Part shown: piece after piece, positions 1-64,000 of the stretch | Numbering within the stretch: position 1 is the first letter of the stretch | Layout: the number at the start of each line of letters is the position of its first letter | Origin: Hyalangium gracile | GTDB lineage: Bacteria > Myxococcota > Myxococcia > Myxococcales > Myxococcaceae | DNA: 64,000 nt | Direction of reading: 5' to 3' | Assembly (NCBI RefSeq): GCF_020103725.1 | Contig: NZ_JAHXBG010000007.1 | Location: 372,001-436,000 of the forward strand | Notes under the pieces: generated by a model | Databases searched by the model: none | What the model was told of the DNA's origin: nothing | The model's input: the letters and a program-made list of their open reading frames with translations, nothing else | Made by a program: the position numbers and the translations under genes

Positions 1-149
1 GGCGTGCCCGCCCCCAGCGTGCCCGCGTCATAGGCCTGGCTCAGCGGGTGGACCGCCTGGGCGAAGGCCCCGGAGAACAGGACGCGCCAGAAGCAGAGGA
101 ACGCCAGCCAGAGGCGGGCGAAGAACGAAAGCGATGGCTGTTCGGTCAT
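1..149 (-). CDS. DUF2760 family protein, N-terminal fragment
   Basis: The window edge cuts this minus-strand gene, leaving only the first 49 codons. The visible protein starts MTEQPSLSFFARLWLAF and continues with an aromatic-rich stretch containing FWRVLFSGAFAQAV. This resembles the start of DUF2760 proteins, which begin with an aromatic, membrane-like helix followed by an R/F-V-L-F-x-G-x-F-A element. The function of the family is unknown. The start is the ATG at 147-149; no strong Shine-Dalgarno sequence is visible. It lies downstream of tRNA-Ala on the same strand but is separated from it by a strong hairpin terminator, so it should have its own promoter. The family call rests on a short fragment. 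Confidence 0.5.
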   Translation of the reverse strand, partial: MTEQPSLSFFARLWLAFLCFWRVLFSGAFAQAVHPLSQAYDAGTLGAGT

Positions 150-205
150 CGGCCCCGGATAACAAAGCCGGCAGCCAAAGCAATTCGCTTGTGCCCAAAA
201 TGCAA

Positions 206-233
206 AGGGCCTCACTGTCTCCAGTGAGGCCCT
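206..233 (-). terminator. Rho-independent terminator after tRNA-Ala
   Basis: A perfect 12-bp inverted repeat (206-217 with 222-233, arm AGGGCCTCACTG) closes a 4-base loop. Read on the minus strand it is followed by TTTGCATTTT. It lies 12 bp beyond the encoded CCA of tRNA-Ala and before the DUF2760 gene, as expected for the tRNA transcript terminator. Confidence 0.8.
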
Positions 234-244
234 CTGCTACTTCC

Positions 245-320
<76 letters not shown>

Positions 321-383
321 ACAATGTACCTGCCTGGCTGCTGCTCACTGCCGATCAGTTTGGGGCTGATCAAGTGGAACGGG

Positions 384-412
384 CAGATACCGGACCCCTG
401 TGAGGCTGTCAA
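384..412 (-). promoter_or_regulatory. Sigma-70 type promoter for tRNA-Ala
   Basis: On the minus strand a perfect -35 TTGACA (407-412) is followed by a 17-bp spacer and a -10 TATCTG (384-389). Initiation near 377 would give a leader of about 57 nt before the tRNA. That leader contains a 6-bp inverted repeat GATCAG/CTGATC (353-358 and 366-371). The match is by eye. Confidence 0.6.
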
Positions 413-441
413 GCGAGAGGAAGGAAACTGCCTTCTCCCAT

Positions 442-470
442 TTGACGCAGAGCATGGCGGGTGTCATAAA
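442..470 (+). promoter_or_regulatory. Candidate sigma-70 promoter for the TPR gene
   Basis: TTGACG (442-447), a 17-bp spacer and CATAAA (465-470) lie just upstream of the TPR gene, in a short patch less GC-rich than its surroundings. Initiation near 477 would leave about 23 nt before the ATG at 500. Confidence 0.45.
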
Positions 471-499
471 AACCCTCCTTCCCAGGCGCATCTTCCTGA

Positions 500-2896
500 A
501 TGTCTACCTCCCCCATGAAGACGTTGAGCCCGGCCGAGCTTGCCAAGCTCGAGCACGCGTTCGCCGCTGACCCGTCCTCCGACGCATACAAGCCGCTCGC
601 CGAGGCCTATCTGGGCATGGGCCGCTTCATGGAGGCGATGGTCGTTTGCAAGAAGGGCGTCAAGGCGCACCCGAATGCGGCCGACCCTCGCCTCCTGCTG
701 GCCCGTGTCTACCTCCAGCAGGGCAAGGACAAGAAGGCCCTCGAGGAGGCGCTCGGCGCCCTCCAGGTCCAGCCCTCCGACAAGAACTCGCTGCGCATGG
801 TCGGCATGCTGCAGCTGAAGACGGGTGAGCCCGACCCGGGCAAGGCCAACCTCCTGAAGGCGTGGGAGGCGGATCCGAACGACTCGGAGACCGTCACCCT
901 CCTGCAGCAGTACAAGGTGGAGCCTCCCAAGCCCGCGGCGCCCGCTCCGGCGCCCGTCGCGCCGGTGGCCCCTGTCGCCGCGCCGGTGGCCTCCGCGCCC
1001 CAGGCGCCCGTGACGGCCAGCCCCGCGGCCACGCCCGCTCCCGCGCCGACGCCCGTCGCCAGCCCGACCCCCGCGGCCAGGCGCCCCTCGGCCACCGGCA
1101 CCCCCGCGGTCCGTCCGATTCCCCAGGGCACCCAGTCCGGAGGGACGAGCCCCGCCCGGCCCGTTGCCCGCCGCCCCGTCGTCGTGGACGAGGTGGATGT
1201 CGACGACGACGATGACGAGGTGAGCTCGCGGCGCCGCTCGTCCAAGCAGAACCCGACGAGCAAGTACATCACCCTGGGCCTCCTGGTGGTGGTGGTGCTC
1301 TCCACCGTCGGCTACGCCTGGTACTCGAGCCACACCAAGAAGCTCAACCGCGAGTACAAGAAGCACCTGGACGCGGCCACCGAGCAGCTCAAGCACGACT
1401 CGTTCGCCTCCTACAAGAAGGCCTGCGAGGAGGCCGACAAGGCCCTCGAGGTGTTCTCGGACGGCACCGCCGCGCATGGCTACCTGGCGTATGCCTGGGC
1501 CATCCGCTGGGGTGAGCACGGCGGCGGCGACGACGCGCGCCGCAAGGCCCAGGAGCACCTGGAGGCGGCCCAGAAGGGCAAGGAGGACAGCTCGCACCTG
1601 TACGCCGCCGAGGCGCTCATCCAGACCTATGGCGGCAAGGGCAAGGAGGCGCTGAGCAAGCTCGAGACGCGCGTGAAGGAGTTCGACGCGCAGGGCAAGG
1701 CCAGCTCGCTGCTGTACCTGACGCTGGGCCTCATCCAGATGAACGCGGGCGACCTGGAGCACGCCCGCGACAGCCTGGACAAGGCGCACAACCTGGCGCC
1801 GGACGATCCGCGCATCTACGCCGGCCTGGGCGCGGTGTACCGCCGGCTCGGCCAGGACGTCACCGCGTTCCAGCAGTACGACTTCGCGCTGCGCTACGAG
1901 AAGGACCACCCCGAGTCCATGCTCGGCAAGTCGCTGCTCATCCTCGACCAGGATGCGCCTCAGCTGGAGCTGTACGAGCTGGCCGCGCGCATGCTCAAGA
2001 AGCTGCTGGAGGCCGATCCTCCGCCCTCGCCCAGGCAGCTGGCCGCCTCGCAGCTGGCGCGCTCGCTGCTGATCAGCCGCGTCTCCGTGGCGATGGGTGA
2101 GCAGAAGCCGGAGATCCAGACGAAGCTCTCCGAGGTGACGGGCGTGCCCACCGACAAGGAGAAGGCTCGCGCGCTGATGCTCAAGGCCGAGCAGGACGGC
2201 TTCGCGCTCGACAAGACGAACCCCGAGCTGCACCTCATCAAGGGCCGCCGCCTGATGCTGGAGGGCCAGACCGACCAGGCCGTCTCCGCCATGCGCGAGG
2301 CCATCAAGATGGACAGCACCCGGGCCCAGTTCTACGTGGAGCTGGCCAAGGCGCTCATGGCCAAGCCCGGCGGCGAGAAGGAGGCCGCCGAGGCGCTCAC
2401 CACCGCCCTCAAGACGATGGGCGACAGCCCCAAGCTGGTGGTGATGCTCGGCAACGCCTACCGCCGCCAGGGCAAGCTGGACGAGGCGCTGACGCAGTAC
2501 CAGCGCGCGGTGAAGGATCCGAAGGCCAAGAACCCCGAGGCGCGCCTGGCCATGGGCGCCATCTACCGCGAGCGCTCCGACTGGGAGAAGGCTCGCGAGC
2601 AGCTCGAGAAGGCCGTGCAGGAGTTCATCGGCCAGCCGGACCGGGCGGCGCTGGCGCTCACGGAGCTGGGCCGCGTCTTCCAGGGCAAGGGGGACGCCAC
2701 CAAGGCCGAGGAGTACTTCCAGAAGGCCATCGAGTCGGACGGCAACTACGGGCCGGCCTACTACTTCTACGCCACCATGCTCAGCAAGGACCGCAAGCAG
2801 AACGACAAGGTCCGCATGCTGGCGCAGGAGTACCTCAAGCTCGAGCCCAAGGGAGAGCACGCCCCCGAGCTGCAGCGTCTGGCCTCGGGCGGGTAG
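500..2896 (+). CDS. Transmembrane tetratricopeptide repeat protein
   Basis: 798 residues in four parts. Residues 1-140 hold N-terminal TPR units (for example YKPLAEAYLGMGRFMEAM). Residues 142-230 are a Pro/Ala linker, followed by an acidic patch (DVDDDDDE) and a basic stretch. Residues 256-275 form one membrane helix (YITLGLLVVVVLSTVGYAWY). Residues 280-798 are a long C-terminal TPR array. The basic residues before the helix predict N-in/C-out, so TPRs would face both cytoplasm and periplasm. TPRs bind proteins, so a trans-envelope scaffold is inferred; no catalytic motif is seen. Start: ATG 500, with an in-frame alternative at 515; neither has a clear Shine-Dalgarno sequence. A 5' promoter and 3' hairpin suggest it is monocistronic. 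Confidence 0.85.
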   Translation: MSTSPMKTLSPAELAKLEHAFAADPSSDAYKPLAEAYLGMGRFMEAMVVCKKGVKAHPNAADPRLLLARVYLQQGKDKKALEEALGALQVQPSDKNSLRMVGMLQLKTGEPDPGKANLLKAWEADPNDSETVTLLQQYKVEPPKPAAPAPAPVAPVAPVAAPVASAPQAPVTASPAATPAPAPTPVASPTPAARRPSATGTPAVRPIPQGTQSGGTSPARPVARRPVVVDEVDVDDDDDEVSSRRRSSKQNPTSKYITLGLLVVVVLSTVGYAWYSSHTKKLNREYKKHLDAATEQLKHDSFASYKKACEEADKALEVFSDGTAAHGYLAYAWAIRWGEHGGGDDARRKAQEHLEAAQKGKEDSSHLYAAEALIQTYGGKGKEALSKLETRVKEFDAQGKASSLLYLTLGLIQMNAGDLEHARDSLDKAHNLAPDDPRIYAGLGAVYRRLGQDVTAFQQYDFALRYEKDHPESMLGKSLLILDQDAPQLELYELAARMLKKLLEADPPPSPRQLAASQLARSLLISRVSVAMGEQKPEIQTKLSEVTGVPTDKEKARALMLKAEQDGFALDKTNPELHLIKGRRLMLEGQTDQAVSAMREAIKMDSTRAQFYVELAKALMAKPGGEKEAAEALTTALKTMGDSPKLVVMLGNAYRRQGKLDEALTQYQRAVKDPKAKNPEARLAMGAIYRERSDWEKAREQLEKAVQEFIGQPDRAALALTELGRVFQGKGDATKAEEYFQKAIESDGNYGPAYYFYATMLSKDRKQNDKVRMLAQEYLKLEPKGEHAPELQRLASGG

Positions 2897-2914
2897 CGCC
2901 GCCGGTGCCTTCGA

Positions 2915-2940
2915 CAAGCCGGGCTGATAGCCCCGGCTTG
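2915..2940 (+). terminator. Hairpin terminator after the TPR gene
   Basis: A perfect 9-bp inverted repeat CAAGCCGGG/CCCGGCTTG (2915-2923 and 2932-2940) starts 19 bp after the TPR stop codon. No T-run follows, so it may act as a weak terminator or as a 3'-end stabiliser. Confidence 0.45.
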
Positions 2941-3053
2941 CCGTCGGGCCAGGATGGCTGTATGGGAGGGGTCGCCCAGGGTAGGGGGTGTTTGTCCTAC
3001 CCGGGCTTCACCGCGCCGGCAGCGAGCCTGTCGAGCCTGACCCTGGAGTCTGC

Positions 3054-3938
3054 GTGAGCGCGCGCGCCGTGTCCGTACCGAACATCGCGAGTGACCTGGT
3101 GTCCCTCACCAAGCCGCGGCTCTCCAGCCTGGTGCTGGCGACCACGGCGGGCGGGGTGTGGCTGGCCCCCGGTGAGCTGAGCGTGCCCCGAGTGCTGGTG
3201 ACGCTGCTGGCCACCGCCGGCACCGTGGCGGCCGCCAACGCCCTCAACTGCTACATCGAGCGGCAGAGCGATCGCTTCATGGCGCGCACGCGCAACCGGC
3301 CGCTGCCCTCCGGGCGCATGGAGCCGGGCGTGGCGCTGTGGTTCGGCCTGTCGCTGGCGGCCGTGTCGCTGCCCGCGCTGGCGCTGGGCGCCAACGTGCT
3401 CACCGCGTGCCTGGGCCTGGTGGCCTTCCTGAGCTACGTGCTGGTGTACACGCCGCTGAAGTCGCGCACGTCCGCGGCCATGCTGGTGGGCGCGGTGCCC
3501 GGCGCGCTGCCGCCGCTGATGGGGTGGACGGCCGTGACGGGGCAGGTGGACACCGGCGGCTTCGTCCTCTTCTCCATCCTCTTCCTGTGGCAGATCCCCC
3601 ACTTCCTGGCGATCGCCCTGTTCCGCAAGGAGGAGTACGCGGCGGCGGGCCTCAAGTCCGTGCCGCTGGAGCGCGGGGACGAGTCCAGCCGGGCGCAGAT
3701 CGTCCTCTACCTGGTGGCGCTGGTGCCGATGACGCTGCTGCCGTACCAGCTGCGCATCGCCGGGCCCTGGTACCTGATGGTGGCCGTGGTGCTCGGGCTC
3801 AGCTTCCTGGGGCTGGGGGCATGGGGTTTCTTCCGGCAGCTGGGAAAGCCCTGGGCACGCCAGACGTTCTTCTTCTCGCTGCTCTACCTCACGGGCCTCT
3901 TCGTCGCGCTGATGCTCGACAGCGGCATGAGCCTCTAG
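3054..3938 (+). CDS. ctaB: Protoheme IX farnesyltransferase (heme O synthase)
   Basis: Integral-membrane UbiA-family prenyltransferase that adds a farnesyl group to heme B, giving heme O for terminal oxidases. The first substrate-binding motif is NCYIERQSDRFMARTRNRP (a Glu stands where many family members have the first Asp). The second region includes YTPLKSRTSAAMLVGAVPGA. A loop motif WQIPHFLAIALFRKEEY is typical of CtaB/CyoE. Seven or more hydrophobic helices follow. I chose GTG 3054 (294 residues) because GGAG lies 8 nt upstream and the family begins near the SLTKPR motif; an ATG at 2988 would add 22 unconserved residues. The next gene, a copper-protein-like lipoprotein, fits a respiratory context. 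No other oxidase genes are in the window. Confidence 0.93.
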   Translation: MSARAVSVPNIASDLVSLTKPRLSSLVLATTAGGVWLAPGELSVPRVLVTLLATAGTVAAANALNCYIERQSDRFMARTRNRPLPSGRMEPGVALWFGLSLAAVSLPALALGANVLTACLGLVAFLSYVLVYTPLKSRTSAAMLVGAVPGALPPLMGWTAVTGQVDTGGFVLFSILFLWQIPHFLAIALFRKEEYAAAGLKSVPLERGDESSRAQIVLYLVALVPMTLLPYQLRIAGPWYLMVAVVLGLSFLGLGAWGFFRQLGKPWARQTFFFSLLYLTGLFVALMLDSGMSL

Positions 3939-4004
3939 CAGGCCGCCGAGCAGACGCAGTCGTCGATGCCTGACCCCCTCTGTCTGACCAAGGAGCTTTC
4001 TCCC

Positions 4005-4811
4005 ATGAAGCTGCGCACGTTCAGCCTCGCCATGATCGGGGCCGCCGGACTGGCGGTCCTGCCGGGCTGCAAGAAGGACGAGGCGCCCGCCGCGCCCTCC
4101 ACCCCCGCGGCCACCCCCGAGCCCTCCAAGCCGGCGACTCCCGAGCCGGCCCAGGCGCAGACGCCGCCTGCCCCTGCTGGCAAGAGCACCATCAAGGGCG
4201 TGGTGAAGTTCACCGGCACCGCCCCGGCTCCCACCGACGTGGCGCCGAGCTCTGATCCGGCCTGCGAGGGCATGCCGCTGAAGGATCAGCCGGTGATGGT
4301 GAAGGACGGCAAGCTGCAGAACGTGCTGGTGCGCGTGAAGGGCAACGTGGCCGGCGCCCCCGCGGCGAGCGCGTCCAGCCCCGCGGTGGTCATCGACCAG
4401 GTGAAGTGCACCTACACGCCGCGCGTGATGGGCGCCCAGGCCGGTCAGCCCATCCAGGTGAAGAACAGCGACCAGACGCTGCACAACGTGCGCGCCATGG
4501 CGGGCACCAAGCCCATCTTCAACATGGCGCAGCCGCCGTCGATGCCGCCGGTCAACAAGACGACGCCGGCCGACACGGAGCTGCTCCAGCTCAAGTGCGA
4601 CGTGCACCCGTGGATGAAGGCCTTCATCCACGTCAGCCCGCACCCGTACTTCTCCACCACGGGGGAGGACGGCGCGTTCACCCTCTCCGGCCTGCCGGCG
4701 GGCACGTACACGCTCGAGGCGTGGCACGAGACGCTCGGCACGAAGACGGCCGAGGTCACCGTGAAGGACGACGAGACCGCCGAGGCCTCGTTCGAGTTCA
4801 CAGCGGGCTAG
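4005..4811 (+). CDS. Cupredoxin-like lipoprotein with carboxypeptidase-regulatory-like domain
   Basis: 268-residue exported lipoprotein. A short signal peptide ends in lipobox LPGC (residue Cys22), followed by a Pro/Ala/Thr linker. The core resembles plastocyanin-type proteins: an early His in QTLHNVRAM and a C-terminal CDVHPWMKAF providing Cys, His and Met, the usual type 1 copper ligand set. The last part (GEDGAFTLSGLPAGTYTLEAWHE) is a carboxypeptidase-regulatory-like beta-sandwich segment. I infer an envelope copper or electron-transfer role, supported by the adjacent ctaB gene; copper binding is not shown by sequence alone. ATG 4005 is preferred over 3966 because AAGGAG sits 9 nt upstream and the signal peptide then begins at residue 1. 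Confidence 0.75.
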   Translation: MKLRTFSLAMIGAAGLAVLPGCKKDEAPAAPSTPAATPEPSKPATPEPAQAQTPPAPAGKSTIKGVVKFTGTAPAPTDVAPSSDPACEGMPLKDQPVMVKDGKLQNVLVRVKGNVAGAPAASASSPAVVIDQVKCTYTPRVMGAQAGQPIQVKNSDQTLHNVRAMAGTKPIFNMAQPPSMPPVNKTTPADTELLQLKCDVHPWMKAFIHVSPHPYFSTTGEDGAFTLSGLPAGTYTLEAWHETLGTKTAEVTVKDDETAEASFEFTAG

Positions 4812-4853
4812 CTCCACGCGGGCGGGCGCGGGCACTGGCCCGGGTCCGGCCGG

Positions 4854-6311
4854 TCACCCTGGAGGGAGGGCAGCCGCGGCGGGCGGACCTTCCCTCCGGA
4901 CGCTGAAGCCCACCCGGGCGCCGCCGCCAGGGCGGTTCTCCGCGAACGTCTCGCCGCCGTGCGCGCGGGCAATCCGCTGCACCAGCGCCAGGCCCAGCCC
5001 GAGCGAGCCCGCCTCGCGAGCCTCTCCGCCCCGGTCCTTCCGATAGAAGGGCTGGAAGATGCGCGTCTCCTCGCCTGGGAGCAGGCCCGGGCCCCGGTCG
5101 TCCACGCAGAAGGCCAGGTGGCCGTCGCGCTCGAGGACTCGCAGCGCCTCCACGCCCTGGCCGTGCTTGCGCGCGTTCTCCAGGAGGTTGGCGAGCGCCC
5201 GGCCCAGCAGCGTCGCATCGGCCACCAGGGACGTCCCCGCGGCCTCCACCGAGAGCAGCTCCGTGGACAGCCCGGTCCGCTGGAGAGCGCGGGCCGCCAG
5301 CTCCGTGGCCTCCAGGGGGCGGGCCGTCACCTGGCCGAAGTCCAGCCGGGAGCTGGCGAGCAGCTCGCCCACCAGCGCGTCCAGCTCCACCACCTCACGG
5401 TCCACGTTGTCCAGCGTCTTCGGGTCGCCGCCGCCGTCCCGGAGGATTTCCGTGAGCACGCGCAGGTGCGCCAGCGGCGTGCGCAGCTCGTGTGACACGG
5501 CGGCGAGCAGCTCGCGCTGGTCCGCCATCTGGCGCTCGATGCGGGCGGCCATGTCGTTGAAGGCCTGGGCGAGCATGCTCACCTCTCCCGTGGCACCCTT
5601 GCCGAGCGTCACGCGCGTCTCCAGCTTTCCTTCGCCCAGCGCCTTGGCGGCACGGGCCAGCTCATCCATGGGCCGGGTCAGCCGCCGGGCGATGCCTCCG
5701 GACATCATCCACATGATGGCCCCCGCGAGCATCAAGGGCAGCACGGTGCGCCAGGGCGTCCAGCGCCGGGAGCGCGCGTAGCAGGCCTGGACCGAGCCGA
5801 GCTGGACTCCCTGGCGCGTCACCGGCACGGTGATGGTCGGTCTGTCGCAGGCGCCGCCCGCTCGAAGCAGCAGGGCTCCGGTCGTGTCGCGCAGCTCCAG
5901 ATCGACGTCCAGGTCGCGGGAGATGCCTTGCACGAGCTCCGCCCGCCGCTCGGGATGCTCCCACACCTCGGCGAAGCGGTTGCCGGCGAACGTCCGAGCC
6001 CGCTCCATCTCCTGGCGCCAGGCCGAGCCGCCCACCAGGTTCATCACCGTGGCGACCACCAGGCCCGTGACGAGGATGGACAGCCCGAACCAGATGAAGA
6101 GCCGCCGGTGCAGGTGCTCGAAGAGGTAGCGCCCCATGCGCGTCATCCGCAGGCGGTCCCGGTGCCAGCCTCCGTGGTGCCAGTGGCCATGCTTCCAGCC
6201 ATGCGGCCCATGGTGCTGCATCCAGCGCTCGCGAAGCCGGGAGGCCGGGGCGCAGCTCTCCGGGGCCTCGTCGCCCTCCGGCTCGGGGGCTTGAGGGCGC
6301 TCGGGGGACAT
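4854..6311 (-). CDS. HAMP sensor histidine kinase with His-rich N-terminus
   Basis: 485-residue membrane kinase. Residues 30-52 are rich in His, Trp and Gly (eight His in about 18 residues, including HHGPHGWKHGHWHHGGWH). TM1 is at about 71-91, then a short periplasmic loop, TM2, a HAMP segment (RRLTRPMDELARAAKALGEG), the H-box AVSHELRTPLAHL, N-box LANLLENARKHG and G-boxes CVDDRGPGL and LGLGLALVQ. The His-rich segment precedes TM1 and should be cytoplasmic. Its ATG overlaps the stop of the response-regulator gene (TGATG at 6309-6313), showing translational coupling; the GTG at 6314 is an alternative start. The architecture is CpxA/RstB-like; the signal is unknown, but with a Spy-like protein in the operon I infer metal or envelope stress. 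Confidence 0.9.
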   Translation of the reverse strand: MSPERPQAPEPEGDEAPESCAPASRLRERWMQHHGPHGWKHGHWHHGGWHRDRLRMTRMGRYLFEHLHRRLFIWFGLSILVTGLVVATVMNLVGGSAWRQEMERARTFAGNRFAEVWEHPERRAELVQGISRDLDVDLELRDTTGALLLRAGGACDRPTITVPVTRQGVQLGSVQACYARSRRWTPWRTVLPLMLAGAIMWMMSGGIARRLTRPMDELARAAKALGEGKLETRVTLGKGATGEVSMLAQAFNDMAARIERQMADQRELLAAVSHELRTPLAHLRVLTEILRDGGGDPKTLDNVDREVVELDALVGELLASSRLDFGQVTARPLEATELAARALQRTGLSTELLSVEAAGTSLVADATLLGRALANLLENARKHGQGVEALRVLERDGHLAFCVDDRGPGLLPGEETRIFQPFYRKDRGGEAREAGSLGLGLALVQRIARAHGGETFAENRPGGGARVGFSVRREGPPAAAALPPG

Positions 6312-6991
6312 CACGCACCCTCTTTGGCGAACACGTAGCCCACGCCGCGCACCGTCTTGATGAGCTTGCCTGCCTCATCCCCCAGCTTCTGCCGGAGGTG
6401 GGAGATGTGCACGTCCACGGTGCGCTCACCCACCACCGTGTCGCTGCGGCCCGCCTCGCCCAGCAGGGCGTCGCGGGGAATCACCCGGCCCGCGCGCCGC
6501 ATCAGCGCCACGAGCAGATCGAACTCCAGCCCGGTGAGCTCCACCGCCCGGCTCCCCACCTTCACCTCGCGCCCGGACACGTCCACGGAGATGCCGCTGG
6601 ACTCCAGCCGGTCCGCCACGGCGGCGGGCTGCGCTCGCCGGAGCACGGCTCGCAGGCGCGCCAGCAGCTCGCGCGGGCTGAAGGGCTTGGCCAGGTAGTC
6701 GTCCGCGCCCAGCTCCAGGCCCACCACCCGGTCCGTCTCGTCTCCGCGGGCGGTGAGCATGAGGATGGGAATCTGCCCCTTGGCGCGGATGCGCTTGCAC
6801 ACCTCCAGGCCGTCCATGCCCGGCATCATCACGTCGAGCAGCACCGCGTCGTAGGTGTGGGCCTCCAGTGCGGCCAGCCCGCGGCCTCCGTCCGGTGCGT
6901 GGGCCACCGTGATGCCGTTCTGCCCCAGGTACTGCGCGAGCAGCTCGTACATCCGGGTGTCATCGTCGATGAGGAGGACGCGGGTAGGCAT
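6311..6991 (-). CDS. OmpR-family response regulator
   Basis: 226 residues: receiver domain (acidic pocket IDDDTRMYE, phospho-acceptor Asp in AVLLDVMMPGMDG, conserved Lys in YLAKPFSP) followed by a winged-helix DNA-binding domain (ELTGLEFDLLVALMRRAGRV and TVDVHISHLRQKLGDEAG). It is the cognate regulator of the overlapping downstream kinase gene and probably controls its own operon. Start ATG 6989-6991; the Shine-Dalgarno is weak, and the gene begins 15 bp after the stop of the small membrane protein gene, so coupling or read-through is likely. Confidence 0.95.
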   Translation of the reverse strand: MPTRVLLIDDDTRMYELLAQYLGQNGITVAHAPDGGRGLAALEAHTYDAVLLDVMMPGMDGLEVCKRIRAKGQIPILMLTARGDETDRVVGLELGADDYLAKPFSPRELLARLRAVLRRAQPAAVADRLESSGISVDVSGREVKVGSRAVELTGLEFDLLVALMRRAGRVIPRDALLGEAGRSDTVVGERTVDVHISHLRQKLGDEAGKLIKTVRGVGYVFAKEGA

Positions 6992-7006
6992 GGAGGACTC
7001 GGGACT

Positions 7007-7213
7007 CTAGCGTGGCTCCGAGGGCGTGGGAGCCTCGGCGCGCAGGCCCGCGGGAGACTCGGCGCTGGTGGGGCAGGGCGCGCACGTGCGGGCGGCGCGC
7101 TCCTCCATCCAGGCCCGGCGGCACTGCGAGCGGTAGCGAAGGCTGGCGACGCCGGAGGTGTAGCCTCCGAGGGTCCCCAGGGCGAGCACGGCAATCAGGA
7201 TGCGACGGCGCAT
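7007..7213 (-). CDS. Small single-TM protein with Cys motif
   Basis: 68 residues: a basic N-terminus (MRRR), one hydrophobic helix (ILIAVLALGTLGGYTSGVA), then a basic segment with an isolated Cys and a CAPC motif, and a Pro-rich tail. I do not recognise a family. The topology is N-in with the Cys residues outside (periplasmic), or a cleaved signal peptide. AAGGAG lies 9 nt before the ATG at 7213, supporting real translation. It sits between the Spy-like and response-regulator genes in one operon, so I infer an accessory role in the same envelope-sensing pathway. Confidence 0.65.
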   Translation of the reverse strand: MRRRILIAVLALGTLGGYTSGVASLRYRSQCRRAWMEERAARTCAPCPTSAESPAGLRAEAPTPSEPR

Positions 7214-7252
7214 GGCGGTATCTCCTTGAAGGGGTGGGGTGTCCAGAGGTGC

Positions 7253-7723
7253 TCAGCAGTGCCGGTAGCCGCCGTGCCAGCCGTAGCCGCGGTAGCCGTA
7301 GCCCCAGCCGTGCTCGATGAGGTCCGCCAGCTCGCGGCGCTGGCGCGGATCCAGCGCCTCGTGCACCTGGGACATCGAGGCCCGCATCGTCTCGCGCAGG
7401 TTGGCCAGCAGCGCGTCATGCTTCGCGTGCAGCTCGTTCAGCGCGGCGGAGTCCAGGTGCTCGGCGCGCAGCGCCCGGGCGATGGCGGCGCGGCTGGCGC
7501 TCACCTCGTCGCGCATCTTCTCGAAGGCCTCGGTCAGCTCATCCGCCGCCTTGACGAAGACCTTCTCCTGGCCCGGCGAGGTGTCCAGCCGCTCGAACAG
7601 CCAGCGCATCTTCCCGCGCCAGCTCCAGCGCCCGCCCCGCCCGTGGCGGTGGTGCCAGCGGCCCCGGCGCAGCGTGAAGATGAGGCCCGCCAGGCACGCG
7701 GTTCCAAAGATGAATCCGAACAT
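7253..7723 (-). CDS. Spy/CpxP-like heavy-metal-sensor family protein
   Basis: 156 residues: an N-terminal hydrophobic helix (FGFIFGTACLAGLIFTL), then a His/Arg/Gly/Trp-rich segment (RRGRWHHRHGRGGRW), and an all-helical domain ending in LDPRQRRELADLI, which matches the LTxxQ motif of Spy/CpxP-type proteins. The C-terminus is again Gly/Tyr/His-rich. The positive charges directly after the helix would favour an N-out/C-in orientation, unusual for a Spy relative; alternatively the helix is a signal peptide. ATG 7723 has AAGGAG 8 nt upstream. It is the first gene of a four-gene minus-strand operon with a small membrane protein, regulator and kinase, the layout of a feedback loop such as CpxP-CpxRA. 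Ligand unknown. Confidence 0.75.
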   Translation of the reverse strand: MFGFIFGTACLAGLIFTLRRGRWHHRHGRGGRWSWRGKMRWLFERLDTSPGQEKVFVKAADELTEAFEKMRDEVSASRAAIARALRAEHLDSAALNELHAKHDALLANLRETMRASMSQVHEALDPRQRRELADLIEHGWGYGYRGYGWHGGYRHC

Positions 7724-7742
7724 GGTCCTGCTCCTTGAGGGA

Positions 7743-7762
7743 CCGGGCGACCGTGCGCCCGG
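7743..7762 (-). promoter_or_regulatory. Leader hairpin of the Spy-like operon
   Basis: A perfect 7-bp inverted repeat CCGGGCG/CGCCCGG (7743-7749 and 7756-7762, 6-base loop) lies only a few bases upstream of the Shine-Dalgarno of the first gene. It could affect translation initiation or mRNA stability; no promoter elements were convincing nearby. Confidence 0.3.
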
Positions 7763-7989
7763 GTATCGCGTTGTGCGGAGCAGAAAGTAGGCAGCGGGTG
7801 TGAAGGCCATGCCCGGACCCGCGTGAAGAAGTATGAAGCCCCTCGGTGGGGCCCAAAGGAATGAGGGGGGCGACGTGTGGGGTTACAATTGCGGCGCTCC
7901 GGTGATAGAGGGGCGGTGCCGGGGCGATGTCCGTCTCGGCCACGGGCGGTCTGGCAATGTCGGCCGTCATCGCAGAAAGAAGAAGAGCA

Positions 7990-8193
7990 ATGGCAACTGG
8001 TACCGTGAAGTGGTTCAATGATTCCAAGGGCTTCGGCTTCATCGCGCAGGAGGGCGGGGAGGATGTGTTCTGCCACCACACCGCCATCCAGGCTGACGGC
8101 TTCCGCACGCTCGCCGAGGGGCAGCGCGTGGAGTTCGACGTGAAGCGGGGCCCCAAGGGCCTTCAGGCGGAGAACGTTCGCGTCGTCGGCTGA
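7990..8193 (+). CDS. Cold-shock domain protein (CspA family)
   Basis: 67-residue single cold-shock domain that binds single-stranded RNA or DNA and acts as an RNA chaperone. Both RNP motifs are visible: [14 protein letters not shown] contains RNP1-like KGFGFI and RNP2-like DVFCHHTAI. The protein starts [17 protein letters not shown], the normal family start, at ATG 7990 after an AAGAAG stretch. Earlier in-frame ATGs at 7927 and 7957 would add unconserved sequence. The distance to the upstream gene (266 bp) and a possible promoter (TTACAA 7883-7888, 17 bp, TAGAGG 7906-7911) would give a leader of about 70 nt, reminiscent of csp mRNAs. A strong terminator follows. Confidence 0.95.
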
Positions 8194-8216
8194 CGCGTAA
8201 TCATCTCGCCATACCG

Positions 8217-8253
8217 AGGCCTGGCCCTTATGAGGGGCTGGGCCTTTTGTTTT
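8217..8253 (+). terminator. Rho-independent terminator of the cold-shock gene
   Basis: An imperfect GC-rich stem (AGGCCTGGCCC with GGGGCTGGGCCTT around TTATGA) is followed directly by TTTTGTTTT. It begins 24 bp after the csp stop codon and is the best T-tracted terminator in this part of the window. Confidence 0.85.
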
Positions 8254-8290
8254 GCTCGTCGGCTACAGAGGGCTGCTCAAGGAGGGCACC

Positions 8291-8485
8291 GTGCCACAAC
8301 ACCCGGGAATGTCGAAGCGCCAGAAGGAACTGGCCCGCAAAGAGAAGAACAAGGAAAAGGACGTCCGTCGCGAGCAGCGCAAGAAGGAGAAGGCGGAGCG
8401 TGCAGGTCAGCCAGGCGAGGCCGGAGTGGATCCGGACATTGCCGGCATCATCCCCGGCCCCCAGCCGCCGCTCGAGGGCTACTGA
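8291..8485 (+). CDS. Small, highly charged Lys/Arg/Glu-rich protein
   Basis: 64 residues, start GTG 8291 with AAGGAGG 5 nt upstream. After a short VPQHPG lead comes a long charged helix (SKRQKELARKEKNKEKDVRR and onward), then a neutral Gly/Pro tail ending PGPQPPLEGY. I do not recognise a family. The charge pattern suggests a nucleic-acid- or ribosome-associated helix, but this is inference. It follows the csp gene by about 100 bp but has the csp terminator between them, so it is probably transcribed separately; a hairpin follows it. A nearby in-frame ATG (8309) is a possible alternative start. Confidence 0.65.
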   Translation: MPQHPGMSKRQKELARKEKNKEKDVRREQRKKEKAERAGQPGEAGVDPDIAGIIPGPQPPLEGY

Positions 8486-8506
8486 AGTCACGCTGAGGTC
8501 GAGCCC

Positions 8507-8533
8507 CTGCTCCCTTCCCAGGGGAGGGAGCAG
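8507..8533. terminator. Hairpin after the charged small-protein gene
   Basis: CTGCTCCCT (8507-8515) pairs with AGGGAGCAG (8525-8533), with further CCC/GGG pairing inside. It lies 22 bp after the stop codon at 8485. There is no T-run. Confidence 0.45.
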
Positions 8534-8631
8534 CCGGGCACCCTCGGACTCACCCCATCCCACGCCTCACCTTACCTTCTGCCAGAGACGTTCAGCGGAC
8601 AACACACCGCGAACCGGAGAAGGAGCGAGGC

Positions 8632-8997
8632 ATGGGTGACACCAGCGTCAAGAAGGTCGAAGCGCGCCACTCGCCGCGAGGAGAGATGGGGCAGAAGTAC
8701 CTCGCCTCGGGCATCCGCGTGTCCATGCGCCTGTGGGAAGAGGAGCAGCCCGCGGAGCCGGCCGAGCCCGTCGCCCGTGACTACGAGACCGTGGGCTACG
8801 TGGTGAAGGGCCGCGCCGAGCTGCACCTGGAAGGACAGGTCCTCATCCTCAACCCTGGGGACTCCTGGCTCGTCCCGCGCGGCGCCCGCCACACGTACAA
8901 GATCCTCGAGCCGTTCACCGCCGTGGAGGCCACCAGCCCGCCGGCGTCCGTGCACGGCCGCGACGAGAGCGGCGCCAAGGGGCCGGCCCGCGCCTGA
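8632..8997 (+). CDS. Cupin-domain protein
   Basis: 121-residue single-domain cupin (small beta-barrel). Motif 2 is clear (PGDSWLVPRGARHTYKIL). Motif 1 is degenerate: where metal-binding cupins have HxH, this protein reads RDYETVGYVVKGRAELHLEG, so the usual metal site is incomplete. A role in binding a small ligand without metal, or in protein contact, is as likely as catalysis. ATG 8632 has AGAAGGAG 9 nt upstream. It precedes recX by 69 bp on the same strand; no functional link is evident. Confidence 0.85.
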   Translation: MGDTSVKKVEARHSPRGEMGQKYLASGIRVSMRLWEEEQPAEPAEPVARDYETVGYVVKGRAELHLEGQVLILNPGDSWLVPRGARHTYKILEPFTAVEATSPPASVHGRDESGAKGPARA

Positions 8998-9066
8998 GCG
9001 CGGCGGAGGCGGGGAGGGCTCTTGGGGGTGTCGCGAGTCGGACCCTGGTAGTACACAGAGCCCTCC

Positions 9067-9630
9067 ATGGATGAGCGGAAGGAAGGACAGCGAGGCAAGC
9101 CCCAGGGCGCGCCGAAGAAGCCCCGGAAGGCGTCTCCGCGCTACCTGGAGAACGCCGCGCTGCACTACCTGAAGCGTTACTCGGCCACGGTGAGCCAGCT
9201 CAAGCGGGTGCTCATGCGGAAGGTGGACCGCTCGCTGCGCTTCCACGGAGGGGACCGCGCCGAGGCGCTCGGCTGGGTGGATGCGCTCGCCGAGAAGCTC
9301 ATCCGCAACGGGCTCATCAACGACCAGGCCTACGCCGGACAGAAGGCCTGGTCGCTGAGGGCGTCGGGTCGCAGCGCCCGGGTGATTGCCCAGAAGCTGC
9401 GGATGAAGGGCGTCGCCGCGGACGTCGTCCAGCAGAAGCTGGCCGAGGCCACCGCGGAGGTGTCCGAGGAGGCAGCGGCCCGTATCTGGGCGCGAAAGAA
9501 GCGGCTGGGCCCCTTCCGGCGCGACGAGAAGACCCGGCAGGAGCACCGCCAGAAGGATCTCGCCGCCCTGGCCCGAGCGGGCTTCTCGTTCTCGACGGCG
9601 AAGAAGGTCGTCGACGGCGCGCCCGAGTAG
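9067..9630 (+). CDS. recX: Regulatory protein RecX
   Basis: 187 residues. RecX binds RecA filaments and modulates recombination. The helical three-repeat structure is visible: YLENAALHYLKRYSATVSQL, then WVDALAEKLIRNGLINDQAYAGQKAWSL split by a linker, then RSARVIAQKLRMKGVAADVV, and a C-terminal repeat around KDLAALARAGFSFSTAKKVV. The basic N-terminal extension (about 25 residues) is typical of myxobacterial members in my reading, not of E. coli. RecA is not adjacent here. The start ATG 9067 lacks a clear Shine-Dalgarno. Confidence 0.85.
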   Translation: MDERKEGQRGKPQGAPKKPRKASPRYLENAALHYLKRYSATVSQLKRVLMRKVDRSLRFHGGDRAEALGWVDALAEKLIRNGLINDQAYAGQKAWSLRASGRSARVIAQKLRMKGVAADVVQQKLAEATAEVSEEAAARIWARKKRLGPFRRDEKTRQEHRQKDLAALARAGFSFSTAKKVVDGAPE

Positions 9631-9638
9631 CCGGGGCG

Positions 9639-10640
9639 CTACCGGCGCTCGCTGTCCAGGTGCTTCATATGCTCGTCGCTGTAGCGCTCGCCGGCGACCG
9701 TCCCGAGCGACTCGAGCGCCGCCAGGTCCTCCTTCGACAGCGGGTGCTCCAGCGCGCCGAGCGCGTCGTCGAGCTGCGCGACGGTCTTCGAGCCGACCAC
9801 CGGAACGAAGGCCGGCTGGCGCGCGAGCACCCACGCGATCGCCAGCTGTCCCGGCGTCATGCGACGCTCCTGGGCGAAGCGCTGGAGGGTCTCCACCACG
9901 CCCTCGTTCTTCTCGCGGTTCGAGCCGGTGAAGCGGGGCAGGTAGGCGCGGTAGTCACCCGGGCCCTTTGGCTTGCTGCCGGTGAGCAGGCCTCGCGAGA
10001 AGACGCCGTAGAGCGTCGCGCTGATGCCGAGCTCGGAGAGCACGGGGAAGATCCGCGCCTCGGGGCTGCGGCTCGCCAGCGAGTACTCGATCTGCAGATC
10101 GACGATGGGGTGGACGCGGTGCGCGCGGCGGATCGTCTCGGCGCCGACCTCGGACAGGCCGATGTGGCGCACGTAGCCCGCCTTCACGAGCTCCGCGATG
10201 GCTCCGATGGTCTCCTCGATTGGAACGTTGGGATCGAGCCGGGCGGGGCGGTAGATGTCGATGGCCTCCACGCCCAGGCGCTTGAGGCTGTAGGCAACGA
10301 AGTTCTTCACCGCTGCCGGGCGGGTGTCGACGCCTCCCCAGCTCCCATCCGGCCCGCGGAGCGCGCCGAACTTCACCGAGAGCTGGACCCGCTCCCTGCG
10401 GCCGGCGATGGCCTTGCCCACGAGCATCTCGTTGTGGCCCATCCCGTAGAAGTCACCCGTGTCGATCAGGGTGACGCCGCGATCGATGGCGGTCTGGATG
10501 GTCCGGATGCTCTCGGCGTCATCGGTCGCGCCGTACATGCCGGACATTCCCATGCAGCCGAGTCCCAGGGGAAATACCTCGGGCCCCGTGGAGCCCAGCT
10601 TCAGCGTGCGCTGCGTCTTCTTCGTGTCGTTCGTGCTCAT
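9639..10640 (-). CDS. Aldo/keto reductase
   Basis: 333-residue NADPH-dependent (beta/alpha)8 oxidoreductase. The family N-terminus (LGSTGPEVFPLGLGCMGMSG), the Asp/Tyr pair (TLIDTGDFYG, D60 and Y65) and the Lys (LSVKFG, K90) are present. At the fourth catalytic position, where relatives have YQHRVDPNVP, this protein has YRPARLDPNVP, so the usual catalytic His is replaced. That substitution occurs in a recognised subgroup of AKRs and may change the substrate range rather than abolish activity. The C-terminal cofactor loop (VPVVGSKTVAQLDDALGAL) is intact. ATG 10640 has GGAGG 9 nt upstream. It is divergent from a LysR regulator, its probable controller. Confidence 0.9.
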   Translation of the reverse strand: MSTNDTKKTQRTLKLGSTGPEVFPLGLGCMGMSGMYGATDDAESIRTIQTAIDRGVTLIDTGDFYGMGHNEMLVGKAIAGRRERVQLSVKFGALRGPDGSWGGVDTRPAAVKNFVAYSLKRLGVEAIDIYRPARLDPNVPIEETIGAIAELVKAGYVRHIGLSEVGAETIRRAHRVHPIVDLQIEYSLASRSPEARIFPVLSELGISATLYGVFSRGLLTGSKPKGPGDYRAYLPRFTGSNREKNEGVVETLQRFAQERRMTPGQLAIAWVLARQPAFVPVVGSKTVAQLDDALGALEHPLSKEDLAALESLGTVAGERYSDEHMKHLDSERR

Positions 10641-10713
10641 CGTGCGTCCCTCCATCTGCACCAAGGGTACGCATCGACATCATGAAATCCAATGAATAGG
10701 ATGTATCCAACTC
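10641..10713. promoter_or_regulatory. Divergent AKR/LysR promoter region with partial palindrome
   Basis: The 73-bp divergent intergenic region is notably less GC-rich than its surroundings. It contains a partial dyad, ATCCAATGAATAGGAT (10687-10702), the kind of site a LysR-type regulator binds. Both promoters must lie here. The exact operator is inferred. Confidence 0.4.
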
Positions 10714-11637
10714 ATGCACGGCATCTATGAGAAGGATCTCGACCTGAACCTGCTCCGCGTCTTCGTCGTGGTGGCGGAGGCGGGCAGCGTCACGGAGGCG
10801 GCCAGCCGGCTCTACCTCACCCAGCCCGCGGTGAGCGCGGCGCTCCGGCGACTGACGTCCGCGGTGGGGGCTCCGCTCTTCGTGCGCGCGGGACGCGGGC
10901 TGGCGCTCACCACGCGCGGGCAGCGCCTGTTCGCGACCGCGCAGCCGCACCTCCAGGCGCTCGTCGAGGCGACCGTCTCTCCGGCCACGTTCGATCCCAG
11001 GACGAGCGAGCGGACCGTGCGGCTTGGCCTCTCGGACACGAACGACACGTGGCTCCTGCCCTCGCTCCTGCGGCTGCTGGCGGAGGAGGCCCCGCGCATG
11101 CGCATCATCGTGCTCCCGGTCCAGTTCCGCACCGTCGGCGAGGCGCTGAGCTCCTCGAAGGTGGATCTCGCGGTGACGGTGGCGGACGAGCTGCCAGCGG
11201 ACATCCGGCGCATGTCGCTGTTCAAGGGAGGCTTCGTGTGCCTCTTCGATCCGCGCCACGCCCGGCCCGGCAAGCGCCTGACGATGGAGCGATACCTCGA
11301 GCACGAGCACGTCATCGTCTCGTACAACGGAGATCTGCGAGGCGTGGTCGAGGACGTGTTCGGGGTCCAGCGGCGCGTGCGGGTGTCGGTGCCGAGCTTC
11401 CACAGCATCGGCGCCATCGTGGAGGGCAGTGCGCTGCTCGCCACGGTGCCGTTCATGGTGGCGCGAGAGCTCACCGCCCTGCGCCCGAACCTCCAGACCA
11501 CGACGCTCCCGTTCGACTACTCGGGAGCGTCGATGGAGCTGCTCTGGCGGAGCGCGGTCGAGGATGACGAGGCCATCCGCTTCATCCGCGGGCTGCTGGT
11601 CCGCGTGGTGAAGATGAAGGAAGGCCGCATCGTCTAA
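10714..11637 (+). CDS. LysR-family transcriptional regulator
   Basis: 307 residues: an N-terminal winged HTH (LNLLRVFVVVAEAGSVTEAA then LTQPAVSAALRRLTSAVGAP) and a C-terminal periplasmic-binding-like effector domain from about residue 92. The N-terminus resembles the NodD/SyrM-like group of LTTRs (DLDLNLLRVF). It is transcribed divergently from the aldo/keto reductase, the standard arrangement for LysR control of a neighbour; the effector is unknown. Its stop codon directly abuts the stop of the convergent small gene (11635-11640). Confidence 0.93.
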   Translation: MHGIYEKDLDLNLLRVFVVVAEAGSVTEAASRLYLTQPAVSAALRRLTSAVGAPLFVRAGRGLALTTRGQRLFATAQPHLQALVEATVSPATFDPRTSERTVRLGLSDTNDTWLLPSLLRLLAEEAPRMRIIVLPVQFRTVGEALSSSKVDLAVTVADELPADIRRMSLFKGGFVCLFDPRHARPGKRLTMERYLEHEHVIVSYNGDLRGVVEDVFGVQRRVRVSVPSFHSIGAIVEGSALLATVPFMVARELTALRPNLQTTTLPFDYSGASMELLWRSAVEDDEAIRFIRGLLVRVVKMKEGRIV

Positions 11638-11859
11638 TTAGGCGAGGTTGCGCATGATGGTCATGCGCGTGTCTTCCTTGAGGAGCTTGGTGAGCATCTC
11701 GGTCACCTGCGTCTCGTTCTCGAGCTTGAACTGGGACTCGAGGAACGGGCGCTGCTCGGGGGGCGCGGCGGCGACCATGTCCGCCTGCACCCGGCTCAGG
11801 GTGTCGCGATGGGCGCTGAGCTTGTCGAAGGTCGTTCGCTTGTCTGCATCGACCGCCAT
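11638..11859 (-). CDS. Small hypothetical protein
   Basis: 73 residues, predicted all helical (AVDADKRTTFDKLSAHRDTL, then a long amphipathic region ending MTIMRNLA). No signal peptide, membrane segment or Cys. I do not recognise the family. GGAGG lies 8 nt upstream of ATG 11859, which supports translation and favours this start over upstream in-frame codons. It converges on the LysR gene with no gap. The region upstream of it to 12001 holds no other gene. Confidence 0.6.
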   Translation of the reverse strand: MAVDADKRTTFDKLSAHRDTLSRVQADMVAAAPPEQRPFLESQFKLENETQVTEMLTKLLKEDTRMTIMRNLA

Positions 11860-12001
11860 CGTCCACTCCTCCGAGAAGACCGTGCGCCTTCCGTCGCGGG
11901 AAACACGGACTACCGGTGAGATTATCGCCGTGGAGCGCAGGGAGTTGCCTGGATGATGCAAGGGGCCGGAATCATTGCGATACCCGGCCTGCCTATGCCC
12001 G

Positions 12002-15000
12002 TCATCGGCCCTGGAGCCAGTGCTGATCGGTCAGCTCCCGGAGGCGGGCGTTCTCGGGCACCTGGCGCAGGAAGCGCTTGAGAGCCTCCAGGTCCGGAAT
12101 GGTGGCGGAACGGGCGAGGAGCAACTGCAGGCCTTCGAGCAGGGCCAGCTCTCCCGAAGCGGTATCTCCCAAGGCGAAGCAGGCCTCGGCGAGCACCTGG
12201 AACAGCCCCACGCGGGCCATGCCTCCCGCCTTGCTCGCTTCCAGCTCGCGCAGGGCGAGCTCCACGGTCTCACGGGCTTCGGCCACCTGGCCCTGGCGCA
12301 GCAGGATGGCGCCCAGCTGCCTGCGCGCCTCGGGCAGGAAGGGCGCGAAGGGCGCCAGGGTCTCGCACGCCTTGCGGGCATGAGGCTCGGCCTCGTCCAG
12401 TGCGCCATCGGCCGTGGCGATCTGCGCGAGCACCAGGTGCGCCACCCCCAGGTTCAGCCGGTTGCTCGTGCAGGACTCCACCCACTTGATGGCCATGGCA
12501 CGTGCCTCCTGCCGATGGGCCGGATCGGGGCTGACGGCGAGCACCCTGGCCAGGTTCTGCTGGGCGAAGGTGACGCCGAAGCGCGGAGACACCCGCAGGG
12601 CCAGGGCCATGCTCTGGCGCACCCGCTCCATGGCCCCCTCCATGTTCCCGAGCGGCAGCAGCGCCTGGGCCATCCGGATCAGCCCCACCACCTCGCCTCG
12701 CTCCGCGCCCACCTCGCGGAAGGCCTCGAGGGCCTGCTCGGCCCAGTTGAGCGCCTTCCAGGGATCTTCATGCAAGGACAAGGCGCGGAAGCTCTGCTCG
12801 AGGCCCCTCCAGCCGCGCACCAGGCCGTCCCGGGCGATGACGTCCTGTCCGGTGCGCTCCAGTCGCTCGAAGCACGCCTCGGCCTCTCGCTGGGCGCCCA
12901 GGTACCAGGTCATGCTGCCCATGAAGCACAGGGACACGCAGTACGCGCTGCGCGCCTCCGGCTCCGGCTCGGTGTCCAGCAGCAGCCGGCACAGGGTGAG
13001 CAGGTACTCCTTCTGGGCGCTGTAGCCGCAGCCCAGGCTCAGGCCATCCATCAGCTTGCACCACCGGATGGTGCCCGGCTTCATCTCCGACTGGACGGCC
13101 TTGCCCACCTCGTCCAGGGTCGCGAAGTCATTGCGCCAGAAGGCCGTGGCGGCCCGCAGCGCGCGCAACTGCACCGAGGCCTCTCCCGTGGGGCCCAGCG
13201 CCAGCGCGGCCTGGATGCACCGCTCCGCGCCCTGCATGTCGTCGTGATCGAAGAGCCGCTCGGCGGCCTGGAGGTAGAAGCGGATGGCGCGCTCGGGCTG
13301 CTGACCGAGCCGGGCATGCTCGGCGAGGACGCGGGGATCCGTCTCCCCGCGCTGCTCCAGCCACTGGCCCGCCAGCTGGTGGCCTCCTGGCTGATGGCTC
13401 TCGGGCACCAGCGCATAGGCCGCATCCCGCACCAGCGCGTGGCGGAAGCGGTACTCCGTCTCCCCGGGAAAGCGGCTCGAGGGCTGCAGCTCCACCCACT
13501 CCCGCTCCACCAGCCGCTTCAGCCAGTGCTCCAGCTCGGAGGCCGTGAGCTCTCCGCCCAGCAGCGTCTGCACGGCGCCCAGCCAGAAGGTGCGGCCCAT
13601 CAGGCTGGCGGCCAGCAGCACCTGCCGGGCCTGCGGCTCCAGCCGGCCCAGGCGGGCCTGGAGCATGGCGATCACCGTCTGCAGCGTCGCCTCGCCGCGC
13701 CCCTCCGCCGCGCCGCGGATGAGCTCCTCCAGGAGCAGCGCGTTGCCGGCGGCCTGCTCCACCAGCCGATCCATGAGGGCCTCGGGCACCTCCGAGCCGA
13801 GCACCTCGCACACCAGCCGGGCCACGGCCTTGCGGCTCAGGCCTCGCAGCGGCACCTCCTGGAGCCGGCCCGCCCACAGGTTGGGGAAGATCTCCTGCAC
13901 CTCGGGGCGGGCCAGGGCCAGGACCATGAAGGGCTGCTCGGCCAGCTCGCGCAGGGCCTCGTCGATGAGCCGGACACTGAGCGCGTCGCCCCAGTGCAGA
14001 TCCTCCAGCAGCAGCAGCACGGGCTGGTGAGCGCACTCGGCGCGGAGGAAGGCCACCAGGGCCCGGCCGACCTGGGTGCTCATCAGCTGCGGATCTCCCC
14101 GCGCGACGCGCAGGCGCGCGCTGTGCTCGTCCGGGAAGGGGATGCCGCACAGCTCTCCGAGGAACTCGGCGACCTCCTGGCCCTGGGGCGCGGGCAGGTG
14201 CCGGCCGAGGTGCTGGGTCAGCCGGGCCCTGCGGACCTCGAGGGGCTCGGTGCTGGAGATGGAGCAGAGCCGGCGCAGGGCCTGGCCGAGCAGTCCATCC
14301 GCCGAGCCCGCGCTCATGGGATCGCCTCGGCCCACGAGCACCCGGAGCTCATGCCCCTGGCGCTCCAGGCGGCGCAGGAACTCGTGGCGCAGCCGGGACT
14401 TGCCCATCCCCGCGGGAGCCGTCACCAGCACCGCCTGCGCGACCGACTCCTGCACGCAGGTGTTGAAGGCCAGCTCCAGCAGGGTGAGCTCCTGCTCGCG
14501 ACCCACGCAGGGGGTGGGCTTGCCCAGCAGGGGGCGCGAGGCGTCCGCGCCCAGGCTCTCGCCGAGCAGCAGGAACAGATCGGGCCGGGGCCGGGAGAGC
14601 TGGAAGCCGGGCCCCAGCAGCCCCGCGGTGACTTCGTCCAGCAGCACCGAGGCCGAGGAGTCCGGGGGCAGCGACTCGTGCTGGCGCAGCAGCTGGCCCG
14701 CGCGGTCCATGGCCTCGCCCACGGGGACGTGGGGGGCGGTCCTGGCGCGGCCGGTGGTGAGCACCACGGTGGCCTCGGGCCAGCGCTCCTGGATCAGCAG
14801 GGCGCAGCGCGCCGCCAGGGTGGCCGGGTCGGTGGCCGAGCCATGGGTGGCCTTCAGCGTGGCCACCAGCGCGCCATCGGCCAGCAGCTCCACCTGGGCG
14901 CCGTGGGGCGTGAGCAGGTTGCGGAGCGTGTCGCGCAGGGCCCAGCGCGAGTCCGGGGAGCGGGGCTCGACGGCCTGCGGCTCCGTGGCCCGGGGCGCGG

Positions 15001-15979
15001 CCAGCAGCACGCTGACCAGGTGCTGCTCGGAGCCCGTCAGGCGCAGGGGCGGAGTGCTGGAGGACAGGAGCCCGGAGGACTCCGACGCCAGTCCCGCCCC
15101 GATGGACGCCATGGCCTCCAGCAGGTGGGAGGCGGCTGGAATCCGGCGCTCCGGGGCCTTGATCAGCATGCGCTGGATGAGCTCCTCCAGGGCCGCGGGG
15201 AGCTCGGGGCGAAGGGAGCGGAGGGGCTCGGGCTCCGTGAAGAGGATCTTTCCCAGCGCGGCGACGAAGTGGGGAGCGGAGAAGGGCGGCTTGCCGGTGA
15301 GGCACTCGTAGAGGACGCAGCCCAGGGAGAAGATGTCCGCGCTGGCGGTGAGCTGGGCCTGGGAGGAGACCTGCTCCGGAGCCATGTACCCCGGAGTGCC
15401 GATCACCATCTGGCTGGCGGTGAGCGCCACGGAGGGCACCGTGTGCCGTGCCAGGCCGAAGTCCAGCAGGACCACGTCCTCGGTGCGCCCGTGGCGCAGG
15501 AAGAGGTTGGAGGGCTTGAGGTCCCTGTGGATGATGCCACGCTGGTGGGCCAGGGTGAGCGCCTGCGCCGTCTGCCGCAGCAGGGCCAGGGACTCCTCGA
15601 GGCTCAGGGGCTGGCGCGCGAGGCGCTGGGCCAGATCTTCCCCCTGCAGCCACTCCATGGCGATGAAGGGCCTGCCATCGGGAGTGGCGCCATGGGCGAT
15701 GTAGGAGACGATGCCCGGGTGGCGCAATTCGGCCAGGACGGCGGCCTCGCGGGAGAAGCGCTGGAGGGCCTCGGTGCTGTCGACGTGGAGCAGCTTGAGC
15801 GCCACGGGCTGGCCGGTGAGCGAGTCCCGGGCCCGGTAGATGGAGCCCATGCCGCCACGGCCCACGAGCGCCTCGAGGCTGAAGCGGCTGGCCAGGACGG
15901 TGCCCGCGGGGAGGGTGGCCGCCTGGGGCGGGGAGGGCGCGGGCTGAGGCGGAGGAAGCAGGGGGCTGTTCATGTCCAT
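12002..15979 (-). CDS. Ser/Thr protein kinase fused to AAA ATPase and TPR-like region
   Basis: 1325 residues. The Pro-rich start precedes a Hanks-type kinase (about 33-295) with glycine loop GRGGMGSIY, catalytic Lys in VALKLL (K62), HRDLKPSN (D153) and DFG (173-175): an active-looking kinase. Then comes a segment of about 150 residues (LVSVLLAAPRATEPQAV to GLLGPGFQLSRPRPDLF) shaped like a nucleotide-cyclase domain but lacking its catalytic Asp residues. An AAA/NTPase module follows, with Walker A APAGMGKSRL and LLLLEDLHWGD, and the last 500 residues are helical TPR-like repeats. This layout is frequent in myxobacteria. Partners and inputs are unknown. Start ATG 15979, with ATG 15973 as alternative. 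Confidence 0.9.
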   Translation of the reverse strand: MDMNSPLLPPPQPAPSPPQAATLPAGTVLASRFSLEALVGRGGMGSIYRARDSLTGQPVALKLLHVDSTEALQRFSREAAVLAELRHPGIVSYIAHGATPDGRPFIAMEWLQGEDLAQRLARQPLSLEESLALLRQTAQALTLAHQRGIIHRDLKPSNLFLRHGRTEDVVLLDFGLARHTVPSVALTASQMVIGTPGYMAPEQVSSQAQLTASADIFSLGCVLYECLTGKPPFSAPHFVAALGKILFTEPEPLRSLRPELPAALEELIQRMLIKAPERRIPAASHLLEAMASIGAGLASESSGLLSSSTPPLRLTGSEQHLVSVLLAAPRATEPQAVEPRSPDSRWALRDTLRNLLTPHGAQVELLADGALVATLKATHGSATDPATLAARCALLIQERWPEATVVLTTGRARTAPHVPVGEAMDRAGQLLRQHESLPPDSSASVLLDEVTAGLLGPGFQLSRPRPDLFLLLGESLGADASRPLLGKPTPCVGREQELTLLELAFNTCVQESVAQAVLVTAPAGMGKSRLRHEFLRRLERQGHELRVLVGRGDPMSAGSADGLLGQALRRLCSISSTEPLEVRRARLTQHLGRHLPAPQGQEVAEFLGELCGIPFPDEHSARLRVARGDPQLMSTQVGRALVAFLRAECAHQPVLLLLEDLHWGDALSVRLIDEALRELAEQPFMVLALARPEVQEIFPNLWAGRLQEVPLRGLSRKAVARLVCEVLGSEVPEALMDRLVEQAAGNALLLEELIRGAAEGRGEATLQTVIAMLQARLGRLEPQARQVLLAASLMGRTFWLGAVQTLLGGELTASELEHWLKRLVEREWVELQPSSRFPGETEYRFRHALVRDAAYALVPESHQPGGHQLAGQWLEQRGETDPRVLAEHARLGQQPERAIRFYLQAAERLFDHDDMQGAERCIQAALALGPTGEASVQLRALRAATAFWRNDFATLDEVGKAVQSEMKPGTIRWCKLMDGLSLGCGYSAQKEYLLTLCRLLLDTEPEPEARSAYCVSLCFMGSMTWYLGAQREAEACFERLERTGQDVIARDGLVRGWRGLEQSFRALSLHEDPWKALNWAEQALEAFREVGAERGEVVGLIRMAQALLPLGNMEGAMERVRQSMALALRVSPRFGVTFAQQNLARVLAVSPDPAHRQEARAMAIKWVESCTSNRLNLGVAHLVLAQIATADGALDEAEPHARKACETLAPFAPFLPEARRQLGAILLRQGQVAEARETVELALRELEASKAGGMARVGLFQVLAEACFALGDTASGELALLEGLQLLLARSATIPDLEALKRFLRQVPENARLRELTDQHWLQGR

Positions 15980-16190
15980 GCGCAGCCGTGCGTGTGGCCA
16001 CCACGCGGCTGCGGAGACTTCGCCACGCAGCCATCGGCGCCGAGCCTGCCTAGCACACGTGCCCGACGCCCTGGCCGGAATCCGGCGCCCGGCAAGGCAG
16101 GCGCTCAGGGAGCGGGCTGCCGGGCTGACGGATGAGGGGCTGGTGTCTGTGTCACCTCAGGAGGAGTCTGGCCCACCTGGGGCCCGTGCC
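15980..16190. other. Intergenic region upstream of the kinase gene
   Basis: 211 bp between the HEAT-protein stop and the kinase start, on the same strand. It must hold the kinase promoter or a read-through junction. I found no clear -35/-10 pair. A small perfect dyad CCGTTAC/GTAACGG (16196-16202, 16207-16213) overlaps the last codons of the HEAT gene. Confidence 0.3.
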
Positions 16191-19100
16191 TCACTCCGTT
16201 ACGATTGTAACGGACCTGGCAGCCAGGCGGACGGAGGGACGCGGATGTCGTCGCAGGGCACGCAGGTGTCGGAGCACCTCCCCCTTCCACTGCATCCGCC
16301 CGCCCGCCTCACGCACGAGTTCTACCGCGACGAGCGGTGCCTCGGACTCGAGCCGGACGGCCACGTCGAGCAGCAGCTCCGCGGGACACTCCATGCCCGG
16401 GAGCTTCAGTGAGGCACTGACAGCCGCCTCGAGCGCCGCCAGGAAGTGGGGTTCATCACGAGCCTCCAACGCCAGCTTGCTCAGCACCTCCGCCGTTGCC
16501 GATGAGTCCTTCCAGGCGAGGGGAAGGACGCGGAGCCGGGCGGACAGGGGCCACAGCGACGGATCCGGGGCGAGCGCGTGTGCCACCTCGGCGAGGCGGG
16601 GACGCAGGCTCAGCAGTTCCGGGCGAGGCAGGAGCAGCAATGCCTCGATGAGCTTCCGCAGGCGCTGGAGCGCGGGAAGATCCCTCTCGGGTCCGGCCTC
16701 CTGCTCCTCCAGTACGGGCGCGGAGACGAGCGCCGACGCGCAGGCCACCACGTGCTCGAAGCCGCGTCCATCGCGTGTCACCTTCACCAGGGCGGTGACG
16801 GCCTGTTCCCACCCGATGCGACGGGAGAGATCCTGGATGCGAGCCGCCGCGGCCCGAGCAATCCGCTCCTCGCTGCCCACGGTCCAGGCGTCCAATATCT
16901 CGAAGATCCGCTGCTGCACCGCGGGGGCTGGATGCTCCGCCAGCTGGAGGAGGAGCGTGGCATAGCGCGGGCGCAGTCGCGGGGGGAGGGACGCGGGGAG
17001 CTGATCGAGGAGGCTCTCGGCCACGAACACGTCCGGGCTTCGAGCCATGGCCTCCACGATTTCCCAGGAGGACTCCTCCGTCGCCAGGAGCTGGCGCGCG
17101 GAGTGCCCCACGGCGATACGCACGTCCCGGTGGAGCTGGGGGCAATCCCACTGTTGGCGAAGCAACGCCAGCGCGCGGGCTCCAGGCAGCGTCGCGAGCA
17201 GCCGCACCACCTCCTTGCGCACCGTCACCTTGAGGCGGTCGCGAGCGAGCAGCTCGGACAGTGTGGAGAAGCGGGTCGCCACGGGCAGCTGCCGCAGCAC
17301 CTGGGAAGCCGCGGACATGGCCACCGGGGCCCGCTCTCCGTCCAGGTGCTCCAGGAGGAGCGGGAGCGAGGCGGCGGGTTGATCCAGCCGCGCGAGTGCC
17401 CCCAGTGTGGCCTCCACCGTGGGAACGTCTCGCTCCTCGAGGAAGGGCTGGAGGTCTCTGGGCGTCACCACGGGGAGACAGGACAGGATGCGCAGCACCG
17501 GCGTCCGTTTCCAGTCGATGTCCACCTCGCCACGCACGACGCGCAGGAGGTAATCGCGGTAACGGGCCTGCTGCCGAGGCAGCAATCGATGGAACCCATG
17601 CTCGAGGTGCGGCATCCAGCCCTTGCCGTCCGTGCCGAAGCGGCCTCCCAGCGGGCCGCCGTCGAGATAGGAGTCCAGCCACTCCTGGCGATGCCGGTGG
17701 AGATGCTCGAGGACCCTGGGCAGCTGGATGGCCGACGCATCCCGCGCCAGCATCTTGCGCACGCGCTGGTCCCGAAGCCGGGACGGCCTCAGCCAGAGCT
17801 GGCTGGCTCGGTACGTATCCCATCCGGACCCCGACTCGGTGATGGATTCGAGCATGGCCTGGAGCATGTCCATGTTCCCAGTGCGCTGGCGGAGCACCTC
17901 GCACATGGAGTACAGGAGCTCGTAGCGCTGCTCCTGTCCCAGGGCGCGAAGCCTGGGGAGCAGGGCGGCGAAGAGGTGATGCTCTCCTCCTCGGGGCGGC
18001 TGGACGGAGGGGCAGAGGTCGATGCCGTCAGTCCGGCTGGGAAGCCTTTCCAGAATGGTCAGGGCGAACTGGATGAGGGCGCCCCGATGATCCATGAAGT
18101 GGGCGCGGATGAGGGAGTGGGCCAGCGTCAGCAGCAACTTCAGGATGGCACTCGAGGTGTCCCGGGCCTCGAGCGTGTGGGTCACCAGCGAATCCAGGAG
18201 GGGAATGTGCTCGGGCGTGAAAAGGGAGCCCGGCACTCGGGCGAGCTCTCCGAGGACGTGACGGCGGACCGGCTCTTGTTCGTTCTCGAGACGCGACAGG
18301 TCCGACAGCGTCCGGGTCAGTCCCCGGCGGGACAGGGCCGTGCTGCGCACGAGGTGCCCGAGCGCGCTCGCGCGATCCTTGGCCCGGGGGGAGGCGGCTT
18401 GTTCGAGCAGCGGCTCGCGCGCGTGCTCGATGGTGCGGAAGGACAGCAAGCGGCTCCTCCACTCGGGACGCTCCTGGGCCTCGGGCAGACCGAGCAGGCG
18501 CACCACCTCGGCATCTCGCAGGGTGTCGGGCAGGACGGAGAGGAGTTCGTCGCTCGGATCTCGAGGGAGGGTGTCCTGGAAGGCGTGGGTGTAGAGAGCA
18601 GCTCGCTCGGAGGGAGGCGCCCAGCGCAGGAGCCAGACGAGCAGGTTCGGGTCGTCGCGAAGCGCGCGCGCGAGGGTGAGGCGCTGCGGCAAGGACAGGG
18701 CCCGTAGCGCATCGCGGAGCGCGCTCCGTCGCAGCACATATCCGTGCTCGTCCTTGCGGAAGGCGGGGTGGATGAGGAGCTGGAGGACCTGCTCCGGATG
18801 CTTGCGCATGAGTCCGGGCAAGCCCTTCATCACGAGACGGGGGAGCCATGACGGGACGTACTCGCGCACGAGCGTGAGCACCGCCTCGCTTCGGAGGATG
18901 AGCAGCTTCCTCAGGGGCACGCGCCAGGTGGAGAAGAGAGTGCCGCGTTCCGCCCTGGGGGTTTCGGCGAAGCGGGCCTGGATGAAGGCCGTCACCTCGT
19001 CCGTGTGGAGGCGCACCATCGTAGGCCAGGCCTGCACGGCATGAGCGAGCTCGGGCAGCAAGCGCCGCACGCCTTGCGCATCGATGGCGGGGAGCAGGAG

Positions 19101-19529
19101 GGCTGCCTCGAAGTCGCCGTGGTGCTCGCGGACATACGGGAGGAGCCGGGCCGCGAGCCCCGTGCGCCCGGCAAGCGCCACGCCCTTGAGCACCCGCCGA
19201 CGAATCTGGGGAGACAGCTCGGGGAGTACACGCTCGAGGGCGGCATCGTCTCGGATGGCAGGGCCGGCGAAGCTGGCGGCGCGTATCCGCACCAGGCGCG
19301 AGGGGTGGGTGAGGCCACGGAGGAGCACGGCCTCGTCCTGGGCGGCGCGGGCCATGACCAGCGCCAGGGTTGCCTCGTAGGCATCCCCGGCCATCAGCTC
19401 CGCCATCAGCGCCGGGAGGGACGGGCTGCCTCGAGCATCGCGGCCGAGCGTGGCCGCTCTTGCGAGGCGTGCCCTGTATCCCAGTGAATCCAGCTCCCCC
19501 AACAGTGCGCTGCGCGTCGGAACCTGCAA
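16191..19529 (-). CDS. Large HEAT-repeat protein
   Basis: 1112 residues of almost continuous helical repeats of HEAT type (for example LTHPSRLVRIRAASFAGPAI, LSPQIRRRVLKGVALAGRTG). No signal peptide, membrane helix or catalytic motif is visible, so a cytoplasmic scaffold or protein-binding solenoid is likely. The start is TTG 19529 with GGAGAGG about 5 nt upstream; no in-frame ATG lies close by, so this rare start is my choice. It sits between a sigma-54 activator gene and the kinase-AAA gene, all on the minus strand. The neighbouring kinase is a plausible partner by proximity only. Confidence 0.85.
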   Translation of the reverse strand: MQVPTRSALLGELDSLGYRARLARAATLGRDARGSPSLPALMAELMAGDAYEATLALVMARAAQDEAVLLRGLTHPSRLVRIRAASFAGPAIRDDAALERVLPELSPQIRRRVLKGVALAGRTGLAARLLPYVREHHGDFEAALLLPAIDAQGVRRLLPELAHAVQAWPTMVRLHTDEVTAFIQARFAETPRAERGTLFSTWRVPLRKLLILRSEAVLTLVREYVPSWLPRLVMKGLPGLMRKHPEQVLQLLIHPAFRKDEHGYVLRRSALRDALRALSLPQRLTLARALRDDPNLLVWLLRWAPPSERAALYTHAFQDTLPRDPSDELLSVLPDTLRDAEVVRLLGLPEAQERPEWRSRLLSFRTIEHAREPLLEQAASPRAKDRASALGHLVRSTALSRRGLTRTLSDLSRLENEQEPVRRHVLGELARVPGSLFTPEHIPLLDSLVTHTLEARDTSSAILKLLLTLAHSLIRAHFMDHRGALIQFALTILERLPSRTDGIDLCPSVQPPRGGEHHLFAALLPRLRALGQEQRYELLYSMCEVLRQRTGNMDMLQAMLESITESGSGWDTYRASQLWLRPSRLRDQRVRKMLARDASAIQLPRVLEHLHRHRQEWLDSYLDGGPLGGRFGTDGKGWMPHLEHGFHRLLPRQQARYRDYLLRVVRGEVDIDWKRTPVLRILSCLPVVTPRDLQPFLEERDVPTVEATLGALARLDQPAASLPLLLEHLDGERAPVAMSAASQVLRQLPVATRFSTLSELLARDRLKVTVRKEVVRLLATLPGARALALLRQQWDCPQLHRDVRIAVGHSARQLLATEESSWEIVEAMARSPDVFVAESLLDQLPASLPPRLRPRYATLLLQLAEHPAPAVQQRIFEILDAWTVGSEERIARAAAARIQDLSRRIGWEQAVTALVKVTRDGRGFEHVVACASALVSAPVLEEQEAGPERDLPALQRLRKLIEALLLLPRPELLSLRPRLAEVAHALAPDPSLWPLSARLRVLPLAWKDSSATAEVLSKLALEARDEPHFLAALEAAVSASLKLPGMECPAELLLDVAVRLESEAPLVAVELVREAGGRMQWKGEVLRHLRALRRHPRPSVRLAARSVTIVTE

Positions 19530-19612
19530 GCGACCTCTCCCCGAGTGGATGCCGATGGAGCCGCCGCCTGGACGGACATCACCCGCGCGCCTGACATGCC
19601 GCGGCGCGTCTC

Positions 19613-21361
19613 TCAGGGCGTCTCACTGTTGCCTGCCTGCGTCAGGGCGGCCGGGACGGGCTGCCCCACCTCGCCGCAGAGCGCCTCGGCCTTCTTCAGC
19701 TCCTGCCGCAGCGCCTTGAGGTGGTTGCGGCTCTTCACCAGCGACTCGCGGCCCACCAGTCGGAAGGCCTCGTCGCGCCCCACCTGCAGCACCGCCTCGG
19801 CCAGCACGAAGCCTCGCAGGCTCTCGGCGAAGTCGATGTCGAGCGGGGCCCGCCGTCGCTGCGCCTCCTGCACGAAGGCTCGCGCCGCCTGGCTCATCGC
19901 CTCCACCAGCGTGCTCTGCTTCCCTCCTTCATAGGTGAGGGCCTGCTGGATGTGCGTCTCGCGCAGCTCCAGCTCCCGGGTGGCGCCTCCCTGCTGCACC
20001 AGGGCCAGCGTGTAGGCGCGGCGGATGATGTTGTCGAGCTGTCGCAGGTTGCCCGGCCAGGAGCCCTGCTCCAGTTGCTGCTCCGCGTCGGGGGCCAGCC
20101 GCACCACGCCCTCCGGGTTCTTCTCCCGGTGGTGGCGCGCCAGCATGTAGCGCGCCCAGGCGCCGATCTCGTCCCGCCGCTCGTCCAGGGAGGGCACCCG
20201 CACGGGCAGCACGTTGATGCGGTAGTACAGGTCCTCCCGGAACGTGCCTCGCCGGACCGCCTCGGGCAGGTCCGCGTTGGTGCCGATGATGAAGCGCACG
20301 TTGGCGCGGTGCTCGCTCGAGGCATCCCCGAGTGTGCGGTACGTGCGCTCCTCCAGCACGTGCAGCAGGCCCGCCTGCGCCTTGAGCGACAGCTTGTCGA
20401 TCTCGTCGATGAACAGCGTGCCGCCATGGGCCCGCGCCAGGAAGCCCGGGTTGTCCCGCACGGCTCCCGTGAAGGCCCCCTTGCGCCAGCCGAAGAGCTC
20501 GCCCATCTGCAGCTCCTCGGGGACCATCGTCAGATCCATGCTCTCGAAGCGCCCCTGCCGGCGCGGCGAGCGCTCATGGCACCAGCGGGCCAGTCGGGAC
20601 TTGCCGGCTCCGGTGGGGCCGCTGACCAGGAGCGTCTCCTCCTGCTGGGCGAAGATGCGCAGCACCCCCACCAGGCTGGCCATGGAGGCGCCGACCACGG
20701 GCAGGAACTCGTCTGTCTCCGGCGCGGCGCCCGGCTGCGGCGCGAGCCCCGAGAGGTAGGGCGCCGCCAGGTCCACCGCGAGCTGGAGCCGAGGGCCCAT
20801 CTCCCGCCAGATGAACTCCTGGCCGAGCGCGGCCATGCAGTTGGCCTCCAGCGCGATCATCCCATCGATGCGCCCTCCGGCCATGCGCAGCGGCAGGACG
20901 CAGACGTGCGTGGCCTCGCGGCTGAGCAGTCGCTGCTGGCTCTCCTGGGTGAAGGAGGCCGTGTAGCGCGCCGGAGCGAGGCTCCGGGCGGACTCCTGGT
21001 GCGGCTGGAGCGTGCCCAGGCCCACGTCGATGGAGACGGCGCAGCCATGCTCCACCACGGCCCGCCAGGCGGAGGCGGAGGCCAGCAGCGCCACCTGAGG
21101 CCCATCCGCCAGCAGGAGCGAGCCTTCCTTGGGTGGCCAGGGCTCCACCGCCTCTCGCTCGAGCGCCGCCAGTCGCCGGTAGGCATCCGCCGGTCGCAGG
21201 TGCACCACCCCCCGCAGCAGCCGCCCCTGCCGGGCGAAGCGGCTGGCCTCCAGGCCCTGCTCGGAGATCAGCAGCAGCGTGCGCAGGGTGAGGAGCGCGG
21301 CCTGCTCGAAGTGGCGAGCGGCGTGCAGCCCGGTCACCAGCGATGTGAGTTCCTCGGACAT
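19613..21361 (-). CDS. Sigma-54-dependent transcriptional activator
   Basis: 582 residues. The N-terminal half (about 1-215) looks like a GAF-type sensory domain. The central AAA+ domain has Walker A SGPTGAGKS (247-255), the sigma-54 contact loop GAFTGA (295-300), Walker B LFIDEID and the R-finger region. The C-terminus (about 490-582) has no recognisable Fis-type HTH of the usual length; DEAFRLVGRESLVKSRNHLK may be a shortened, divergent one. ATG 21361 has GGAGGAAGG upstream. It activates unknown sigma-54 promoters. Neighbours are a HEAT protein and an ECF sigma factor. Confidence 0.93.
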   Translation of the reverse strand: MSEELTSLVTGLHAARHFEQAALLTLRTLLLISEQGLEASRFARQGRLLRGVVHLRPADAYRRLAALEREAVEPWPPKEGSLLLADGPQVALLASASAWRAVVEHGCAVSIDVGLGTLQPHQESARSLAPARYTASFTQESQQRLLSREATHVCVLPLRMAGGRIDGMIALEANCMAALGQEFIWREMGPRLQLAVDLAAPYLSGLAPQPGAAPETDEFLPVVGASMASLVGVLRIFAQQEETLLVSGPTGAGKSRLARWCHERSPRRQGRFESMDLTMVPEELQMGELFGWRKGAFTGAVRDNPGFLARAHGGTLFIDEIDKLSLKAQAGLLHVLEERTYRTLGDASSEHRANVRFIIGTNADLPEAVRRGTFREDLYYRINVLPVRVPSLDERRDEIGAWARYMLARHHREKNPEGVVRLAPDAEQQLEQGSWPGNLRQLDNIIRRAYTLALVQQGGATRELELRETHIQQALTYEGGKQSTLVEAMSQAARAFVQEAQRRRAPLDIDFAESLRGFVLAEAVLQVGRDEAFRLVGRESLVKSRNHLKALRQELKKAEALCGEVGQPVPAALTQAGNSETP

Positions 21362-21447
21362 CCCCTTCCTCCCGACGGCCCTCCCAGGAAAGGGAGGAGC
21401 CCCGGGATGTGACCACAGCTCCCACGGCCCGTCGCGGAAGGAATGGA

Positions 21448-22023
21448 TCAGTTCATGTCCGTGCGGGTGTGTGGCTGGAGGAGTTTGTGGAGCCTGGCTC
21501 GGGCGTCATGCAGGCGTTTGGACACCGTTCCCACCGGGAGACCGAGCGAGCGCGCGATGTCCTGGTACTTCTTGCCCGCCGCGTGCAGCTCGAAGGTGGT
21601 GCGCAGCTTCGGGCTCAGGCCACTCAGGGCCTGGGCGAACTGCTCGTTCGTGAGCACGTCGTAGGCGGGGCGCGCGGAGGACTCGGGCTCCTCGGTGAAC
21701 TCGCGCCGCAGGTGCGGATCCTTGGCCCAGTGCGCCCGGACCTTTCGTCTCCGGCACTGATCATAGAAGAGGCGGGTGAGGGTGGTGCTCAGCCACGTCT
21801 CGCAGGCGTATCCGTTGGGAGGAACCTCCGCCTTCTCGAACGCCTGGAGGAAGCGCAGGAGGACTTCCTGCGCCAGGTCCTCCGCGTCATTCACATCGCC
21901 ACACACGTTCCGGGCCTGGGCCACGAGCCAGCTCCTGTACCGCACGGCGAACGCCCCGCTCCCGCTCTCGTACTGCGTCCTGCTGCTGTGAATGCTGTGG
22001 GTGCCTGTCATCGAGGGATTCAT
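21448..22023 (-). CDS. ECF-type sigma-70 family RNA polymerase sigma factor
   Basis: About 191 residues. Region 2 is seen in NDAEDLAQEVLLRFLQAF and region 4 in LSPKLRTTFELHAAGKKYQD followed by IARSLGLPVGTVSKRLHDAR. This is the normal size and layout for a group 4 sigma factor. The start is uncertain: ATG 22023 is chosen, with 22035 and 22011 possible; none has a good Shine-Dalgarno. No anti-sigma factor gene is adjacent, which is unusual but not unique. It is oriented with the sigma-54 activator gene 86 bp downstream, so the two may be co-transcribed. Confidence 0.85.
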   Translation of the reverse strand: MNPSMTGTHSIHSSRTQYESGSGAFAVRYRSWLVAQARNVCGDVNDAEDLAQEVLLRFLQAFEKAEVPPNGYACETWLSTTLTRLFYDQCRRRKVRAHWAKDPHLRREFTEEPESSARPAYDVLTNEQFAQALSGLSPKLRTTFELHAAGKKYQDIARSLGLPVGTVSKRLHDARARLHKLLQPHTRTDMN

Positions 22024-22249
22024 CGACGGCGGCATTGAGCATCGGCCGTGCCATCCATCCGCACGGGGCCCGGTGGGCCCGAGGGCCCCAGACACGGCGG
22101 CAAAATGCAGCGCGGGCGTGGATGGATGCGGACTGCTGTAAGAAGGGAGAAGTTCTGCTTCCAGCTCGAGGCGGATGCCGCGTGGAGCGGACACGCGGCT
22201 GCGTGGTGGCATCACGCGGCGGCAGCTCCTCCGCGGGGCAGGCATCCAG

Positions 22250-22296
22250 CCACAAAAAGAGAGCGCGCCGGAGCTCCCTTGGAAGCCCCGGCGCGC
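22250..22296 (-). terminator. Rho-independent terminator of kelch lipoprotein gene 1
   Basis: A perfect 9-bp GC stem GCGCGCCGG/CCGGCGCGC (22263-22271 and 22288-22296) is followed, on the minus strand, by TCTCTTTTTGTGG. It lies 29 bp after the kelch stop codon, so the ECF gene further on needs its own promoter in 22024-22262. Confidence 0.85.
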
Positions 22297-22325
22297 CCGG
22301 ACTCACGTGCTGCGTTCCCCCTGCT

Positions 22326-25300
22326 TTACGGCGCCTGGTTGTTCTCCACGGTGACGTTCAGCGTCATGTCGTCCGTGGAGAAGGCCTCCGCGGTCTTGAT
22401 GTAGAGGTGCAGCGGTCCCGTCCCGTCCCTGGCCACGATCGCCGTGGTGGTGCCGCTGCCGTCGAGGTCGTCGTTGTCGCAGGACTGCTCCTCGTAGAGC
22501 CAGCCGTAGGCATGTGACTTGACGGTGACGTTGTCGGTCTGCAGGGACACGACCACGGTCACGGTGGCGCGCACCTCGTTCTCCACGCACATCGAGTGGG
22601 TGAAGGAGGCCACCGGATTCTGCGGGTTGACGTGGAGGACCTCATCGATCCAGAGGGTCTTCCGCTCATCCTCGACGTCGTCCTCCAGCGCATCCAGCCG
22701 ACCGTGGACACGGACCGCGCGGTAGTACTCGGGGTGCGGCGTGGGGCCCGACTGCGGCGTGACGATGACGTCACGCGTGTACGTGGTGTTGTAGGTGCGG
22801 CCGTGGCCGTCGCTCAGCGCGGTGATCTTGAGCTTCTTGGTGCCGGCCGTCGTCCACGTGTAGCGCTTGTCGAAGGCCTGGTCGAACTGGACGCCAGTGA
22901 AGGTCTCGGTCGCGCCATCCCAGTCCAGCTGGTAGTGGATGGTGTTGTTCAGCAGCAGCCCCTCCGGGGCCGCCCGCTCGTTGTCCTTCTGGAACGGGAA
23001 GCAGGGGCGCATCTGGATGCTGTACCCGGTGATGTCGTGCTGCCCCGTGCTCGAGGGCCCCCGGATCATCGGCTCGAAGGGCGTCCACCGCCCCGCCGCT
23101 GGGGGCACCAGGTTCTTGAAGTAGATGTGCTGCCTGCCGGTGGAGAAGACGTCGGTCCACTCCTTCCGACCGATCACCAGGGCGCCGACCTCGGCGGTGA
23201 CGTTGAGGCGCCAGTTCAGATCGAAGTACCCGCCCTGGACGAGCTCCTCGGCGCCATCGCCGTCGGCATCGCCGCAGTTGTAGCCGTTGTAGCCCCACAG
23301 GTCCGCGTCCAGGTAGGGACGCACGCCCACCTGCGCGTACACCGCATCGAAGATGCCGGCGCGCACGGCGGCCTGGACCCACACGGACGGCTGGATGCGG
23401 CCCTGGATGCTGGCCGTGACGGGCGTCTCGTCCGAGGGCGCCGGCTTGCCGAAGGTCGTCTCGGAGGTGCAGCCGTCGAAGGTGCACAGGGCCGTGTACT
23501 TCACCGAGGCGCTCTTCTCGGCGGTGTAGCTGATCTCCCCGGTGACGCTCGTCTGCACGTCGACGCCCGCGGTGAGCGGCAGGCTGATGTCGATGGGGAT
23601 CGCCACGGGGCCCACCGGGATGGGGATGATGCCCAGCGTCGGACGGGCGATGGGGAACTGCCACGTCTTCGAGGTGGAGATGCTGCCCTGCAGGGTGGCG
23701 CCGTAGTTGAGCCCGCCCTCGGCCACGAGCTTGAGGTAGTTGAGATCGAAGCCTGCCGTGACGCAGCCGAAGAACAGGAACGGCTTGCGGATCTTCAGCA
23801 CCTGCACCTCGGCATCCGCCTTCGCCGTGATGTCGCCCTTCGTGGTGAGGCTGCCCGTCATGCCCCCGTCCAGGTCCTTCTTGAGGGCGAGCGGCTTGTA
23901 GAAGTTGAACGTCTTGGTCTGCGTCCCGAGCGTGTCCGGGCACCCGTCACCGCCGGCCCGCATCGTGGGCTCCATCGGCTCCAGGATGGACTGCAGGTAG
24001 GGCGTGGGCGAGCCCTGCTGCTCGGAGAGGGCCAGCTCGTCGAGCACCTTCTTGTTGAGGAAGAAGACCGTCGTCTTGTTGGCGGAGATCGCCGCCAGGT
24101 CCTGGCGGAGCTCCTCGGACACCGGCACGTGGGCGATGCCCGTGTCGTCACCCACCACGTACATGTTCGAGTCGTACGCGGGCAGCTCGTCCGTGTTGGC
24201 GCCGCTGACGTTGAGGAGCTCCCAGCCGGTGCCCTGGTCGAGGAGGACCTTCACCTGGGCGGCGGAGAACACCTCGGCGGAGGCCTGGTCGGTGTTGCTG
24301 AGGCCGCCGGACACGAGCACGCGGCCGTTGCTCAGCAGCGTGGCCGTGTGCTGGTAGCGCGCCACCCCCATCGTGGGCATGACGTCCCACACGCCGCGGA
24401 CCGGATCGTAGAGCTCGGCGAAGCCCTGGATGCCGGCGTAGCCGTCATAGCCGCCCGTCACGAGCACGCGGCCGTTGGCCAGCAGCGTGGCCGTGTGCTG
24501 GCGGCGGGCCTTGTTCATGGGGCTGGTGGAGGACCAGGTCTGCGTGGCCGGGTCGAACAGCTCGGCGCGGGTGGAGGGCTCGCCGTCCGCGGCGCCGCCC
24601 GTCACCAGCACCTGCCCGTTGGCCAGCAGCGTCGCCGTGTGGCGCGAGCGGGCCGTGCCCAGGCTCCCCACGCTCGTCCACGTGCCCGTGGCGGGGTCGA
24701 ACAGCTCGGAGGAGCTCAGCGCGCCCGAGGTACCCTCACCGCCGGTGAGCAGCACCTGGCCGGAGGAGAGCAGCGTGGCCGTGTGCTGGCTGCGCGCCGC
24801 GCTCGGGGAGGCCACGGCCGTCCACGTGCCCGTGGAGGGATCGTACAGCTCGGTCGAGCCCAGCACGGTGCCGCCATGCTCGCCGTCCCAGCCGCCCGTC
24901 ACGAGCACCCGGCCGTCCTGCAGCAGGGTGGCGGAGTGGTGGTAGCGCGCGGTGGCCATCGCGCCAGTCGCCGTCCACGTGCCCGTGGCGGGATCGAACA
25001 GCGACGCGGTGATGCCCAGATCGTTGCCGCCGGTGACGAGCACCTTGCCGTTGGTCAGCAGCGTGGCCCTGGCGTGGCGGTAGTTGGCGGGGGCGTCGCC
25101 CGTGCTGCTCCAGGTCCCCGTGGCCGGATCGTAGAGCTCGGCGGTGGGGTTGTAGCCGCCCAGGACGAGGACGCGGCCGTCCTGCAGGCGGGTCGCGGTC
25201 TGCTGCAGGTGGGCCGAGGCGAGGTTGCTCGTTCGCGTCCAGCCCGTCTCCTCCGAGGTCGTCACGGTGCCCAGGGCCTGGGTCTGGGACTTCGGAGAGG

Positions 25301-25400
25301 CCAGCGCCGCGGTGGGCTCCTCGGCTTTCTGGAAACTCGAGTCCTCGCAGCCGCTGGCCAGCAGCAGCGCGAGGGCTCCAAACTTCAGGGTTCGCTTCAC
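22326..25400 (-). CDS. Secreted kelch-repeat lipoprotein 1
   Basis: 1024 residues. The start is GTG 25400 (GGAG about 9 nt upstream); the N-terminus VKRTLKFGALALLLASGCED is a signal peptide with lipobox LASGC. Residues about 30-380 contain seven kelch-type units with the pattern HTATLLxxGxVLVTGG followed by ELYDPATGTW, a beta-propeller. The rest (about 400-1024) is unrecognised beta-rich sequence with a Ca-binding-like DADGDGAEE and two late segments resembling Ig-like or spore-coat-type sandwich domains. It is predicted to be anchored in the outer membrane or exposed. A second kelch lipoprotein and a nucleotidase lie upstream on the same strand. The function is unknown. Confidence 0.85.
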   Translation of the reverse strand: MKRTLKFGALALLLASGCEDSSFQKAEEPTAALASPKSQTQALGTVTTSEETGWTRTSNLASAHLQQTATRLQDGRVLVLGGYNPTAELYDPATGTWSSTGDAPANYRHARATLLTNGKVLVTGGNDLGITASLFDPATGTWTATGAMATARYHHSATLLQDGRVLVTGGWDGEHGGTVLGSTELYDPSTGTWTAVASPSAARSQHTATLLSSGQVLLTGGEGTSGALSSSELFDPATGTWTSVGSLGTARSRHTATLLANGQVLVTGGAADGEPSTRAELFDPATQTWSSTSPMNKARRQHTATLLANGRVLVTGGYDGYAGIQGFAELYDPVRGVWDVMPTMGVARYQHTATLLSNGRVLVSGGLSNTDQASAEVFSAAQVKVLLDQGTGWELLNVSGANTDELPAYDSNMYVVGDDTGIAHVPVSEELRQDLAAISANKTTVFFLNKKVLDELALSEQQGSPTPYLQSILEPMEPTMRAGGDGCPDTLGTQTKTFNFYKPLALKKDLDGGMTGSLTTKGDITAKADAEVQVLKIRKPFLFFGCVTAGFDLNYLKLVAEGGLNYGATLQGSISTSKTWQFPIARPTLGIIPIPVGPVAIPIDISLPLTAGVDVQTSVTGEISYTAEKSASVKYTALCTFDGCTSETTFGKPAPSDETPVTASIQGRIQPSVWVQAAVRAGIFDAVYAQVGVRPYLDADLWGYNGYNCGDADGDGAEELVQGGYFDLNWRLNVTAEVGALVIGRKEWTDVFSTGRQHIYFKNLVPPAAGRWTPFEPMIRGPSSTGQHDITGYSIQMRPCFPFQKDNERAAPEGLLLNNTIHYQLDWDGATETFTGVQFDQAFDKRYTWTTAGTKKLKITALSDGHGRTYNTTYTRDVIVTPQSGPTPHPEYYRAVRVHGRLDALEDDVEDERKTLWIDEVLHVNPQNPVASFTHSMCVENEVRATVTVVVSLQTDNVTVKSHAYGWLYEEQSCDNDDLDGSGTTTAIVARDGTGPLHLYIKTAEAFSTDDMTLNVTVENNQAP

Positions 25401-25531
25401 GATGTCTTCTCCACGATGGGTGCGGATGCTCCGCCGCAGGGGGGCCTGCTCAGTGGCTGGCCTGCGCGGCGGACGTGGAGAAAAACGCGCTCGTGAGCGT
25501 TTGTTACCTGGGCGGATTTTCCCGGCATTGG

Positions 25532-25576
25532 GGGCTCGAGGAGGACACGCGACGCGCGTGCCTCCCACGAGCCCCG
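25532..25576 (-). terminator. Long hairpin downstream of the nucleotidase gene
   Basis: GGGGCTCG (25532-25539) pairs with CGAGCCCC (25569-25576), with further pairing GGAGG/CCTCC and CACGCG/CGCGTG inside, giving an extended near-perfect hairpin. It begins 17 bp after the stop codon of the CpdB-like gene on the minus strand. No T-run follows. Confidence 0.5.
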
Positions 25577-25593
25577 CTCCTACCGAGCCGGGA

Positions 25594-27426
25594 TCACGGC
25601 CCCGAGCACTTCACCGGGCCACGCGAGCCCTTGAAGAAGTACGCGTAGAGATCCGGCGAGAGCGAGAAGTTGCACGTGTTCATGGCCTCCGGATCGACGT
25701 CGGGGTGGGTCTGGAGATAGCGGGCGATGTAGTCACGCACGCCGTCCGCCGAGGTCCACAGCACCTTGCCCTCCTTGAACATGGAGTAGCCGCCACCGCC
25801 ACCGGCCCGGTAGTTGTTGATGGCGATGCGGAAGACCTGGCTGTCGGTGACGTCCAGCCCGTTGAACTTCAGCCGGGTCAGCCGCGAGCCCACGGGTCTG
25901 GAGATGTCGTACGCGTAGTCGATCCGCGAGTAGAGATCCCAGTTGTAGTTCTGCACGGTGGCCACCTTCGCCGTCTCGGGCTTGGAAGGGTCGGGCGGGG
26001 CGCTGGCGTTCCACTGGAGGAAGTACTGGGCGTTGTGCTCCAGCGCGCGGCGGAGGATGGAGCCGTTGATCTCCATCACGTACAGCGTGTTGTCGTAGAT
26101 GTAGATGCTGTACGCGTCGCGCAGGGTGATGTTGCCGGCGGGCAGCATTCCGTCATCGGTGAAGAGGGCGGCGAGCGAGAAGTCCACCGGGTGGCCGTTC
26201 TCCTCGGCGGCCTCCTCCTGGACGGTGTTGATGAGGTCGGCCAGGGCATTGTCCACGTAGCGGGCGGCATAACCTCCGGGGAACGGCGCGCGCGTGGAGC
26301 CGATCCGGGCGTTCACGTACGAGAGCGTCGTCTCGTGCTGGCTCCGGGTGAGCTCGGCCACCTGGGGATCCATCGCGACAGCGGCGGTCACCGCGTGCAG
26401 CCGCGAGTCCTTGCCGTCCACGGTCCAGTGGCCCTCCTGGTAGACGAGGGAGAGATCCACCTGGCCCAGGTGACTGCCCCAGCGGTTGGGCTGGATGAGC
26501 AGCACGTCCTGACCCTGGGTGTTCTTCAGCAGCATCTTCGGGATGGGCTGGTGGGTGTGGCCCGTGAGCATCACGTCGATGCCTTCGACCTGCTGGGCGA
26601 TCTGCACCGCCTCGTTCTCGCCCGGCAGGCTGCCGCGGTCGGCCCACTTCGTGGTGTCAGAGTAGTCCTCGAGCCAGGATGCCGGATTCGACGCACTGCC
26701 CGTGGGCTGCTTGTCCGGGCCGCTGTGGATGGCCACGACGACGATGTCGGCCCCCTCCTTTCGCAGCTTCGGCACATAGACTCGAGCCGTCTCCAGCGGA
26801 TCATCGAAGCGCAGGCCAGGGATGTTCTCCGGGCGCTCCCAGGTCGTCACGCCCGGCGTCACCATGCCGAGCACGCCCACCTTCACCCCGCACACGTCCT
26901 TGATGACGAAGGGAGGGAAGGCCTCGCTGCCGTCGGCGCTCTTGCGCACGTTGGCGCCGAGGACGGGGAAGTCCACCTCGCCCCTGAACTTGTTGAGGAC
27001 GTCGAGGCCGTAGTTGAACTCATGGTTGCCGAGCGCCATCACGTCATACCGCAGCTCGTTCATGGCCACCGCCATGGGGTGCTTGGGGGCGTTGTCCACC
27101 AGGGCGTAGTAGGTGCCCAGGGGTGTTCCCTGGATGGTGTCCCCGGTGTCGATGAGCAGGTTGCAGTCGGGGTTCTCCTCCCGGGCCTGTTTGACGAGCG
27201 TGGCCACCTTGGCCAGGCCCCGCTGCGCATCCGCGGTCCCGGTGAAGTAGTCCCAGGGATGGATGTTGGTGTGCAGATCGCTGGTCTGGAGCAGCCGCAC
27301 CGTGCGCGGCGAGGTGTCCACCGGCGGCTGCGGCTCTGGGTCGTCGCAGGCGGTCAGCTGGAGGAGGGCGCAGGAGCCCAGGAGGGAGAGCCAGGCTGCG
27401 CGGCGAGGAGTTGCGAGGGGAGACAT
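25594..27426 (-). CDS. CpdB/UshA-type 5'-nucleotidase or cyclic-nucleotide phosphodiesterase lipoprotein
   Basis: 610 residues. A signal peptide ends in lipobox LTAC (Cys27). The N-terminal metallophosphatase domain has all metal motifs: TSDLHTN, DTGDTIQG, GNHEFNYG, IHSGPD and TGHTHQP. The C-terminal 5'-nucleotidase domain carries the substrate region (FTDDGMLPAGNITLRDAYSI and NNYRAGGGGGYSMF). It would hydrolyse 2',3'-cyclic nucleotides or nucleotides in the envelope; CpdB and UshA cannot be told apart securely here, though RAGGGGGYSMF is CpdB-like. Start ATG 27426, weak Shine-Dalgarno. It sits between two kelch lipoproteins on the same strand, each with its own downstream hairpin, so a single long operon is doubtful. 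Confidence 0.9.
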   Translation of the reverse strand: MSPLATPRRAAWLSLLGSCALLQLTACDDPEPQPPVDTSPRTVRLLQTSDLHTNIHPWDYFTGTADAQRGLAKVATLVKQAREENPDCNLLIDTGDTIQGTPLGTYYALVDNAPKHPMAVAMNELRYDVMALGNHEFNYGLDVLNKFRGEVDFPVLGANVRKSADGSEAFPPFVIKDVCGVKVGVLGMVTPGVTTWERPENIPGLRFDDPLETARVYVPKLRKEGADIVVVAIHSGPDKQPTGSASNPASWLEDYSDTTKWADRGSLPGENEAVQIAQQVEGIDVMLTGHTHQPIPKMLLKNTQGQDVLLIQPNRWGSHLGQVDLSLVYQEGHWTVDGKDSRLHAVTAAVAMDPQVAELTRSQHETTLSYVNARIGSTRAPFPGGYAARYVDNALADLINTVQEEAAEENGHPVDFSLAALFTDDGMLPAGNITLRDAYSIYIYDNTLYVMEINGSILRRALEHNAQYFLQWNASAPPDPSKPETAKVATVQNYNWDLYSRIDYAYDISRPVGSRLTRLKFNGLDVTDSQVFRIAINNYRAGGGGGYSMFKEGKVLWTSADGVRDYIARYLQTHPDVDPEAMNTCNFSLSPDLYAYFFKGSRGPVKCSGP

Positions 27427-27452
27427 GGAAGAAGGGACCTCGGAAAAGAGAT

Positions 27453-27475
27453 GCCCGGGAGACGGATTCCCGGGC
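27453..27475 (-). terminator. Terminator of kelch lipoprotein gene 2
   Basis: GCCCGGGA (27453-27460) pairs with TCCCGGGC (27468-27475). On the minus strand it is followed by ATCTCTTTTCC. It sits between the kelch-2 stop and the nucleotidase start. Confidence 0.65.
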
Positions 27476-27519
27476 GCGCGACCCTACTACTCCGGGGAGA
27501 CATCCCCAGGACGATCGTC

Positions 27520-28944
27520 TCAGGGCGAGTACAGCTCTCCGGCCGTCGCGTAGTCGAGGTTCTTGCCCGTGTAGCCGCCGACGATCAGGGCCTGCTGGGA
27601 GGAGAGCACGGCGATGGGCCTGTCCCGAGGCCAGTTCATGAAGTCGGTGGCCGTCCAGGTATTGGCGGCCGGGTCGTACAACTCGGCCGAGGTGACGGGG
27701 GTGCCGCTGCGGCCTCCCGCGACGAGGACCTTGCCCGAGGGCAGGAGCACGGCGGCGTGCTGCATGCGCGACACCACCATGGCGCCGGCGGGAGCCCAGG
27801 AGTTGGTGGCCGGATCGTACAGCTCCGAGGAGGCCAGGGTCGACGCGCCAGACCCGCCGGTGACGAGGAGCTTTCCCGAGGGCAGCAGGGTGGCCGTGTG
27901 CCCGGAGCGGGCCGTGGCCATGGGCGCGGCGGGGGACCAGGAGCGGTTGGTCGGGTCGTACAGCACCGCGGAGGCGGTGGCGACGGTGTCGACGACGCCG
28001 CCGGTCACGAGCACCTTCCCCGAGGGCAGGAGGGTGGCCGTATGGAGATCGCGAGGCGCGGTCAGGGCTGCGGCGGGGGACCAGGTGTTGGTGGCCGGGT
28101 CATATTCCTCCGCGGTGGCGCGCCCGACGCCCGCGACGACGAGGACCTTGCCGGAGGAGAGCAGGGTGGCCGTGTGCCCCTGGCGAGCCGTGGCCATGGA
28201 GCCGGCGGCGGACCAGGTGTTGGTGGCCGGGTCGTACAACTCCGCGGAGGCGTGGACCGTCGTGCTGCTGGAGGCATCCACTCCACCGGCGACGAGCACC
28301 TTGCCCGAGGAGAGGAGGGTGGCCGTGTGCTCGTAGCGGGGCACGGACAGGGGCGCGGCGGCGGACCAGGAGTGAGTGGCCGGGTCATACAGCTCGGTGG
28401 AGGAGAGATACTCGAGGTCCGTCCGGGTGATGAGGCCTCCGGTGATGAGCACCTTGCCGGAAGGGAGCGCCGTCGCGGTGAGCCCCGTGCGCGGCGTGCC
28501 CAGGGGCCCTGTGGCTACCCATGCGCAGGTCGGCAGCTGGGCGAAGGCGAACGACGTCGACGTCGAGAGCTCGTAGGCGTTGGTGACGACCACGGTGACG
28601 GTCGGGGCGCCGCCACAGGAGGTCAGCGTCCAGTCGACCTTGCTGCGGGTGGCGGTCGTCTCACGCTCCACGATCGAGCCCGAGGTGGCACTCCAGGTGA
28701 AGGTCAGCGCGCTGTTCTGCGGGTCGCTGGCCGTGACCTCGAAGGTCACGGTCTTGCCGGGGGCAGTCGTGGTGGCGGATTGGAGGACCTCGGTGAAGGT
28801 GGGAGGCTTCCGCTCGCCCGTGGGGGGACCTCCAGGGTTGTCCGGGCCATCCGGCGGCGTGTTGCTGTCGCTGCCACAGGCGGTGAAGGAGAGCAGCAGC
28901 GCAGCGAATGGGAGGAAGAAGTGCCTGGGGAGGGGTCTGCGCAT
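27520..28944 (-). CDS. Secreted kelch-repeat lipoprotein 2
   Basis: 474 residues. The signal peptide MRRPLPRHFFLPFAALLLSF ends in lipobox FTAC. A Pro/Gly-rich linker and an Ig/PKD-like domain (VTFEVTASDPQNSALTFTW) come next. Residues about 145-474 are seven kelch-like units (HTATLLPSGKVLVTGG then ELYDPATNTWSAA), so the propeller may be complete. The protein lacks the long C-terminal region of kelch lipoprotein 1, 3.5 kb away, suggesting the two have diverged from a common type. Start ATG 28944. The repeats are similar to each other at DNA level, so some unit exchange is possible. Function unknown; surface binding is inferred. Confidence 0.87.
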   Translation of the reverse strand: MRRPLPRHFFLPFAALLLSFTACGSDSNTPPDGPDNPGGPPTGERKPPTFTEVLQSATTTAPGKTVTFEVTASDPQNSALTFTWSATSGSIVERETTATRSKVDWTLTSCGGAPTVTVVVTNAYELSTSTSFAFAQLPTCAWVATGPLGTPRTGLTATALPSGKVLITGGLITRTDLEYLSSTELYDPATHSWSAAAPLSVPRYEHTATLLSSGKVLVAGGVDASSSTTVHASAELYDPATNTWSAAGSMATARQGHTATLLSSGKVLVVAGVGRATAEEYDPATNTWSPAAALTAPRDLHTATLLPSGKVLVTGGVVDTVATASAVLYDPTNRSWSPAAPMATARSGHTATLLPSGKLLVTGGSGASTLASSELYDPATNSWAPAGAMVVSRMQHAAVLLPSGKVLVAGGRSGTPVTSAELYDPAANTWTATDFMNWPRDRPIAVLSSQQALIVGGYTGKNLDYATAGELYSP

Positions 28945-29100
28945 GGCCTGGTTCCGTTCGGGTGGGGCTCGGGGAGCGATCCCGTCTCGACGAGCTGAGG
29001 TATACCCACTATTAACCTGCCCGGGCCGGGTCCACAGGGACCCGAGCTCCAGGCAATCCGTCGGCCGTTTCTCCGAGACGCGTGGAAACAGGGAACCCTC

Positions 29101-30051
29101 ATGGCTGGTAGCAACCTGCTGACTCTGATCGATGACATCGCCAGCTTGCTGGACGACGTCGCCGCGATGACCAAGGTCGCGACCAAGAAGACCGCCGGCG
29201 TCCTGGGGGACGATCTGGCGCTGAACGCCCAGCAGGTTGCGGGCGTGAAGGTTGACCGCGAGCTGCCCGTCGTCTGGGCGGTGGCGAAGGGCTCGCTGGT
29301 CAACAAGGCGATCCTGGTGCCCGCCGCGCTGGCCATCAGCACGCTGGCGCCCTGGGCCATCATTCCGCTGCTGATGGTGGGCGGCGCCTTCCTCTGCTTC
29401 GAGGGCTTCGAGAAGCTGGCCCACAAGTTCCTGCACGGGAAGGAAGAGGACGAGGCCCACCACGGGGAGCTCGTCCAGGCCGTCGCCGACCCTGCGGTCG
29501 ATCTGGTCGCCTTCGAGAAGGAGAAGATCAAGGGTGCGGTGCGCACCGACTTCATCCTCTCGGCGGAGATCGTCGTCATCTCGCTGGGCACGGTGGCCGC
29601 GGCGACCTTCGGTCAGCGAGTGGCGGTGCTGGTGGGCATCGCCCTCATCATGACCGTCGGCGTGTACGGCCTGGTCGCCGGCATCGTGAAGATCGACGAC
29701 GCGGGGCTCTACCTCAGCCAGAAGCCGAGCAGCTTCGCGCGCACGGTGGGCCGAGGGCTGCTGGCGGCCGCTCCCGTCCTGATGAAGGGGCTGTCCATCG
29801 CCGGCACGGCGGCCATGTTCATGGTGGGCGGCGGAATTCTCACCCACGGCATTCCCGCGCTGCATCACCTCAGCGAGGGCATTGCCCATGGGGTGGCAGG
29901 CGTGCCGGGAATCGGAGGCGTGCTGGCGGCGGTGGCGCCGACGCTGGTGGATGCGCTGGCCGGGATTGTGGCCGGGGCGCTCATCCTGCTGGTGGTGACG
30001 GTGGGCAAGCGCATCTACCAGGCGGTCACCGCGAAGAAGCCCGCCGCGTAG
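29101..30051 (+). CDS. DUF808 family inner-membrane protein (YedI-like)
   Basis: 316 residues. The start [20 protein letters not shown], the segment [20 protein letters not shown] and [11 protein letters not shown] are characteristic of DUF808/YedI. Four or more hydrophobic segments are seen, such as [20 protein letters not shown] and [18 protein letters not shown]. coli YedI is an uncharacterised membrane protein; the biochemical role is not known. Start ATG 29101, weak Shine-Dalgarno. It is divergent from kelch lipoprotein 2 over 156 bp (28945-29100), where I saw no reliable promoter, and converges on tRNA-Ile2. Confidence 0.9.
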
Positions 30052-30103
30052 GGCCTCGTCGCCAGCGGCCGCTGAAGCGGGGAGCCACGCCCTCCCGCCC
30101 CCG

Positions 30104-30127
30104 CGCCTCGGTGGAAATCCCGAGGCG
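30104..30127. terminator. Hairpin between DUF808 gene and tRNA-Ile2
   Basis: A perfect 8-bp inverted repeat CGCCTCGG/CCGAGGCG (30104-30111 and 30120-30127) stands between convergent transcription units and could terminate both. No T-run on either side. Confidence 0.45.
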
Positions 30128-30145
30128 AGGGGAGGGGACTGCGAG

Positions 30146-30218
30146 TGGGCCCTCCCGGATTCGAACCGGGGACCAATCGGTTATGAGCCGACAGCTCTGA
30201 CCGCTGAGCTAAGGGCCC
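30146..30218 (-). tRNA. tRNA-Ile2 (anticodon CAU, lysidine type)
   Basis: On the minus strand the cloverleaf is complete: acceptor GGGCCCT/AGGGCCC, D-stem GCTC/GAGC, anticodon stem GTCGG/CCGAT with loop CTCATAA, T-stem CCCGG/CCGGG. The anticodon is CAT. The acceptor pairs C4:G69 and C5:G68 and the D-arm TTAGCTCAGCGGTCAGAGC match tRNA-Ile2, which is modified by TilS to read AUA, rather than elongator or initiator tRNA-Met. CCA is not encoded, unlike tRNA-Ala at 245. It lies downstream of rpoD on the same strand. Confidence 0.9.
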
Positions 30219-30231
30219 TTCTGAAACGACG

Positions 30232-30263
30232 ACGGGCGACGGGATGGATATCCCGCCGCCCGT
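30232..30263. repeat. Extended hairpin upstream of tRNA-Ile2
   Basis: ACGGGCG-A-CGGGA (30232-30244) pairs with TCCCG-C-CGCCCGT (30251-30263), an interrupted 12-bp stem. On the minus strand it lies between the rpoD terminator and the tRNA and could be a second terminator or a processing structure. Confidence 0.4.
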
Positions 30264-30280
30264 AGCACTGACAAGGGGCT

Positions 30281-30300
30281 CCGGCTCCCTCGGGAGCCGG
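30281..30300 (-). terminator. Terminator-like hairpin after rpoD
   Basis: CCGGCTCCC/GGGAGCCGG (30281-30289 and 30292-30300), a 9-bp perfect stem, begins 16 bp after the rpoD stop codon. On the minus strand it is followed by AGCCCCTTGTC, with no strong T-run. Confidence 0.5.
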
Positions 30301-30316
30301 GCTCACCGCCGCAGGC

Positions 30317-32443
<2,127 letters not shown>

Positions 32444-32531
32444 TCGGGTACTTCTCCTTAGAAAACAGGTGCTTGGCCTGGAGCGAGCCGGCCGATCTAC
32501 CGCAAAGTGCTAGAAAGTTACAAACGCGAAC

Positions 32532-34361
32532 TCAAACCGGTTGCAGAGGGGCCTTTGTTCCCGGCACCGAGGGGCGGAGTTCTTCCTTGATGCGCTTCTG
32601 CAGGGACACCAGCGCGGTGCGTTCCACCAGCAGCCTCTTCGTCTCCTCCGTGAGATCGGACGCACCCAGCGTCTGCTTCGTGGCCTTCTCAATATAACGG
32701 AGCTGCTCCTCGACTCGCCGCAGCGTCAGCTTCCGACACACCGTGAGGAAGGCCTGTTCCAGCGCGGCGCCGCCCTCGGGGAGCTGGCGCAGGGCCACCT
32801 CGATGGCGCGCTTCACCGGCTCGGCGGCCTCGAAGAGCGCATCCTCCGTCCCGCTGCCCGAGGTCGCCTGCGCCAGGAGCACGCGCAGTCCGGTGTGGGA
32901 TAGTTCATCACACGCCCGGTACGGGTCTCTCGCCAGGAGGCGTGGCTCGCGCAGGGCGGCGGCGACGTAGAAGGCCTCCATGGCGTCCGGAGGGCGCGTC
33001 GGAGCGGGCTGGGCGGGCGCGGCGGGCCGCTGCTGGGCGCTGGCGGCTCCCTGGGGGGCCGGAGGCGCCGCGGGCTTGGGAACAGGCTTCGCGGGGCGCA
33101 GGGCGGCTTCCAGGTCTCCCACGGGCAGGCCGAAGTGGCCGCCCACGGCGTTGAGGAAGGCCGAGCGGACCAGGCCCATGGGGAGCAGGGCTGTCATCGG
33201 CTTCAGCCGCTCGAGCGCCGCCATCTTTTCCTCGAAGCTCGCCTGGGCCCCATGGGGCAGGACGGTGGCGAAGATGTGGGAAGTCAGTGGCTGGGCGCCC
33301 TGGAGGAGCCGCTCCACTCCGTCTGCCCCTTCTCGACGCGCGAAGGTATCGGGATCATCCCCCTGCGGCAGCAGGGCCACTCGGGCGGCTGCTCCGGCAG
33401 CGAGCAGGGGACCGGCAAGCCGCTCGACGGCATTGAGGCCGGCCTGATCCCCGTCCAGCAGGAGGACGAGCTGCTGGGCCTCGGTGCGGCGCAGCAGCTG
33501 GAGGTGGCCGGGGGTGATGGCGGTGGAGCACAGGGCCACCGCGTTGCGCACCCCCACCTGGTGCAGGCCGATGCAGTCGAAGTAGCCCTCCACGAGGATG
33601 GCCGTCTTGCGCCGGCGGATCTCGTCGCGGGCCTGATCCATGCCGTAGAGCGTGTCGCTCTTGTTGTAGAGCCGGGACTCCTTGGAGTTGAGGTACTTGG
33701 GGCCCTCTTCCACGCCCAGCAGGCGACCGCCGAAGGCGATGGGGCGGCCCTCGGGGGCGCGGATGGGGACCATCACCCGGCTGCGGAAGAAGTCGTAGTA
33801 GCCGTCGGAGTTGTGGCGGCGCTGCACGAGGCCGGCGTTCACGCCCCACTCCGTCATGCCGTTCTTGGTGAGCTTGTCGGCCAGCAGGCTCCAGGCGTTG
33901 GGCGCCCAGCCGAGCCCGAAGGCGTGGGCCGTCTCCTCGGAGACGCCGCGGTTGGCCAGGTACTGGCGGGCGGTGCGGCCCTCGTCCTGCCAGAGCATGG
34001 CGCGGAAGTGCTCGGCGGCCAGATCCGTCACCTCCTTGAGCTGCTGGCGCTCCCTGGCGGTGGGGTCCTGGGCGGCCTCGATGTCCACCCCCACCTCGCG
34101 GGCCAGATCCTTCACCGCGTCCACGAACGTCTTGCCCAGGTAGCGCTGGACGAAGGAGACGGCGTCCCCGCTCGCGCGGCAGCCGTGGCAGAAGTAGAAG
34201 CGCTTCTCCGGCACGACATAGAAGGAGGGCGTCTTCTCCTGGTGGAATGGACAGCGGCCCTTGAACTCGCGCCCGGCCTTCTTGAGCTCCACGTGGCGCG
34301 AGATCAGGCTGACCAGATCCACCCGATCCAGGATTTCTTCGATCTTGTGCTCAGGGATCAC
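32532..34361 (-). CDS. dnaG: DNA primase DnaG
   Basis: 609 residues from GTG 34361. The CHC2 zinc finger is complete (C37, H40, C58, C61 in RCPFHQEKTPSF and FCHGC). The TOPRIM catalytic core is visible in ILVEGYFDCIGLHQVG and LLLDGDQAGLNA. The C-terminal region binds the replicative helicase. I prefer GTG 34361 to the upstream in-frame GTG 34406 because DnaG proteins start MIPxxxI; the Shine-Dalgarno is weak at either. Pro/Ala-rich residues near 430-460 form a linker before the helicase-binding domain. It makes RNA primers for replication and is clustered with rpsU and rpoD as in many bacteria. Confidence 0.97.
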   Translation of the reverse strand: MIPEHKIEEILDRVDLVSLISRHVELKKAGREFKGRCPFHQEKTPSFYVVPEKRFYFCHGCRASGDAVSFVQRYLGKTFVDAVKDLAREVGVDIEAAQDPTARERQQLKEVTDLAAEHFRAMLWQDEGRTARQYLANRGVSEETAHAFGLGWAPNAWSLLADKLTKNGMTEWGVNAGLVQRRHNSDGYYDFFRSRVMVPIRAPEGRPIAFGGRLLGVEEGPKYLNSKESRLYNKSDTLYGMDQARDEIRRRKTAILVEGYFDCIGLHQVGVRNAVALCSTAITPGHLQLLRRTEAQQLVLLLDGDQAGLNAVERLAGPLLAAGAAARVALLPQGDDPDTFARREGADGVERLLQGAQPLTSHIFATVLPHGAQASFEEKMAALERLKPMTALLPMGLVRSAFLNAVGGHFGLPVGDLEAALRPAKPVPKPAAPPAPQGAASAQQRPAAPAQPAPTRPPDAMEAFYVAAALREPRLLARDPYRACDELSHTGLRVLLAQATSGSGTEDALFEAAEPVKRAIEVALRQLPEGGAALEQAFLTVCRKLTLRRVEEQLRYIEKATKQTLGASDLTEETKRLLVERTALVSLQKRIKEELRPSVPGTKAPLQPV

Positions 34362-34696
34362 GTGGCCCGACCCTCGGCTGGGAGAGTGCCGGAGAGCTTG
34401 CCCCACGGCTCCGACGTCCAGGGTTGAGACGTCCAGGGTGGCTTCCCCGGCCCCATGACTCCCCTGAATCTAGTCCTCTGGCGGCTGTAGGGAAGCGGGG
34501 GAGGCAGCCTCGCTGGCGTGGCGTCTGGCTGTGCGGCTCCAGCGAGGTAGGCACGGGTGGGGCTCCTCCTACCGGATCAGCGCCGCCCGGAGGGGCGGAC
34601 GCGACTGGCGGGCTGGGAGTAGCCCTTAACGTTGGATCGACGGCAGGGCAAGCTCCCGACCCGAAGCGCGGGTCGGAAGCCTGGCTTCCCGAAGGA
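34362..34696. promoter_or_regulatory. Intergenic region between yqeY and dnaG
   Basis: 335 bp without a gene. A perfect 8-bp hairpin CCGACCCG/CGGGTCGG (34656-34663, 34669-34676) ends the yqeY transcript side. On the minus strand a weak promoter-like pair follows: TTGCCC (34646-34651) and TTAAGG (34624-34629) with a 16-bp spacer, which could drive dnaG-rpoD separately from rpsU-yqeY. Confidence 0.35.
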
Positions 34697-35155
34697 TCAG
34701 GACAGCTTGGCCAGCTGCGCTTTGACTTCCTCGGAGATGGCGCGGCCCTCGGCGCGGCCCTGCACCTTGGGCTGCACGGCCTTCATGACGGCGCCCATGT
34801 CCTTGGGGCCCTTGGCGCCCACGGCGGCGATGGCGGCCTGGACTTCGGCGCGCAGCTCGTCGGCGGAGAGCTGCTGGGGCAGGTACTTCTGGAGGATGGA
34901 GATCTCCGCCTCCTCCTTCTGGGCCAGATCATCGCGGCCGCCGGACTTGTACTGATCCACGGAGTCGCGGCGCTGCTTGATCAGACCGGCGATGACCTTC
35001 TCGATGCCGGCGTCATCCAGGGCGGAGGCCCCCGGCTCCACTTCCTTGTACTTGATGGCGCTCTTGAGCATCCGGATGACGCTCGTGGACAGCTCGTTCT
35101 TGGACCTCATCGCGTCCTTGAGGTCCGCGTCGAGGCGCTCTTTGAGGGTGGGCAT
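34697..35155 (-). CDS. yqeY: YqeY/GatB-like protein
   Basis: 152 residues. The family resembles the C-terminal domain of GatB. Visible features: MPTLKERLDADLKDAMRSKN at the start, the conserved ILQKYLPQQLSADELRAEV, and the C-terminal GAVMKAVQPKVQGRAEG. It may act in tRNA-dependent amidation or be a free-standing tRNA-binding domain; its function is not settled in any organism I know. ATG 35155 with GGAG 8 nt upstream. It lies between rpsU and dnaG, a placement common in many bacteria. Confidence 0.95.
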   Translation of the reverse strand: MPTLKERLDADLKDAMRSKNELSTSVIRMLKSAIKYKEVEPGASALDDAGIEKVIAGLIKQRRDSVDQYKSGGRDDLAQKEEAEISILQKYLPQQLSADELRAEVQAAIAAVGAKGPKDMGAVMKAVQPKVQGRAEGRAISEEVKAQLAKLS

Positions 35156-35248
35156 GGCAATGACTCCGACCTGTGAGGGGGAGGGGACGACGACGGTCGC
35201 GAGCCAGGGCAGCTGACTTGGAGGCAGCGCCCCGGCTCACTCAGGGCG

Positions 35249-35443
35249 CTAGAACGACTTGCGCGCCTTCTTCACCGCGCGCTTCTTGGCGGCGAGGGCC
35301 TTCTTCTTGCGCTTCACGGAAGGCTTCTCGTAGTGCTCGCGCTTGCGGATCTCGGAGAGGATTCCCGCCTTCTCGGTGGCCTTCTTGAACCGCTTGAGGG
35401 CGCTCTCGATGGACTCACCCTCCTTGACTCGAATACCGGGCAA
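35249..35443 (-). CDS. rpsU: 30S ribosomal protein S21
   Basis: 64 residues, [20 protein letters not shown] and then the basic tail [21 protein letters not shown]21 is a small, late 30S protein at the anti-Shine-Dalgarno platform. The start is TTG 35443 (35441-35443): a perfect AAGGAGGTGA lies upstream with 8 nt between GGAGG and TTG, and S21 proteins normally start Met-Pro-Gly or similar. The upstream GTG at 35452 lies inside that Shine-Dalgarno and cannot be the main start. It is the first gene of the macromolecular synthesis cluster. Confidence 0.95.
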
Positions 35444-35448
35444 TGCAG

Positions 35449-35458
35449 TCACCTCCTT
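35449..35458 (-). promoter_or_regulatory. Perfect Shine-Dalgarno of rpsU
   Basis: On the minus strand AAGGAGGTGA, fully complementary to the 3' end of 16S rRNA. It decides the rpsU start as TTG 35443. In S21-dependent species the S21 level can affect initiation, so strong ribosome binding here is functionally interesting. Confidence 0.8.
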
Positions 35459-35568
35459 CCGCTTTGCGTCAAAAGTCGTGAAAAGGCAGCGGATATGGCG
35501 CAGCGGCGGGGAAAACGCAAGAACGGCCGCCAGAACGTGTGTGCGTCTTCGGCTAGAGTAGCGCCCCC

Positions 35569-37158
35569 GTGACGCCCGCTCTGCTCCTGCTCATGGTGCT
35601 CTCGGCTGATCCTCGTGGCGGCGCGGGGACCACCGACTGTTGGAAGGCCTGCCAGCGGCACGTGCAGGAGGCGCCCCTGAGGGCCAAGCTCTGTCGGCTG
35701 TGCATCATCCAGGGCGGCACCACGGAGTGGGTGCTGAAGCTCGGAGAGGTGAAGCCGGTGCCGCAGAGCTCGCTGCGCTCGGCGCTCACGGACGAGGACT
35801 GGCGCATCCGCTGGGCCGCCGTGCGCGCCAGTGCCAAGGCGCGCGGAGTGCCCGAGCCCCGCGCCCTGGCCGAGTGGGTGACGGAGACCCAGGCCAGGGC
35901 CGACCTGGCCGCCTGCCTCACCGCCGCCCGAGCCGCCGCCGAGGCGGGGAGCACCCCCTCTGCCTTCCTGCAGGGGGCCGGGGACAAGGGCGCCGCGGCC
36001 GCCTCCCGCGTCCAGGCCAGGAAGGACGCCATCCGCACGGCGCTGGAGGTGGAGCTGTACGCCGAGGATGTGGGGACGCGGCTGCGGGCCTTGTCGCACC
36101 TGGCCACCTTCCTCAAGGCGCCCGCCGCGCGGGTGGTGCTCGACGCCATGGAGGGGCGCCCGGAGTCCGCCGACAAGGCCGTGGCGGGAGCCCTGCTCGC
36201 CTACGCCGAGCGCAATGAGCTCTCCGTGGGGAAGATGCTCGTCGACGCGGCCCAGCCGCCGGATCAGGCGCGCGTCAACCGCCTCTTCGCCCTCTACTCC
36301 GAGGAGCTGCAGGCCCTGCAGCAGGAGCTGGCCTCCAGCGACGCGACGCTGCGGGCTGGCGCGGTGCGCAAGCTGCGCCTCTACGGCCCGCTGGCCCAGC
36401 GTGAGCTGGAGCGCGCCCTCCAGGACGCGGACACACATGTGCGACAGGCCGCCGCGCGCGGGCTCGCCCAGGCCGAGGGGCTCACGCTGCTCCAGGCCGC
36501 CGGCAAGCGGCTGCAGACGGGGGCGGAGCTCGCCATCCAGCGGCCCTGGCTGGAGGCCCTGGCCCACGAGAAGACCTGCCAGGCGGCGCTGCTGACGTTG
36601 GCGGAGGACCCGAGGCAGCCCGTCGCCGTCCGAGGCGAGGCGCTCGGCCAGCTCTCCGAGTGCGACGGGAACCCCCAGGAGCGGGCCCAGCGCGTGGCGC
36701 CGTTCCTGAAGGAGGCCCAGCCCCCGCTGCGGGCCGGGGCCCTGCGCGCGCTCTCGGGGCCCTGGTCGGGCGAGGTCGGCGAGGTGCTCACGCCCGCCCT
36801 GGGTGATCCGGCTCCCGAGGTCGTCGTCGCGGCGGTGGACACCGCGGTCTTCAAGCGGAAGACGGGCATGGCGGATGACATCGCGGCGCTGCTCGGCTCG
36901 GAGCATGCCGAGGTGCGTCAGGCCTCGGCCCGGGCGCTCGAGCGGCTCGGCAAGGACCGCCACGTCAAGGCGCTCACCGAGGCGCTCCGCAAGGACACCG
37001 TGGCCGCCGTCCGCGTCTCCGCGGCGCAGGCGCTGGGGCAGCTCGGAGGCCCGTTCGCCGTCTCCGCGCTGAGCGAGGCGGCCGCGAAGGATCCGGACAC
37101 CCACGTGCAGCACGTGTCGCGCGAGGCGCTCAAGCGCCTGGGGTTCTCCAACCGCTGA
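35569..37158 (+). CDS. Exported HEAT-repeat protein
   Basis: 529 residues. A short hydrophobic N-terminus ([19 protein letters not shown]) suggests a signal peptide, followed by three Cys (CWKACQRH, then CRLCIIQGG). Residues about 80-529 consist of HEAT/PBS-like helical pairs (for example [20 protein letters not shown] and [16 protein letters not shown]). No catalytic motif. Start GTG 35569; no strong Shine-Dalgarno. It is divergent from rpsU over 116 bp (35453-35568). A protein-binding envelope role is inferred; the Cys-rich N-terminus could bind metal or form disulfides. Confidence 0.82.
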
Positions 37159-37176
37159 GGTGCTCCGGGGACGGGC

Positions 37177-38088
<912 letters not shown>

Positions 38089-38163
38089 CTCCCCCCCATC
38101 TTAAGGGCCGGTATTTCGTGGCGGCAAGCACACACACCGCCTATGTGGCACAGGAGGCGCCTT

Positions 38164-39216
38164 TCACGGGGTGTGGGGCTTGCGCCTGCGCCTCCGGGGC
38201 TCGGCGGCAGGGGAGGGGGGGCGCCCCACCGTGAGCTCTCCCGCCACGGACGTCTGGATGAAGCGGCGCACTGCCTCCAGGGAGGTATGGGAGCCCAGGG
38301 CCTGCATCAGCTTCACCAGCGCCGCCGAGGGCGTCATGTCCCCCCCGCCAATGGCCCCCTCCTCCAGGGCCGCCACGCCGGACTCATATAAGGAGAGGTC
38401 CACGCCGTTGCGGTAGGCCTGGCTCACCACCACCACGGGGATGCCTCGCTCCCGGGCCTGGGCGAACAGGGGGCGCAGCGAGCGGCCGAGCGAGGGATCG
38501 ATCGGGAAGTTACCCGCCCCGTACGCCTCCAGCACCAGGCCCCGCAGGTGCGGCAACAGCGCCAGGGGCAGCGCCGGGTCCAGCCCCGGGTACACCTTGA
38601 GGAGGAAGACGCGCGGATCCAACCGCTCGAAGAGGCGGAAGGCGCCCTTGGGGCGCAGGCCCGGCTCGAAGGTGGCGTCCACTCCCAGGGTGCCCAGGAC
38701 GGGGAAGTTGGGGCTCTCGAAGGCGTCGTACTCGGCCACCTTCACCTTGCGGGTGCGGTTGCCCCGGTAGAGGTGGGAGTCGAAGCAGATCGTCACCTCG
38801 CGCGGGCCGTTGAGCGCCGAGAGCACCGAGTCGATGAGGTTGAGCCGCGCGTCGGTGCGGATCTCCCCCAGCGGACGCTGGGAGCCGGTGAGCACCACCG
38901 GACGAGGCAGTCCTCGGAGCATGAAGGAGAGCGCACTGGCGGTGTAGGCGAGCGTGTCCGTCCCGTGCGTCACCACCGCGCCGTCGAAGTCCGGCAGCCG
39001 ACGGTGGAGGTGGGCCGCCATCCCGCTCCACAGCTCTGGCTGCATTTCCGAGCTGTCCAGGTTGGAGAACAGCTCCAGCTCGATGTCGGCCAGCTCGAAG
39101 AGCTCGGGGACACGCGCCTTCAGCGTCCGGAAGAAGGCAGAGGGGCGCAGCGCGGAAGGCCGCCCTCCAGCCATCCCCAGCGTTCCCCCGGTATGCAGCA
39201 GCAGGACTTTGGGCAT
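38164..39216 (-). CDS. Asparaginase (type I-like)
   Basis: 350 residues. It hydrolyses L-asparagine to aspartate and ammonia. The first active-site motif is HTGGTLGM (Thr9) and the second is FDGAVVTHGTDTLAYTAS. No signal peptide is present, so the enzyme is cytoplasmic. Other conserved stretches are VVLTGSQRPLGEIRTDARLN and LEAYGAGNFP. A basic tail (RRRRRK) ends the protein. Start ATG 39216. It is divergent from the DsbA-like lipoprotein over 69 bp. Confidence 0.93.
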   Translation of the reverse strand: MPKVLLLHTGGTLGMAGGRPSALRPSAFFRTLKARVPELFELADIELELFSNLDSSEMQPELWSGMAAHLHRRLPDFDGAVVTHGTDTLAYTASALSFMLRGLPRPVVLTGSQRPLGEIRTDARLNLIDSVLSALNGPREVTICFDSHLYRGNRTRKVKVAEYDAFESPNFPVLGTLGVDATFEPGLRPKGAFRLFERLDPRVFLLKVYPGLDPALPLALLPHLRGLVLEAYGAGNFPIDPSLGRSLRPLFAQARERGIPVVVVSQAYRNGVDLSLYESGVAALEEGAIGGGDMTPSAALVKLMQALGSHTSLEAVRRFIQTSVAGELTVGRPPSPAAEPRRRRRKPHTP

Positions 39217-39285
39217 GAACGGTCCTTCACTGGCAAAGCCCGCCTTCCTTTACAAGCCCCGCGCGCGTAGCTAAGACCCCCCGGC

Positions 39286-40269
39286 GTGTCCTCCTACTGC
39301 TGGAACCGCGCCGTCCTCCTGCTCGCCGCCGTGTCCCTGACCGGGGTGGCCTGTACCAAGAACCCCGAGGTCGCCCCCGCCGACAAGGGTGCGTCGACCT
39401 CTCCGCCCGCCACCCCGGCGGCCCCGCCCGCCACGCCTCCGACGGCCAATCCGGCGGCTTCCGGCTCGTCGCTCGCGGGCATTCCGGGCATGGACTTCTC
39501 CTCGCTGCCGCCCGCGGCCCAGCGCGAGCTGGCCACCGTCCTGAGCGACGAGTTCTGCTACTGCGGCTGCCCCCACTCCCTGGGCGCCTGCCTGCGGCAG
39601 CACACCCCCTGCAAGCACGCCAAGCGGATGGCCCGGCTGGCGGCGTCGGCCGTGTCCCAGGGCGCCTCGTCCAGCGAGGTCATCGTCGCCCTGTCCCAGT
39701 ACTACGCCGCGTTCCGCGAGCCGCGCGCGGACCTGAAGGTGGACCCGCGCATGTGCATGGGCGACGCGAACGCCCCGGTGACGGTGGCGGAGTTCTCCGA
39801 CTTCGAGTGCCCCTACTGCGGCAAGGCCCGCCCGGTGCTCGAGGACTTCGCCCGGAAGAACCCCACCAAGGTGCGCTTCTGCTACCTGCCGTTCCCCCTG
39901 CCCATGCACGCCAACGCCATCCCCGCCGGCCAGGCGGCGCTGTGGGCTCGCGACCAGGGCAAGTTCTGGGAGATGCACGACACGCTCTTCACCCAGCAGG
40001 AGAACCTGTCGCCCGCGGCGCTGGTGGCCATCGCCAACAAGCTCGGCCTGCCCGGCGCCAAGCTCCAGGAGGTGCTCAAGGGGGACGCCTACAAGCAGGA
40101 GCTGGAGGGCTTCCGCGCCCAGGGCAAGGCGGCCAACATCACCGGCACCCCCTCCATCTTCTTCAACGGGCGCGCCTACAAGCTGGTGCCCGACCTGGAC
40201 CAGCTGACGCACAGCCTCGAGGACGAGCTCGAGTGGCGCGCGAACAACAACGCCTGGCCCGCGGACTGA
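39286..40269 (+). CDS. DsbA-like thioredoxin-fold lipoprotein with Cys-rich module
   Basis: 327 residues from GTG 39286. A signal peptide ends in lipobox VAC (Cys23). After a Pro/Ala/Thr linker comes an unusual module, FCYCGCPHSLGACLRQHTPC, with five Cys and three His in about 20 residues (positions 91-111). From residue about 155 a thioredoxin-fold domain of the DsbA/Thioredoxin_4 type has the active site CPYC (175-178) and a cis-Pro region (GTPSIFFNGR). It should be an envelope thiol oxidoreductase or disulfide-forming protein; the Cys/His module may bind a metal. It precedes a DUF4388 gene by 10 bp, so they may share a transcript. Confidence 0.87.
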   Translation: MSSYCWNRAVLLLAAVSLTGVACTKNPEVAPADKGASTSPPATPAAPPATPPTANPAASGSSLAGIPGMDFSSLPPAAQRELATVLSDEFCYCGCPHSLGACLRQHTPCKHAKRMARLAASAVSQGASSSEVIVALSQYYAAFREPRADLKVDPRMCMGDANAPVTVAEFSDFECPYCGKARPVLEDFARKNPTKVRFCYLPFPLPMHANAIPAGQAALWARDQGKFWEMHDTLFTQQENLSPAALVAIANKLGLPGAKLQEVLKGDAYKQELEGFRAQGKAANITGTPSIFFNGRAYKLVPDLDQLTHSLEDELEWRANNNAWPAD

Positions 40270-40279
40270 TCGCCCAGGG

Positions 40280-41602
40280 ATGAGTCCTCCCCGCTTCCGC
40301 ATCGACGGGTCCTCGCAGCTCGTCCCCGAGGAGCGCACCAGTCCGCCAGCCCTGGCGGGCCGCTCGGGTTCGTACGCCCTGATGCCCACGGGGCCGGACC
40401 TGCTGGTCTTCTCGCGCGTGCCCGCCGAGGGCCGCTCCATCCCCGCGCCCCGCGTGGTGCTCGCCGGAGACGCCGGCGGCTTCCCGCTCTCGGACCTGAT
40501 CGCCTTCCTCAGCCAGTCGCGCTGGAGCGGCGTCATCCGCGTGCGCACGCCCGGCGGCGAGCGCTCCATCACCCTGCGCGAGGGCGAGGTGCGCGGCGCC
40601 AGCTCCGACGATCCGGCGGACCGGCTGGGCGAGGTGCTCATCCGCCTGGGCTACGTGGATCGGGCGAAGCTCGACGAGGTGCTGCGCGAGCAGTCTCCCT
40701 CCAAGGTGGGCCGCGCCCTGGTGGAGAAGGGCTACCTGCAGGCGCACGATCTCTTCAAGTGCGTCACCCACCAGGTGAGCGAGATCTTCCACGCCATCGT
40801 GCTGTGCCGCGAGGGCTCGTTCTTCCTCATCGATCAGCCGGTGGACGACAAGGCCGCCCACAACATCCAGCTGACCACTCAGAGCCTGCTGATGGACAGC
40901 ATCCGGAAGATCGACGAGATGGCGCACTTCCGGAAGCGCATCCCCCACGGGCGGCTCTACGTGGGCCAGAAGCGTCCCTCCGACGGCAAGCTGGAGGCGG
41001 ACGAGGACCGGGTGCTGGCCATGCTGGACGGCCGGCGCACGCTGCTGGAGCTGGGCCACGCCGCCAAGCTGTCCGAGTTCGACATCACCAAGGTCGTCTT
41101 CCGCCTGCTCGAGGGCGGCTACGCGCTGCTCTCCGAGAAGCCGCTGGTGCCGGTGGCCCCGCCCTCGGAGAAGGTCTCCGCGCCTGCCTCCTCGCGGCCG
41201 GCCGCCACCGCGAAGCAGAGCCGCGTCGACCACCGCGAGGTGGCGCGCGTCTTCAACCGCATCTTCCGGGAGATCCATGACGAGGTGGCCCGGCAGATCG
41301 TCGACAGCGAGTTCATCGCCTCGGCCAACGCGGCCCTCTCCGGACAGGCGCTGACGTCCTCGCCGGTGCTGGAGGGGCTGTCGCTCGCGCCCGATGGCAC
41401 CATCGACGAGCAGCAGCTCATCGGCGCCTTCGAGCGCCACCGCACGCGCCTGGGCTCCGAGCCCATTGCCTCCTTCAAGCAGGCGCTCAGCGACGTGATG
41501 TTCTTCCTCCTCTTTCAGGCGGGAGAGCTGCTGGAGTCCCGCGCGGACGAGGATCTCGCCCGGCGCGTGAAGGAGCTGCTCGCCACCCTCGAGACGCCGT
41601 GA
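40280..41602 (+). CDS. DUF4388 domain protein
   Basis: 440 residues, cytoplasmic. A DUF4388-type module (about 60-200) is suggested by DLIAFLSQSRWSGVIRVRTP, ITLREGEVRGASSDDPADRL and GRALVEKGYLQAHDLFKCV. DUF4388 is frequent in myxobacterial regulatory proteins; its function is not established. The rest is helical, with a Pro/Ala/Ser linker at about 290-315. ATG 40280 follows the DsbA-like gene by 10 bp. Its stop codon overlaps the start of truD (GTGA), so translation is coupled. Confidence 0.8.
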   Translation: MSPPRFRIDGSSQLVPEERTSPPALAGRSGSYALMPTGPDLLVFSRVPAEGRSIPAPRVVLAGDAGGFPLSDLIAFLSQSRWSGVIRVRTPGGERSITLREGEVRGASSDDPADRLGEVLIRLGYVDRAKLDEVLREQSPSKVGRALVEKGYLQAHDLFKCVTHQVSEIFHAIVLCREGSFFLIDQPVDDKAAHNIQLTTQSLLMDSIRKIDEMAHFRKRIPHGRLYVGQKRPSDGKLEADEDRVLAMLDGRRTLLELGHAAKLSEFDITKVVFRLLEGGYALLSEKPLVPVAPPSEKVSAPASSRPAATAKQSRVDHREVARVFNRIFREIHDEVARQIVDSEFIASANAALSGQALTSSPVLEGLSLAPDGTIDEQQLIGAFERHRTRLGSEPIASFKQALSDVMFFLLFQAGELLESRADEDLARRVKELLATLETP

Positions 41603-42615
41603 CGGACCTGCCCCGGCTCACCGAGGACGTGCCCGGCTGCGGGGGCGCCTTCAAGCTCGTCCCCGAGGACTTCGAGGTGGAGGAGCTACCGGCGTACCTG
41701 CCTGGCGGGGAAGGGGAGCACCTCTACCTCTGGGTGGAGAAGCGCGGCCGGGACACTCGCGAGGTGGTGAAGGCGCTGTCCCAGGCGCTGGGCTTCCCCG
41801 AGGGCGAGGTGGGCGTGGCGGGCATGAAGGATCGGCACGCCGTCACCCGGCAGCTGCTCTCCGTGCCGGCCCGGGCCGAGGCACGGCTGGCCGACTTCTC
41901 CATGGAGGGCGTGCGCGTGCTCTGGGCGCGCCGGCATGGCAACAAGCTGCGGACCGGCCACCTCAAGGGCAACCGCTTCCGGCTGCGCCTGCGAGGCGTG
42001 AAGGACGTGGGCGCCGCCCGCGAGACGCTCTCCCGGCTGGCGGCGCGAGGCCTGCCCAACTACTTCGGAGAGCAGCGCTTCGGGCGTGAGCGGGACAACG
42101 CGGACCGCGGCAAGCTGCTCCTGCTGGGCCAGCGACTGCCGCAGCGGCCAGATCGCTTCCAGCGCAAGCTGTACCTGTCCGCCTTCCAGTCGCGCCTCTT
42201 CAACCGGGCGCTGGCCGCGCGCCTCCGGGCGGGCACCTTCGATCAGGCGCTCCTGGGGGACGTGCTGCGCAAGGAGGACACCGGCGGCCTCTTCGTCTGC
42301 GAGGCGCCCGAGGTGGACGGCCCGCGCGTGGCCGCCTTCGAGGTGAGCCCGGCCGGGCCCATGTTCGGCCCGAAGATGACGCCCGCGGCCCACGGCGTGG
42401 CGGAGGCCGAGGCGGCGCTGCTCGCCGAGGAGGGCATGACGCTCTCGGACTTCACGCGGGGCGGTGGAGAGACCGAAGGCACCCGCAGGCCCTACCGGGT
42501 GCGGCTCGGAAACCTCGAGCTCACTCCCGAGGCAGAGGACCTGGTGCTGGCCTTCGAGCTGCCGCGCGGGGCCTACGCCACCGAAGTCCTCGCCGAGCTG
42601 CTCAAGGACGGGTGA
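41599..42615 (+). CDS. truD: tRNA pseudouridine synthase TruD
   Basis: 338 residues. TruD makes pseudouridine at tRNA position 13. The catalytic Asp is in VAGMKDRHAVTRQ (Asp78). Other family motifs are NYFGEQRFGRERDN and the insertion domain around FVCEAPEVDGPRVAAFEVSP. GTG 41599 overlaps the DUF4388 stop codon as GTGA. A coupled expression with a regulatory-type protein is unexpected, but linkage may simply be positional. Confidence 0.95.
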   Translation: MTDLPRLTEDVPGCGGAFKLVPEDFEVEELPAYLPGGEGEHLYLWVEKRGRDTREVVKALSQALGFPEGEVGVAGMKDRHAVTRQLLSVPARAEARLADFSMEGVRVLWARRHGNKLRTGHLKGNRFRLRLRGVKDVGAARETLSRLAARGLPNYFGEQRFGRERDNADRGKLLLLGQRLPQRPDRFQRKLYLSAFQSRLFNRALAARLRAGTFDQALLGDVLRKEDTGGLFVCEAPEVDGPRVAAFEVSPAGPMFGPKMTPAAHGVAEAEAALLAEEGMTLSDFTRGGGETEGTRRPYRVRLGNLELTPEAEDLVLAFELPRGAYATEVLAELLKDG

Positions 42616-42678
42616 GCCCGGGGCAGGGCGGGGTGGGACTCGAGGTCCGCACCCCCTCTGGCCGGGCGCCAGCCCCCG

Positions 42679-44222
<1,544 letters not shown>

Positions 44223-44226
<4 letters not shown>

Positions 44227-44543
44227 GGGTTGGGGCGGCCGTCGGTCGAGGTGGGCTCGGCGCCGGCGGTGGCCATGGCCTTCTCACGGGCCTCGTTGGC
44301 GTACTTGGAGGCCTTCACGGCGAAGTCCACGCCGGCCTGGTAGTCCGAGTAGCCCACCTCCTCGCGCGCCTTGTAGATGTAGAGGTTGGCGGCGGTCCAC
44401 TCGTAGGGGGCCAGCTTCTCGGCTCCCGCGGTGCGCGCCGCCTGGATCTGCACCTCGGCGTCGAGGATGTTCGCGGTCGAGCGCACCGGGCCACACCCGG
44501 TGAGGGCGCCCACCACTGCCACCAGTACCGTCAGCTGCTTCAT
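44223..44543 (-). CDS. DUF4398 lipoprotein
   Basis: 106 residues from ATG 44543. Signal peptide with lipobox LTGC. The mature part is an Ala-rich helical region (AEVQIQAARTAGAEKLAPYE, AREEVGYSDYQAGVDFAVKA), matching DUF4398, often found beside OmpA proteins. It probably works with the OmpA protein it is coupled to, in the outer-membrane-to-wall link. An upstream in-frame ATG at 44594 would place the signal peptide internally and is disfavoured. Confidence 0.8.
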
Positions 44544-44658
44544 GGACAGGCCTTGAGGTGAGAGGCTGGAAGACGAATGTTCAGGTCGTATCAATCGTGT
44601 CCAGGGGGGTCAAGAATCGGGCACATCCAGCGGGCGACCAGGCCTGGAGGCCAGGGTT

Positions 44659-44683
44659 TTGACAGGCTGGCACGGGCCTTGTC
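44659..44683 (+). promoter_or_regulatory. Sigma-54-like or TTGACA element upstream of HEAT gene
   Basis: TTGACA (44659-44664) and an overlapping CTGGCACGGGCCTTGTC (44667-44683). The latter fits the -24 element of the sigma-54 consensus and has a T where -12 GC is expected. Initiation from it would leave only about 8 nt before the ATG, so it may be coincidental. Confidence 0.25.
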
Positions 44684-44702
44684 ATCGTCCGACACCGTGC
44701 GC

Positions 44703-45680
44703 ATGCCCTCCCGTTCCATTGGCCTGGCCGTCCTCCTGCTCGCCTCCCTGGCGTTGGCGGGGCCTCGCTCCACCCAGAAGCGGATCAGCGCCCGCGCCCA
44801 GGTGGACGAGCAGGTGGAGCAGCTGATGCGGGGCGCCTCGGTGCCCAGCACCGTCTCGCGCCTGCGCTACATTGGCGAACGCGAGTACGCGGCCGGGCAG
44901 CTCCACTCGCTCCTGAGCAAGGTGCTGGAGGATCGCACCCGCCGTAACATCGTCGCCGTCCTGGCCGGGCTGGAGGTGCGCAACGCCGAGTCCGCGCTGG
45001 CGCGCCTGGCGGGAGATGAAGACAGCACGGTGCGCATGTACGCCGCGCAGGGCCTGGGGAAGCTGCGAAGCCGCCAGGTGGCGGTGCTGATGCCGCTCTT
45101 GGAGGACAAGAGCCTGGGGGTGCGCAAGGAGGCGGCCAAGGCGCTGGGAGCCTCGGGCAACCCCGCCATGAGCAAGGTGCTGCTCGCCGCCCTGAAGAAG
45201 GAGACGGAGCTGGAGGTGCGCGCCGAGATGCTCGTGGCGGCCGGACGCGCCGGAGACTCCAAGCAGGCCCCGGCCCTCAAGGGCTTCCTCACCAGCGACT
45301 CGGAGAGCACCCGCTTCGCCGCGGCCAAGGGGCTGTGCCTGATGGGCTCCGAGGACGGCTTCGCCTTCGCCAACAAGCTGCTCGCCTCGGAGGACAAGTA
45401 CGTGCGCCGCCAGGGGCTGGAGCTCTACGAGGGCGTGCCCGCGAAGAAGGCCTCGCCCGTGCTCTCGCCGCTGCTCAAGGACGCCGATCGCACGCTGGCC
45501 GCGGGCGCCGCGCGCCTGATGTACCAGGGCGGGGACAAGAAGATGCTGGAGTGGCTCGTGCTGTCCTCCTGGGAGGCCAAGGGCGAGGAGAAGTTCGCCT
45601 ACGAGAAGGAGCTGGAGACGCTGCAGCTGGCCGATGATCAGCGCAAGGCCATCCTCCGCAAGGCAGGCGTGGTGAAATGA
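44703..45680 (+). CDS. Exported HEAT-repeat protein
   Basis: 325 residues from ATG 44703. The first 18 residues (MPSRSIGLAVLLLASLALAG) form a signal peptide. The rest consists of HEAT/PBS-like helical pairs (DSTVRMYAAQGLGKLRSRQV and SLGVRKEAAKALGASGNPAM), a periplasmic protein-binding solenoid. Its stop codon overlaps the start of the DUF1460 gene (ATGA), so the two are translationally coupled. It diverges from the OmpA/DUF4398 pair over 159 bp. This is the third HEAT gene in the window. Confidence 0.87.
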   Translation: MPSRSIGLAVLLLASLALAGPRSTQKRISARAQVDEQVEQLMRGASVPSTVSRLRYIGEREYAAGQLHSLLSKVLEDRTRRNIVAVLAGLEVRNAESALARLAGDEDSTVRMYAAQGLGKLRSRQVAVLMPLLEDKSLGVRKEAAKALGASGNPAMSKVLLAALKKETELEVRAEMLVAAGRAGDSKQAPALKGFLTSDSESTRFAAAKGLCLMGSEDGFAFANKLLASEDKYVRRQGLELYEGVPAKKASPVLSPLLKDADRTLAAGAARLMYQGGDKKMLEWLVLSSWEAKGEEKFAYEKELETLQLADDQRKAILRKAGVVK

Positions 45681-46555
45681 TCGGGCTCGCCGTCGCGCTC
45701 ACTTCGACGCTGATCCTCGCGCAGCCTCCCACCGCTCCCAACCCCGGGGGCTGGGCGGCCCTGACGCCCGAGCAGCGCGCCACCCTGCTCGAGGCGGCCA
45801 GGCCCGGCGCGCCGCTCGACCGGCGCCTGCTGGACGTCAGCGCGCGCTTCCTCGGCACGCCCTACGTGGCCTCGCCGCTCGGCGAGGGCAGCGGGGTGGA
45901 TCCGGATCCCACCTTTCGCATGGACGCCGTGGACTGTCTCACCTTCGTGGAGGAGACGCTGGCGCTCAGCCTGGCGCGCGAGGACGGCGAGGTGCCCACG
46001 CTGCTCGAGCGCATCCGCTACGCGAGCACCCCCGTGTACGAGGATCGCAACCACCTCATGGAGGCGCAGTGGTTGCCCAACAACCTGCGCAAGGGCTTCC
46101 TCGAGGACGTGACGCGCCGCTACGGCGGGGAGGACACCGTCCAGGTGCGCAAGGTGCTCACCGCGCGCACGTGGACGTCCCGCTCCTCGCAGGAGCTGAA
46201 GCTGCCCAAGGAGCGGCAGCCCACGGGGACGTTCTCGCTCGACATCATCCCCCTGGAGCGGGTGATGGCGCACGCGCGCAAGGTGCGCTCCGGCACCATC
46301 CTGGTCGTCGTCCGGGATGATCTGCCGCTCAAGGCCACCCGCATCACCCACCTGGGCTTCGTGGTGCAGAAGGGCAAGCGGACGTGGCTGCGGCACGCGG
46401 CGCGCAGCGGCTACCTGCGCGTGGTGGACGAGGACCTGGAGACGTTCCTCGCCCGCAACGCGCGGTACACGAAGTGGAAGGTGACGGGGGTGAGCCTCTT
46501 CGAGGCCCACCTGCCCGAGGAGGCAGGCGAGCGAGCAGTCGTCCGCTCGCCCTGA
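45677..46555 (+). CDS. DUF1460 NlpC/P60-like amidase
   Basis: 292 residues. N-terminal hydrophobic segment (IGLAVALTSTLILAQPP) as signal peptide. The NlpC/P60-like core has the catalytic Cys in MDAVDCLTFVEETLAL and His in ITHLGFVV, with a second His at RHAARSG. DUF1460 proteins cut the bond between muramic acid and peptide or within wall peptides. ATGA overlap with the HEAT gene indicates co-production, so the HEAT protein may position the enzyme. The enzyme is presumed periplasmic. Confidence 0.85.
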   Translation: MIGLAVALTSTLILAQPPTAPNPGGWAALTPEQRATLLEAARPGAPLDRRLLDVSARFLGTPYVASPLGEGSGVDPDPTFRMDAVDCLTFVEETLALSLAREDGEVPTLLERIRYASTPVYEDRNHLMEAQWLPNNLRKGFLEDVTRRYGGEDTVQVRKVLTARTWTSRSSQELKLPKERQPTGTFSLDIIPLERVMAHARKVRSGTILVVVRDDLPLKATRITHLGFVVQKGKRTWLRHAARSGYLRVVDEDLETFLARNARYTKWKVTGVSLFEAHLPEEAGERAVVRSP

Positions 46556-46565
46556 GGCCTGGGGC

Positions 46566-47009
46566 TCAGGTGTGTGGGCTGGCGGCGTTGGCCGCTTCGG
46601 TCTCCAGCTCCTCTTCCTCGGCGGCCCGGGCGGCCTCGTCGGAGGTGGCGTCCAGCTGGGCCTTCTCCCGGGCGAGCAGCTCGGTGGCCCTCTGTACGTG
46701 CTCCTCGGGCACGAGGATCTCCCACCAGGGCATGGGGTTTCCCGTCGTCAGCACGTCCACCGTGCCTCCTCGGCGCGGCCGGGAGAAGACGGGGATGTGT
46801 TCAGACTCCAACATCCGGACGTAGTCCTCGGCGGTGAGCGGATCCTCGGCGGTGCCCACGCGGATGAACTCCCGGGTGTCCCGCTCGTGCGGCAGGGGCA
46901 GGCCCCGCTCGCGCATGGTCGCCGCGTCCACCAGCTGGCTCCCGGGACAGTCGGCGCACTCCGTCACCTTGTCCTGGTACTCCGAGCCGCACTCCACGCA
47001 GTATTTCAT
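46566..47009 (-). CDS. Zinc-ribbon protein with DUF2007-like domain
   Basis: 147 residues. A zinc ribbon CVECGSEYQDKVTECADCPG at the start, then a DUF2007-like domain (VRMLESEHIPVFSRPRRGGT, WEILVPEEHVQRATELLARE) and an acidic, Glu/Ala-rich tail. Both modules occur in small proteins implicated in protein-protein or metal-linked signal transfer; this one is not characterised. Start ATG 47009 with GGGAGG upstream; the next in-frame start would be upstream in unconserved sequence. It converges on DUF1460. Confidence 0.8.
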   Translation of the reverse strand: MKYCVECGSEYQDKVTECADCPGSQLVDAATMRERGLPLPHERDTREFIRVGTAEDPLTAEDYVRMLESEHIPVFSRPRRGGTVDVLTTGNPMPWWEILVPEEHVQRATELLAREKAQLDATSDEAARAAEEEELETEAANAASPHT

Positions 47010-47064
47010 TGCTCCCTCCCTACCCTGAATACTGGGGCCTGTGCTCGAAGTTAGCACGGGGGGA

Positions 47065-47433
47065 TCAGTGGCGCGCTGACTCCCCGAGACTTTCCACGGC
47101 AGCCGACAGTCGGTCCACGTCGATGGGCTTGCGCAGCACCACGTCGCAGTGCTCGGAGCCCTCCACCTGCGCGTAGCCGGAGACGAGGATGACGCGGGCC
47201 TCGGGCGACAGCTCCTTCACCCGCTGGGCGAGGGCGGTGCCGCACAGGCCAGGCAGGGACTCATCGGTGACGACGACGTCGGGATGATCCGCCTCGAAGG
47301 CGGCCAGGCCCGACAGCCCATCGCCCGCGGTGCGGACCTCGAAGTCGATCTCGAGGATCTCCGCCAGCAGCTCCCGGCTGTCGCCATCGTCCTCGACGAG
47401 CAACACCTTGATGCGGTCCGTGCCAGTGCCCAT
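47065..47433 (-). CDS. Single-domain response regulator
   Basis: 122 residues, receiver only. Acidic pair in VLLVEDDGDSREL, phospho-acceptor Asp in VVVTDESLPGL, Ser in ILVSGYAQ and Lys in VLRKPID. There is no output domain, so it works in a phosphorelay or by protein binding. No kinase gene is adjacent; nearby orphan kinases at 50402 and 58176 are candidates. Start ATG 47433; an upstream ATG at 47445 gives four more residues. Confidence 0.92.
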   Translation of the reverse strand: MGTGTDRIKVLLVEDDGDSRELLAEILEIDFEVRTAGDGLSGLAAFEADHPDVVVTDESLPGLCGTALAQRVKELSPEARVILVSGYAQVEGSEHCDVVLRKPIDVDRLSAAVESLGESARH

Positions 47434-47580
47434 GCCTCTGAGCAACCCGCGTCACCGCGTGAAACGTCCTCCGCCGGAGGGGGGCTCTCCACCCTGGTTG
47501 GAAGGCGAGCAAGGGAGCAGGGAATGACCCCCTCACCAGCCGGCGCGAGGCTGCCCATCTTCAGGGCCGGAGGTGATGCC

Positions 47581-47943
47581 ATGAAGGTGTTGATGCGAGG
47601 CGTGCACCTGTCCCTGACGGACGGGCTGAAGGCTTATGTCGAGGAGCACCTGGTGGGCCACATCGAGAAGCTGTGTGACGACCAGGAGGCGTCGGAGATC
47701 GACATCTCGCTGGTGGACATCAACGGCCCCAAGGGCGGCATTGACAAGGAGTGCCGTGTGACGGTGCGGCTGCCGGGCTTGTCGGCCATCCACGTCACGG
47801 AGACGGCCGAGACGCTGCATCAGGCCATTGATGCATCGCGCGATCGGATGGAGAACGCCCTGAAGCGGACGCTGGAGCGGCGGCGCGACATGTCGAACCA
47901 GGGGCTGCCGCAGGACGTGGCCTCGGACGCGTCCACCTACTAG
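47581..47943 (+). CDS. hpf: Ribosome hibernation-promoting factor (short HPF/YfiA type)
   Basis: 120 residues starting MKVLMRGVHLSLTDGLKAYV. The beta-alpha-beta-beta-beta-alpha fold is visible (VEEHLVGHIEKLCDDQEASE, ECRVTVRLPGLSAIHVTETA, HQAIDASRDRMENALKRTLE). It lacks the C-terminal dimerisation domain of long HPF, so it is a short form. ATG 47581 has GGAGGTGA 5-6 nt upstream. Divergent from the response regulator over 147 bp (47434-47580). It stabilises idle ribosomes in stationary phase or starvation, relevant to fruiting body formation in such a host. Confidence 0.93.
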   Translation: MKVLMRGVHLSLTDGLKAYVEEHLVGHIEKLCDDQEASEIDISLVDINGPKGGIDKECRVTVRLPGLSAIHVTETAETLHQAIDASRDRMENALKRTLERRRDMSNQGLPQDVASDASTY

Positions 47944-47959
47944 GGGAGCGAGAGGGCAG

Positions 47960-47999
47960 GGGCTCGGGCATCCAGGCCGTTGGCCGGACGCCCGAGCCC
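47960..47999 (+). terminator. Strong hairpin after hpf
   Basis: GGGCTCGGGC (47960-47969) and GCCCGAGCCC (47990-47999) form a 10-bp perfect stem; inner pairs CAGGCC/GGCCGG extend it. No T-run follows. It begins 17 bp after the hpf stop. Confidence 0.6.
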
Positions 48000-48086
48000 G
48001 AGGGAGGAGCCATCCTCGATTCTTGCTGGCCCGGAGCGGTGAACGCTATAAGCGGGAGCCTCTCTCCACAGGGCCAAAGGACGGCG

Positions 48087-50072
48087 ATGGTTCGCGTCAA
48101 GTTCCTCATTTTCGCACTCCTGGCCGTCGGGCTGGGGCTGGCTCACCTTCCCCTCCTGTCGAAGCCGCTGGGGGCGCGCGCCATCGAGGACGCGCAGGCC
48201 CAGGCCGCCGCGGGCACCGCCGAGGTGGTGCGCACGCTGGAGGCGCGCAGGGGCATTGCCCGCGCCGTGGCGCTGAGGCTGGCCACGAGCGTGGAACTGG
48301 CCACCGCCGCGCAGCAGCTGAGCGCCGCGGAGGTGCCGAACGCGGAGGGCTTCGCCGCGGTGCGTGCCGCCGCCGAGGCCGCGCTGCCCAAGGACCTGAC
48401 GGGCGTGGTGGTCGGCGTGGTGACGCAGGGTGGCGCCTGGTACGCGCACCCGGGAGAGGAGCCCTCGGCGGACGCCGCGGCGCTGGACCTGAGGGCGCTC
48501 ACGCAGGCGGACGCTCCCACGGTGGTGGACGCCTTCGGTGCTCCACACGCCTTCGCCTCCGTGCCGCTGGTGTGGCGCTTCGTGCGGATTCCGGGCGCCG
48601 AGAAGCTGGAGACGCAGCTGGGCGCGACGCTGGTGGTGGGCGTGCCGCTGCTGCCGGAAGGCGCGCTGGACAATGCCGTGAAGGCCTCGGGGACGGCCGC
48701 GCTCGGGCTGGTGAAGGATGACGCGCTGGTGTCCAGCGGCGGCGCCGAGAAGGAGCTGCTCGAGAAGTCTCGCGGCACGCTCAAGGCCGGCCAGCAGGCC
48801 GTGGCCGTGCGCAGCGGCCACGTGGCGCTGCTGGGCCCCGCGAAGCTGCCGCTGCTCACCACTGGCAAGGACTACCTGGGCGGCCAGGCGCCGCTCGTGG
48901 TGGGCACCCGCCGCGCGCTGGAGGGCACGCCCTATGAGGTGGTGGCCCTGGCCCCGACGAGGCTGATGGAGACGCTGGCGGCGTATCAGCGCAACGCGCT
49001 CATCGGCGTGGCGGGGCTGCTCGGCCTGAGCCTGGTGTGGACGGCGCTGATGGGCTCTGGCAAGCGCAAGGCGGACGCGGCCTCCGAGGGCTCGGGCGAC
49101 ACGCTCGGGCTGGGCCATGCGATGGCGAGCATGCCCGCGCCGCAGGCCGCGGCTCCGGAGTCCCAGCCCTACGCCGCTCCGCCCGCCGAGCCCCCGCCGG
49201 CCACCCATCCGGGCCTGGAGCTGACGGGCGCCGCGCCCGTGGCCCCGGCCGGTGGCGACTTCCCGTTCGCTTCGCCTCCCTCGGCGCATGACGCGCCAGC
49301 GGCCGCGGCGCCTGGCTCGGGGGCCTTCGCGTTTCCGCCGCCGCCCCAGGCCCAGCCGCAGGCGTATGACGCGCAGGCCGCCGATCCGTTCGCGCCGCAG
49401 GCCGCCAATCCCTACGGTGCTCCGCCGGCGGATCCCTTCGCGGAGCAGCCCTATGGCGCCGCGCCGATGCCGTTCGACGCCGAGCCGCAGCCGGCTCCGC
49501 CCCAGCCCGCGGGCGCGGGGGTGGCCACGGCGGCGCCTCGGGCGGGCGCCTTCCACTTCGAGGAGCTGCCCACGGCGGCCTACTCGCTCCAGCAGGCGGC
49601 CGATCCGTACGCCGCCGCGGCCGCGATGGACAGCCCGGAGACGACGCGCGTGGCCGCCATTCCGCGCGAGCTGCTCCAGGCCGCCGCTCGTCCGACGACC
49701 CAGGAGCTTCCGGTGCCCGCGCCGTTCGTCGCGACTCCGCCGCCCGCTCCGGCCGTGGCACCCGTGCCCTGGAACGACCCGTCGCAGCAGGCCGTCCCGC
49801 TGCCGGGCGCGGCCTACCAGCAGTTCCTGGGCAACACTGGCGATGCGTTCTCCGAGGAGGAGTTCCACTTCCAGGAAGTGTTCCGGGAGTTCGTCCTCAC
49901 GCGCGAGCGGTGCCTGGAGCCGTCCGACGGCCTGACCTACGACAAGTTCGTGCAGAAGCTGCGCAAGAACAAGGAGCAGCTCGTCCAGAAGTACGCGTGC
50001 CGGACGGTGAAGTTCCAGGTCTACGTGAAGGAGGGCAAGGCCGCCCTCAAGGCCACGCCCGTCAAGGACTGA
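48087..50072 (+). CDS. Two-TM sensor-like protein (MXAN_5187-like C-terminal domain)
   Basis: 661 residues from ATG 48087 (AAGGA upstream). TM1 at about 7-25, a periplasmic domain of about 290 residues that looks like a Cache-type sensor (segments VRTLEARRGIARAVALRLAT and GVPLLPEGALDNAV), TM2 near 310-330 (NALIGVAGLLGLSLVWTALM), then about 230 cytoplasmic residues of low-complexity Pro/Ala/Gln sequence. The last 70 residues (FHFQEVFREFVLTRERCLEP, LRKNKEQLVQKYACRTVKFQ) form a conserved C-terminal module that I recall from MXAN_5187 proteins. No known catalytic domain. A sensor that signals through protein binding is inferred. Confidence 0.75.
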   Translation: MVRVKFLIFALLAVGLGLAHLPLLSKPLGARAIEDAQAQAAAGTAEVVRTLEARRGIARAVALRLATSVELATAAQQLSAAEVPNAEGFAAVRAAAEAALPKDLTGVVVGVVTQGGAWYAHPGEEPSADAAALDLRALTQADAPTVVDAFGAPHAFASVPLVWRFVRIPGAEKLETQLGATLVVGVPLLPEGALDNAVKASGTAALGLVKDDALVSSGGAEKELLEKSRGTLKAGQQAVAVRSGHVALLGPAKLPLLTTGKDYLGGQAPLVVGTRRALEGTPYEVVALAPTRLMETLAAYQRNALIGVAGLLGLSLVWTALMGSGKRKADAASEGSGDTLGLGHAMASMPAPQAAAPESQPYAAPPAEPPPATHPGLELTGAAPVAPAGGDFPFASPPSAHDAPAAAAPGSGAFAFPPPPQAQPQAYDAQAADPFAPQAANPYGAPPADPFAEQPYGAAPMPFDAEPQPAPPQPAGAGVATAAPRAGAFHFEELPTAAYSLQQAADPYAAAAAMDSPETTRVAAIPRELLQAAARPTTQELPVPAPFVATPPPAPAVAPVPWNDPSQQAVPLPGAAYQQFLGNTGDAFSEEEFHFQEVFREFVLTRERCLEPSDGLTYDKFVQKLRKNKEQLVQKYACRTVKFQVYVKEGKAALKATPVKD

Positions 50073-50083
50073 GTCCGTCAGCG

Positions 50084-50114
50084 ACGAGGCCGCGGGCCGG
50101 AAGACGGGCCTCGT
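50084..50114. terminator. Bidirectional hairpin between convergent genes
   Basis: ACGAGGCC (50084-50091) with GGCCTCGT (50107-50114). It sits in the 55-bp gap between the convergent sensor-like gene and the small gene at 50128 and can act for both. No T-run. Confidence 0.5.
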
Positions 50115-50127
50115 GCCATCTCAGGGC

Positions 50128-50376
50128 TCAGGCCGTGCCGTCGAAGCACTCGAGCGCGCTCGCGAACTCCTGATGCCGATGGGCCAGGTCGGCCAGGTGC
50201 TCACGGAACGCTCGGGTCTGGTCCTCTGGCTTCATCATCAGCACGACGAGGTATTCGGTGGTGTCCAGCACGGCTGCGACATCACTGCTCCTGCCTTCAG
50301 AGGCCTGGCTCCGCGCCAGAACCAGCACCCTGTGGAGGGCGGAGAGGGCGTGCGTGTGCTTGTCGGCTGCGATCAT
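50128..50376 (-). CDS. Small hypothetical protein, last gene of the PBP1A operon
   Basis: 82 residues, mainly helical (ADKHTHALSALHRVLVLARS, then [20 protein letters not shown]). No signal peptide or membrane helix. I do not recognise a family. Start ATG 50376, 25 bp after the kinase stop, with GGAGAG upstream. Because it follows the kinase gene closely, I infer a regulatory helper or accessory of that kinase. Confidence 0.55.
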   Translation of the reverse strand: MIAADKHTHALSALHRVLVLARSQASEGRSSDVAAVLDTTEYLVVLMMKPEDQTRAFREHLADLAHRHQEFASALECFDGTA

Positions 50377-50401
50377 GTCTCGGTTCTCTCCCGCGCTCGA
50401 T

Positions 50402-52045
50402 TCAGAGGGCGCGCGGCAGCACCACGCTGAAGCGCGCGCCTTCGCCCGGCTCGCCGCCCACCTCCAGCTTGCCGCCGTGCTCCTGGAGGATGCGGGCGGC
50501 GATGGCGAGCCCCAGCCCCGTGCCGCCCTCCTTGGTGGTGAAGTAGGGCTCGAAGATGCGAGCCCGGTGCTCGGGAGGAATGCCAGGGCCGGTGTCCTCC
50601 ACCTCCACGATGGCGTCCGTCTCCGTGCCCTTCACGCGCACGCGCACGGAGCCGCCCTTGCCCTTCATGGCCTCCTCCGCGTTCTTCACCAGGTTCACCA
50701 GCACCTGGGTGAGCTGATCGCGATCCGCGCGCGCCACCACGCCCGTCTGGAGCGTGGGCAGCAGGGTGATGCCCTCCGGAGGCGTGGCGTAGAGGGACAG
50801 GACGTTCTGGGCCAGCTCCCCCAGGTCCACCGGGGCCAGCTGCGGCTTGGGCAGCCGGGCGAACCGGCTGAACTCGTCGACGATGCGCCGCAGCCTGTCC
50901 ACCTCCTCCAGCACCACCGCGGCGCTGTCGCGGAAGAGCGTGGGGAAGCGCGCGTCCTGGGCGCTCTGCGCGGCCAGCAGCGTCTCCAGTGACATCTGGA
51001 TGGGCGTGAGCGGGTTCTTGATCTCGTGCGCCAACCGCCGTGCCACCTCCTGCCATGCGGCGATGCGCTCGCTGGCCATCAGCCGCTCGGTGGTGGAGCG
51101 CAGCTCGGACGTCATGTGGTTGAAGGCGCGCACCAGCTCCTCCACCTCGCCGCTCGCCTGGGCCGTCACCTGCACGTCCCGCGCTCCCTCGGCTACCCGG
51201 CGGGCGCCCTCGGTGAGCGCCTCCACGGGCCGGGTGATGCGGCGGGCCATCAGCAGGCCCAGCAGCACCGCGAAGGCCAGTCCGAAGGCCGCCAGGAGGA
51301 GGAACGCGCCCGTGACGCCTCGTTCCGCCTCCAGCACCGCCGCGCGGCTGAAGGTGAGCCGCACCTCGGCCGCGTTGCCCAGCGGGATGACACGCTCCAC
51401 CGTGGGTGCCGGTACGTTGCCTGCCTGCGCCACCACCGTCTCCCCCGAGCGCAGGGAGACCTGGGCCTGGGTGATGCGCGCCAGGTGCTGGGCCAGCCCC
51501 TCGTCCAGCAGCACCCCGCCCACCGCCCACAGCCGCAGGTCGTCCACCGGGCGCGCGACGACGAGCGCGGGCACGTCTCGCAGCCCCTCGACGCTCCGCA
51601 CGCTCACGCGCACGGGGACGGGCTTGGAGGCGTTCTGCTGGGTGACGGCGAAGAGGTTCGGATCCGGGTCTCCGCGCCGCGCGGGCAGGTGACCCGAGGA
51701 CAGCGTGGTGCCCTGTCCATCGAAGAGGCTGAGCACCGTGAGGCCCCGGCTCTTCATCAGCCCCGCGGCGGTGTCGGCCTGGATGGCGCGGGTGGGCGCC
51801 TCTCGAGCGTCACGGGCCAGATCCTCCATGGCCGTGCTCTCCACCAGCTCCTCCACCGCGCGCTGGGCCCGCTCGGCGGAGCGCTCCAGCGCTTCCTGGG
51901 CGGAGGTGGTGGCTCCCTCCATTCGGGCGTCGAGCTCGCGCGAGAGGGTGGCGCGCAGGCGGTTGAGCGTCAGGGGCACCACCACCGCCAGCGGCACCAG
52001 CGCCAGCAGGGCGAAGGCGAGCGCGAGCCGGGTCCTCAGTCGCAT
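50402..52045 (-). CDS. NtrY-like sensor histidine kinase
   Basis: 547 residues. TM1 at about 7-26, an extracytoplasmic sensor of about 220 residues, TM2 (GAFLLLAAFGLAFAVLLGLL), HAMP (RRITRPVEALTEGARRVAEG), then the H-box RRLAHEIKNPLTPIQMSLET, N-box LVNLVKNAEEAMKG and G-boxes VEDTGPGIPPE and GTGLGLAIAARI. The HEIKNPLTPIQ sequence is typical of NtrY/NtrB-type kinases. No response regulator gene is in the operon, so its partner is elsewhere. GAGGAG precedes ATG 52045 by about 8 nt. It is the fourth gene after mrcA, FG-GAP and SBP genes, 10 bp after the SBP stop. Confidence 0.95.
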   Translation of the reverse strand: MRLRTRLALAFALLALVPLAVVVPLTLNRLRATLSRELDARMEGATTSAQEALERSAERAQRAVEELVESTAMEDLARDAREAPTRAIQADTAAGLMKSRGLTVLSLFDGQGTTLSSGHLPARRGDPDPNLFAVTQQNASKPVPVRVSVRSVEGLRDVPALVVARPVDDLRLWAVGGVLLDEGLAQHLARITQAQVSLRSGETVVAQAGNVPAPTVERVIPLGNAAEVRLTFSRAAVLEAERGVTGAFLLLAAFGLAFAVLLGLLMARRITRPVEALTEGARRVAEGARDVQVTAQASGEVEELVRAFNHMTSELRSTTERLMASERIAAWQEVARRLAHEIKNPLTPIQMSLETLLAAQSAQDARFPTLFRDSAAVVLEEVDRLRRIVDEFSRFARLPKPQLAPVDLGELAQNVLSLYATPPEGITLLPTLQTGVVARADRDQLTQVLVNLVKNAEEAMKGKGGSVRVRVKGTETDAIVEVEDTGPGIPPEHRARIFEPYFTTKEGGTGLGLAIAARILQEHGGKLEVGGEPGEGARFSVVLPRAL

Positions 52046-52055
52046 GGAACGCTCC

Positions 52056-53438
52056 TCACCTTTGTGTCGCGGCGGGTGACGGCTCGGCGGGCTGGAGGTA
52101 CACGCCGTCGAGCACCGGCAGTCCCTGCGCGTCCAACACGAGCCCGCCCAGCTCCGGAGCCGTGCGCACGCCCAGCCCCTGCGCGTAGAGGGGCAGGATG
52201 GGCACCGATGGGGCGAGCGCCACCGCCCGCTCGCGGGCCCGGGCATCTCGCGCCGTCGCGTCCGCCACGGAGCCGATGAGGGGCAGCTCCACGCCGAGCA
52301 GATCCTTGCGGCCGCCCGCGTCCAGCACCACGGCCAGCGCCGGGCCGGGCACCGGCGGCAGCAGCAGGGACTGGAGCATCAGATCGAAGTCGCCCTTGGC
52401 CCAGCGCGAGCGGAGGATGTTGCGAGGCTGCGGCTCCAGGGCGACCTTGTAGCCGCGGTCGTGGAGCTTCACCTGGATGCGCTCGGCCACCGCGCGCTGG
52501 TCCTCGTTGGTGGCGTCGTAGAGCAGCGTCACCGTCCTGCCGCCGCTCGAGGGCGGGGCGGCCGGGCGGGGCCTGGGCGCCTGGGACAGCAGCGCGGGCG
52601 GCAGCAGGTGCGGCATGGGCACGGCCGGAGCGCGGACGAAGAGGCGGGTGAGATCCTCGCGGTCGATGGCGCTCTCGAAGGCCTGGCGGAAGTCCGCCGG
52701 CACGCGGCGCGGCGAGAAGGTGAGGAAGGTGGCGTAGAGCGGCGGGCTCGTGAGGACGCCCGGCTCGGGGCGCACGCCCAGCGCCAGCTGCACCTCTCGC
52801 GCGCCCCACATCCGCGCGAGGCCCCGCTCATCCGTCGCGGTGAGCACGAGGCGATCCAGGTAGGGCCGGCCCTCCGGGTACCCGAGCCGAGCCTCCAGCC
52901 GTCCCGGCGTGGCGGTGGCGGCGAACGGGCCCAGCGAGGGGGCAACCGTCGTGAGCGGCAGGGCGAGCGCGGGGTGGCACAGCGCGCGCTCCATGTCCGG
53001 CCAGGGGAAGGAGAGCGGCAGCTCCACGATGGCGCCGCTGGAGGACAGCTGGCGGGCCTCTCCCTGGACGGGGAAGAGGAGCGCTCGGTACGGGGTGGGC
53101 GCCTCGGGGCCGGAGATCCGCGTCCACGCGCGAGCCAGCGTGGAGGCCAGCGCGAGCGAGGGCAGGGTGAGGCGCACCGTCTGGGCCATGGGCCGGGAGA
53201 CGTCGCGGGCGATGCCCAGGTGAGGCGCCCCGCTCGTGTCGAGCCGGCACACGGGACGCGACTGCAGGCCGAAGAGCGTGGCGCGCACCGGCGAGTCCGC
53301 GAGGGTCGGATCGCCGAGCGGCTCGGTGGAGCCCGTGTGGGCCACCCGCAGCTCGCCCCCGTAGGGCAGGCGGCCGGCCGCGAGCCCGGGCGTGGCGCCG
53401 AGCAGGAGGAGGCAGGTGAGAGCGTGGCGGAGCGTCAT
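52056..53438 (-). CDS. Family 5 solute-binding-like lipid/peptide-binding protein
   Basis: 460 residues. A cleavable signal peptide (TLRHALTCLLLLGATPGLAA). The body resembles periplasmic oligopeptide-binding proteins (SBP family 5): ADSPVRATLFGLQSRPVCRL near the start, the DFRQAFESAIDREDLTRLFV motif and the segment LLYDATNEDQRAVAERIQVK. It is shorter than DppA/OppA. No ABC permease or ATPase genes are in the operon, so it may be a receptor for the neighbouring kinase rather than a transporter component. The ATG overlaps the FG-GAP stop codon. Confidence 0.8.
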   Translation of the reverse strand: MTLRHALTCLLLLGATPGLAAGRLPYGGELRVAHTGSTEPLGDPTLADSPVRATLFGLQSRPVCRLDTSGAPHLGIARDVSRPMAQTVRLTLPSLALASTLARAWTRISGPEAPTPYRALLFPVQGEARQLSSSGAIVELPLSFPWPDMERALCHPALALPLTTVAPSLGPFAATATPGRLEARLGYPEGRPYLDRLVLTATDERGLARMWGAREVQLALGVRPEPGVLTSPPLYATFLTFSPRRVPADFRQAFESAIDREDLTRLFVRAPAVPMPHLLPPALLSQAPRPRPAAPPSSGGRTVTLLYDATNEDQRAVAERIQVKLHDRGYKVALEPQPRNILRSRWAKGDFDLMLQSLLLPPVPGPALAVVLDAGGRKDLLGVELPLIGSVADATARDARARERAVALAPSVPILPLYAQGLGVRTAPELGGLVLDAQGLPVLDGVYLQPAEPSPAATQR

Positions 53439-54886
53439 GGCGCACCCTGGCGCATGAGGAAGACTTCACCGGAGCCGTCCGGGTGCCAGAGGCCCACCAG
53501 CACCTCGCGCTGCCGGTCTCCGTCCAGGTCCGCGGTGACGACGTGGAGCGCTCGGCCCGGGGGCAGGGCGCTCTGCCAGAGCACGCCGTGGCTCGTGGGA
53601 TCGTCCCCGGAGAGCGGGTAGACGCGCACCACGTCTGGAACCGGGAAGAGCTGGGACGAGGTGGTGATCAGCTCCGGCGTCCCGTCCCCATCGAGATCTC
53701 CGAGCGCGCTGCCGGCTCCGATCCCCGGGATGCGGATGGCCGGCGCGGTGGCTCGCGGGTAGAGCGAGGCGGAGCCGTCCAGGTGGACGAAGAGCATGCG
53801 AGGCGGGACGATGCTCGCGGCGGTGAAGGGCGCGGGGACGGTGAGGATCCGTCCCTCGCCGAGCCGCACCTCCGGAGTGAACGTCGTCTGGCCGGCCGTG
53901 AAGGTGCCGCGCTCGCTGGCGCCCAGCGGGGCCGTGTCCAGCGGACCGATGGGACGCAGGGCGCCCTTGACGCGGTCGAGCACGAGCACCTCGCCGTGGG
54001 AGTAGCGCGCGGACCAGGCCGCGAGCCGTGGCGGCTGGGGGATGACGGCCACCATGCCGAAGGGCTCTCGGGGCGGCGAGGGGCTCAAGGGGATGCCGTC
54101 CAGCTCCCGCTGCGCCAGCAGGCGCCCGTCGTCGGCGTAGACGGAGACGGCGCGCTCGGTGAGGACGATCACCTCATCCTTGTTGTCGCCATCCAGGTCG
54201 CCCGCGGCGAGGGCGGCGGGGGCCTGCTCGAGCCGGACGAGCACCGCGCCCATGAGGCGCACCTGGCGAGGACCGCTCGACACCGCCGTCATCGAGGTGG
54301 AGGAGGACGTCAGCGGAGAGAGGGCGGCGAGCGCCAGGGCGCCCGCATCCGCCTCGACGACCTGGGCGAGGGCGGCGGCCGGCGTCGCGGGGCGGGTGGG
54401 CGTGCGCCCGGACCAGAAGTTCACCCACGTGCCCAGCACGTCACCGCGGGCGCTCAGCTCGCCGCTCTGCACGGAGACGGTGAGTCGCACGAGCGAGCGC
54501 GCGCCCCGGTCCCGGGCGAGGTTCTCGGCGGCCTCGGGAGAAGGGGCATCCAGCACGACGGCGCCCAGCTCCAGGCTGGCGAGCCGCGAGGCCAGCAGCG
54601 TCCCGAAGGCGCGCTGCAGCTCGGCGGAGGGGCTGCTCAGGTGCAGGGCGACAGGAGGCTCCGGCTTGAGCGCGCGCACGTCCTCGAGCACGAGCTGGAC
54701 CAGCCGCTCGACGGAGGGCGGCCCGGCCGGCGAAGGAGCGGCGGGCGTGGTGCCTGCGGGCGCCAGAGCCGTCGTCCCCGCCGGAGCGGCGATGGGCCTC
54801 CTGGCCGGAGCCGTGGAGGCGGGGGGCTCGGCGGCCAGGGCGAGCGTGGACAGCAGGAGCGTGGCGAGAGCTCGGCGCACCGTCAT
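53435..54886 (-). CDS. FG-GAP/VCBS-repeat secreted protein
   Basis: 483 residues. Signal peptide at the start (TVRRALATLLLSTLALAA). A Pro/Ala linker precedes a helical/beta domain of about 150 residues (VERLVQLVLEDVRALKPEPP). The second half has FG-GAP/VCBS units (AAGDLDGDNKDEVIVLTERA, LGDLDGDGTPELITTSSQLF, ADLDGDRQREVLVGLWHPDG), a beta-propeller with Asp-rich calcium sites. Its start ATG overlaps the mrcA stop codon, and its stop overlaps the next gene. It is predicted periplasmic and may bind the wall enzyme or the SBP-like protein. Confidence 0.85.
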   Translation of the reverse strand: MTVRRALATLLLSTLALAAEPPASTAPARRPIAAPAGTTALAPAGTTPAAPSPAGPPSVERLVQLVLEDVRALKPEPPVALHLSSPSAELQRAFGTLLASRLASLELGAVVLDAPSPEAAENLARDRGARSLVRLTVSVQSGELSARGDVLGTWVNFWSGRTPTRPATPAAALAQVVEADAGALALAALSPLTSSSTSMTAVSSGPRQVRLMGAVLVRLEQAPAALAAGDLDGDNKDEVIVLTERAVSVYADDGRLLAQRELDGIPLSPSPPREPFGMVAVIPQPPRLAAWSARYSHGEVLVLDRVKGALRPIGPLDTAPLGASERGTFTAGQTTFTPEVRLGEGRILTVPAPFTAASIVPPRMLFVHLDGSASLYPRATAPAIRIPGIGAGSALGDLDGDGTPELITTSSQLFPVPDVVRVYPLSGDDPTSHGVLWQSALPPGRALHVVTADLDGDRQREVLVGLWHPDGSGEVFLMRQGAP

Positions 54887-57498
54887 CTCCGCTTGCCGTC
54901 CTCGAGGAAGAAGTTGCTCGTGTCCACCTGGCCGACAGGTGGCGCCTCGGCGGTGGGCTGGGTGCCCTCGAGGAAGGGCTCGAGCCGGCCGGGCATCGAG
55001 TTGCCCGCGAGCAGGCCGGTGGCCGGATCGACGCGCACCTGGACGATGCCGGGCGGCACCTCGAACTCGCGCGCCGGCAGGCCCTGGTGCGCCACGCGCA
55101 TGAAGTCCAGCCAGATGGGCAGGGCGGCGCGGCCACCCGTCTCGGTGCTGCCCAGCGGGGTGTTGTCGTCGAAGCCCACCCAGGCGCTGGCGACCCAGTC
55201 CATGGTGAAGCCGGAGAACCAGGTGTCCTTGGACTCGTTGGTGGTGCCCGTCTTGCCGGCGGCGGGGCGGTTCAGCTCGCGCACCGCGGTGGCCGTGCCC
55301 TCCTCCACCACGGCGCGCATCAGCGTGACGGTGAGGTAGGCCACCGCCGGAGGCAGCGTCTCCTCGAAGGCCGGCGCGTGCTCCTCCAGCACCTTGCCCA
55401 GCGCCGTCTGCACGCGCAGCAGCGTGAGGGGCTCGGCGTAGCGGCCGTTGGCCTGGAGCGTGGCGTAGGCGTTGACGGCCTCCAGCATCGTCACCTCGCC
55501 CGTGCCGAGCGCCAGCGTGAGGTTCTCCGGCATCGTCGAGTGGATGCCCGCGCGGCGCGCATAGTCGATGGCCGCCGCCGGGGTGATGGCCTCGATGAGG
55601 CGCACGGAGACGGTGTTCTTGGACTTGGTGAGCGCGGTGCGCAGGGACATGGGGCCCTCGAACTTGCCGTCATAGTTCTTCGGCTTCCACTGCTTGCCGG
55701 TGTACTGGTCGCGCACGGCCTCGGGCGCGTCGTTCACCGTGCTCAGCGGCGTGAAGCGCCCGCTGCCCAGGGCCGCGGCGTAGATGAAGGGCTTGAAGGA
55801 CGAGCCCGGCTGCCGCAGCGCCTGCGTGGCGCGGTTGAAGGGCGAGCGCTCGAAGTCGTAGCCGCCCACCATGGCCACCACGTGGCGGTTGGTGGGGTTG
55901 ATCACCACCAGGCCGCCCTGCACCAGGGGGATCTGATCGAGCGTGGCCTCCACGGCGGCGGGCGCCGGCAGCGCCTTGAGGACGCGCACGCGCACCAGCT
56001 GGCCCGGCGCGAAGACGTCCGCGATGTTCGAGGGAGCGCCCTTGCCCTTCTGGCGGGCCCACTTCACGGTGGGGAAGGCGATCTCCGCGGTGCGGCCGAT
56101 GAGATCCACCTTGGCGATGCCCTTCTTCTCATCCACCGCGGTGACGTAGCCGGTGAGGCGCAGGCCCTCCTTCAAGGGGCGCAGGCGGATGGAGCCCACC
56201 AGGGCCTGCTCGGCAGAGGGAGGCGCCTCGCCCTCGGGGGTGAGCTCGGGCCGCTGCTCCTCGGCGCCCTCCTCCTCCTCCGTGGGCTTGGGCTCCTCGC
56301 CCGCCTTCGCCAGCGGGGCGAGGTCCGCCACGTACTCCGCGTCCTTCTGTCGGCGGCCCGCCTCCTCGATGCGGTGGGAGATGAGTCCCTTGTAGCGATT
56401 GAAGCGCTCGGCCTCCAGGGTCCCCAGCGGACCGCGGTAGCCCTGGCGGCGATCCACCGCCTCCAGGCCGGTGCGCACCGACTCCTCCGCCACGGCCTGC
56501 AGCTTCGGCTGCATGGCGATCTCCACGCGCAGGCCGCCCTCGAGCACCGCCTCCTCGCCGTAGCGCTCGATGAGGGTGCGGCGGATCTCCGCCGCGTAGT
56601 ATGCGCCCACCGGGGGCGGCGGCCGGGGCGCCAGGACGATGGGCTTGTCCAGCTCCGGCTCCACCTGCTCCTTGGGGAGGAAGCCGTGCTGCATGAGCTG
56701 GCCCAGCACGTACCGCTGGCGCGACTTGGCGCGCACCATGTTCGTCTCGGGGTTGATGCGGTGCGGAGACTGCGGAGTGCCCGCGAGCACCGCGGCCTCG
56801 CCGATGCTCAGGTCCTTGGCGTGCTTGCCGAAGTAGTAGAGCGCCGCCTCCTCCAGGCCGTAGCGCCGGTTCCCGTAGTAGATCTGGTTGATGTAGAGGT
56901 TGAGGATCTGATCCTTGGTGAGCGCCTCCTCCACGCGCGGGGTGAGGATCCACTCGCGGATCTTCCGGCCCAGGCTGCGCTCGGGAGTGAGCAGCAGGTT
57001 CTTCACCACCTGCTGGGTGATGGTGGAGGCGCCGGACTTGCGGCTGCCGGGGATGAGGTTCTTGATGGCCGCGCGGGTGATGCCGAAGAAGTCCAGGCCC
57101 TCATGCTTGTAGAAGTCCGCGTCCTCGGCGGCGAGGAACGCGTCTCGCACGTGCTTGGGCAGATCCTCGATGCGCACCAGCGTGCGGCGCTCCTTGAAGA
57201 ACTCGGCGCACAGCGAGCCGTCGCCGCACGTCACCTTCGTCACCTGGGGCGGCTGGTAGTTGCGCAGGGCCTCCACCGACGGCAGCTCCCTGCTGAAGTA
57301 GAGGTAGGCGCCCACGCCCGTGGCCACCGCCAGCACCAGGCCCACGGCCCCGACGATGAGCAGCCGCTTCGTCCACTTCCAGATGCGAGCGCCGAGCCCG
57401 GGAGGCGAGGGCGGCGTCTGGGCCGGAGGTGGAGCCGCGGGCGGCTCGGGAGGGGTGGGGACTTCGGAAGGGTTGGGCATCGCTCGGGCCGGATTCAT
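54883..57498 (-). CDS. mrcA: Class A penicillin-binding protein 1A
   Basis: 871 residues, a bifunctional peptidoglycan glycosyltransferase/transpeptidase. A Pro-rich cytoplasmic start, TM at about 46-68, glycosyltransferase domain with catalytic Glu in LAAEDADFYKHEGLD (E125), an OB-like insertion with an acidic linker (about 400-520), then a transpeptidase with SSFK (Ser566), SKN (626-628) and KTGTTNES. All catalytic motifs are intact. ATG 57498; a second ATG (57480) is possible. First gene of a five-gene operon with overlapping ATGA junctions to FG-GAP, SBP-like, kinase and small genes. Gene symbol by domain composition. Confidence 0.96.
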   Translation of the reverse strand: MNPARAMPNPSEVPTPPEPPAAPPPAQTPPSPPGLGARIWKWTKRLLIVGAVGLVLAVATGVGAYLYFSRELPSVEALRNYQPPQVTKVTCGDGSLCAEFFKERRTLVRIEDLPKHVRDAFLAAEDADFYKHEGLDFFGITRAAIKNLIPGSRKSGASTITQQVVKNLLLTPERSLGRKIREWILTPRVEEALTKDQILNLYINQIYYGNRRYGLEEAALYYFGKHAKDLSIGEAAVLAGTPQSPHRINPETNMVRAKSRQRYVLGQLMQHGFLPKEQVEPELDKPIVLAPRPPPPVGAYYAAEIRRTLIERYGEEAVLEGGLRVEIAMQPKLQAVAEESVRTGLEAVDRRQGYRGPLGTLEAERFNRYKGLISHRIEEAGRRQKDAEYVADLAPLAKAGEEPKPTEEEEGAEEQRPELTPEGEAPPSAEQALVGSIRLRPLKEGLRLTGYVTAVDEKKGIAKVDLIGRTAEIAFPTVKWARQKGKGAPSNIADVFAPGQLVRVRVLKALPAPAAVEATLDQIPLVQGGLVVINPTNRHVVAMVGGYDFERSPFNRATQALRQPGSSFKPFIYAAALGSGRFTPLSTVNDAPEAVRDQYTGKQWKPKNYDGKFEGPMSLRTALTKSKNTVSVRLIEAITPAAAIDYARRAGIHSTMPENLTLALGTGEVTMLEAVNAYATLQANGRYAEPLTLLRVQTALGKVLEEHAPAFEETLPPAVAYLTVTLMRAVVEEGTATAVRELNRPAAGKTGTTNESKDTWFSGFTMDWVASAWVGFDDNTPLGSTETGGRAALPIWLDFMRVAHQGLPAREFEVPPGIVQVRVDPATGLLAGNSMPGRLEPFLEGTQPTAEAPPVGQVDTSNFFLEDGKRR

Positions 57499-57553
57499 GA
57501 GGCTCGGTGAGAAGGGGACGCACGTTAGACCGATGTACGGGCAACGGGAACCG

Positions 57554-57715
57554 TCAGCTCCGCTGCCCGCTCCCAGGCCTCACAGGCCCGAGTCCTCGGA
57601 GAGTTGGTTGGCGGTGGGGCAGCAGGGCGGCGGCGCGCGAGCACCTCGGCGGCCCGGGCGTTCTCGTTGGCGCGCAGCCAGGCGAGGCCAGGCCTGCGAG
57701 CAAGTGGAGCTTCAT
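57554..57715 (-). CDS. Possible small ORF upstream of mrcA
   Basis: 53 residues, starting MKLHLLAGLASPGCAPTRTP and ending in a Pro/Arg-rich tail. GGAGG lies 7 nt upstream of ATG 57715. Composition is like random GC-rich sequence, and a frameshifted copy in another frame reads more smoothly (GLAWLRANENARAAEVLARR), so this may be a degraded gene or a shadow. It is reported only because of the Shine-Dalgarno. Confidence 0.22.
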   Translation of the reverse strand: MKLHLLAGLASPGCAPTRTPGPPRCSRAAALLPHRQPTLRGLGPVRPGSGQRS

Positions 57716-58175
57716 GGTGGCCCTCCAAGCCGAAAAGGGCGCCAGTGTGGCCCTTGGGAGGCGCTTTGGGCCTCCCGGCCGCTTCAATGCGACGGCCATG
57801 CCAGCTGGAGTTCACTCGGGGGCCGCAGGCGGTGTGTCCTTCCAGCCACAGCCCTTCGGCTCGCTTCCCCATTGGCCGGGTGCGCCAGAACCGCGAGGTG
57901 ATCGCCGCTCCCCTGCGTCGGGGGCAAACGCAGCTCACCTCTCTCAAATGTGAATAATCAGCTGATTTTTTTGTAACAGGCGGCCCGCAACCTCACGAAA
58001 CAATGGCCATTCCCGTGAGTGAAAAATGACCGTGATGCATTCAATTCGTCGCACGTATAACTTTCCACACTGACTCGGTGAAGCGCCATCCATCCGTCCG
58101 AGGAAGCGCTTCGCCGGAAGGCCTTCCGAGGGGGGGGAAGGCCACAGCGGATGTGATGTCGCGAGGGCTGACTGA
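57716..58175. promoter_or_regulatory. Intergenic region upstream of the GAF-PAS kinase
   Basis: 460 bp without a convincing gene, part of the largest non-coding stretch of the window. From 57945 to 58070 it turns AT-richer. A 12-bp palindrome AATCAGCTGATT followed by T6 lies at about 57957-57974. TATAAC at 58056-58061 is a plausible -10 for the kinase transcript, with only a weak -35 17 bp upstream. Confidence 0.35.
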
Positions 58176-59777
58176 ATGAGCGCTGTTGCCATGAGCATGG
58201 ATGAGCCTCGTCGTCTCCTGGCGCTGTACAGGCTGGGGGTGCTCGATACCCCGGCGGAAGATCGCTTCGATCACATCGTCGCGATTGCCGCCAGCCTCTT
58301 CCACGTACCGTTGGTCGTGGTCGCGCTCACGGATGCGGAGCGTCACTGGTTCAAGGCGCGACATGGCTGGGACAGCACCTACGTGCCGCGCAATGAGGGC
58401 TTCTTCTGCCACGCGCTGAACGAGCCGGCGACCTTCGTCGTGACGGATGCCGCCTGGGACGACCGCTTCTTCGACCACCCGCTCGTCACGGAAGATCCGC
58501 GGGTGCGCTTCTTCGCCAGCCATGTGCTGCGCGCCCCGGACGGCAGCCCCGTCGGCACGCTGTGCCTCATGGACCATCGGCCCCGTGAGTTCTCGGAGGA
58601 GGATCGGTGCAGGCTCGCGAGCCTGTCCAACTGGGTGCGCATGGAGCTGGCCCCTTCCGGCTTGCAGCAGACGCGAGATGCGTTCCAGCTGGAGCGCTTC
58701 TTCGAGCTGTCCGTGGACATGCTTTGCATCAGCTCGCTGGAAGGGTACCTGCTCCGGTTCAATGACGCCCTGCTGCGCACCCTCGGCTATGGGCCCGAGG
58801 AGCTCCGGGCCCTGACGATGCAGGAGCTGATCCACCCGGAGGATCTGCCCGCGGTGAATGCGGAGATCCTGCGCACCGCTCAGGGGGAGACCCGGCTGAG
58901 CTTCGAGTACCGCATCCGCTGTCGCAACGGGGACTGGAAGTGGCTGCAGTGCAACTGCGCCTTCAACGCCAAGGAGGGCCTGTTCTACGCGGTGTCGAGA
59001 GATGTGACACAGCAGAAGAGGCTGGAGGCCGAGCGGCGCAGGGTGGAGCAGCTCAAGAACGAGTTCATCTCCACGGTGAGCCATGAGCTGCGCACGCCGC
59101 TGACGTCGATCCGAGGTGCGCTCAGCCTTCTGGAAGCAGGGGTGGTGGGGCCGCTACCGGAGACGGTGTCGGACATGGTGCACATCGCCAACAAGAACAG
59201 CGAGCGGCTGCTGCGTCTGATCAACGACATCCTGGATCTGGAGAAGGTCGAGGCGGGGCAGCTGGACTTCAGGTTGGAGCCGTTGGTGTTGTCGGAGCTG
59301 GTGACGCAGGCGGTGGAGGCTCATCAGGGCTACGCGGCGCAGTACGGTGTGGGGGTGGAGCTGCAGCTGAAAGCGCAGGGGGCGCGGGTGATGGTGGACG
59401 GGGACCGGTTCACCCAGGTGCTGGCCAACCTGCTGTCCAATGCCATCAAGTTCTCGCCCGCCGGAGGCCGGGTGCGCCTGCGTCTGGAGCGGCAGGAGGA
59501 GCTGCTGTGGGTGAGCGTGGAGGACCAGGGGCCGGGCATCCCAGAGGCGTTCCGCCATCGCATCTTCCAGAAGTTCGCGCAGGCGGATGGCTCGGACGCC
59601 CGGAAGAGGGGCGGCACGGGGCTGGGGTTGGCCATCGCGCGCTCGCTGGTGGAGCGCATGGGAGGCCGGCTGGACTTCACCACCCGGGAAGGTGTGGGTA
59701 CTACCTTCCTGGTGGCGCTGTCCGAGCACCCGCCGCAGCGTTCGGAGAACGCCCCCGTGGAGGCTGAGTCTCCGTAG
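58176..59777 (+). CDS. GAF-PAS hybrid sensor histidine kinase, cytoplasmic
   Basis: 533 residues, no membrane helix. The GAF domain (about 25-165) has the typical start EPRRLLALYRLGVLDTPAED and IVAIAASLFHVPLVVVAL. A PAS domain with PAC (about 180-295) has FFELSVDMLCISSLEGYLLR and YRIRCRNGDWKWLQCN. The kinase core has H-box STVSHELRTPLTSIRGALSL, N-box LANLLSNAIKFSPAG and G-boxes VEDQGPGIPEAF and GTGLGLAIARSL. It is an orphan kinase here; the single-domain regulator at 47065 is a possible partner. The start is ATG 58176; ATG 58191 and 58197 are alternatives. Confidence 0.95.
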   Translation: MSAVAMSMDEPRRLLALYRLGVLDTPAEDRFDHIVAIAASLFHVPLVVVALTDAERHWFKARHGWDSTYVPRNEGFFCHALNEPATFVVTDAAWDDRFFDHPLVTEDPRVRFFASHVLRAPDGSPVGTLCLMDHRPREFSEEDRCRLASLSNWVRMELAPSGLQQTRDAFQLERFFELSVDMLCISSLEGYLLRFNDALLRTLGYGPEELRALTMQELIHPEDLPAVNAEILRTAQGETRLSFEYRIRCRNGDWKWLQCNCAFNAKEGLFYAVSRDVTQQKRLEAERRRVEQLKNEFISTVSHELRTPLTSIRGALSLLEAGVVGPLPETVSDMVHIANKNSERLLRLINDILDLEKVEAGQLDFRLEPLVLSELVTQAVEAHQGYAAQYGVGVELQLKAQGARVMVDGDRFTQVLANLLSNAIKFSPAGGRVRLRLERQEELLWVSVEDQGPGIPEAFRHRIFQKFAQADGSDARKRGGTGLGLAIARSLVERMGGRLDFTTREGVGTTFLVALSEHPPQRSENAPVEAESP

Positions 59778-59859
59778 CTCCAGCACACTCCGATTTCCGG
59801 GTGAGCCCTCCCCACGAAAAGCGTGGAAGGCGCGCGGGTGACGTGCGACGGTCCGCGCG

Positions 59860-60630
59860 ATGAAGATCGCCACCTGGAACGTGAACTCGGTGCGGGCTCG
59901 TCAGGAGCGCTTGCTCAACTGGCTGAAGAACCACCAGCCGGACGTGCTCTGCCTGCAGGAACTCAAGTGCGTGGAGAAGGACTTCCCGACGGAGGCCGTG
60001 CGCGAGCTGGGCTACCACGCGGCGTTGAACGGGCAGAAGACGTACAACGGCGTGGCCATCCTGTCGCGGACGGAGCCCCAGGACGTGCTCAAGGGGCTGT
60101 CGGACGACGTGGAGGATCCACAGGCGCGCGTGGTGGCCGCGACGGTGAACGGGGTGCGCGTGGTGAGCGTGTACGCGCCGAACGGGCAGGCGGTGGACTC
60201 GCCGGCGTACGAGTACAAGCTGGAGTGGTACACGCGGCTGCGGCGCTACCTGGACACGCGGCACAAGCCCAGCGAGCCCCTCGTGCTGTGCGGCGACTGG
60301 AACGTGGCCCCGGAGAACATCGACGTGTGGGATCCGGCGCTGTGGGAGGGGCAGACGCTCTTCACGCTGAAGGAGCGCGACGCGCTGCAGCGGCTGTGCG
60401 CGTTCGGCCTGACGGACACCTTCCGCAAGGTGCACCCGGACGAGAAGAAGTTCAGCTGGTGGGACTACCGGATGCTGGGCTTCCCGAAGAACCAGGGCCT
60501 GCGCATCGACCACCTGCTCGCCACCGCGCCGCTGGTGGAGCGGCTGACGAAGGCGGAGATTGACAGGGAGGAGCGCAAGGGCAAGCAACCCTCGGACCAC
60601 GCGCCGGTGTGGGCCGAGTTCCGGGACTGA
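59860..60630 (+). CDS. xth: Exodeoxyribonuclease III
   Basis: 256 residues. A DNA repair nuclease for abasic sites and 3' blocks. Motifs: KIATWNVNSVRARQERLLNW, the catalytic Glu in CLQELKCVE (Glu34), GDWNVAPENIDVW, and the C-terminal SDHAPVWAEF. It is of normal length. ATG 59860, no clear Shine-Dalgarno. It follows the kinase gene by 82 bp on the same strand. Confidence 0.96.
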   Translation: MKIATWNVNSVRARQERLLNWLKNHQPDVLCLQELKCVEKDFPTEAVRELGYHAALNGQKTYNGVAILSRTEPQDVLKGLSDDVEDPQARVVAATVNGVRVVSVYAPNGQAVDSPAYEYKLEWYTRLRRYLDTRHKPSEPLVLCGDWNVAPENIDVWDPALWEGQTLFTLKERDALQRLCAFGLTDTFRKVHPDEKKFSWWDYRMLGFPKNQGLRIDHLLATAPLVERLTKAEIDREERKGKQPSDHAPVWAEFRD

Positions 60631-60745
60631 CGCTCCGGCAAGGGGGCGAAGGAGCGGGCGTTCGAGGGGCGCGGGAAGAGCGGCCTCTTCGCACCGTGTC
60701 TTGGGAGTGAGAGAGTCCCGCTGACGATTTAGGGATGAGGACTCG

Positions 60746-62380
60746 ATGGACTGCGACTGGCTCATCATCGGTTCGGGGTTCGGCGGGAGCGTGAGTGCGC
60801 TCCGGCTGACGGAGAAGGGCTATCGCGTCGTGATGCTGGAGAAGGGCCGGCGCCTCCAGGCGAAGGACTTCCCCAAGACGAACTGGAACCTGAAGCGGTG
60901 GCTGTGGATGCCGCGGCTCGGCTGGCGCGGGCTGTTCAAGATGACGTTCTTCCGCCACGTCACCGTGCTCTCCGGAGTGGGCGTGGGAGGCGGCTCGCTC
61001 GTCTACGCCAACACCCTGCCTGTCCCGAAGGACTACTTCTTCAAGAACGGCGAGTGGAGCCACCTGGCCGACTGGAAGCAGGAGCTCGCCCCGTACTACG
61101 AGAAGGCGCGGCGGATGCTCGGGGCCACGCTGAACCCGCTGAACACCTACCCGGATCAGATCATCCAGGAGGTGGGCAAGGAGATGGGCCGCACGGACTT
61201 CCAGCCCACCCACGTGGCCGTCTACTTCGGCCAGCCGAACGTCACCGTGCCGGATCCGTACTTCCAGGGTGAGGGCCCGGAGCGCACCGGCTGCAACTCC
61301 TGCGGCGGCTGCATGCTGGGCTGCCGCTTCGGCGCGAAGAACACCCTGGACAAGAACTACCTCTACCTCGCGGAGAAGCGCGGGCTGACCATCCACGCGG
61401 ACACGGAGGTGACGTGGGTGCGTCCGCTGCAAGGCGGGGGCTACGAGGTGGAGGCGCTGGAAGGCGCGTCCGTCTTCTTCCGGCGCAGGCGGCGCTTCAC
61501 CGCGCGCAACGTCATCTTCTCGGGGGGCGTGCTCGGGACGGTGGACCTGCTGCTGAAGCTCAAGGCGAGCCCCGATGGGCTGCCGCGGCTGTCGGACCGG
61601 CTGGGCGACTACGTCCGCACGAACTCCGAGGCGCTCATCGGCGTGGTGACGCCGAAGCGGGACAAGGATCTCTCCAAGGGCATCGCGATCGGCTCCATCC
61701 TCCACACGGATGACCACTCGCACCTGGAGCCGGTGCGCTACTCGGCGGGCTCGGGCTTCTTCCGGCTGCTCTCGGCGCCCTACGTCACCGGGCAGGGCAT
61801 GGTGACGCGGCTGGCGCGGCTCATCGGCGTGATGCTGCGCCACCCGCTCAAGCTGCTCCGCGTGCTGGCGGCGCGCGACTACTCGAAGCAGGCCATCATC
61901 CTCCTCTACATGCGCACGCTCGACGGCTCCCTGAGCATGAAGCGTGGGCGCGGGCCGCTGACGGGGCTGCGCAAGGGGCTCGTCACGGCGCTGAAGGAGG
62001 GCCCGGCTCCCACGGCCAACATCCCCGAGGCCGCCGAGCTGGCCCGCCGCGTGGCGGACAAGGTGGACGGCATGCCCATGAGCCTGGTCAACGAGACGGT
62101 GCTGGGCATCCCCACGACGGCGCATATCCTCGGCGGGTGCTGCATGGGCGACTCGGCGCGCACGGGCGTCATCGACGCCCAGCACCGCGTGCATGGCTAC
62201 GAGGGCCTGTACGTCATCGACGGCTCGGCGGTCTCTGCCAACCCGGGCGTCAACCCGTCGCTGACCATCACCGCGCTGGCCGAGCGCGCCATGACCTTCA
62301 TCCCCGCGAAGCAGCAGCTCGAGCAGGGCCAGACGGACGCCCAGACGGAGCCGCCTCGACCCGCCGCCATCGCTCGCTGA
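60746..62380 (+). CDS. GMC-family oxidoreductase with Cys-rich motif
   Basis: 544 residues. FAD-binding N-terminus with LIIGSGFGGSVSALRL. The C-terminal GMC motif includes TTAHILGGCCMG (catalytic His) and SAVSANPGVNPSLTITALAE. It is close to cholesterol-oxidase-type enzymes of the GMC family. A Cys-rich stretch, TGCNSCGGCMLGCRFGAKNT, could bind a metal cluster and occurs in some GMC dehydrogenases. GAGGA lies about 6 nt upstream of ATG 60746. Substrate unknown: sterol or long-chain alcohol is inferred. It converges on the GH31 gene. Confidence 0.9.
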   Translation: MDCDWLIIGSGFGGSVSALRLTEKGYRVVMLEKGRRLQAKDFPKTNWNLKRWLWMPRLGWRGLFKMTFFRHVTVLSGVGVGGGSLVYANTLPVPKDYFFKNGEWSHLADWKQELAPYYEKARRMLGATLNPLNTYPDQIIQEVGKEMGRTDFQPTHVAVYFGQPNVTVPDPYFQGEGPERTGCNSCGGCMLGCRFGAKNTLDKNYLYLAEKRGLTIHADTEVTWVRPLQGGGYEVEALEGASVFFRRRRRFTARNVIFSGGVLGTVDLLLKLKASPDGLPRLSDRLGDYVRTNSEALIGVVTPKRDKDLSKGIAIGSILHTDDHSHLEPVRYSAGSGFFRLLSAPYVTGQGMVTRLARLIGVMLRHPLKLLRVLAARDYSKQAIILLYMRTLDGSLSMKRGRGPLTGLRKGLVTALKEGPAPTANIPEAAELARRVADKVDGMPMSLVNETVLGIPTTAHILGGCCMGDSARTGVIDAQHRVHGYEGLYVIDGSAVSANPGVNPSLTITALAERAMTFIPAKQQLEQGQTDAQTEPPRPAAIAR

Positions 62381-62402
62381 GCTCGCGCTCGGGCGAAGAG
62401 GC

Positions 62403-64000
62403 TCAGAAGTTCACGACGAGCCGGTCCCAGGTCGCGCTCATGGGGACCTCGAGCACTCCGTCCTTCATGGAGCCCAGCTCCAGCGCGCCCGTGACCGAGC
62501 GCACCCCCTTGACGCCGTAGATGAACAGCGTCTCCCGCTGGCGCGTGAGGGGCAGGTTGCCCTGGACCTTCCGCTCCACCCAGAAGCGTCCCCGGTCCAT
62601 GCCCCCGGTGAGGATGGAGGTCCGGGAGGCCCCGTACCCGTCGCCCTCGTCCTCGTAGAGCCGCGTGCGCAGGTCCGGGCCGGCGTGGATGTGCCACTCG
62701 AGGTAGTCCCAGTTGGCCGTCGTCGTGTGCGGCGCCGGCTTCGTGAGCGCGATGGCTCCTCCGGCCCGCAGCCACACGGGCACCGTGTCCAGCGGGCCGT
62801 CGGCGATGACGTGCTGGCCTCCCTCCCGCACCGCGCAGGCCCTCTCCAGGTTGGGCCACTCCAGCCACTGGCCCTTCGGCAGGTACACCATCCGCCTGGT
62901 GTGGCCCGGCTTCGTGATGGGCGCCACCAGCAGCTCCCTCCCGAAGAGGAACTGATCGAACGCGCGCAGCGCATCCAGGTCCGCCGGATCCAGCATGAGC
63001 AGCGGCCGCATCACCGGCAGCCCCGTCTCCGCCGCCTCCTGCATCAACGAGTACAGCGTGGGCAGCAGCCGGTACCGCCGCTCCATCGCCTCCTTCGCCA
63101 GCGCCAGGTGCTTGTCTCCGAAGCGCCAGGGCTCCTGGAAGGGCATCGGCTTGGCCGCGTGGTTGCGCATCAGCGGATAGAACGTCCCCAGCTGGGTCCA
63201 CCGCGCCATCAGGTCCGCGCTCGGGCGGCCGATGAAGCCGGGGATGTCCACGCCCGTGAACGCCACCCCCGACAGCCCCAGGCCCATGAGCATCGGCATC
63301 GACAGCTCCAGGTGCTCCCAGTGGCTCGAGTTGTCTCCCGTCCACGCCGCCGCGTAGCGCTGCATGCCCGCATACCCCGCGCGCGTCAGCAGGAAGGGCC
63401 GGCGCTGCGGCGCGTACTGGCGGAAGCCCTCGAAGGCCGCCTTCGTCATCGCCAGCCCGTAGACGTTGTGCACCTCCAGGTGCCGCCGCTTCCCGTGCCT
63501 GGCCGCGTACGGCAGCGTCTTGCCCTCGCGCCGCCTGGCCTCCTCCATCCGCCCGCCCGTGGCCGCCACGCTCCCCGAGGCCTCGAGCAGCTCGAAGCAC
63601 GCCGGCTCGTTCATGTCGTTCCAGAAGCCCGCGATGCCCTGCTCGAGGAACTCCTGGTGCCAGTTGCCCCACCAGCGCTGCACCTCCTCGCGGGTGAAGT
63701 CCGGGAACACCGCTGGCCGCGCCCACACCTCGCCCACCAGCACGTCCCCGCTGTCGGCGCGCACCAGGTAGTCCTGGGCCTTCGCCTCCTCGTACGTGAC
63801 GTAGCCGGGCTCGGCCTTCACGTTGGGGTTGATGATGGGCACCAGGCGCACGCCCGCGCCGGCCGCCTCGCGCGTGAGCCCCTGCGGATCCGGGAACCGC
63901 GTGCGATCCCACGTCCACACCTTGTAGGCGTCCAGGTAGTCGATATCGAGGTACACCGCGTCCAGCGGCAGCCCGCGCGAGCGGTACGCCTGGATGACGC
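62403..64000 (-). CDS. GH31 glycoside hydrolase (alpha-glucosidase type), C-terminal part
   Basis: The 5' end lies beyond the window; 532 codons are visible. The catalytic nucleophile is in GFWNDMNEPACFEL and the acid/base Asp in WTGDNSSHW. Further GH31 features are YLDIDYLDAYKVWTWDRTRF and FPDPQG, the first strand of the (beta/alpha)8 barrel, and GVDIPGFIGRPSADLMARW. C-terminal beta domains close the protein. It would cleave terminal alpha-linked sugars; alpha-glucosidase or alpha-xylosidase cannot be decided. The reading frame is open to the window edge and the apparent start at 63956 is not real. Confidence 0.93.
   Translation of the reverse strand, partial: VIQAYRSRGLPLDAVYLDIDYLDAYKVWTWDRTRFPDPQGLTREAAGAGVRLVPIINPNVKAEPGYVTYEEAKAQDYLVRADSGDVLVGEVWARPAVFPDFTREEVQRWWGNWHQEFLEQGIAGFWNDMNEPACFELLEASGSVAATGGRMEEARRREGKTLPYAARHGKRRHLEVHNVYGLAMTKAAFEGFRQYAPQRRPFLLTRAGYAGMQRYAAAWTGDNSSHWEHLELSMPMLMGLGLSGVAFTGVDIPGFIGRPSADLMARWTQLGTFYPLMRNHAAKPMPFQEPWRFGDKHLALAKEAMERRYRLLPTLYSLMQEAAETGLPVMRPLLMLDPADLDALRAFDQFLFGRELLVAPITKPGHTRRMVYLPKGQWLEWPNLERACAVREGGQHVIADGPLDTVPVWLRAGGAIALTKPAPHTTTANWDYLEWHIHAGPDLRTRLYEDEGDGYGASRTSILTGGMDRGRFWVERKVQGNLPLTRQRETLFIYGVKGVRSVTGALELGSMKDGVLEVPMSATWDRLVVNF

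Follow-up and report, generated by a model that had tools for sequence, protein, structure and literature searches.

A candidate Cpx-like envelope-stress operon of myxobacteria headed by a Spy-like protein that appears to face the cytoplasm

Within the window, i.e. the whole 64,000-nucleotide stretch of Hyalangium gracile DNA analysed here, lies a four-gene operon conserved in myxobacteria that is best interpreted, with modest confidence, as a Cpx-like envelope-stress two-component system equipped with an inward-facing Spy-like protein. Its genes, which like all features below are on the minus strand, run in the order Spy-like protein (7253-7723), small membrane protein (7007-7213), OmpR-family response regulator (6311-6991) and HAMP-HisKA-HATPase histidine kinase (4854-6314), the kinase starting either at GTG 6314 or at ATG 6311, where it overlaps the regulator stop. 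Among 80 named loci a downstream regulator was found in 67 and both regulator and kinase in 65, and in 6 of the 13 loci lacking a regulator the DNA ends within 250 bases. The search for these loci partly used the N-terminal motif of the Spy-like protein, such that conservation of its anchor among them has partly been selected for. Among the titles and abstract openings listed by our literature searches we found no description of this myxobacterial system.

The regulatory element CTTCATACTTCTTCA (CTTCA-N5-CTTCA; 7824-7838) is situated 100 bases from the Spy-like ATG, with a further conserved half-site, CTTCACACC (7797-7805), about 18 bases downstream of it. The consensus, CTTCA-N5-CTTYA, lies about 100 bp upstream of the operon, and exact matches no more than 150 bp upstream occur at 42 of 79 operon loci (the 80th, L113, was excluded for having too little upstream DNA) versus 0 of 15,800 shuffles. 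At the other 37 loci, all of them less similar (L124 and beyond), the repeat is inexact within 150 bp; in L131 and L137 the element is present but more than 150 bp away. In the genome of origin the 15-base form is matched perfectly at two places, before this operon and before an exported Spy gene, and with one mismatch at two more; only these best sites are meaningful, since a scan allowing two mismatches gave 9 sites versus 5 in the control. Whole-genome counts over 35 genomes came to 165 sites versus 31 for the reversed control (summed by hand, with the sites of G138, G139 and G144 taken from separate reads).

The second Spy of this genome has an ordinary signal-like N-terminus. For a survey of its gene 35 genomes were chosen among operon carriers, and in all 34 that possess the gene the element is found 79-119 bp before it (31 with no mismatch, 3 with two), several of the starts having been placed by extrapolating the match by one or two residues. 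In one genome (G125) an identical variant of the element is present at the operon and exported-Spy promoters. The element shared by the two promoters links the operon with the exported Spy chaperone, and this link suggests envelope stress. The element does not require the inward Spy, because the site is still present before two of the four exported-Spy genes found where no anchored Spy was detected (exact in G009, one mismatch in G031; distances by hand). G031 possesses a regulator gene that is 73% identical and was read with one in-frame stop, and no regulator gene was found in G009 (86% complete) at E 1e-60. In a set of 20 genomes, partly drafts, where no inward Spy was detected, we counted 17 sites with at most one mismatch versus 5 in the control, and co-absence of element and operon was not clean-cut among them.

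Four recurrent other targets were read. None of them can be recognised as a metal transporter or exporter; one could be assigned to no known family, and one is a siderophore-interacting-type FAD reductase. A secreted protein ('sec') was rejected as a general target and is taken as a target in some genera only, given that 12 of 17 upstream regions, that of the present genome included, show at least 6 mismatches. A metallophosphoesterase is a weak target, its site in G002 and G020 also falling inside a coding-like frame.

CnrX possesses an N-in anchor with its domain in the periplasm, and its metal ligands are His, Glu and Met. CnrX-type sensors share with the Spy-like protein an N-terminal anchor and a helical hairpin domain, but the charge pattern is inverted here and the anchor is predicted not to be N-in. 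In locus content there is a likeness to Cpx: an OmpR-type regulator, a HAMP-HisKA kinase, a Spy-family protein, and a spy gene as an apparent target by motif. Read on the reverse complement, the element consists of GTGAA or GTAAA half-sites with a 10-base period, the same period as the Cpx box (5'-GTAAA-N5-GTAAA-3'), for which the cited sections name cpxP and spy as targets (PMC12802237, PMC6737893). In contrast to Cpx, the half-site is here mostly GTGAA, one base off GTAAA, and both proteins fall far under the equivalog cut-offs (kinase versus CpxA NF007007, 148.8 against 486 bits; regulator versus CpxR NF008199, 175.9 against 341 bits). Also different are the cytoplasmic His tail and Cys pair of the kinase, the additional small membrane protein, and the head protein itself, which is apparently inward-facing, whereas CpxP and Spy are described in the cited sections as periplasmic (PMC6737893, PMC8144458). 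The accessory CpxM of Pseudomonas aeruginosa, as presented in the cited section, likewise pairs a small membrane protein gene with the regulator gene in one operon (PMC12802237), a likeness of gene arrangement alone; here the small gene sits between the Spy-like and regulator genes.

That small protein has 68 residues, a single helix and an MRRR n-region predictive of an N-in, C-out or secreted product, and has no match in Pfam or NCBIfam. A search rule that may also catch chance frames found it in 55 of 67 loci. The CAPC pointed out in the original prediction is indeed there, at residues 44-47, but as a metal motif of the family it was rejected: CxxC recurs in just 2 of the 55 rule-found relatives (CAPC in L102, CPPC in L103), and additionally in the small proteins of L033-L035 from the first set, so that the small protein is a family feature and its CxxC is not.

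The Spy-like protein is 156 residues long when started at ATG 7723. A longer frame from 7810 was ruled out, as conservation starts at that Met and one relative (L052) has a stop codon four codons upstream. The N-terminal hydrophobic anchor (residues 2-18, FGFIFGTACLAGLIFTL; 7670-7720) is predicted by the charge rule to be N-out/C-in; it is followed by an Arg/His/Gly/Trp-rich linker, predicted to be cytoplasmic (residues 19-38; 7610-7669), a Spy/CnrX-like helical domain (residues about 41-140; 7304-7603) and a Gly/Tyr/Trp/His/Cys tail (residues 139-156; 7256-7309) that is variable among relatives and often His/Cys-rich. The protein passes the gathering score of Pfam Metal_resist (PF13801; 45.9 versus 29.2 bits, 8e-12) and just misses that of LTXXQ (PF07813; 23.6 versus 24.3 bits). 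The best VIA row for its model was Spy 3o39 (Z 8.7, rmsd 4.4, 96 aligned), with unrelated helical rows scoring close and helical bundles demanding a higher Z; Foldseek matches include CnrX, Spy, CpxP and ZraP chains, at a best E of only 0.31. Model confidence is low for the anchor.

The His-rich segments that first drew attention to the locus are confirmed in both proteins: RGRWHHRHGRGGRW, residues 20-33 of the Spy-like protein, comes after its N-terminal hydrophobic helix, and HHGPHGWKHGHWHHGGWH in the kinase (6162-6215) holds 8 His in 18 residues, approximately 20 residues ahead of TM1. When the 69 coding-like ORFs in the window (1.8% His) are compared, the runner-up has 5 in 18, and a small control of kinases from the same genome (30 loci fetched, 29 read, 9 with TM placed by script) reached a maximum of 3 His before TM1 in those 9 and, across all 29, of 4 in the stretch ahead of the TM or HisKA. 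The kinase tail is common yet dispensable in relatives. Four or more His remain in at least 39 of the 59 kinases scored (the 59 being 65 minus three without a start and three without a HisKA motif), a lower bound, since two of the 20 scored below four (L107 and L135) were given 0 by the script and do hold His in their N-termini; the tail is lost in, for example, L126, L130, L167 and L177. Absence of the segments from orthologues, which the original prediction had named as grounds for giving up its idea, is therefore seen in part of the family only.

What the segments do is a matter of weighing. They could be disordered basic linkers that fix topology by charge or touch lipid and sense nothing, which we think somewhat unlikely. 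Their length and sequence vary freely while their composition remains basic, they appear in the models at low confidence and with no regular structure, and some members have lost them, all as such linkers would; yet the His content of the kinase tail lies far over the window background, and Arg and Lys alone would suffice for topology. Unlikely, in our estimation, is the cytoplasmic metal-sensing pair of kinase and Spy-like protein proposed at the outset, whose His segments would bind Cu, Zn or Ni inside and set kinase activity. The predicted position of both segments on the inner face would suit it, as would the retention of His in the majority of kinases, the CGGG and His repeats in the linkers of distant Spy-like relatives, membership in Metal_resist and the FAD reductase target, which may hint at iron. 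Against this, the kinase tail is missing from some operon members, the targets read include no recognisable metal exporter, and the number of His in the kinase tail shows no correlation with that in the Spy linker (rho 0.11 over 28 pattern-parsable loci); with linker and tail taken together rho is 0.48 (p 0.009), uncorrected for kinship and for the testing of three pairings. Sensing by the kinase is moreover probably not cytoplasmic alone, in view of its conserved, predicted periplasmic PAS-like domain (about residues 94-184 counted from ATG 6311; 5760-6032), whose Cys155 (5847-5849) and Cys177 (5781-5783) are both present in 39 of 40 aligned kinases and both absent from the remaining one, which makes the pair better kept than the His tail.

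The inward orientation of the Spy-like protein is supported by charge. Residues 1-14 are free of Lys and Arg in 97 of 98 distinct Spy-like proteins, and residues 15-34 contain at least three in 95 of 98. The 98 combine 66 from a scan, in which the N-terminal motif was one of two patterns, with 32 found by similarity, and in this latter subset the figures are 31/32 and 32/32. An Arg occurs at residue 5 of the L042 protein. An uncharged N-terminus followed by a basic C-flank makes export unlikely, and by the charge rule export through an N-terminal signal, which would have counted against the original prediction, is not indicated. The part of a kinase preceding TM1 is cytoplasmic in the standard layout, so the His tail is predicted to be as well, and the earlier remark that charge would let both segments face the cytoplasm is supported. 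In a quick tree the exported and signal-bearing Spy rows fall on one side (SH-aLRT 95) and the anchored and TM-less rows on the other, the TM-less rows joining L063 through long branches. An ordinary CpxP-like layout, with N-in insertion and a periplasmic Spy domain bound to the periplasmic domain of the kinase, would agree with the location of studied Spy, CpxP and CnrX and with the kinase having a predicted domain of this kind, but is very improbable given this charge pattern, the normal n-region of the exported paralogs, all 21 of which, as read, carry at least two Lys or Arg ahead of their hydrophobic core (several starts extrapolated), and the lack of any export signal whatsoever in the TM-less relatives L065, L069 and L070.

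Returning to the Cpx-like interpretation, a working scheme can be drawn largely from sequence. The element would very probably be bound by the operon's own regulator, and the helical domain and His/Arg-rich linker of the Spy-like protein are very likely anchored on the cytoplasmic face, beside the His tail of the kinase. The kinase itself quite likely reads the state of the envelope through its periplasmic PAS-like domain and Cys pair. More tentatively, and by analogy with CpxP on the outer side, the Spy-like protein may serve as an adaptor that adjusts the kinase from within, perhaps under the control of pH or a metal ion acting at the His segments. Although speculative, Spy control might even be two-sided, whereby one regulator would govern an exported Spy outside and an inverted Spy fold on the inner face, and the kinase would be gated from both faces, the inner contact being made by the His-rich segments beside the membrane. 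If this is true, an inward Spy, a His tail and a periplasmic Cys pair would together mark a distinct sensor class. An inward-facing Spy relative kept beside its kinase across myxobacteria would separate the role of the fold from its location, and with the element come a ready-made regulon and, in Myxococcus, an envelope-stress response that can be put to the test.

Read on the minus strand, the operon comprises a Spy-like protein (7253-7723), which scores 45.9 bits against Pfam Metal_resist versus a cut-off of 29.2, a one-helix protein of 68 residues (7007-7213) that found no match when searched in Pfam and NCBIfam, an OmpR-family regulator (6311-6991) and a HAMP-HisKA-HATPase kinase (4854-6314). 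In a first scan the Spy-like protein was matched in 45 of 59 genomes at an E value of 0.01 (own genome counted), and in a phylum sample a profile match at 1e-6 was obtained in 127 of 179, exported types being counted in. The named collection gave 105 confirmed relatives, of which 80 were retained as loci. Judged by record title, these named relatives are almost all myxobacterial or deltaproteobacterial, the exceptions being L115 (Comamonas), L134 (Actinomycetota) and L157 (Proteobacteria). The L115 record, Comamonas sp. KCTC 72670, holds the operon among myxococcal neighbours (cold-shock, cupin and copper-site-like genes), and the assembly is probably mislabelled. A regulator lies downstream of the Spy-like gene in 67 of the 80 loci and is joined by a kinase in 65; for 6 of the 13 loci without a regulator the sequence stops within 250 bases. 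A mechanical rule picked out the small protein at 55 of the 67 loci that have the regulator, and its MRRR start and helix suggest an N-in, C-out or secreted product. Neighbouring genes conserved in relatives (window 3966-4811 and 7990-8193) are a divergent cold-shock gene and the gene of a convergent protein; the latter combines a carboxypeptidase-regulatory-like domain with a potential copper site, CxxHxxM.

The original prediction was that the Spy-like protein could face inward by charge, and the charge pattern of the wider family supports this. Lys and Arg are absent from the first 14 residues in 97 of 98 distinct Spy-like proteins and number at least three within residues 15-34 in 95 of them (window counted), although rows outside the similarity-found subset came from a scan in which one of the two patterns was the N-terminal motif, so that their agreement is partly selected; within that subset (n = 32, window counted) the figures are 31/32 and 32/32. 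Since the basic flank of a membrane helix stays cytoplasmic (the positive-inside rule), the Spy domain is predicted to lie in the cytoplasm. The anchor itself is of low confidence in the structure model. Exported Spy paralogs, separate proteins with a signal-like N-terminus, carry at least two Lys/Arg ahead of the hydrophobic core in all 21 read. A quick tree, to be taken with a long-branch warning, groups the exported rows with the signal-bearing ones (SH-aLRT 95), apart from those that are anchored or TM-less. Three relatives (L065, ~3014-3391; L069, ~5621-5974; L070, ~5578-5913) have His/Cys/Gly-rich N-termini with no hydrophobic stretch seen and are thus apparently cytoplasmic; tblastn found neither the operon's regulator nor its kinase in these loci.

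About 100 bp upstream of the operon stands the direct repeat CTTCA-N5-CTTYA (7824-7838, minus strand), whose 15-base form matches once within the window against 0.03 expected. With minor changes it is common to all 12 aligned operon upstream sequences (the window and 11 relatives), and the same alignment holds an additional CTTCACA-like half-site ~18 bases past it. The exact repeat lies at most 150 bp from the Spy-like start in 42 of 79 named loci, compared with 0 of 15,800 shuffles, and the 37 loci lacking it over that distance all belong to the less similar set, L124 and beyond.

The same element marks the exported Spy gene. Two perfect sites for the degenerate 15-base form exist in the window's genome, one at the operon and one at the exported paralog, besides two with one mismatch. 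A longer 16-base form has one perfect site and two one-mismatch sites, which precede exported Spy and a siderophore-interacting-type FAD reductase; once two mismatches are allowed, its total of 9 sites is close to background (5 in the control). Across 35 genomes chosen among operon carriers, a hand sum gave 165 sites for the 15-base form at up to one mismatch versus 31 for the reversed control. Exported Spy was found in 34 of these genomes and is preceded by the element at 79-119 bp in every one; the match is perfect in 31 and has 2 mismatches in 3, and the best of 1,750 shuffles had 3. One genome, G125, carries an identical variant at both promoters, as would be expected of two sites read by a single protein.

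Other candidate targets include the FAD reductase gene, which 30 of the 35 genomes have; the repeat is exact upstream in 11 of 17 regions fetched and, by hand comparison, in the remaining 13 genomes too. A secreted-looking protein of ~410 residues, present in 31 of the 35 and without a match in Pfam or NCBIfam, has the site in 8 genomes and a one-mismatch site in 4 of 17 upstream regions fetched; the site is absent from 12 of these regions, among them that of the window's own genome. At L256 (185-1408), L258 (167-1393) and L259 (1616-2929) the element lies 98-113 bp upstream of this protein, and in six genomes of genus g43 a hand-read one-mismatch form lies 354-487 bases before its matched part, which begins there at residue 45-78. 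A calcineurin-like phosphoesterase-domain gene has a one-mismatch site in G000, G002 and G020, a weak case because in two of the three the site is also inside a coding-like frame.

On its other strand the element reads as GTGAA or GTAAA half-sites with the 10-base period of the Cpx box, given in a passage of PMC12802237 as 5'-GTAAA-N5-GTAAA-3', and a passage of PMC6737893 assigns CpxP and Spy to the Cpx regulon. Although by score the myxobacterial operon is not a CpxAR member, we read this system, from these likenesses, as working like Cpx. In the Myxococcaceae the predicted inward type heads the operon and the exported Spy gene stands elsewhere, with the element retained. In the outgroup genomes G055 and G085 a gene closer to exported Spy adjoins a regulator gene 52-53% identical to the operon's (N-termini outside the comparison), which looks like the classical layout.

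His-rich segments had been proposed beside the membrane in both kinase and Spy-like partner, and both are present: the kinase has 8 His within 18 residues, versus a maximum of 5 in the window's other coding-like ORFs (69 ORFs in all), and in the Spy-like protein RGRWHHRHGRGGRW comes immediately after hydrophobic residues 2-18. At least 39 of 59 kinases have four or more His before TM1, their first membrane helix, the most extreme of the 59 scored being L158 (5741 onward) with 19, 11 of them in 18 residues. The model of the kinase (m26b1634e4872) places a long helix and a small alpha/beta domain between the membrane helices, and structure searches matched it best to extracytoplasmic sensor domains (VIA: 9a5d, Z 8.2; 3cwf and 4ywz, Z 7.3; Foldseek: 3cwf, E 0.014); as these scores are middling, the predicted periplasmic domain is only probably PAS-like. 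It includes Cys155 and Cys177 (window 5781-5849), a pair kept or lost jointly: of 40 kinases aligned (window counted), 39 have both and one, L124, has neither, and the similar L125 kinase likewise shows no Cys in this domain. A disulfide, a redox site and a metal site are candidate roles. The His tail does not extend to the outgroup kinases L066-L068, which have neither tail nor Cys pair; in L066 and L067, the readable loci, the Spy start is signal-bearing. Finally, the L157 kinase (5434-6489) retains the operon and the His tail with hardly any periplasmic domain, and so offers a natural experiment on where the signal enters.
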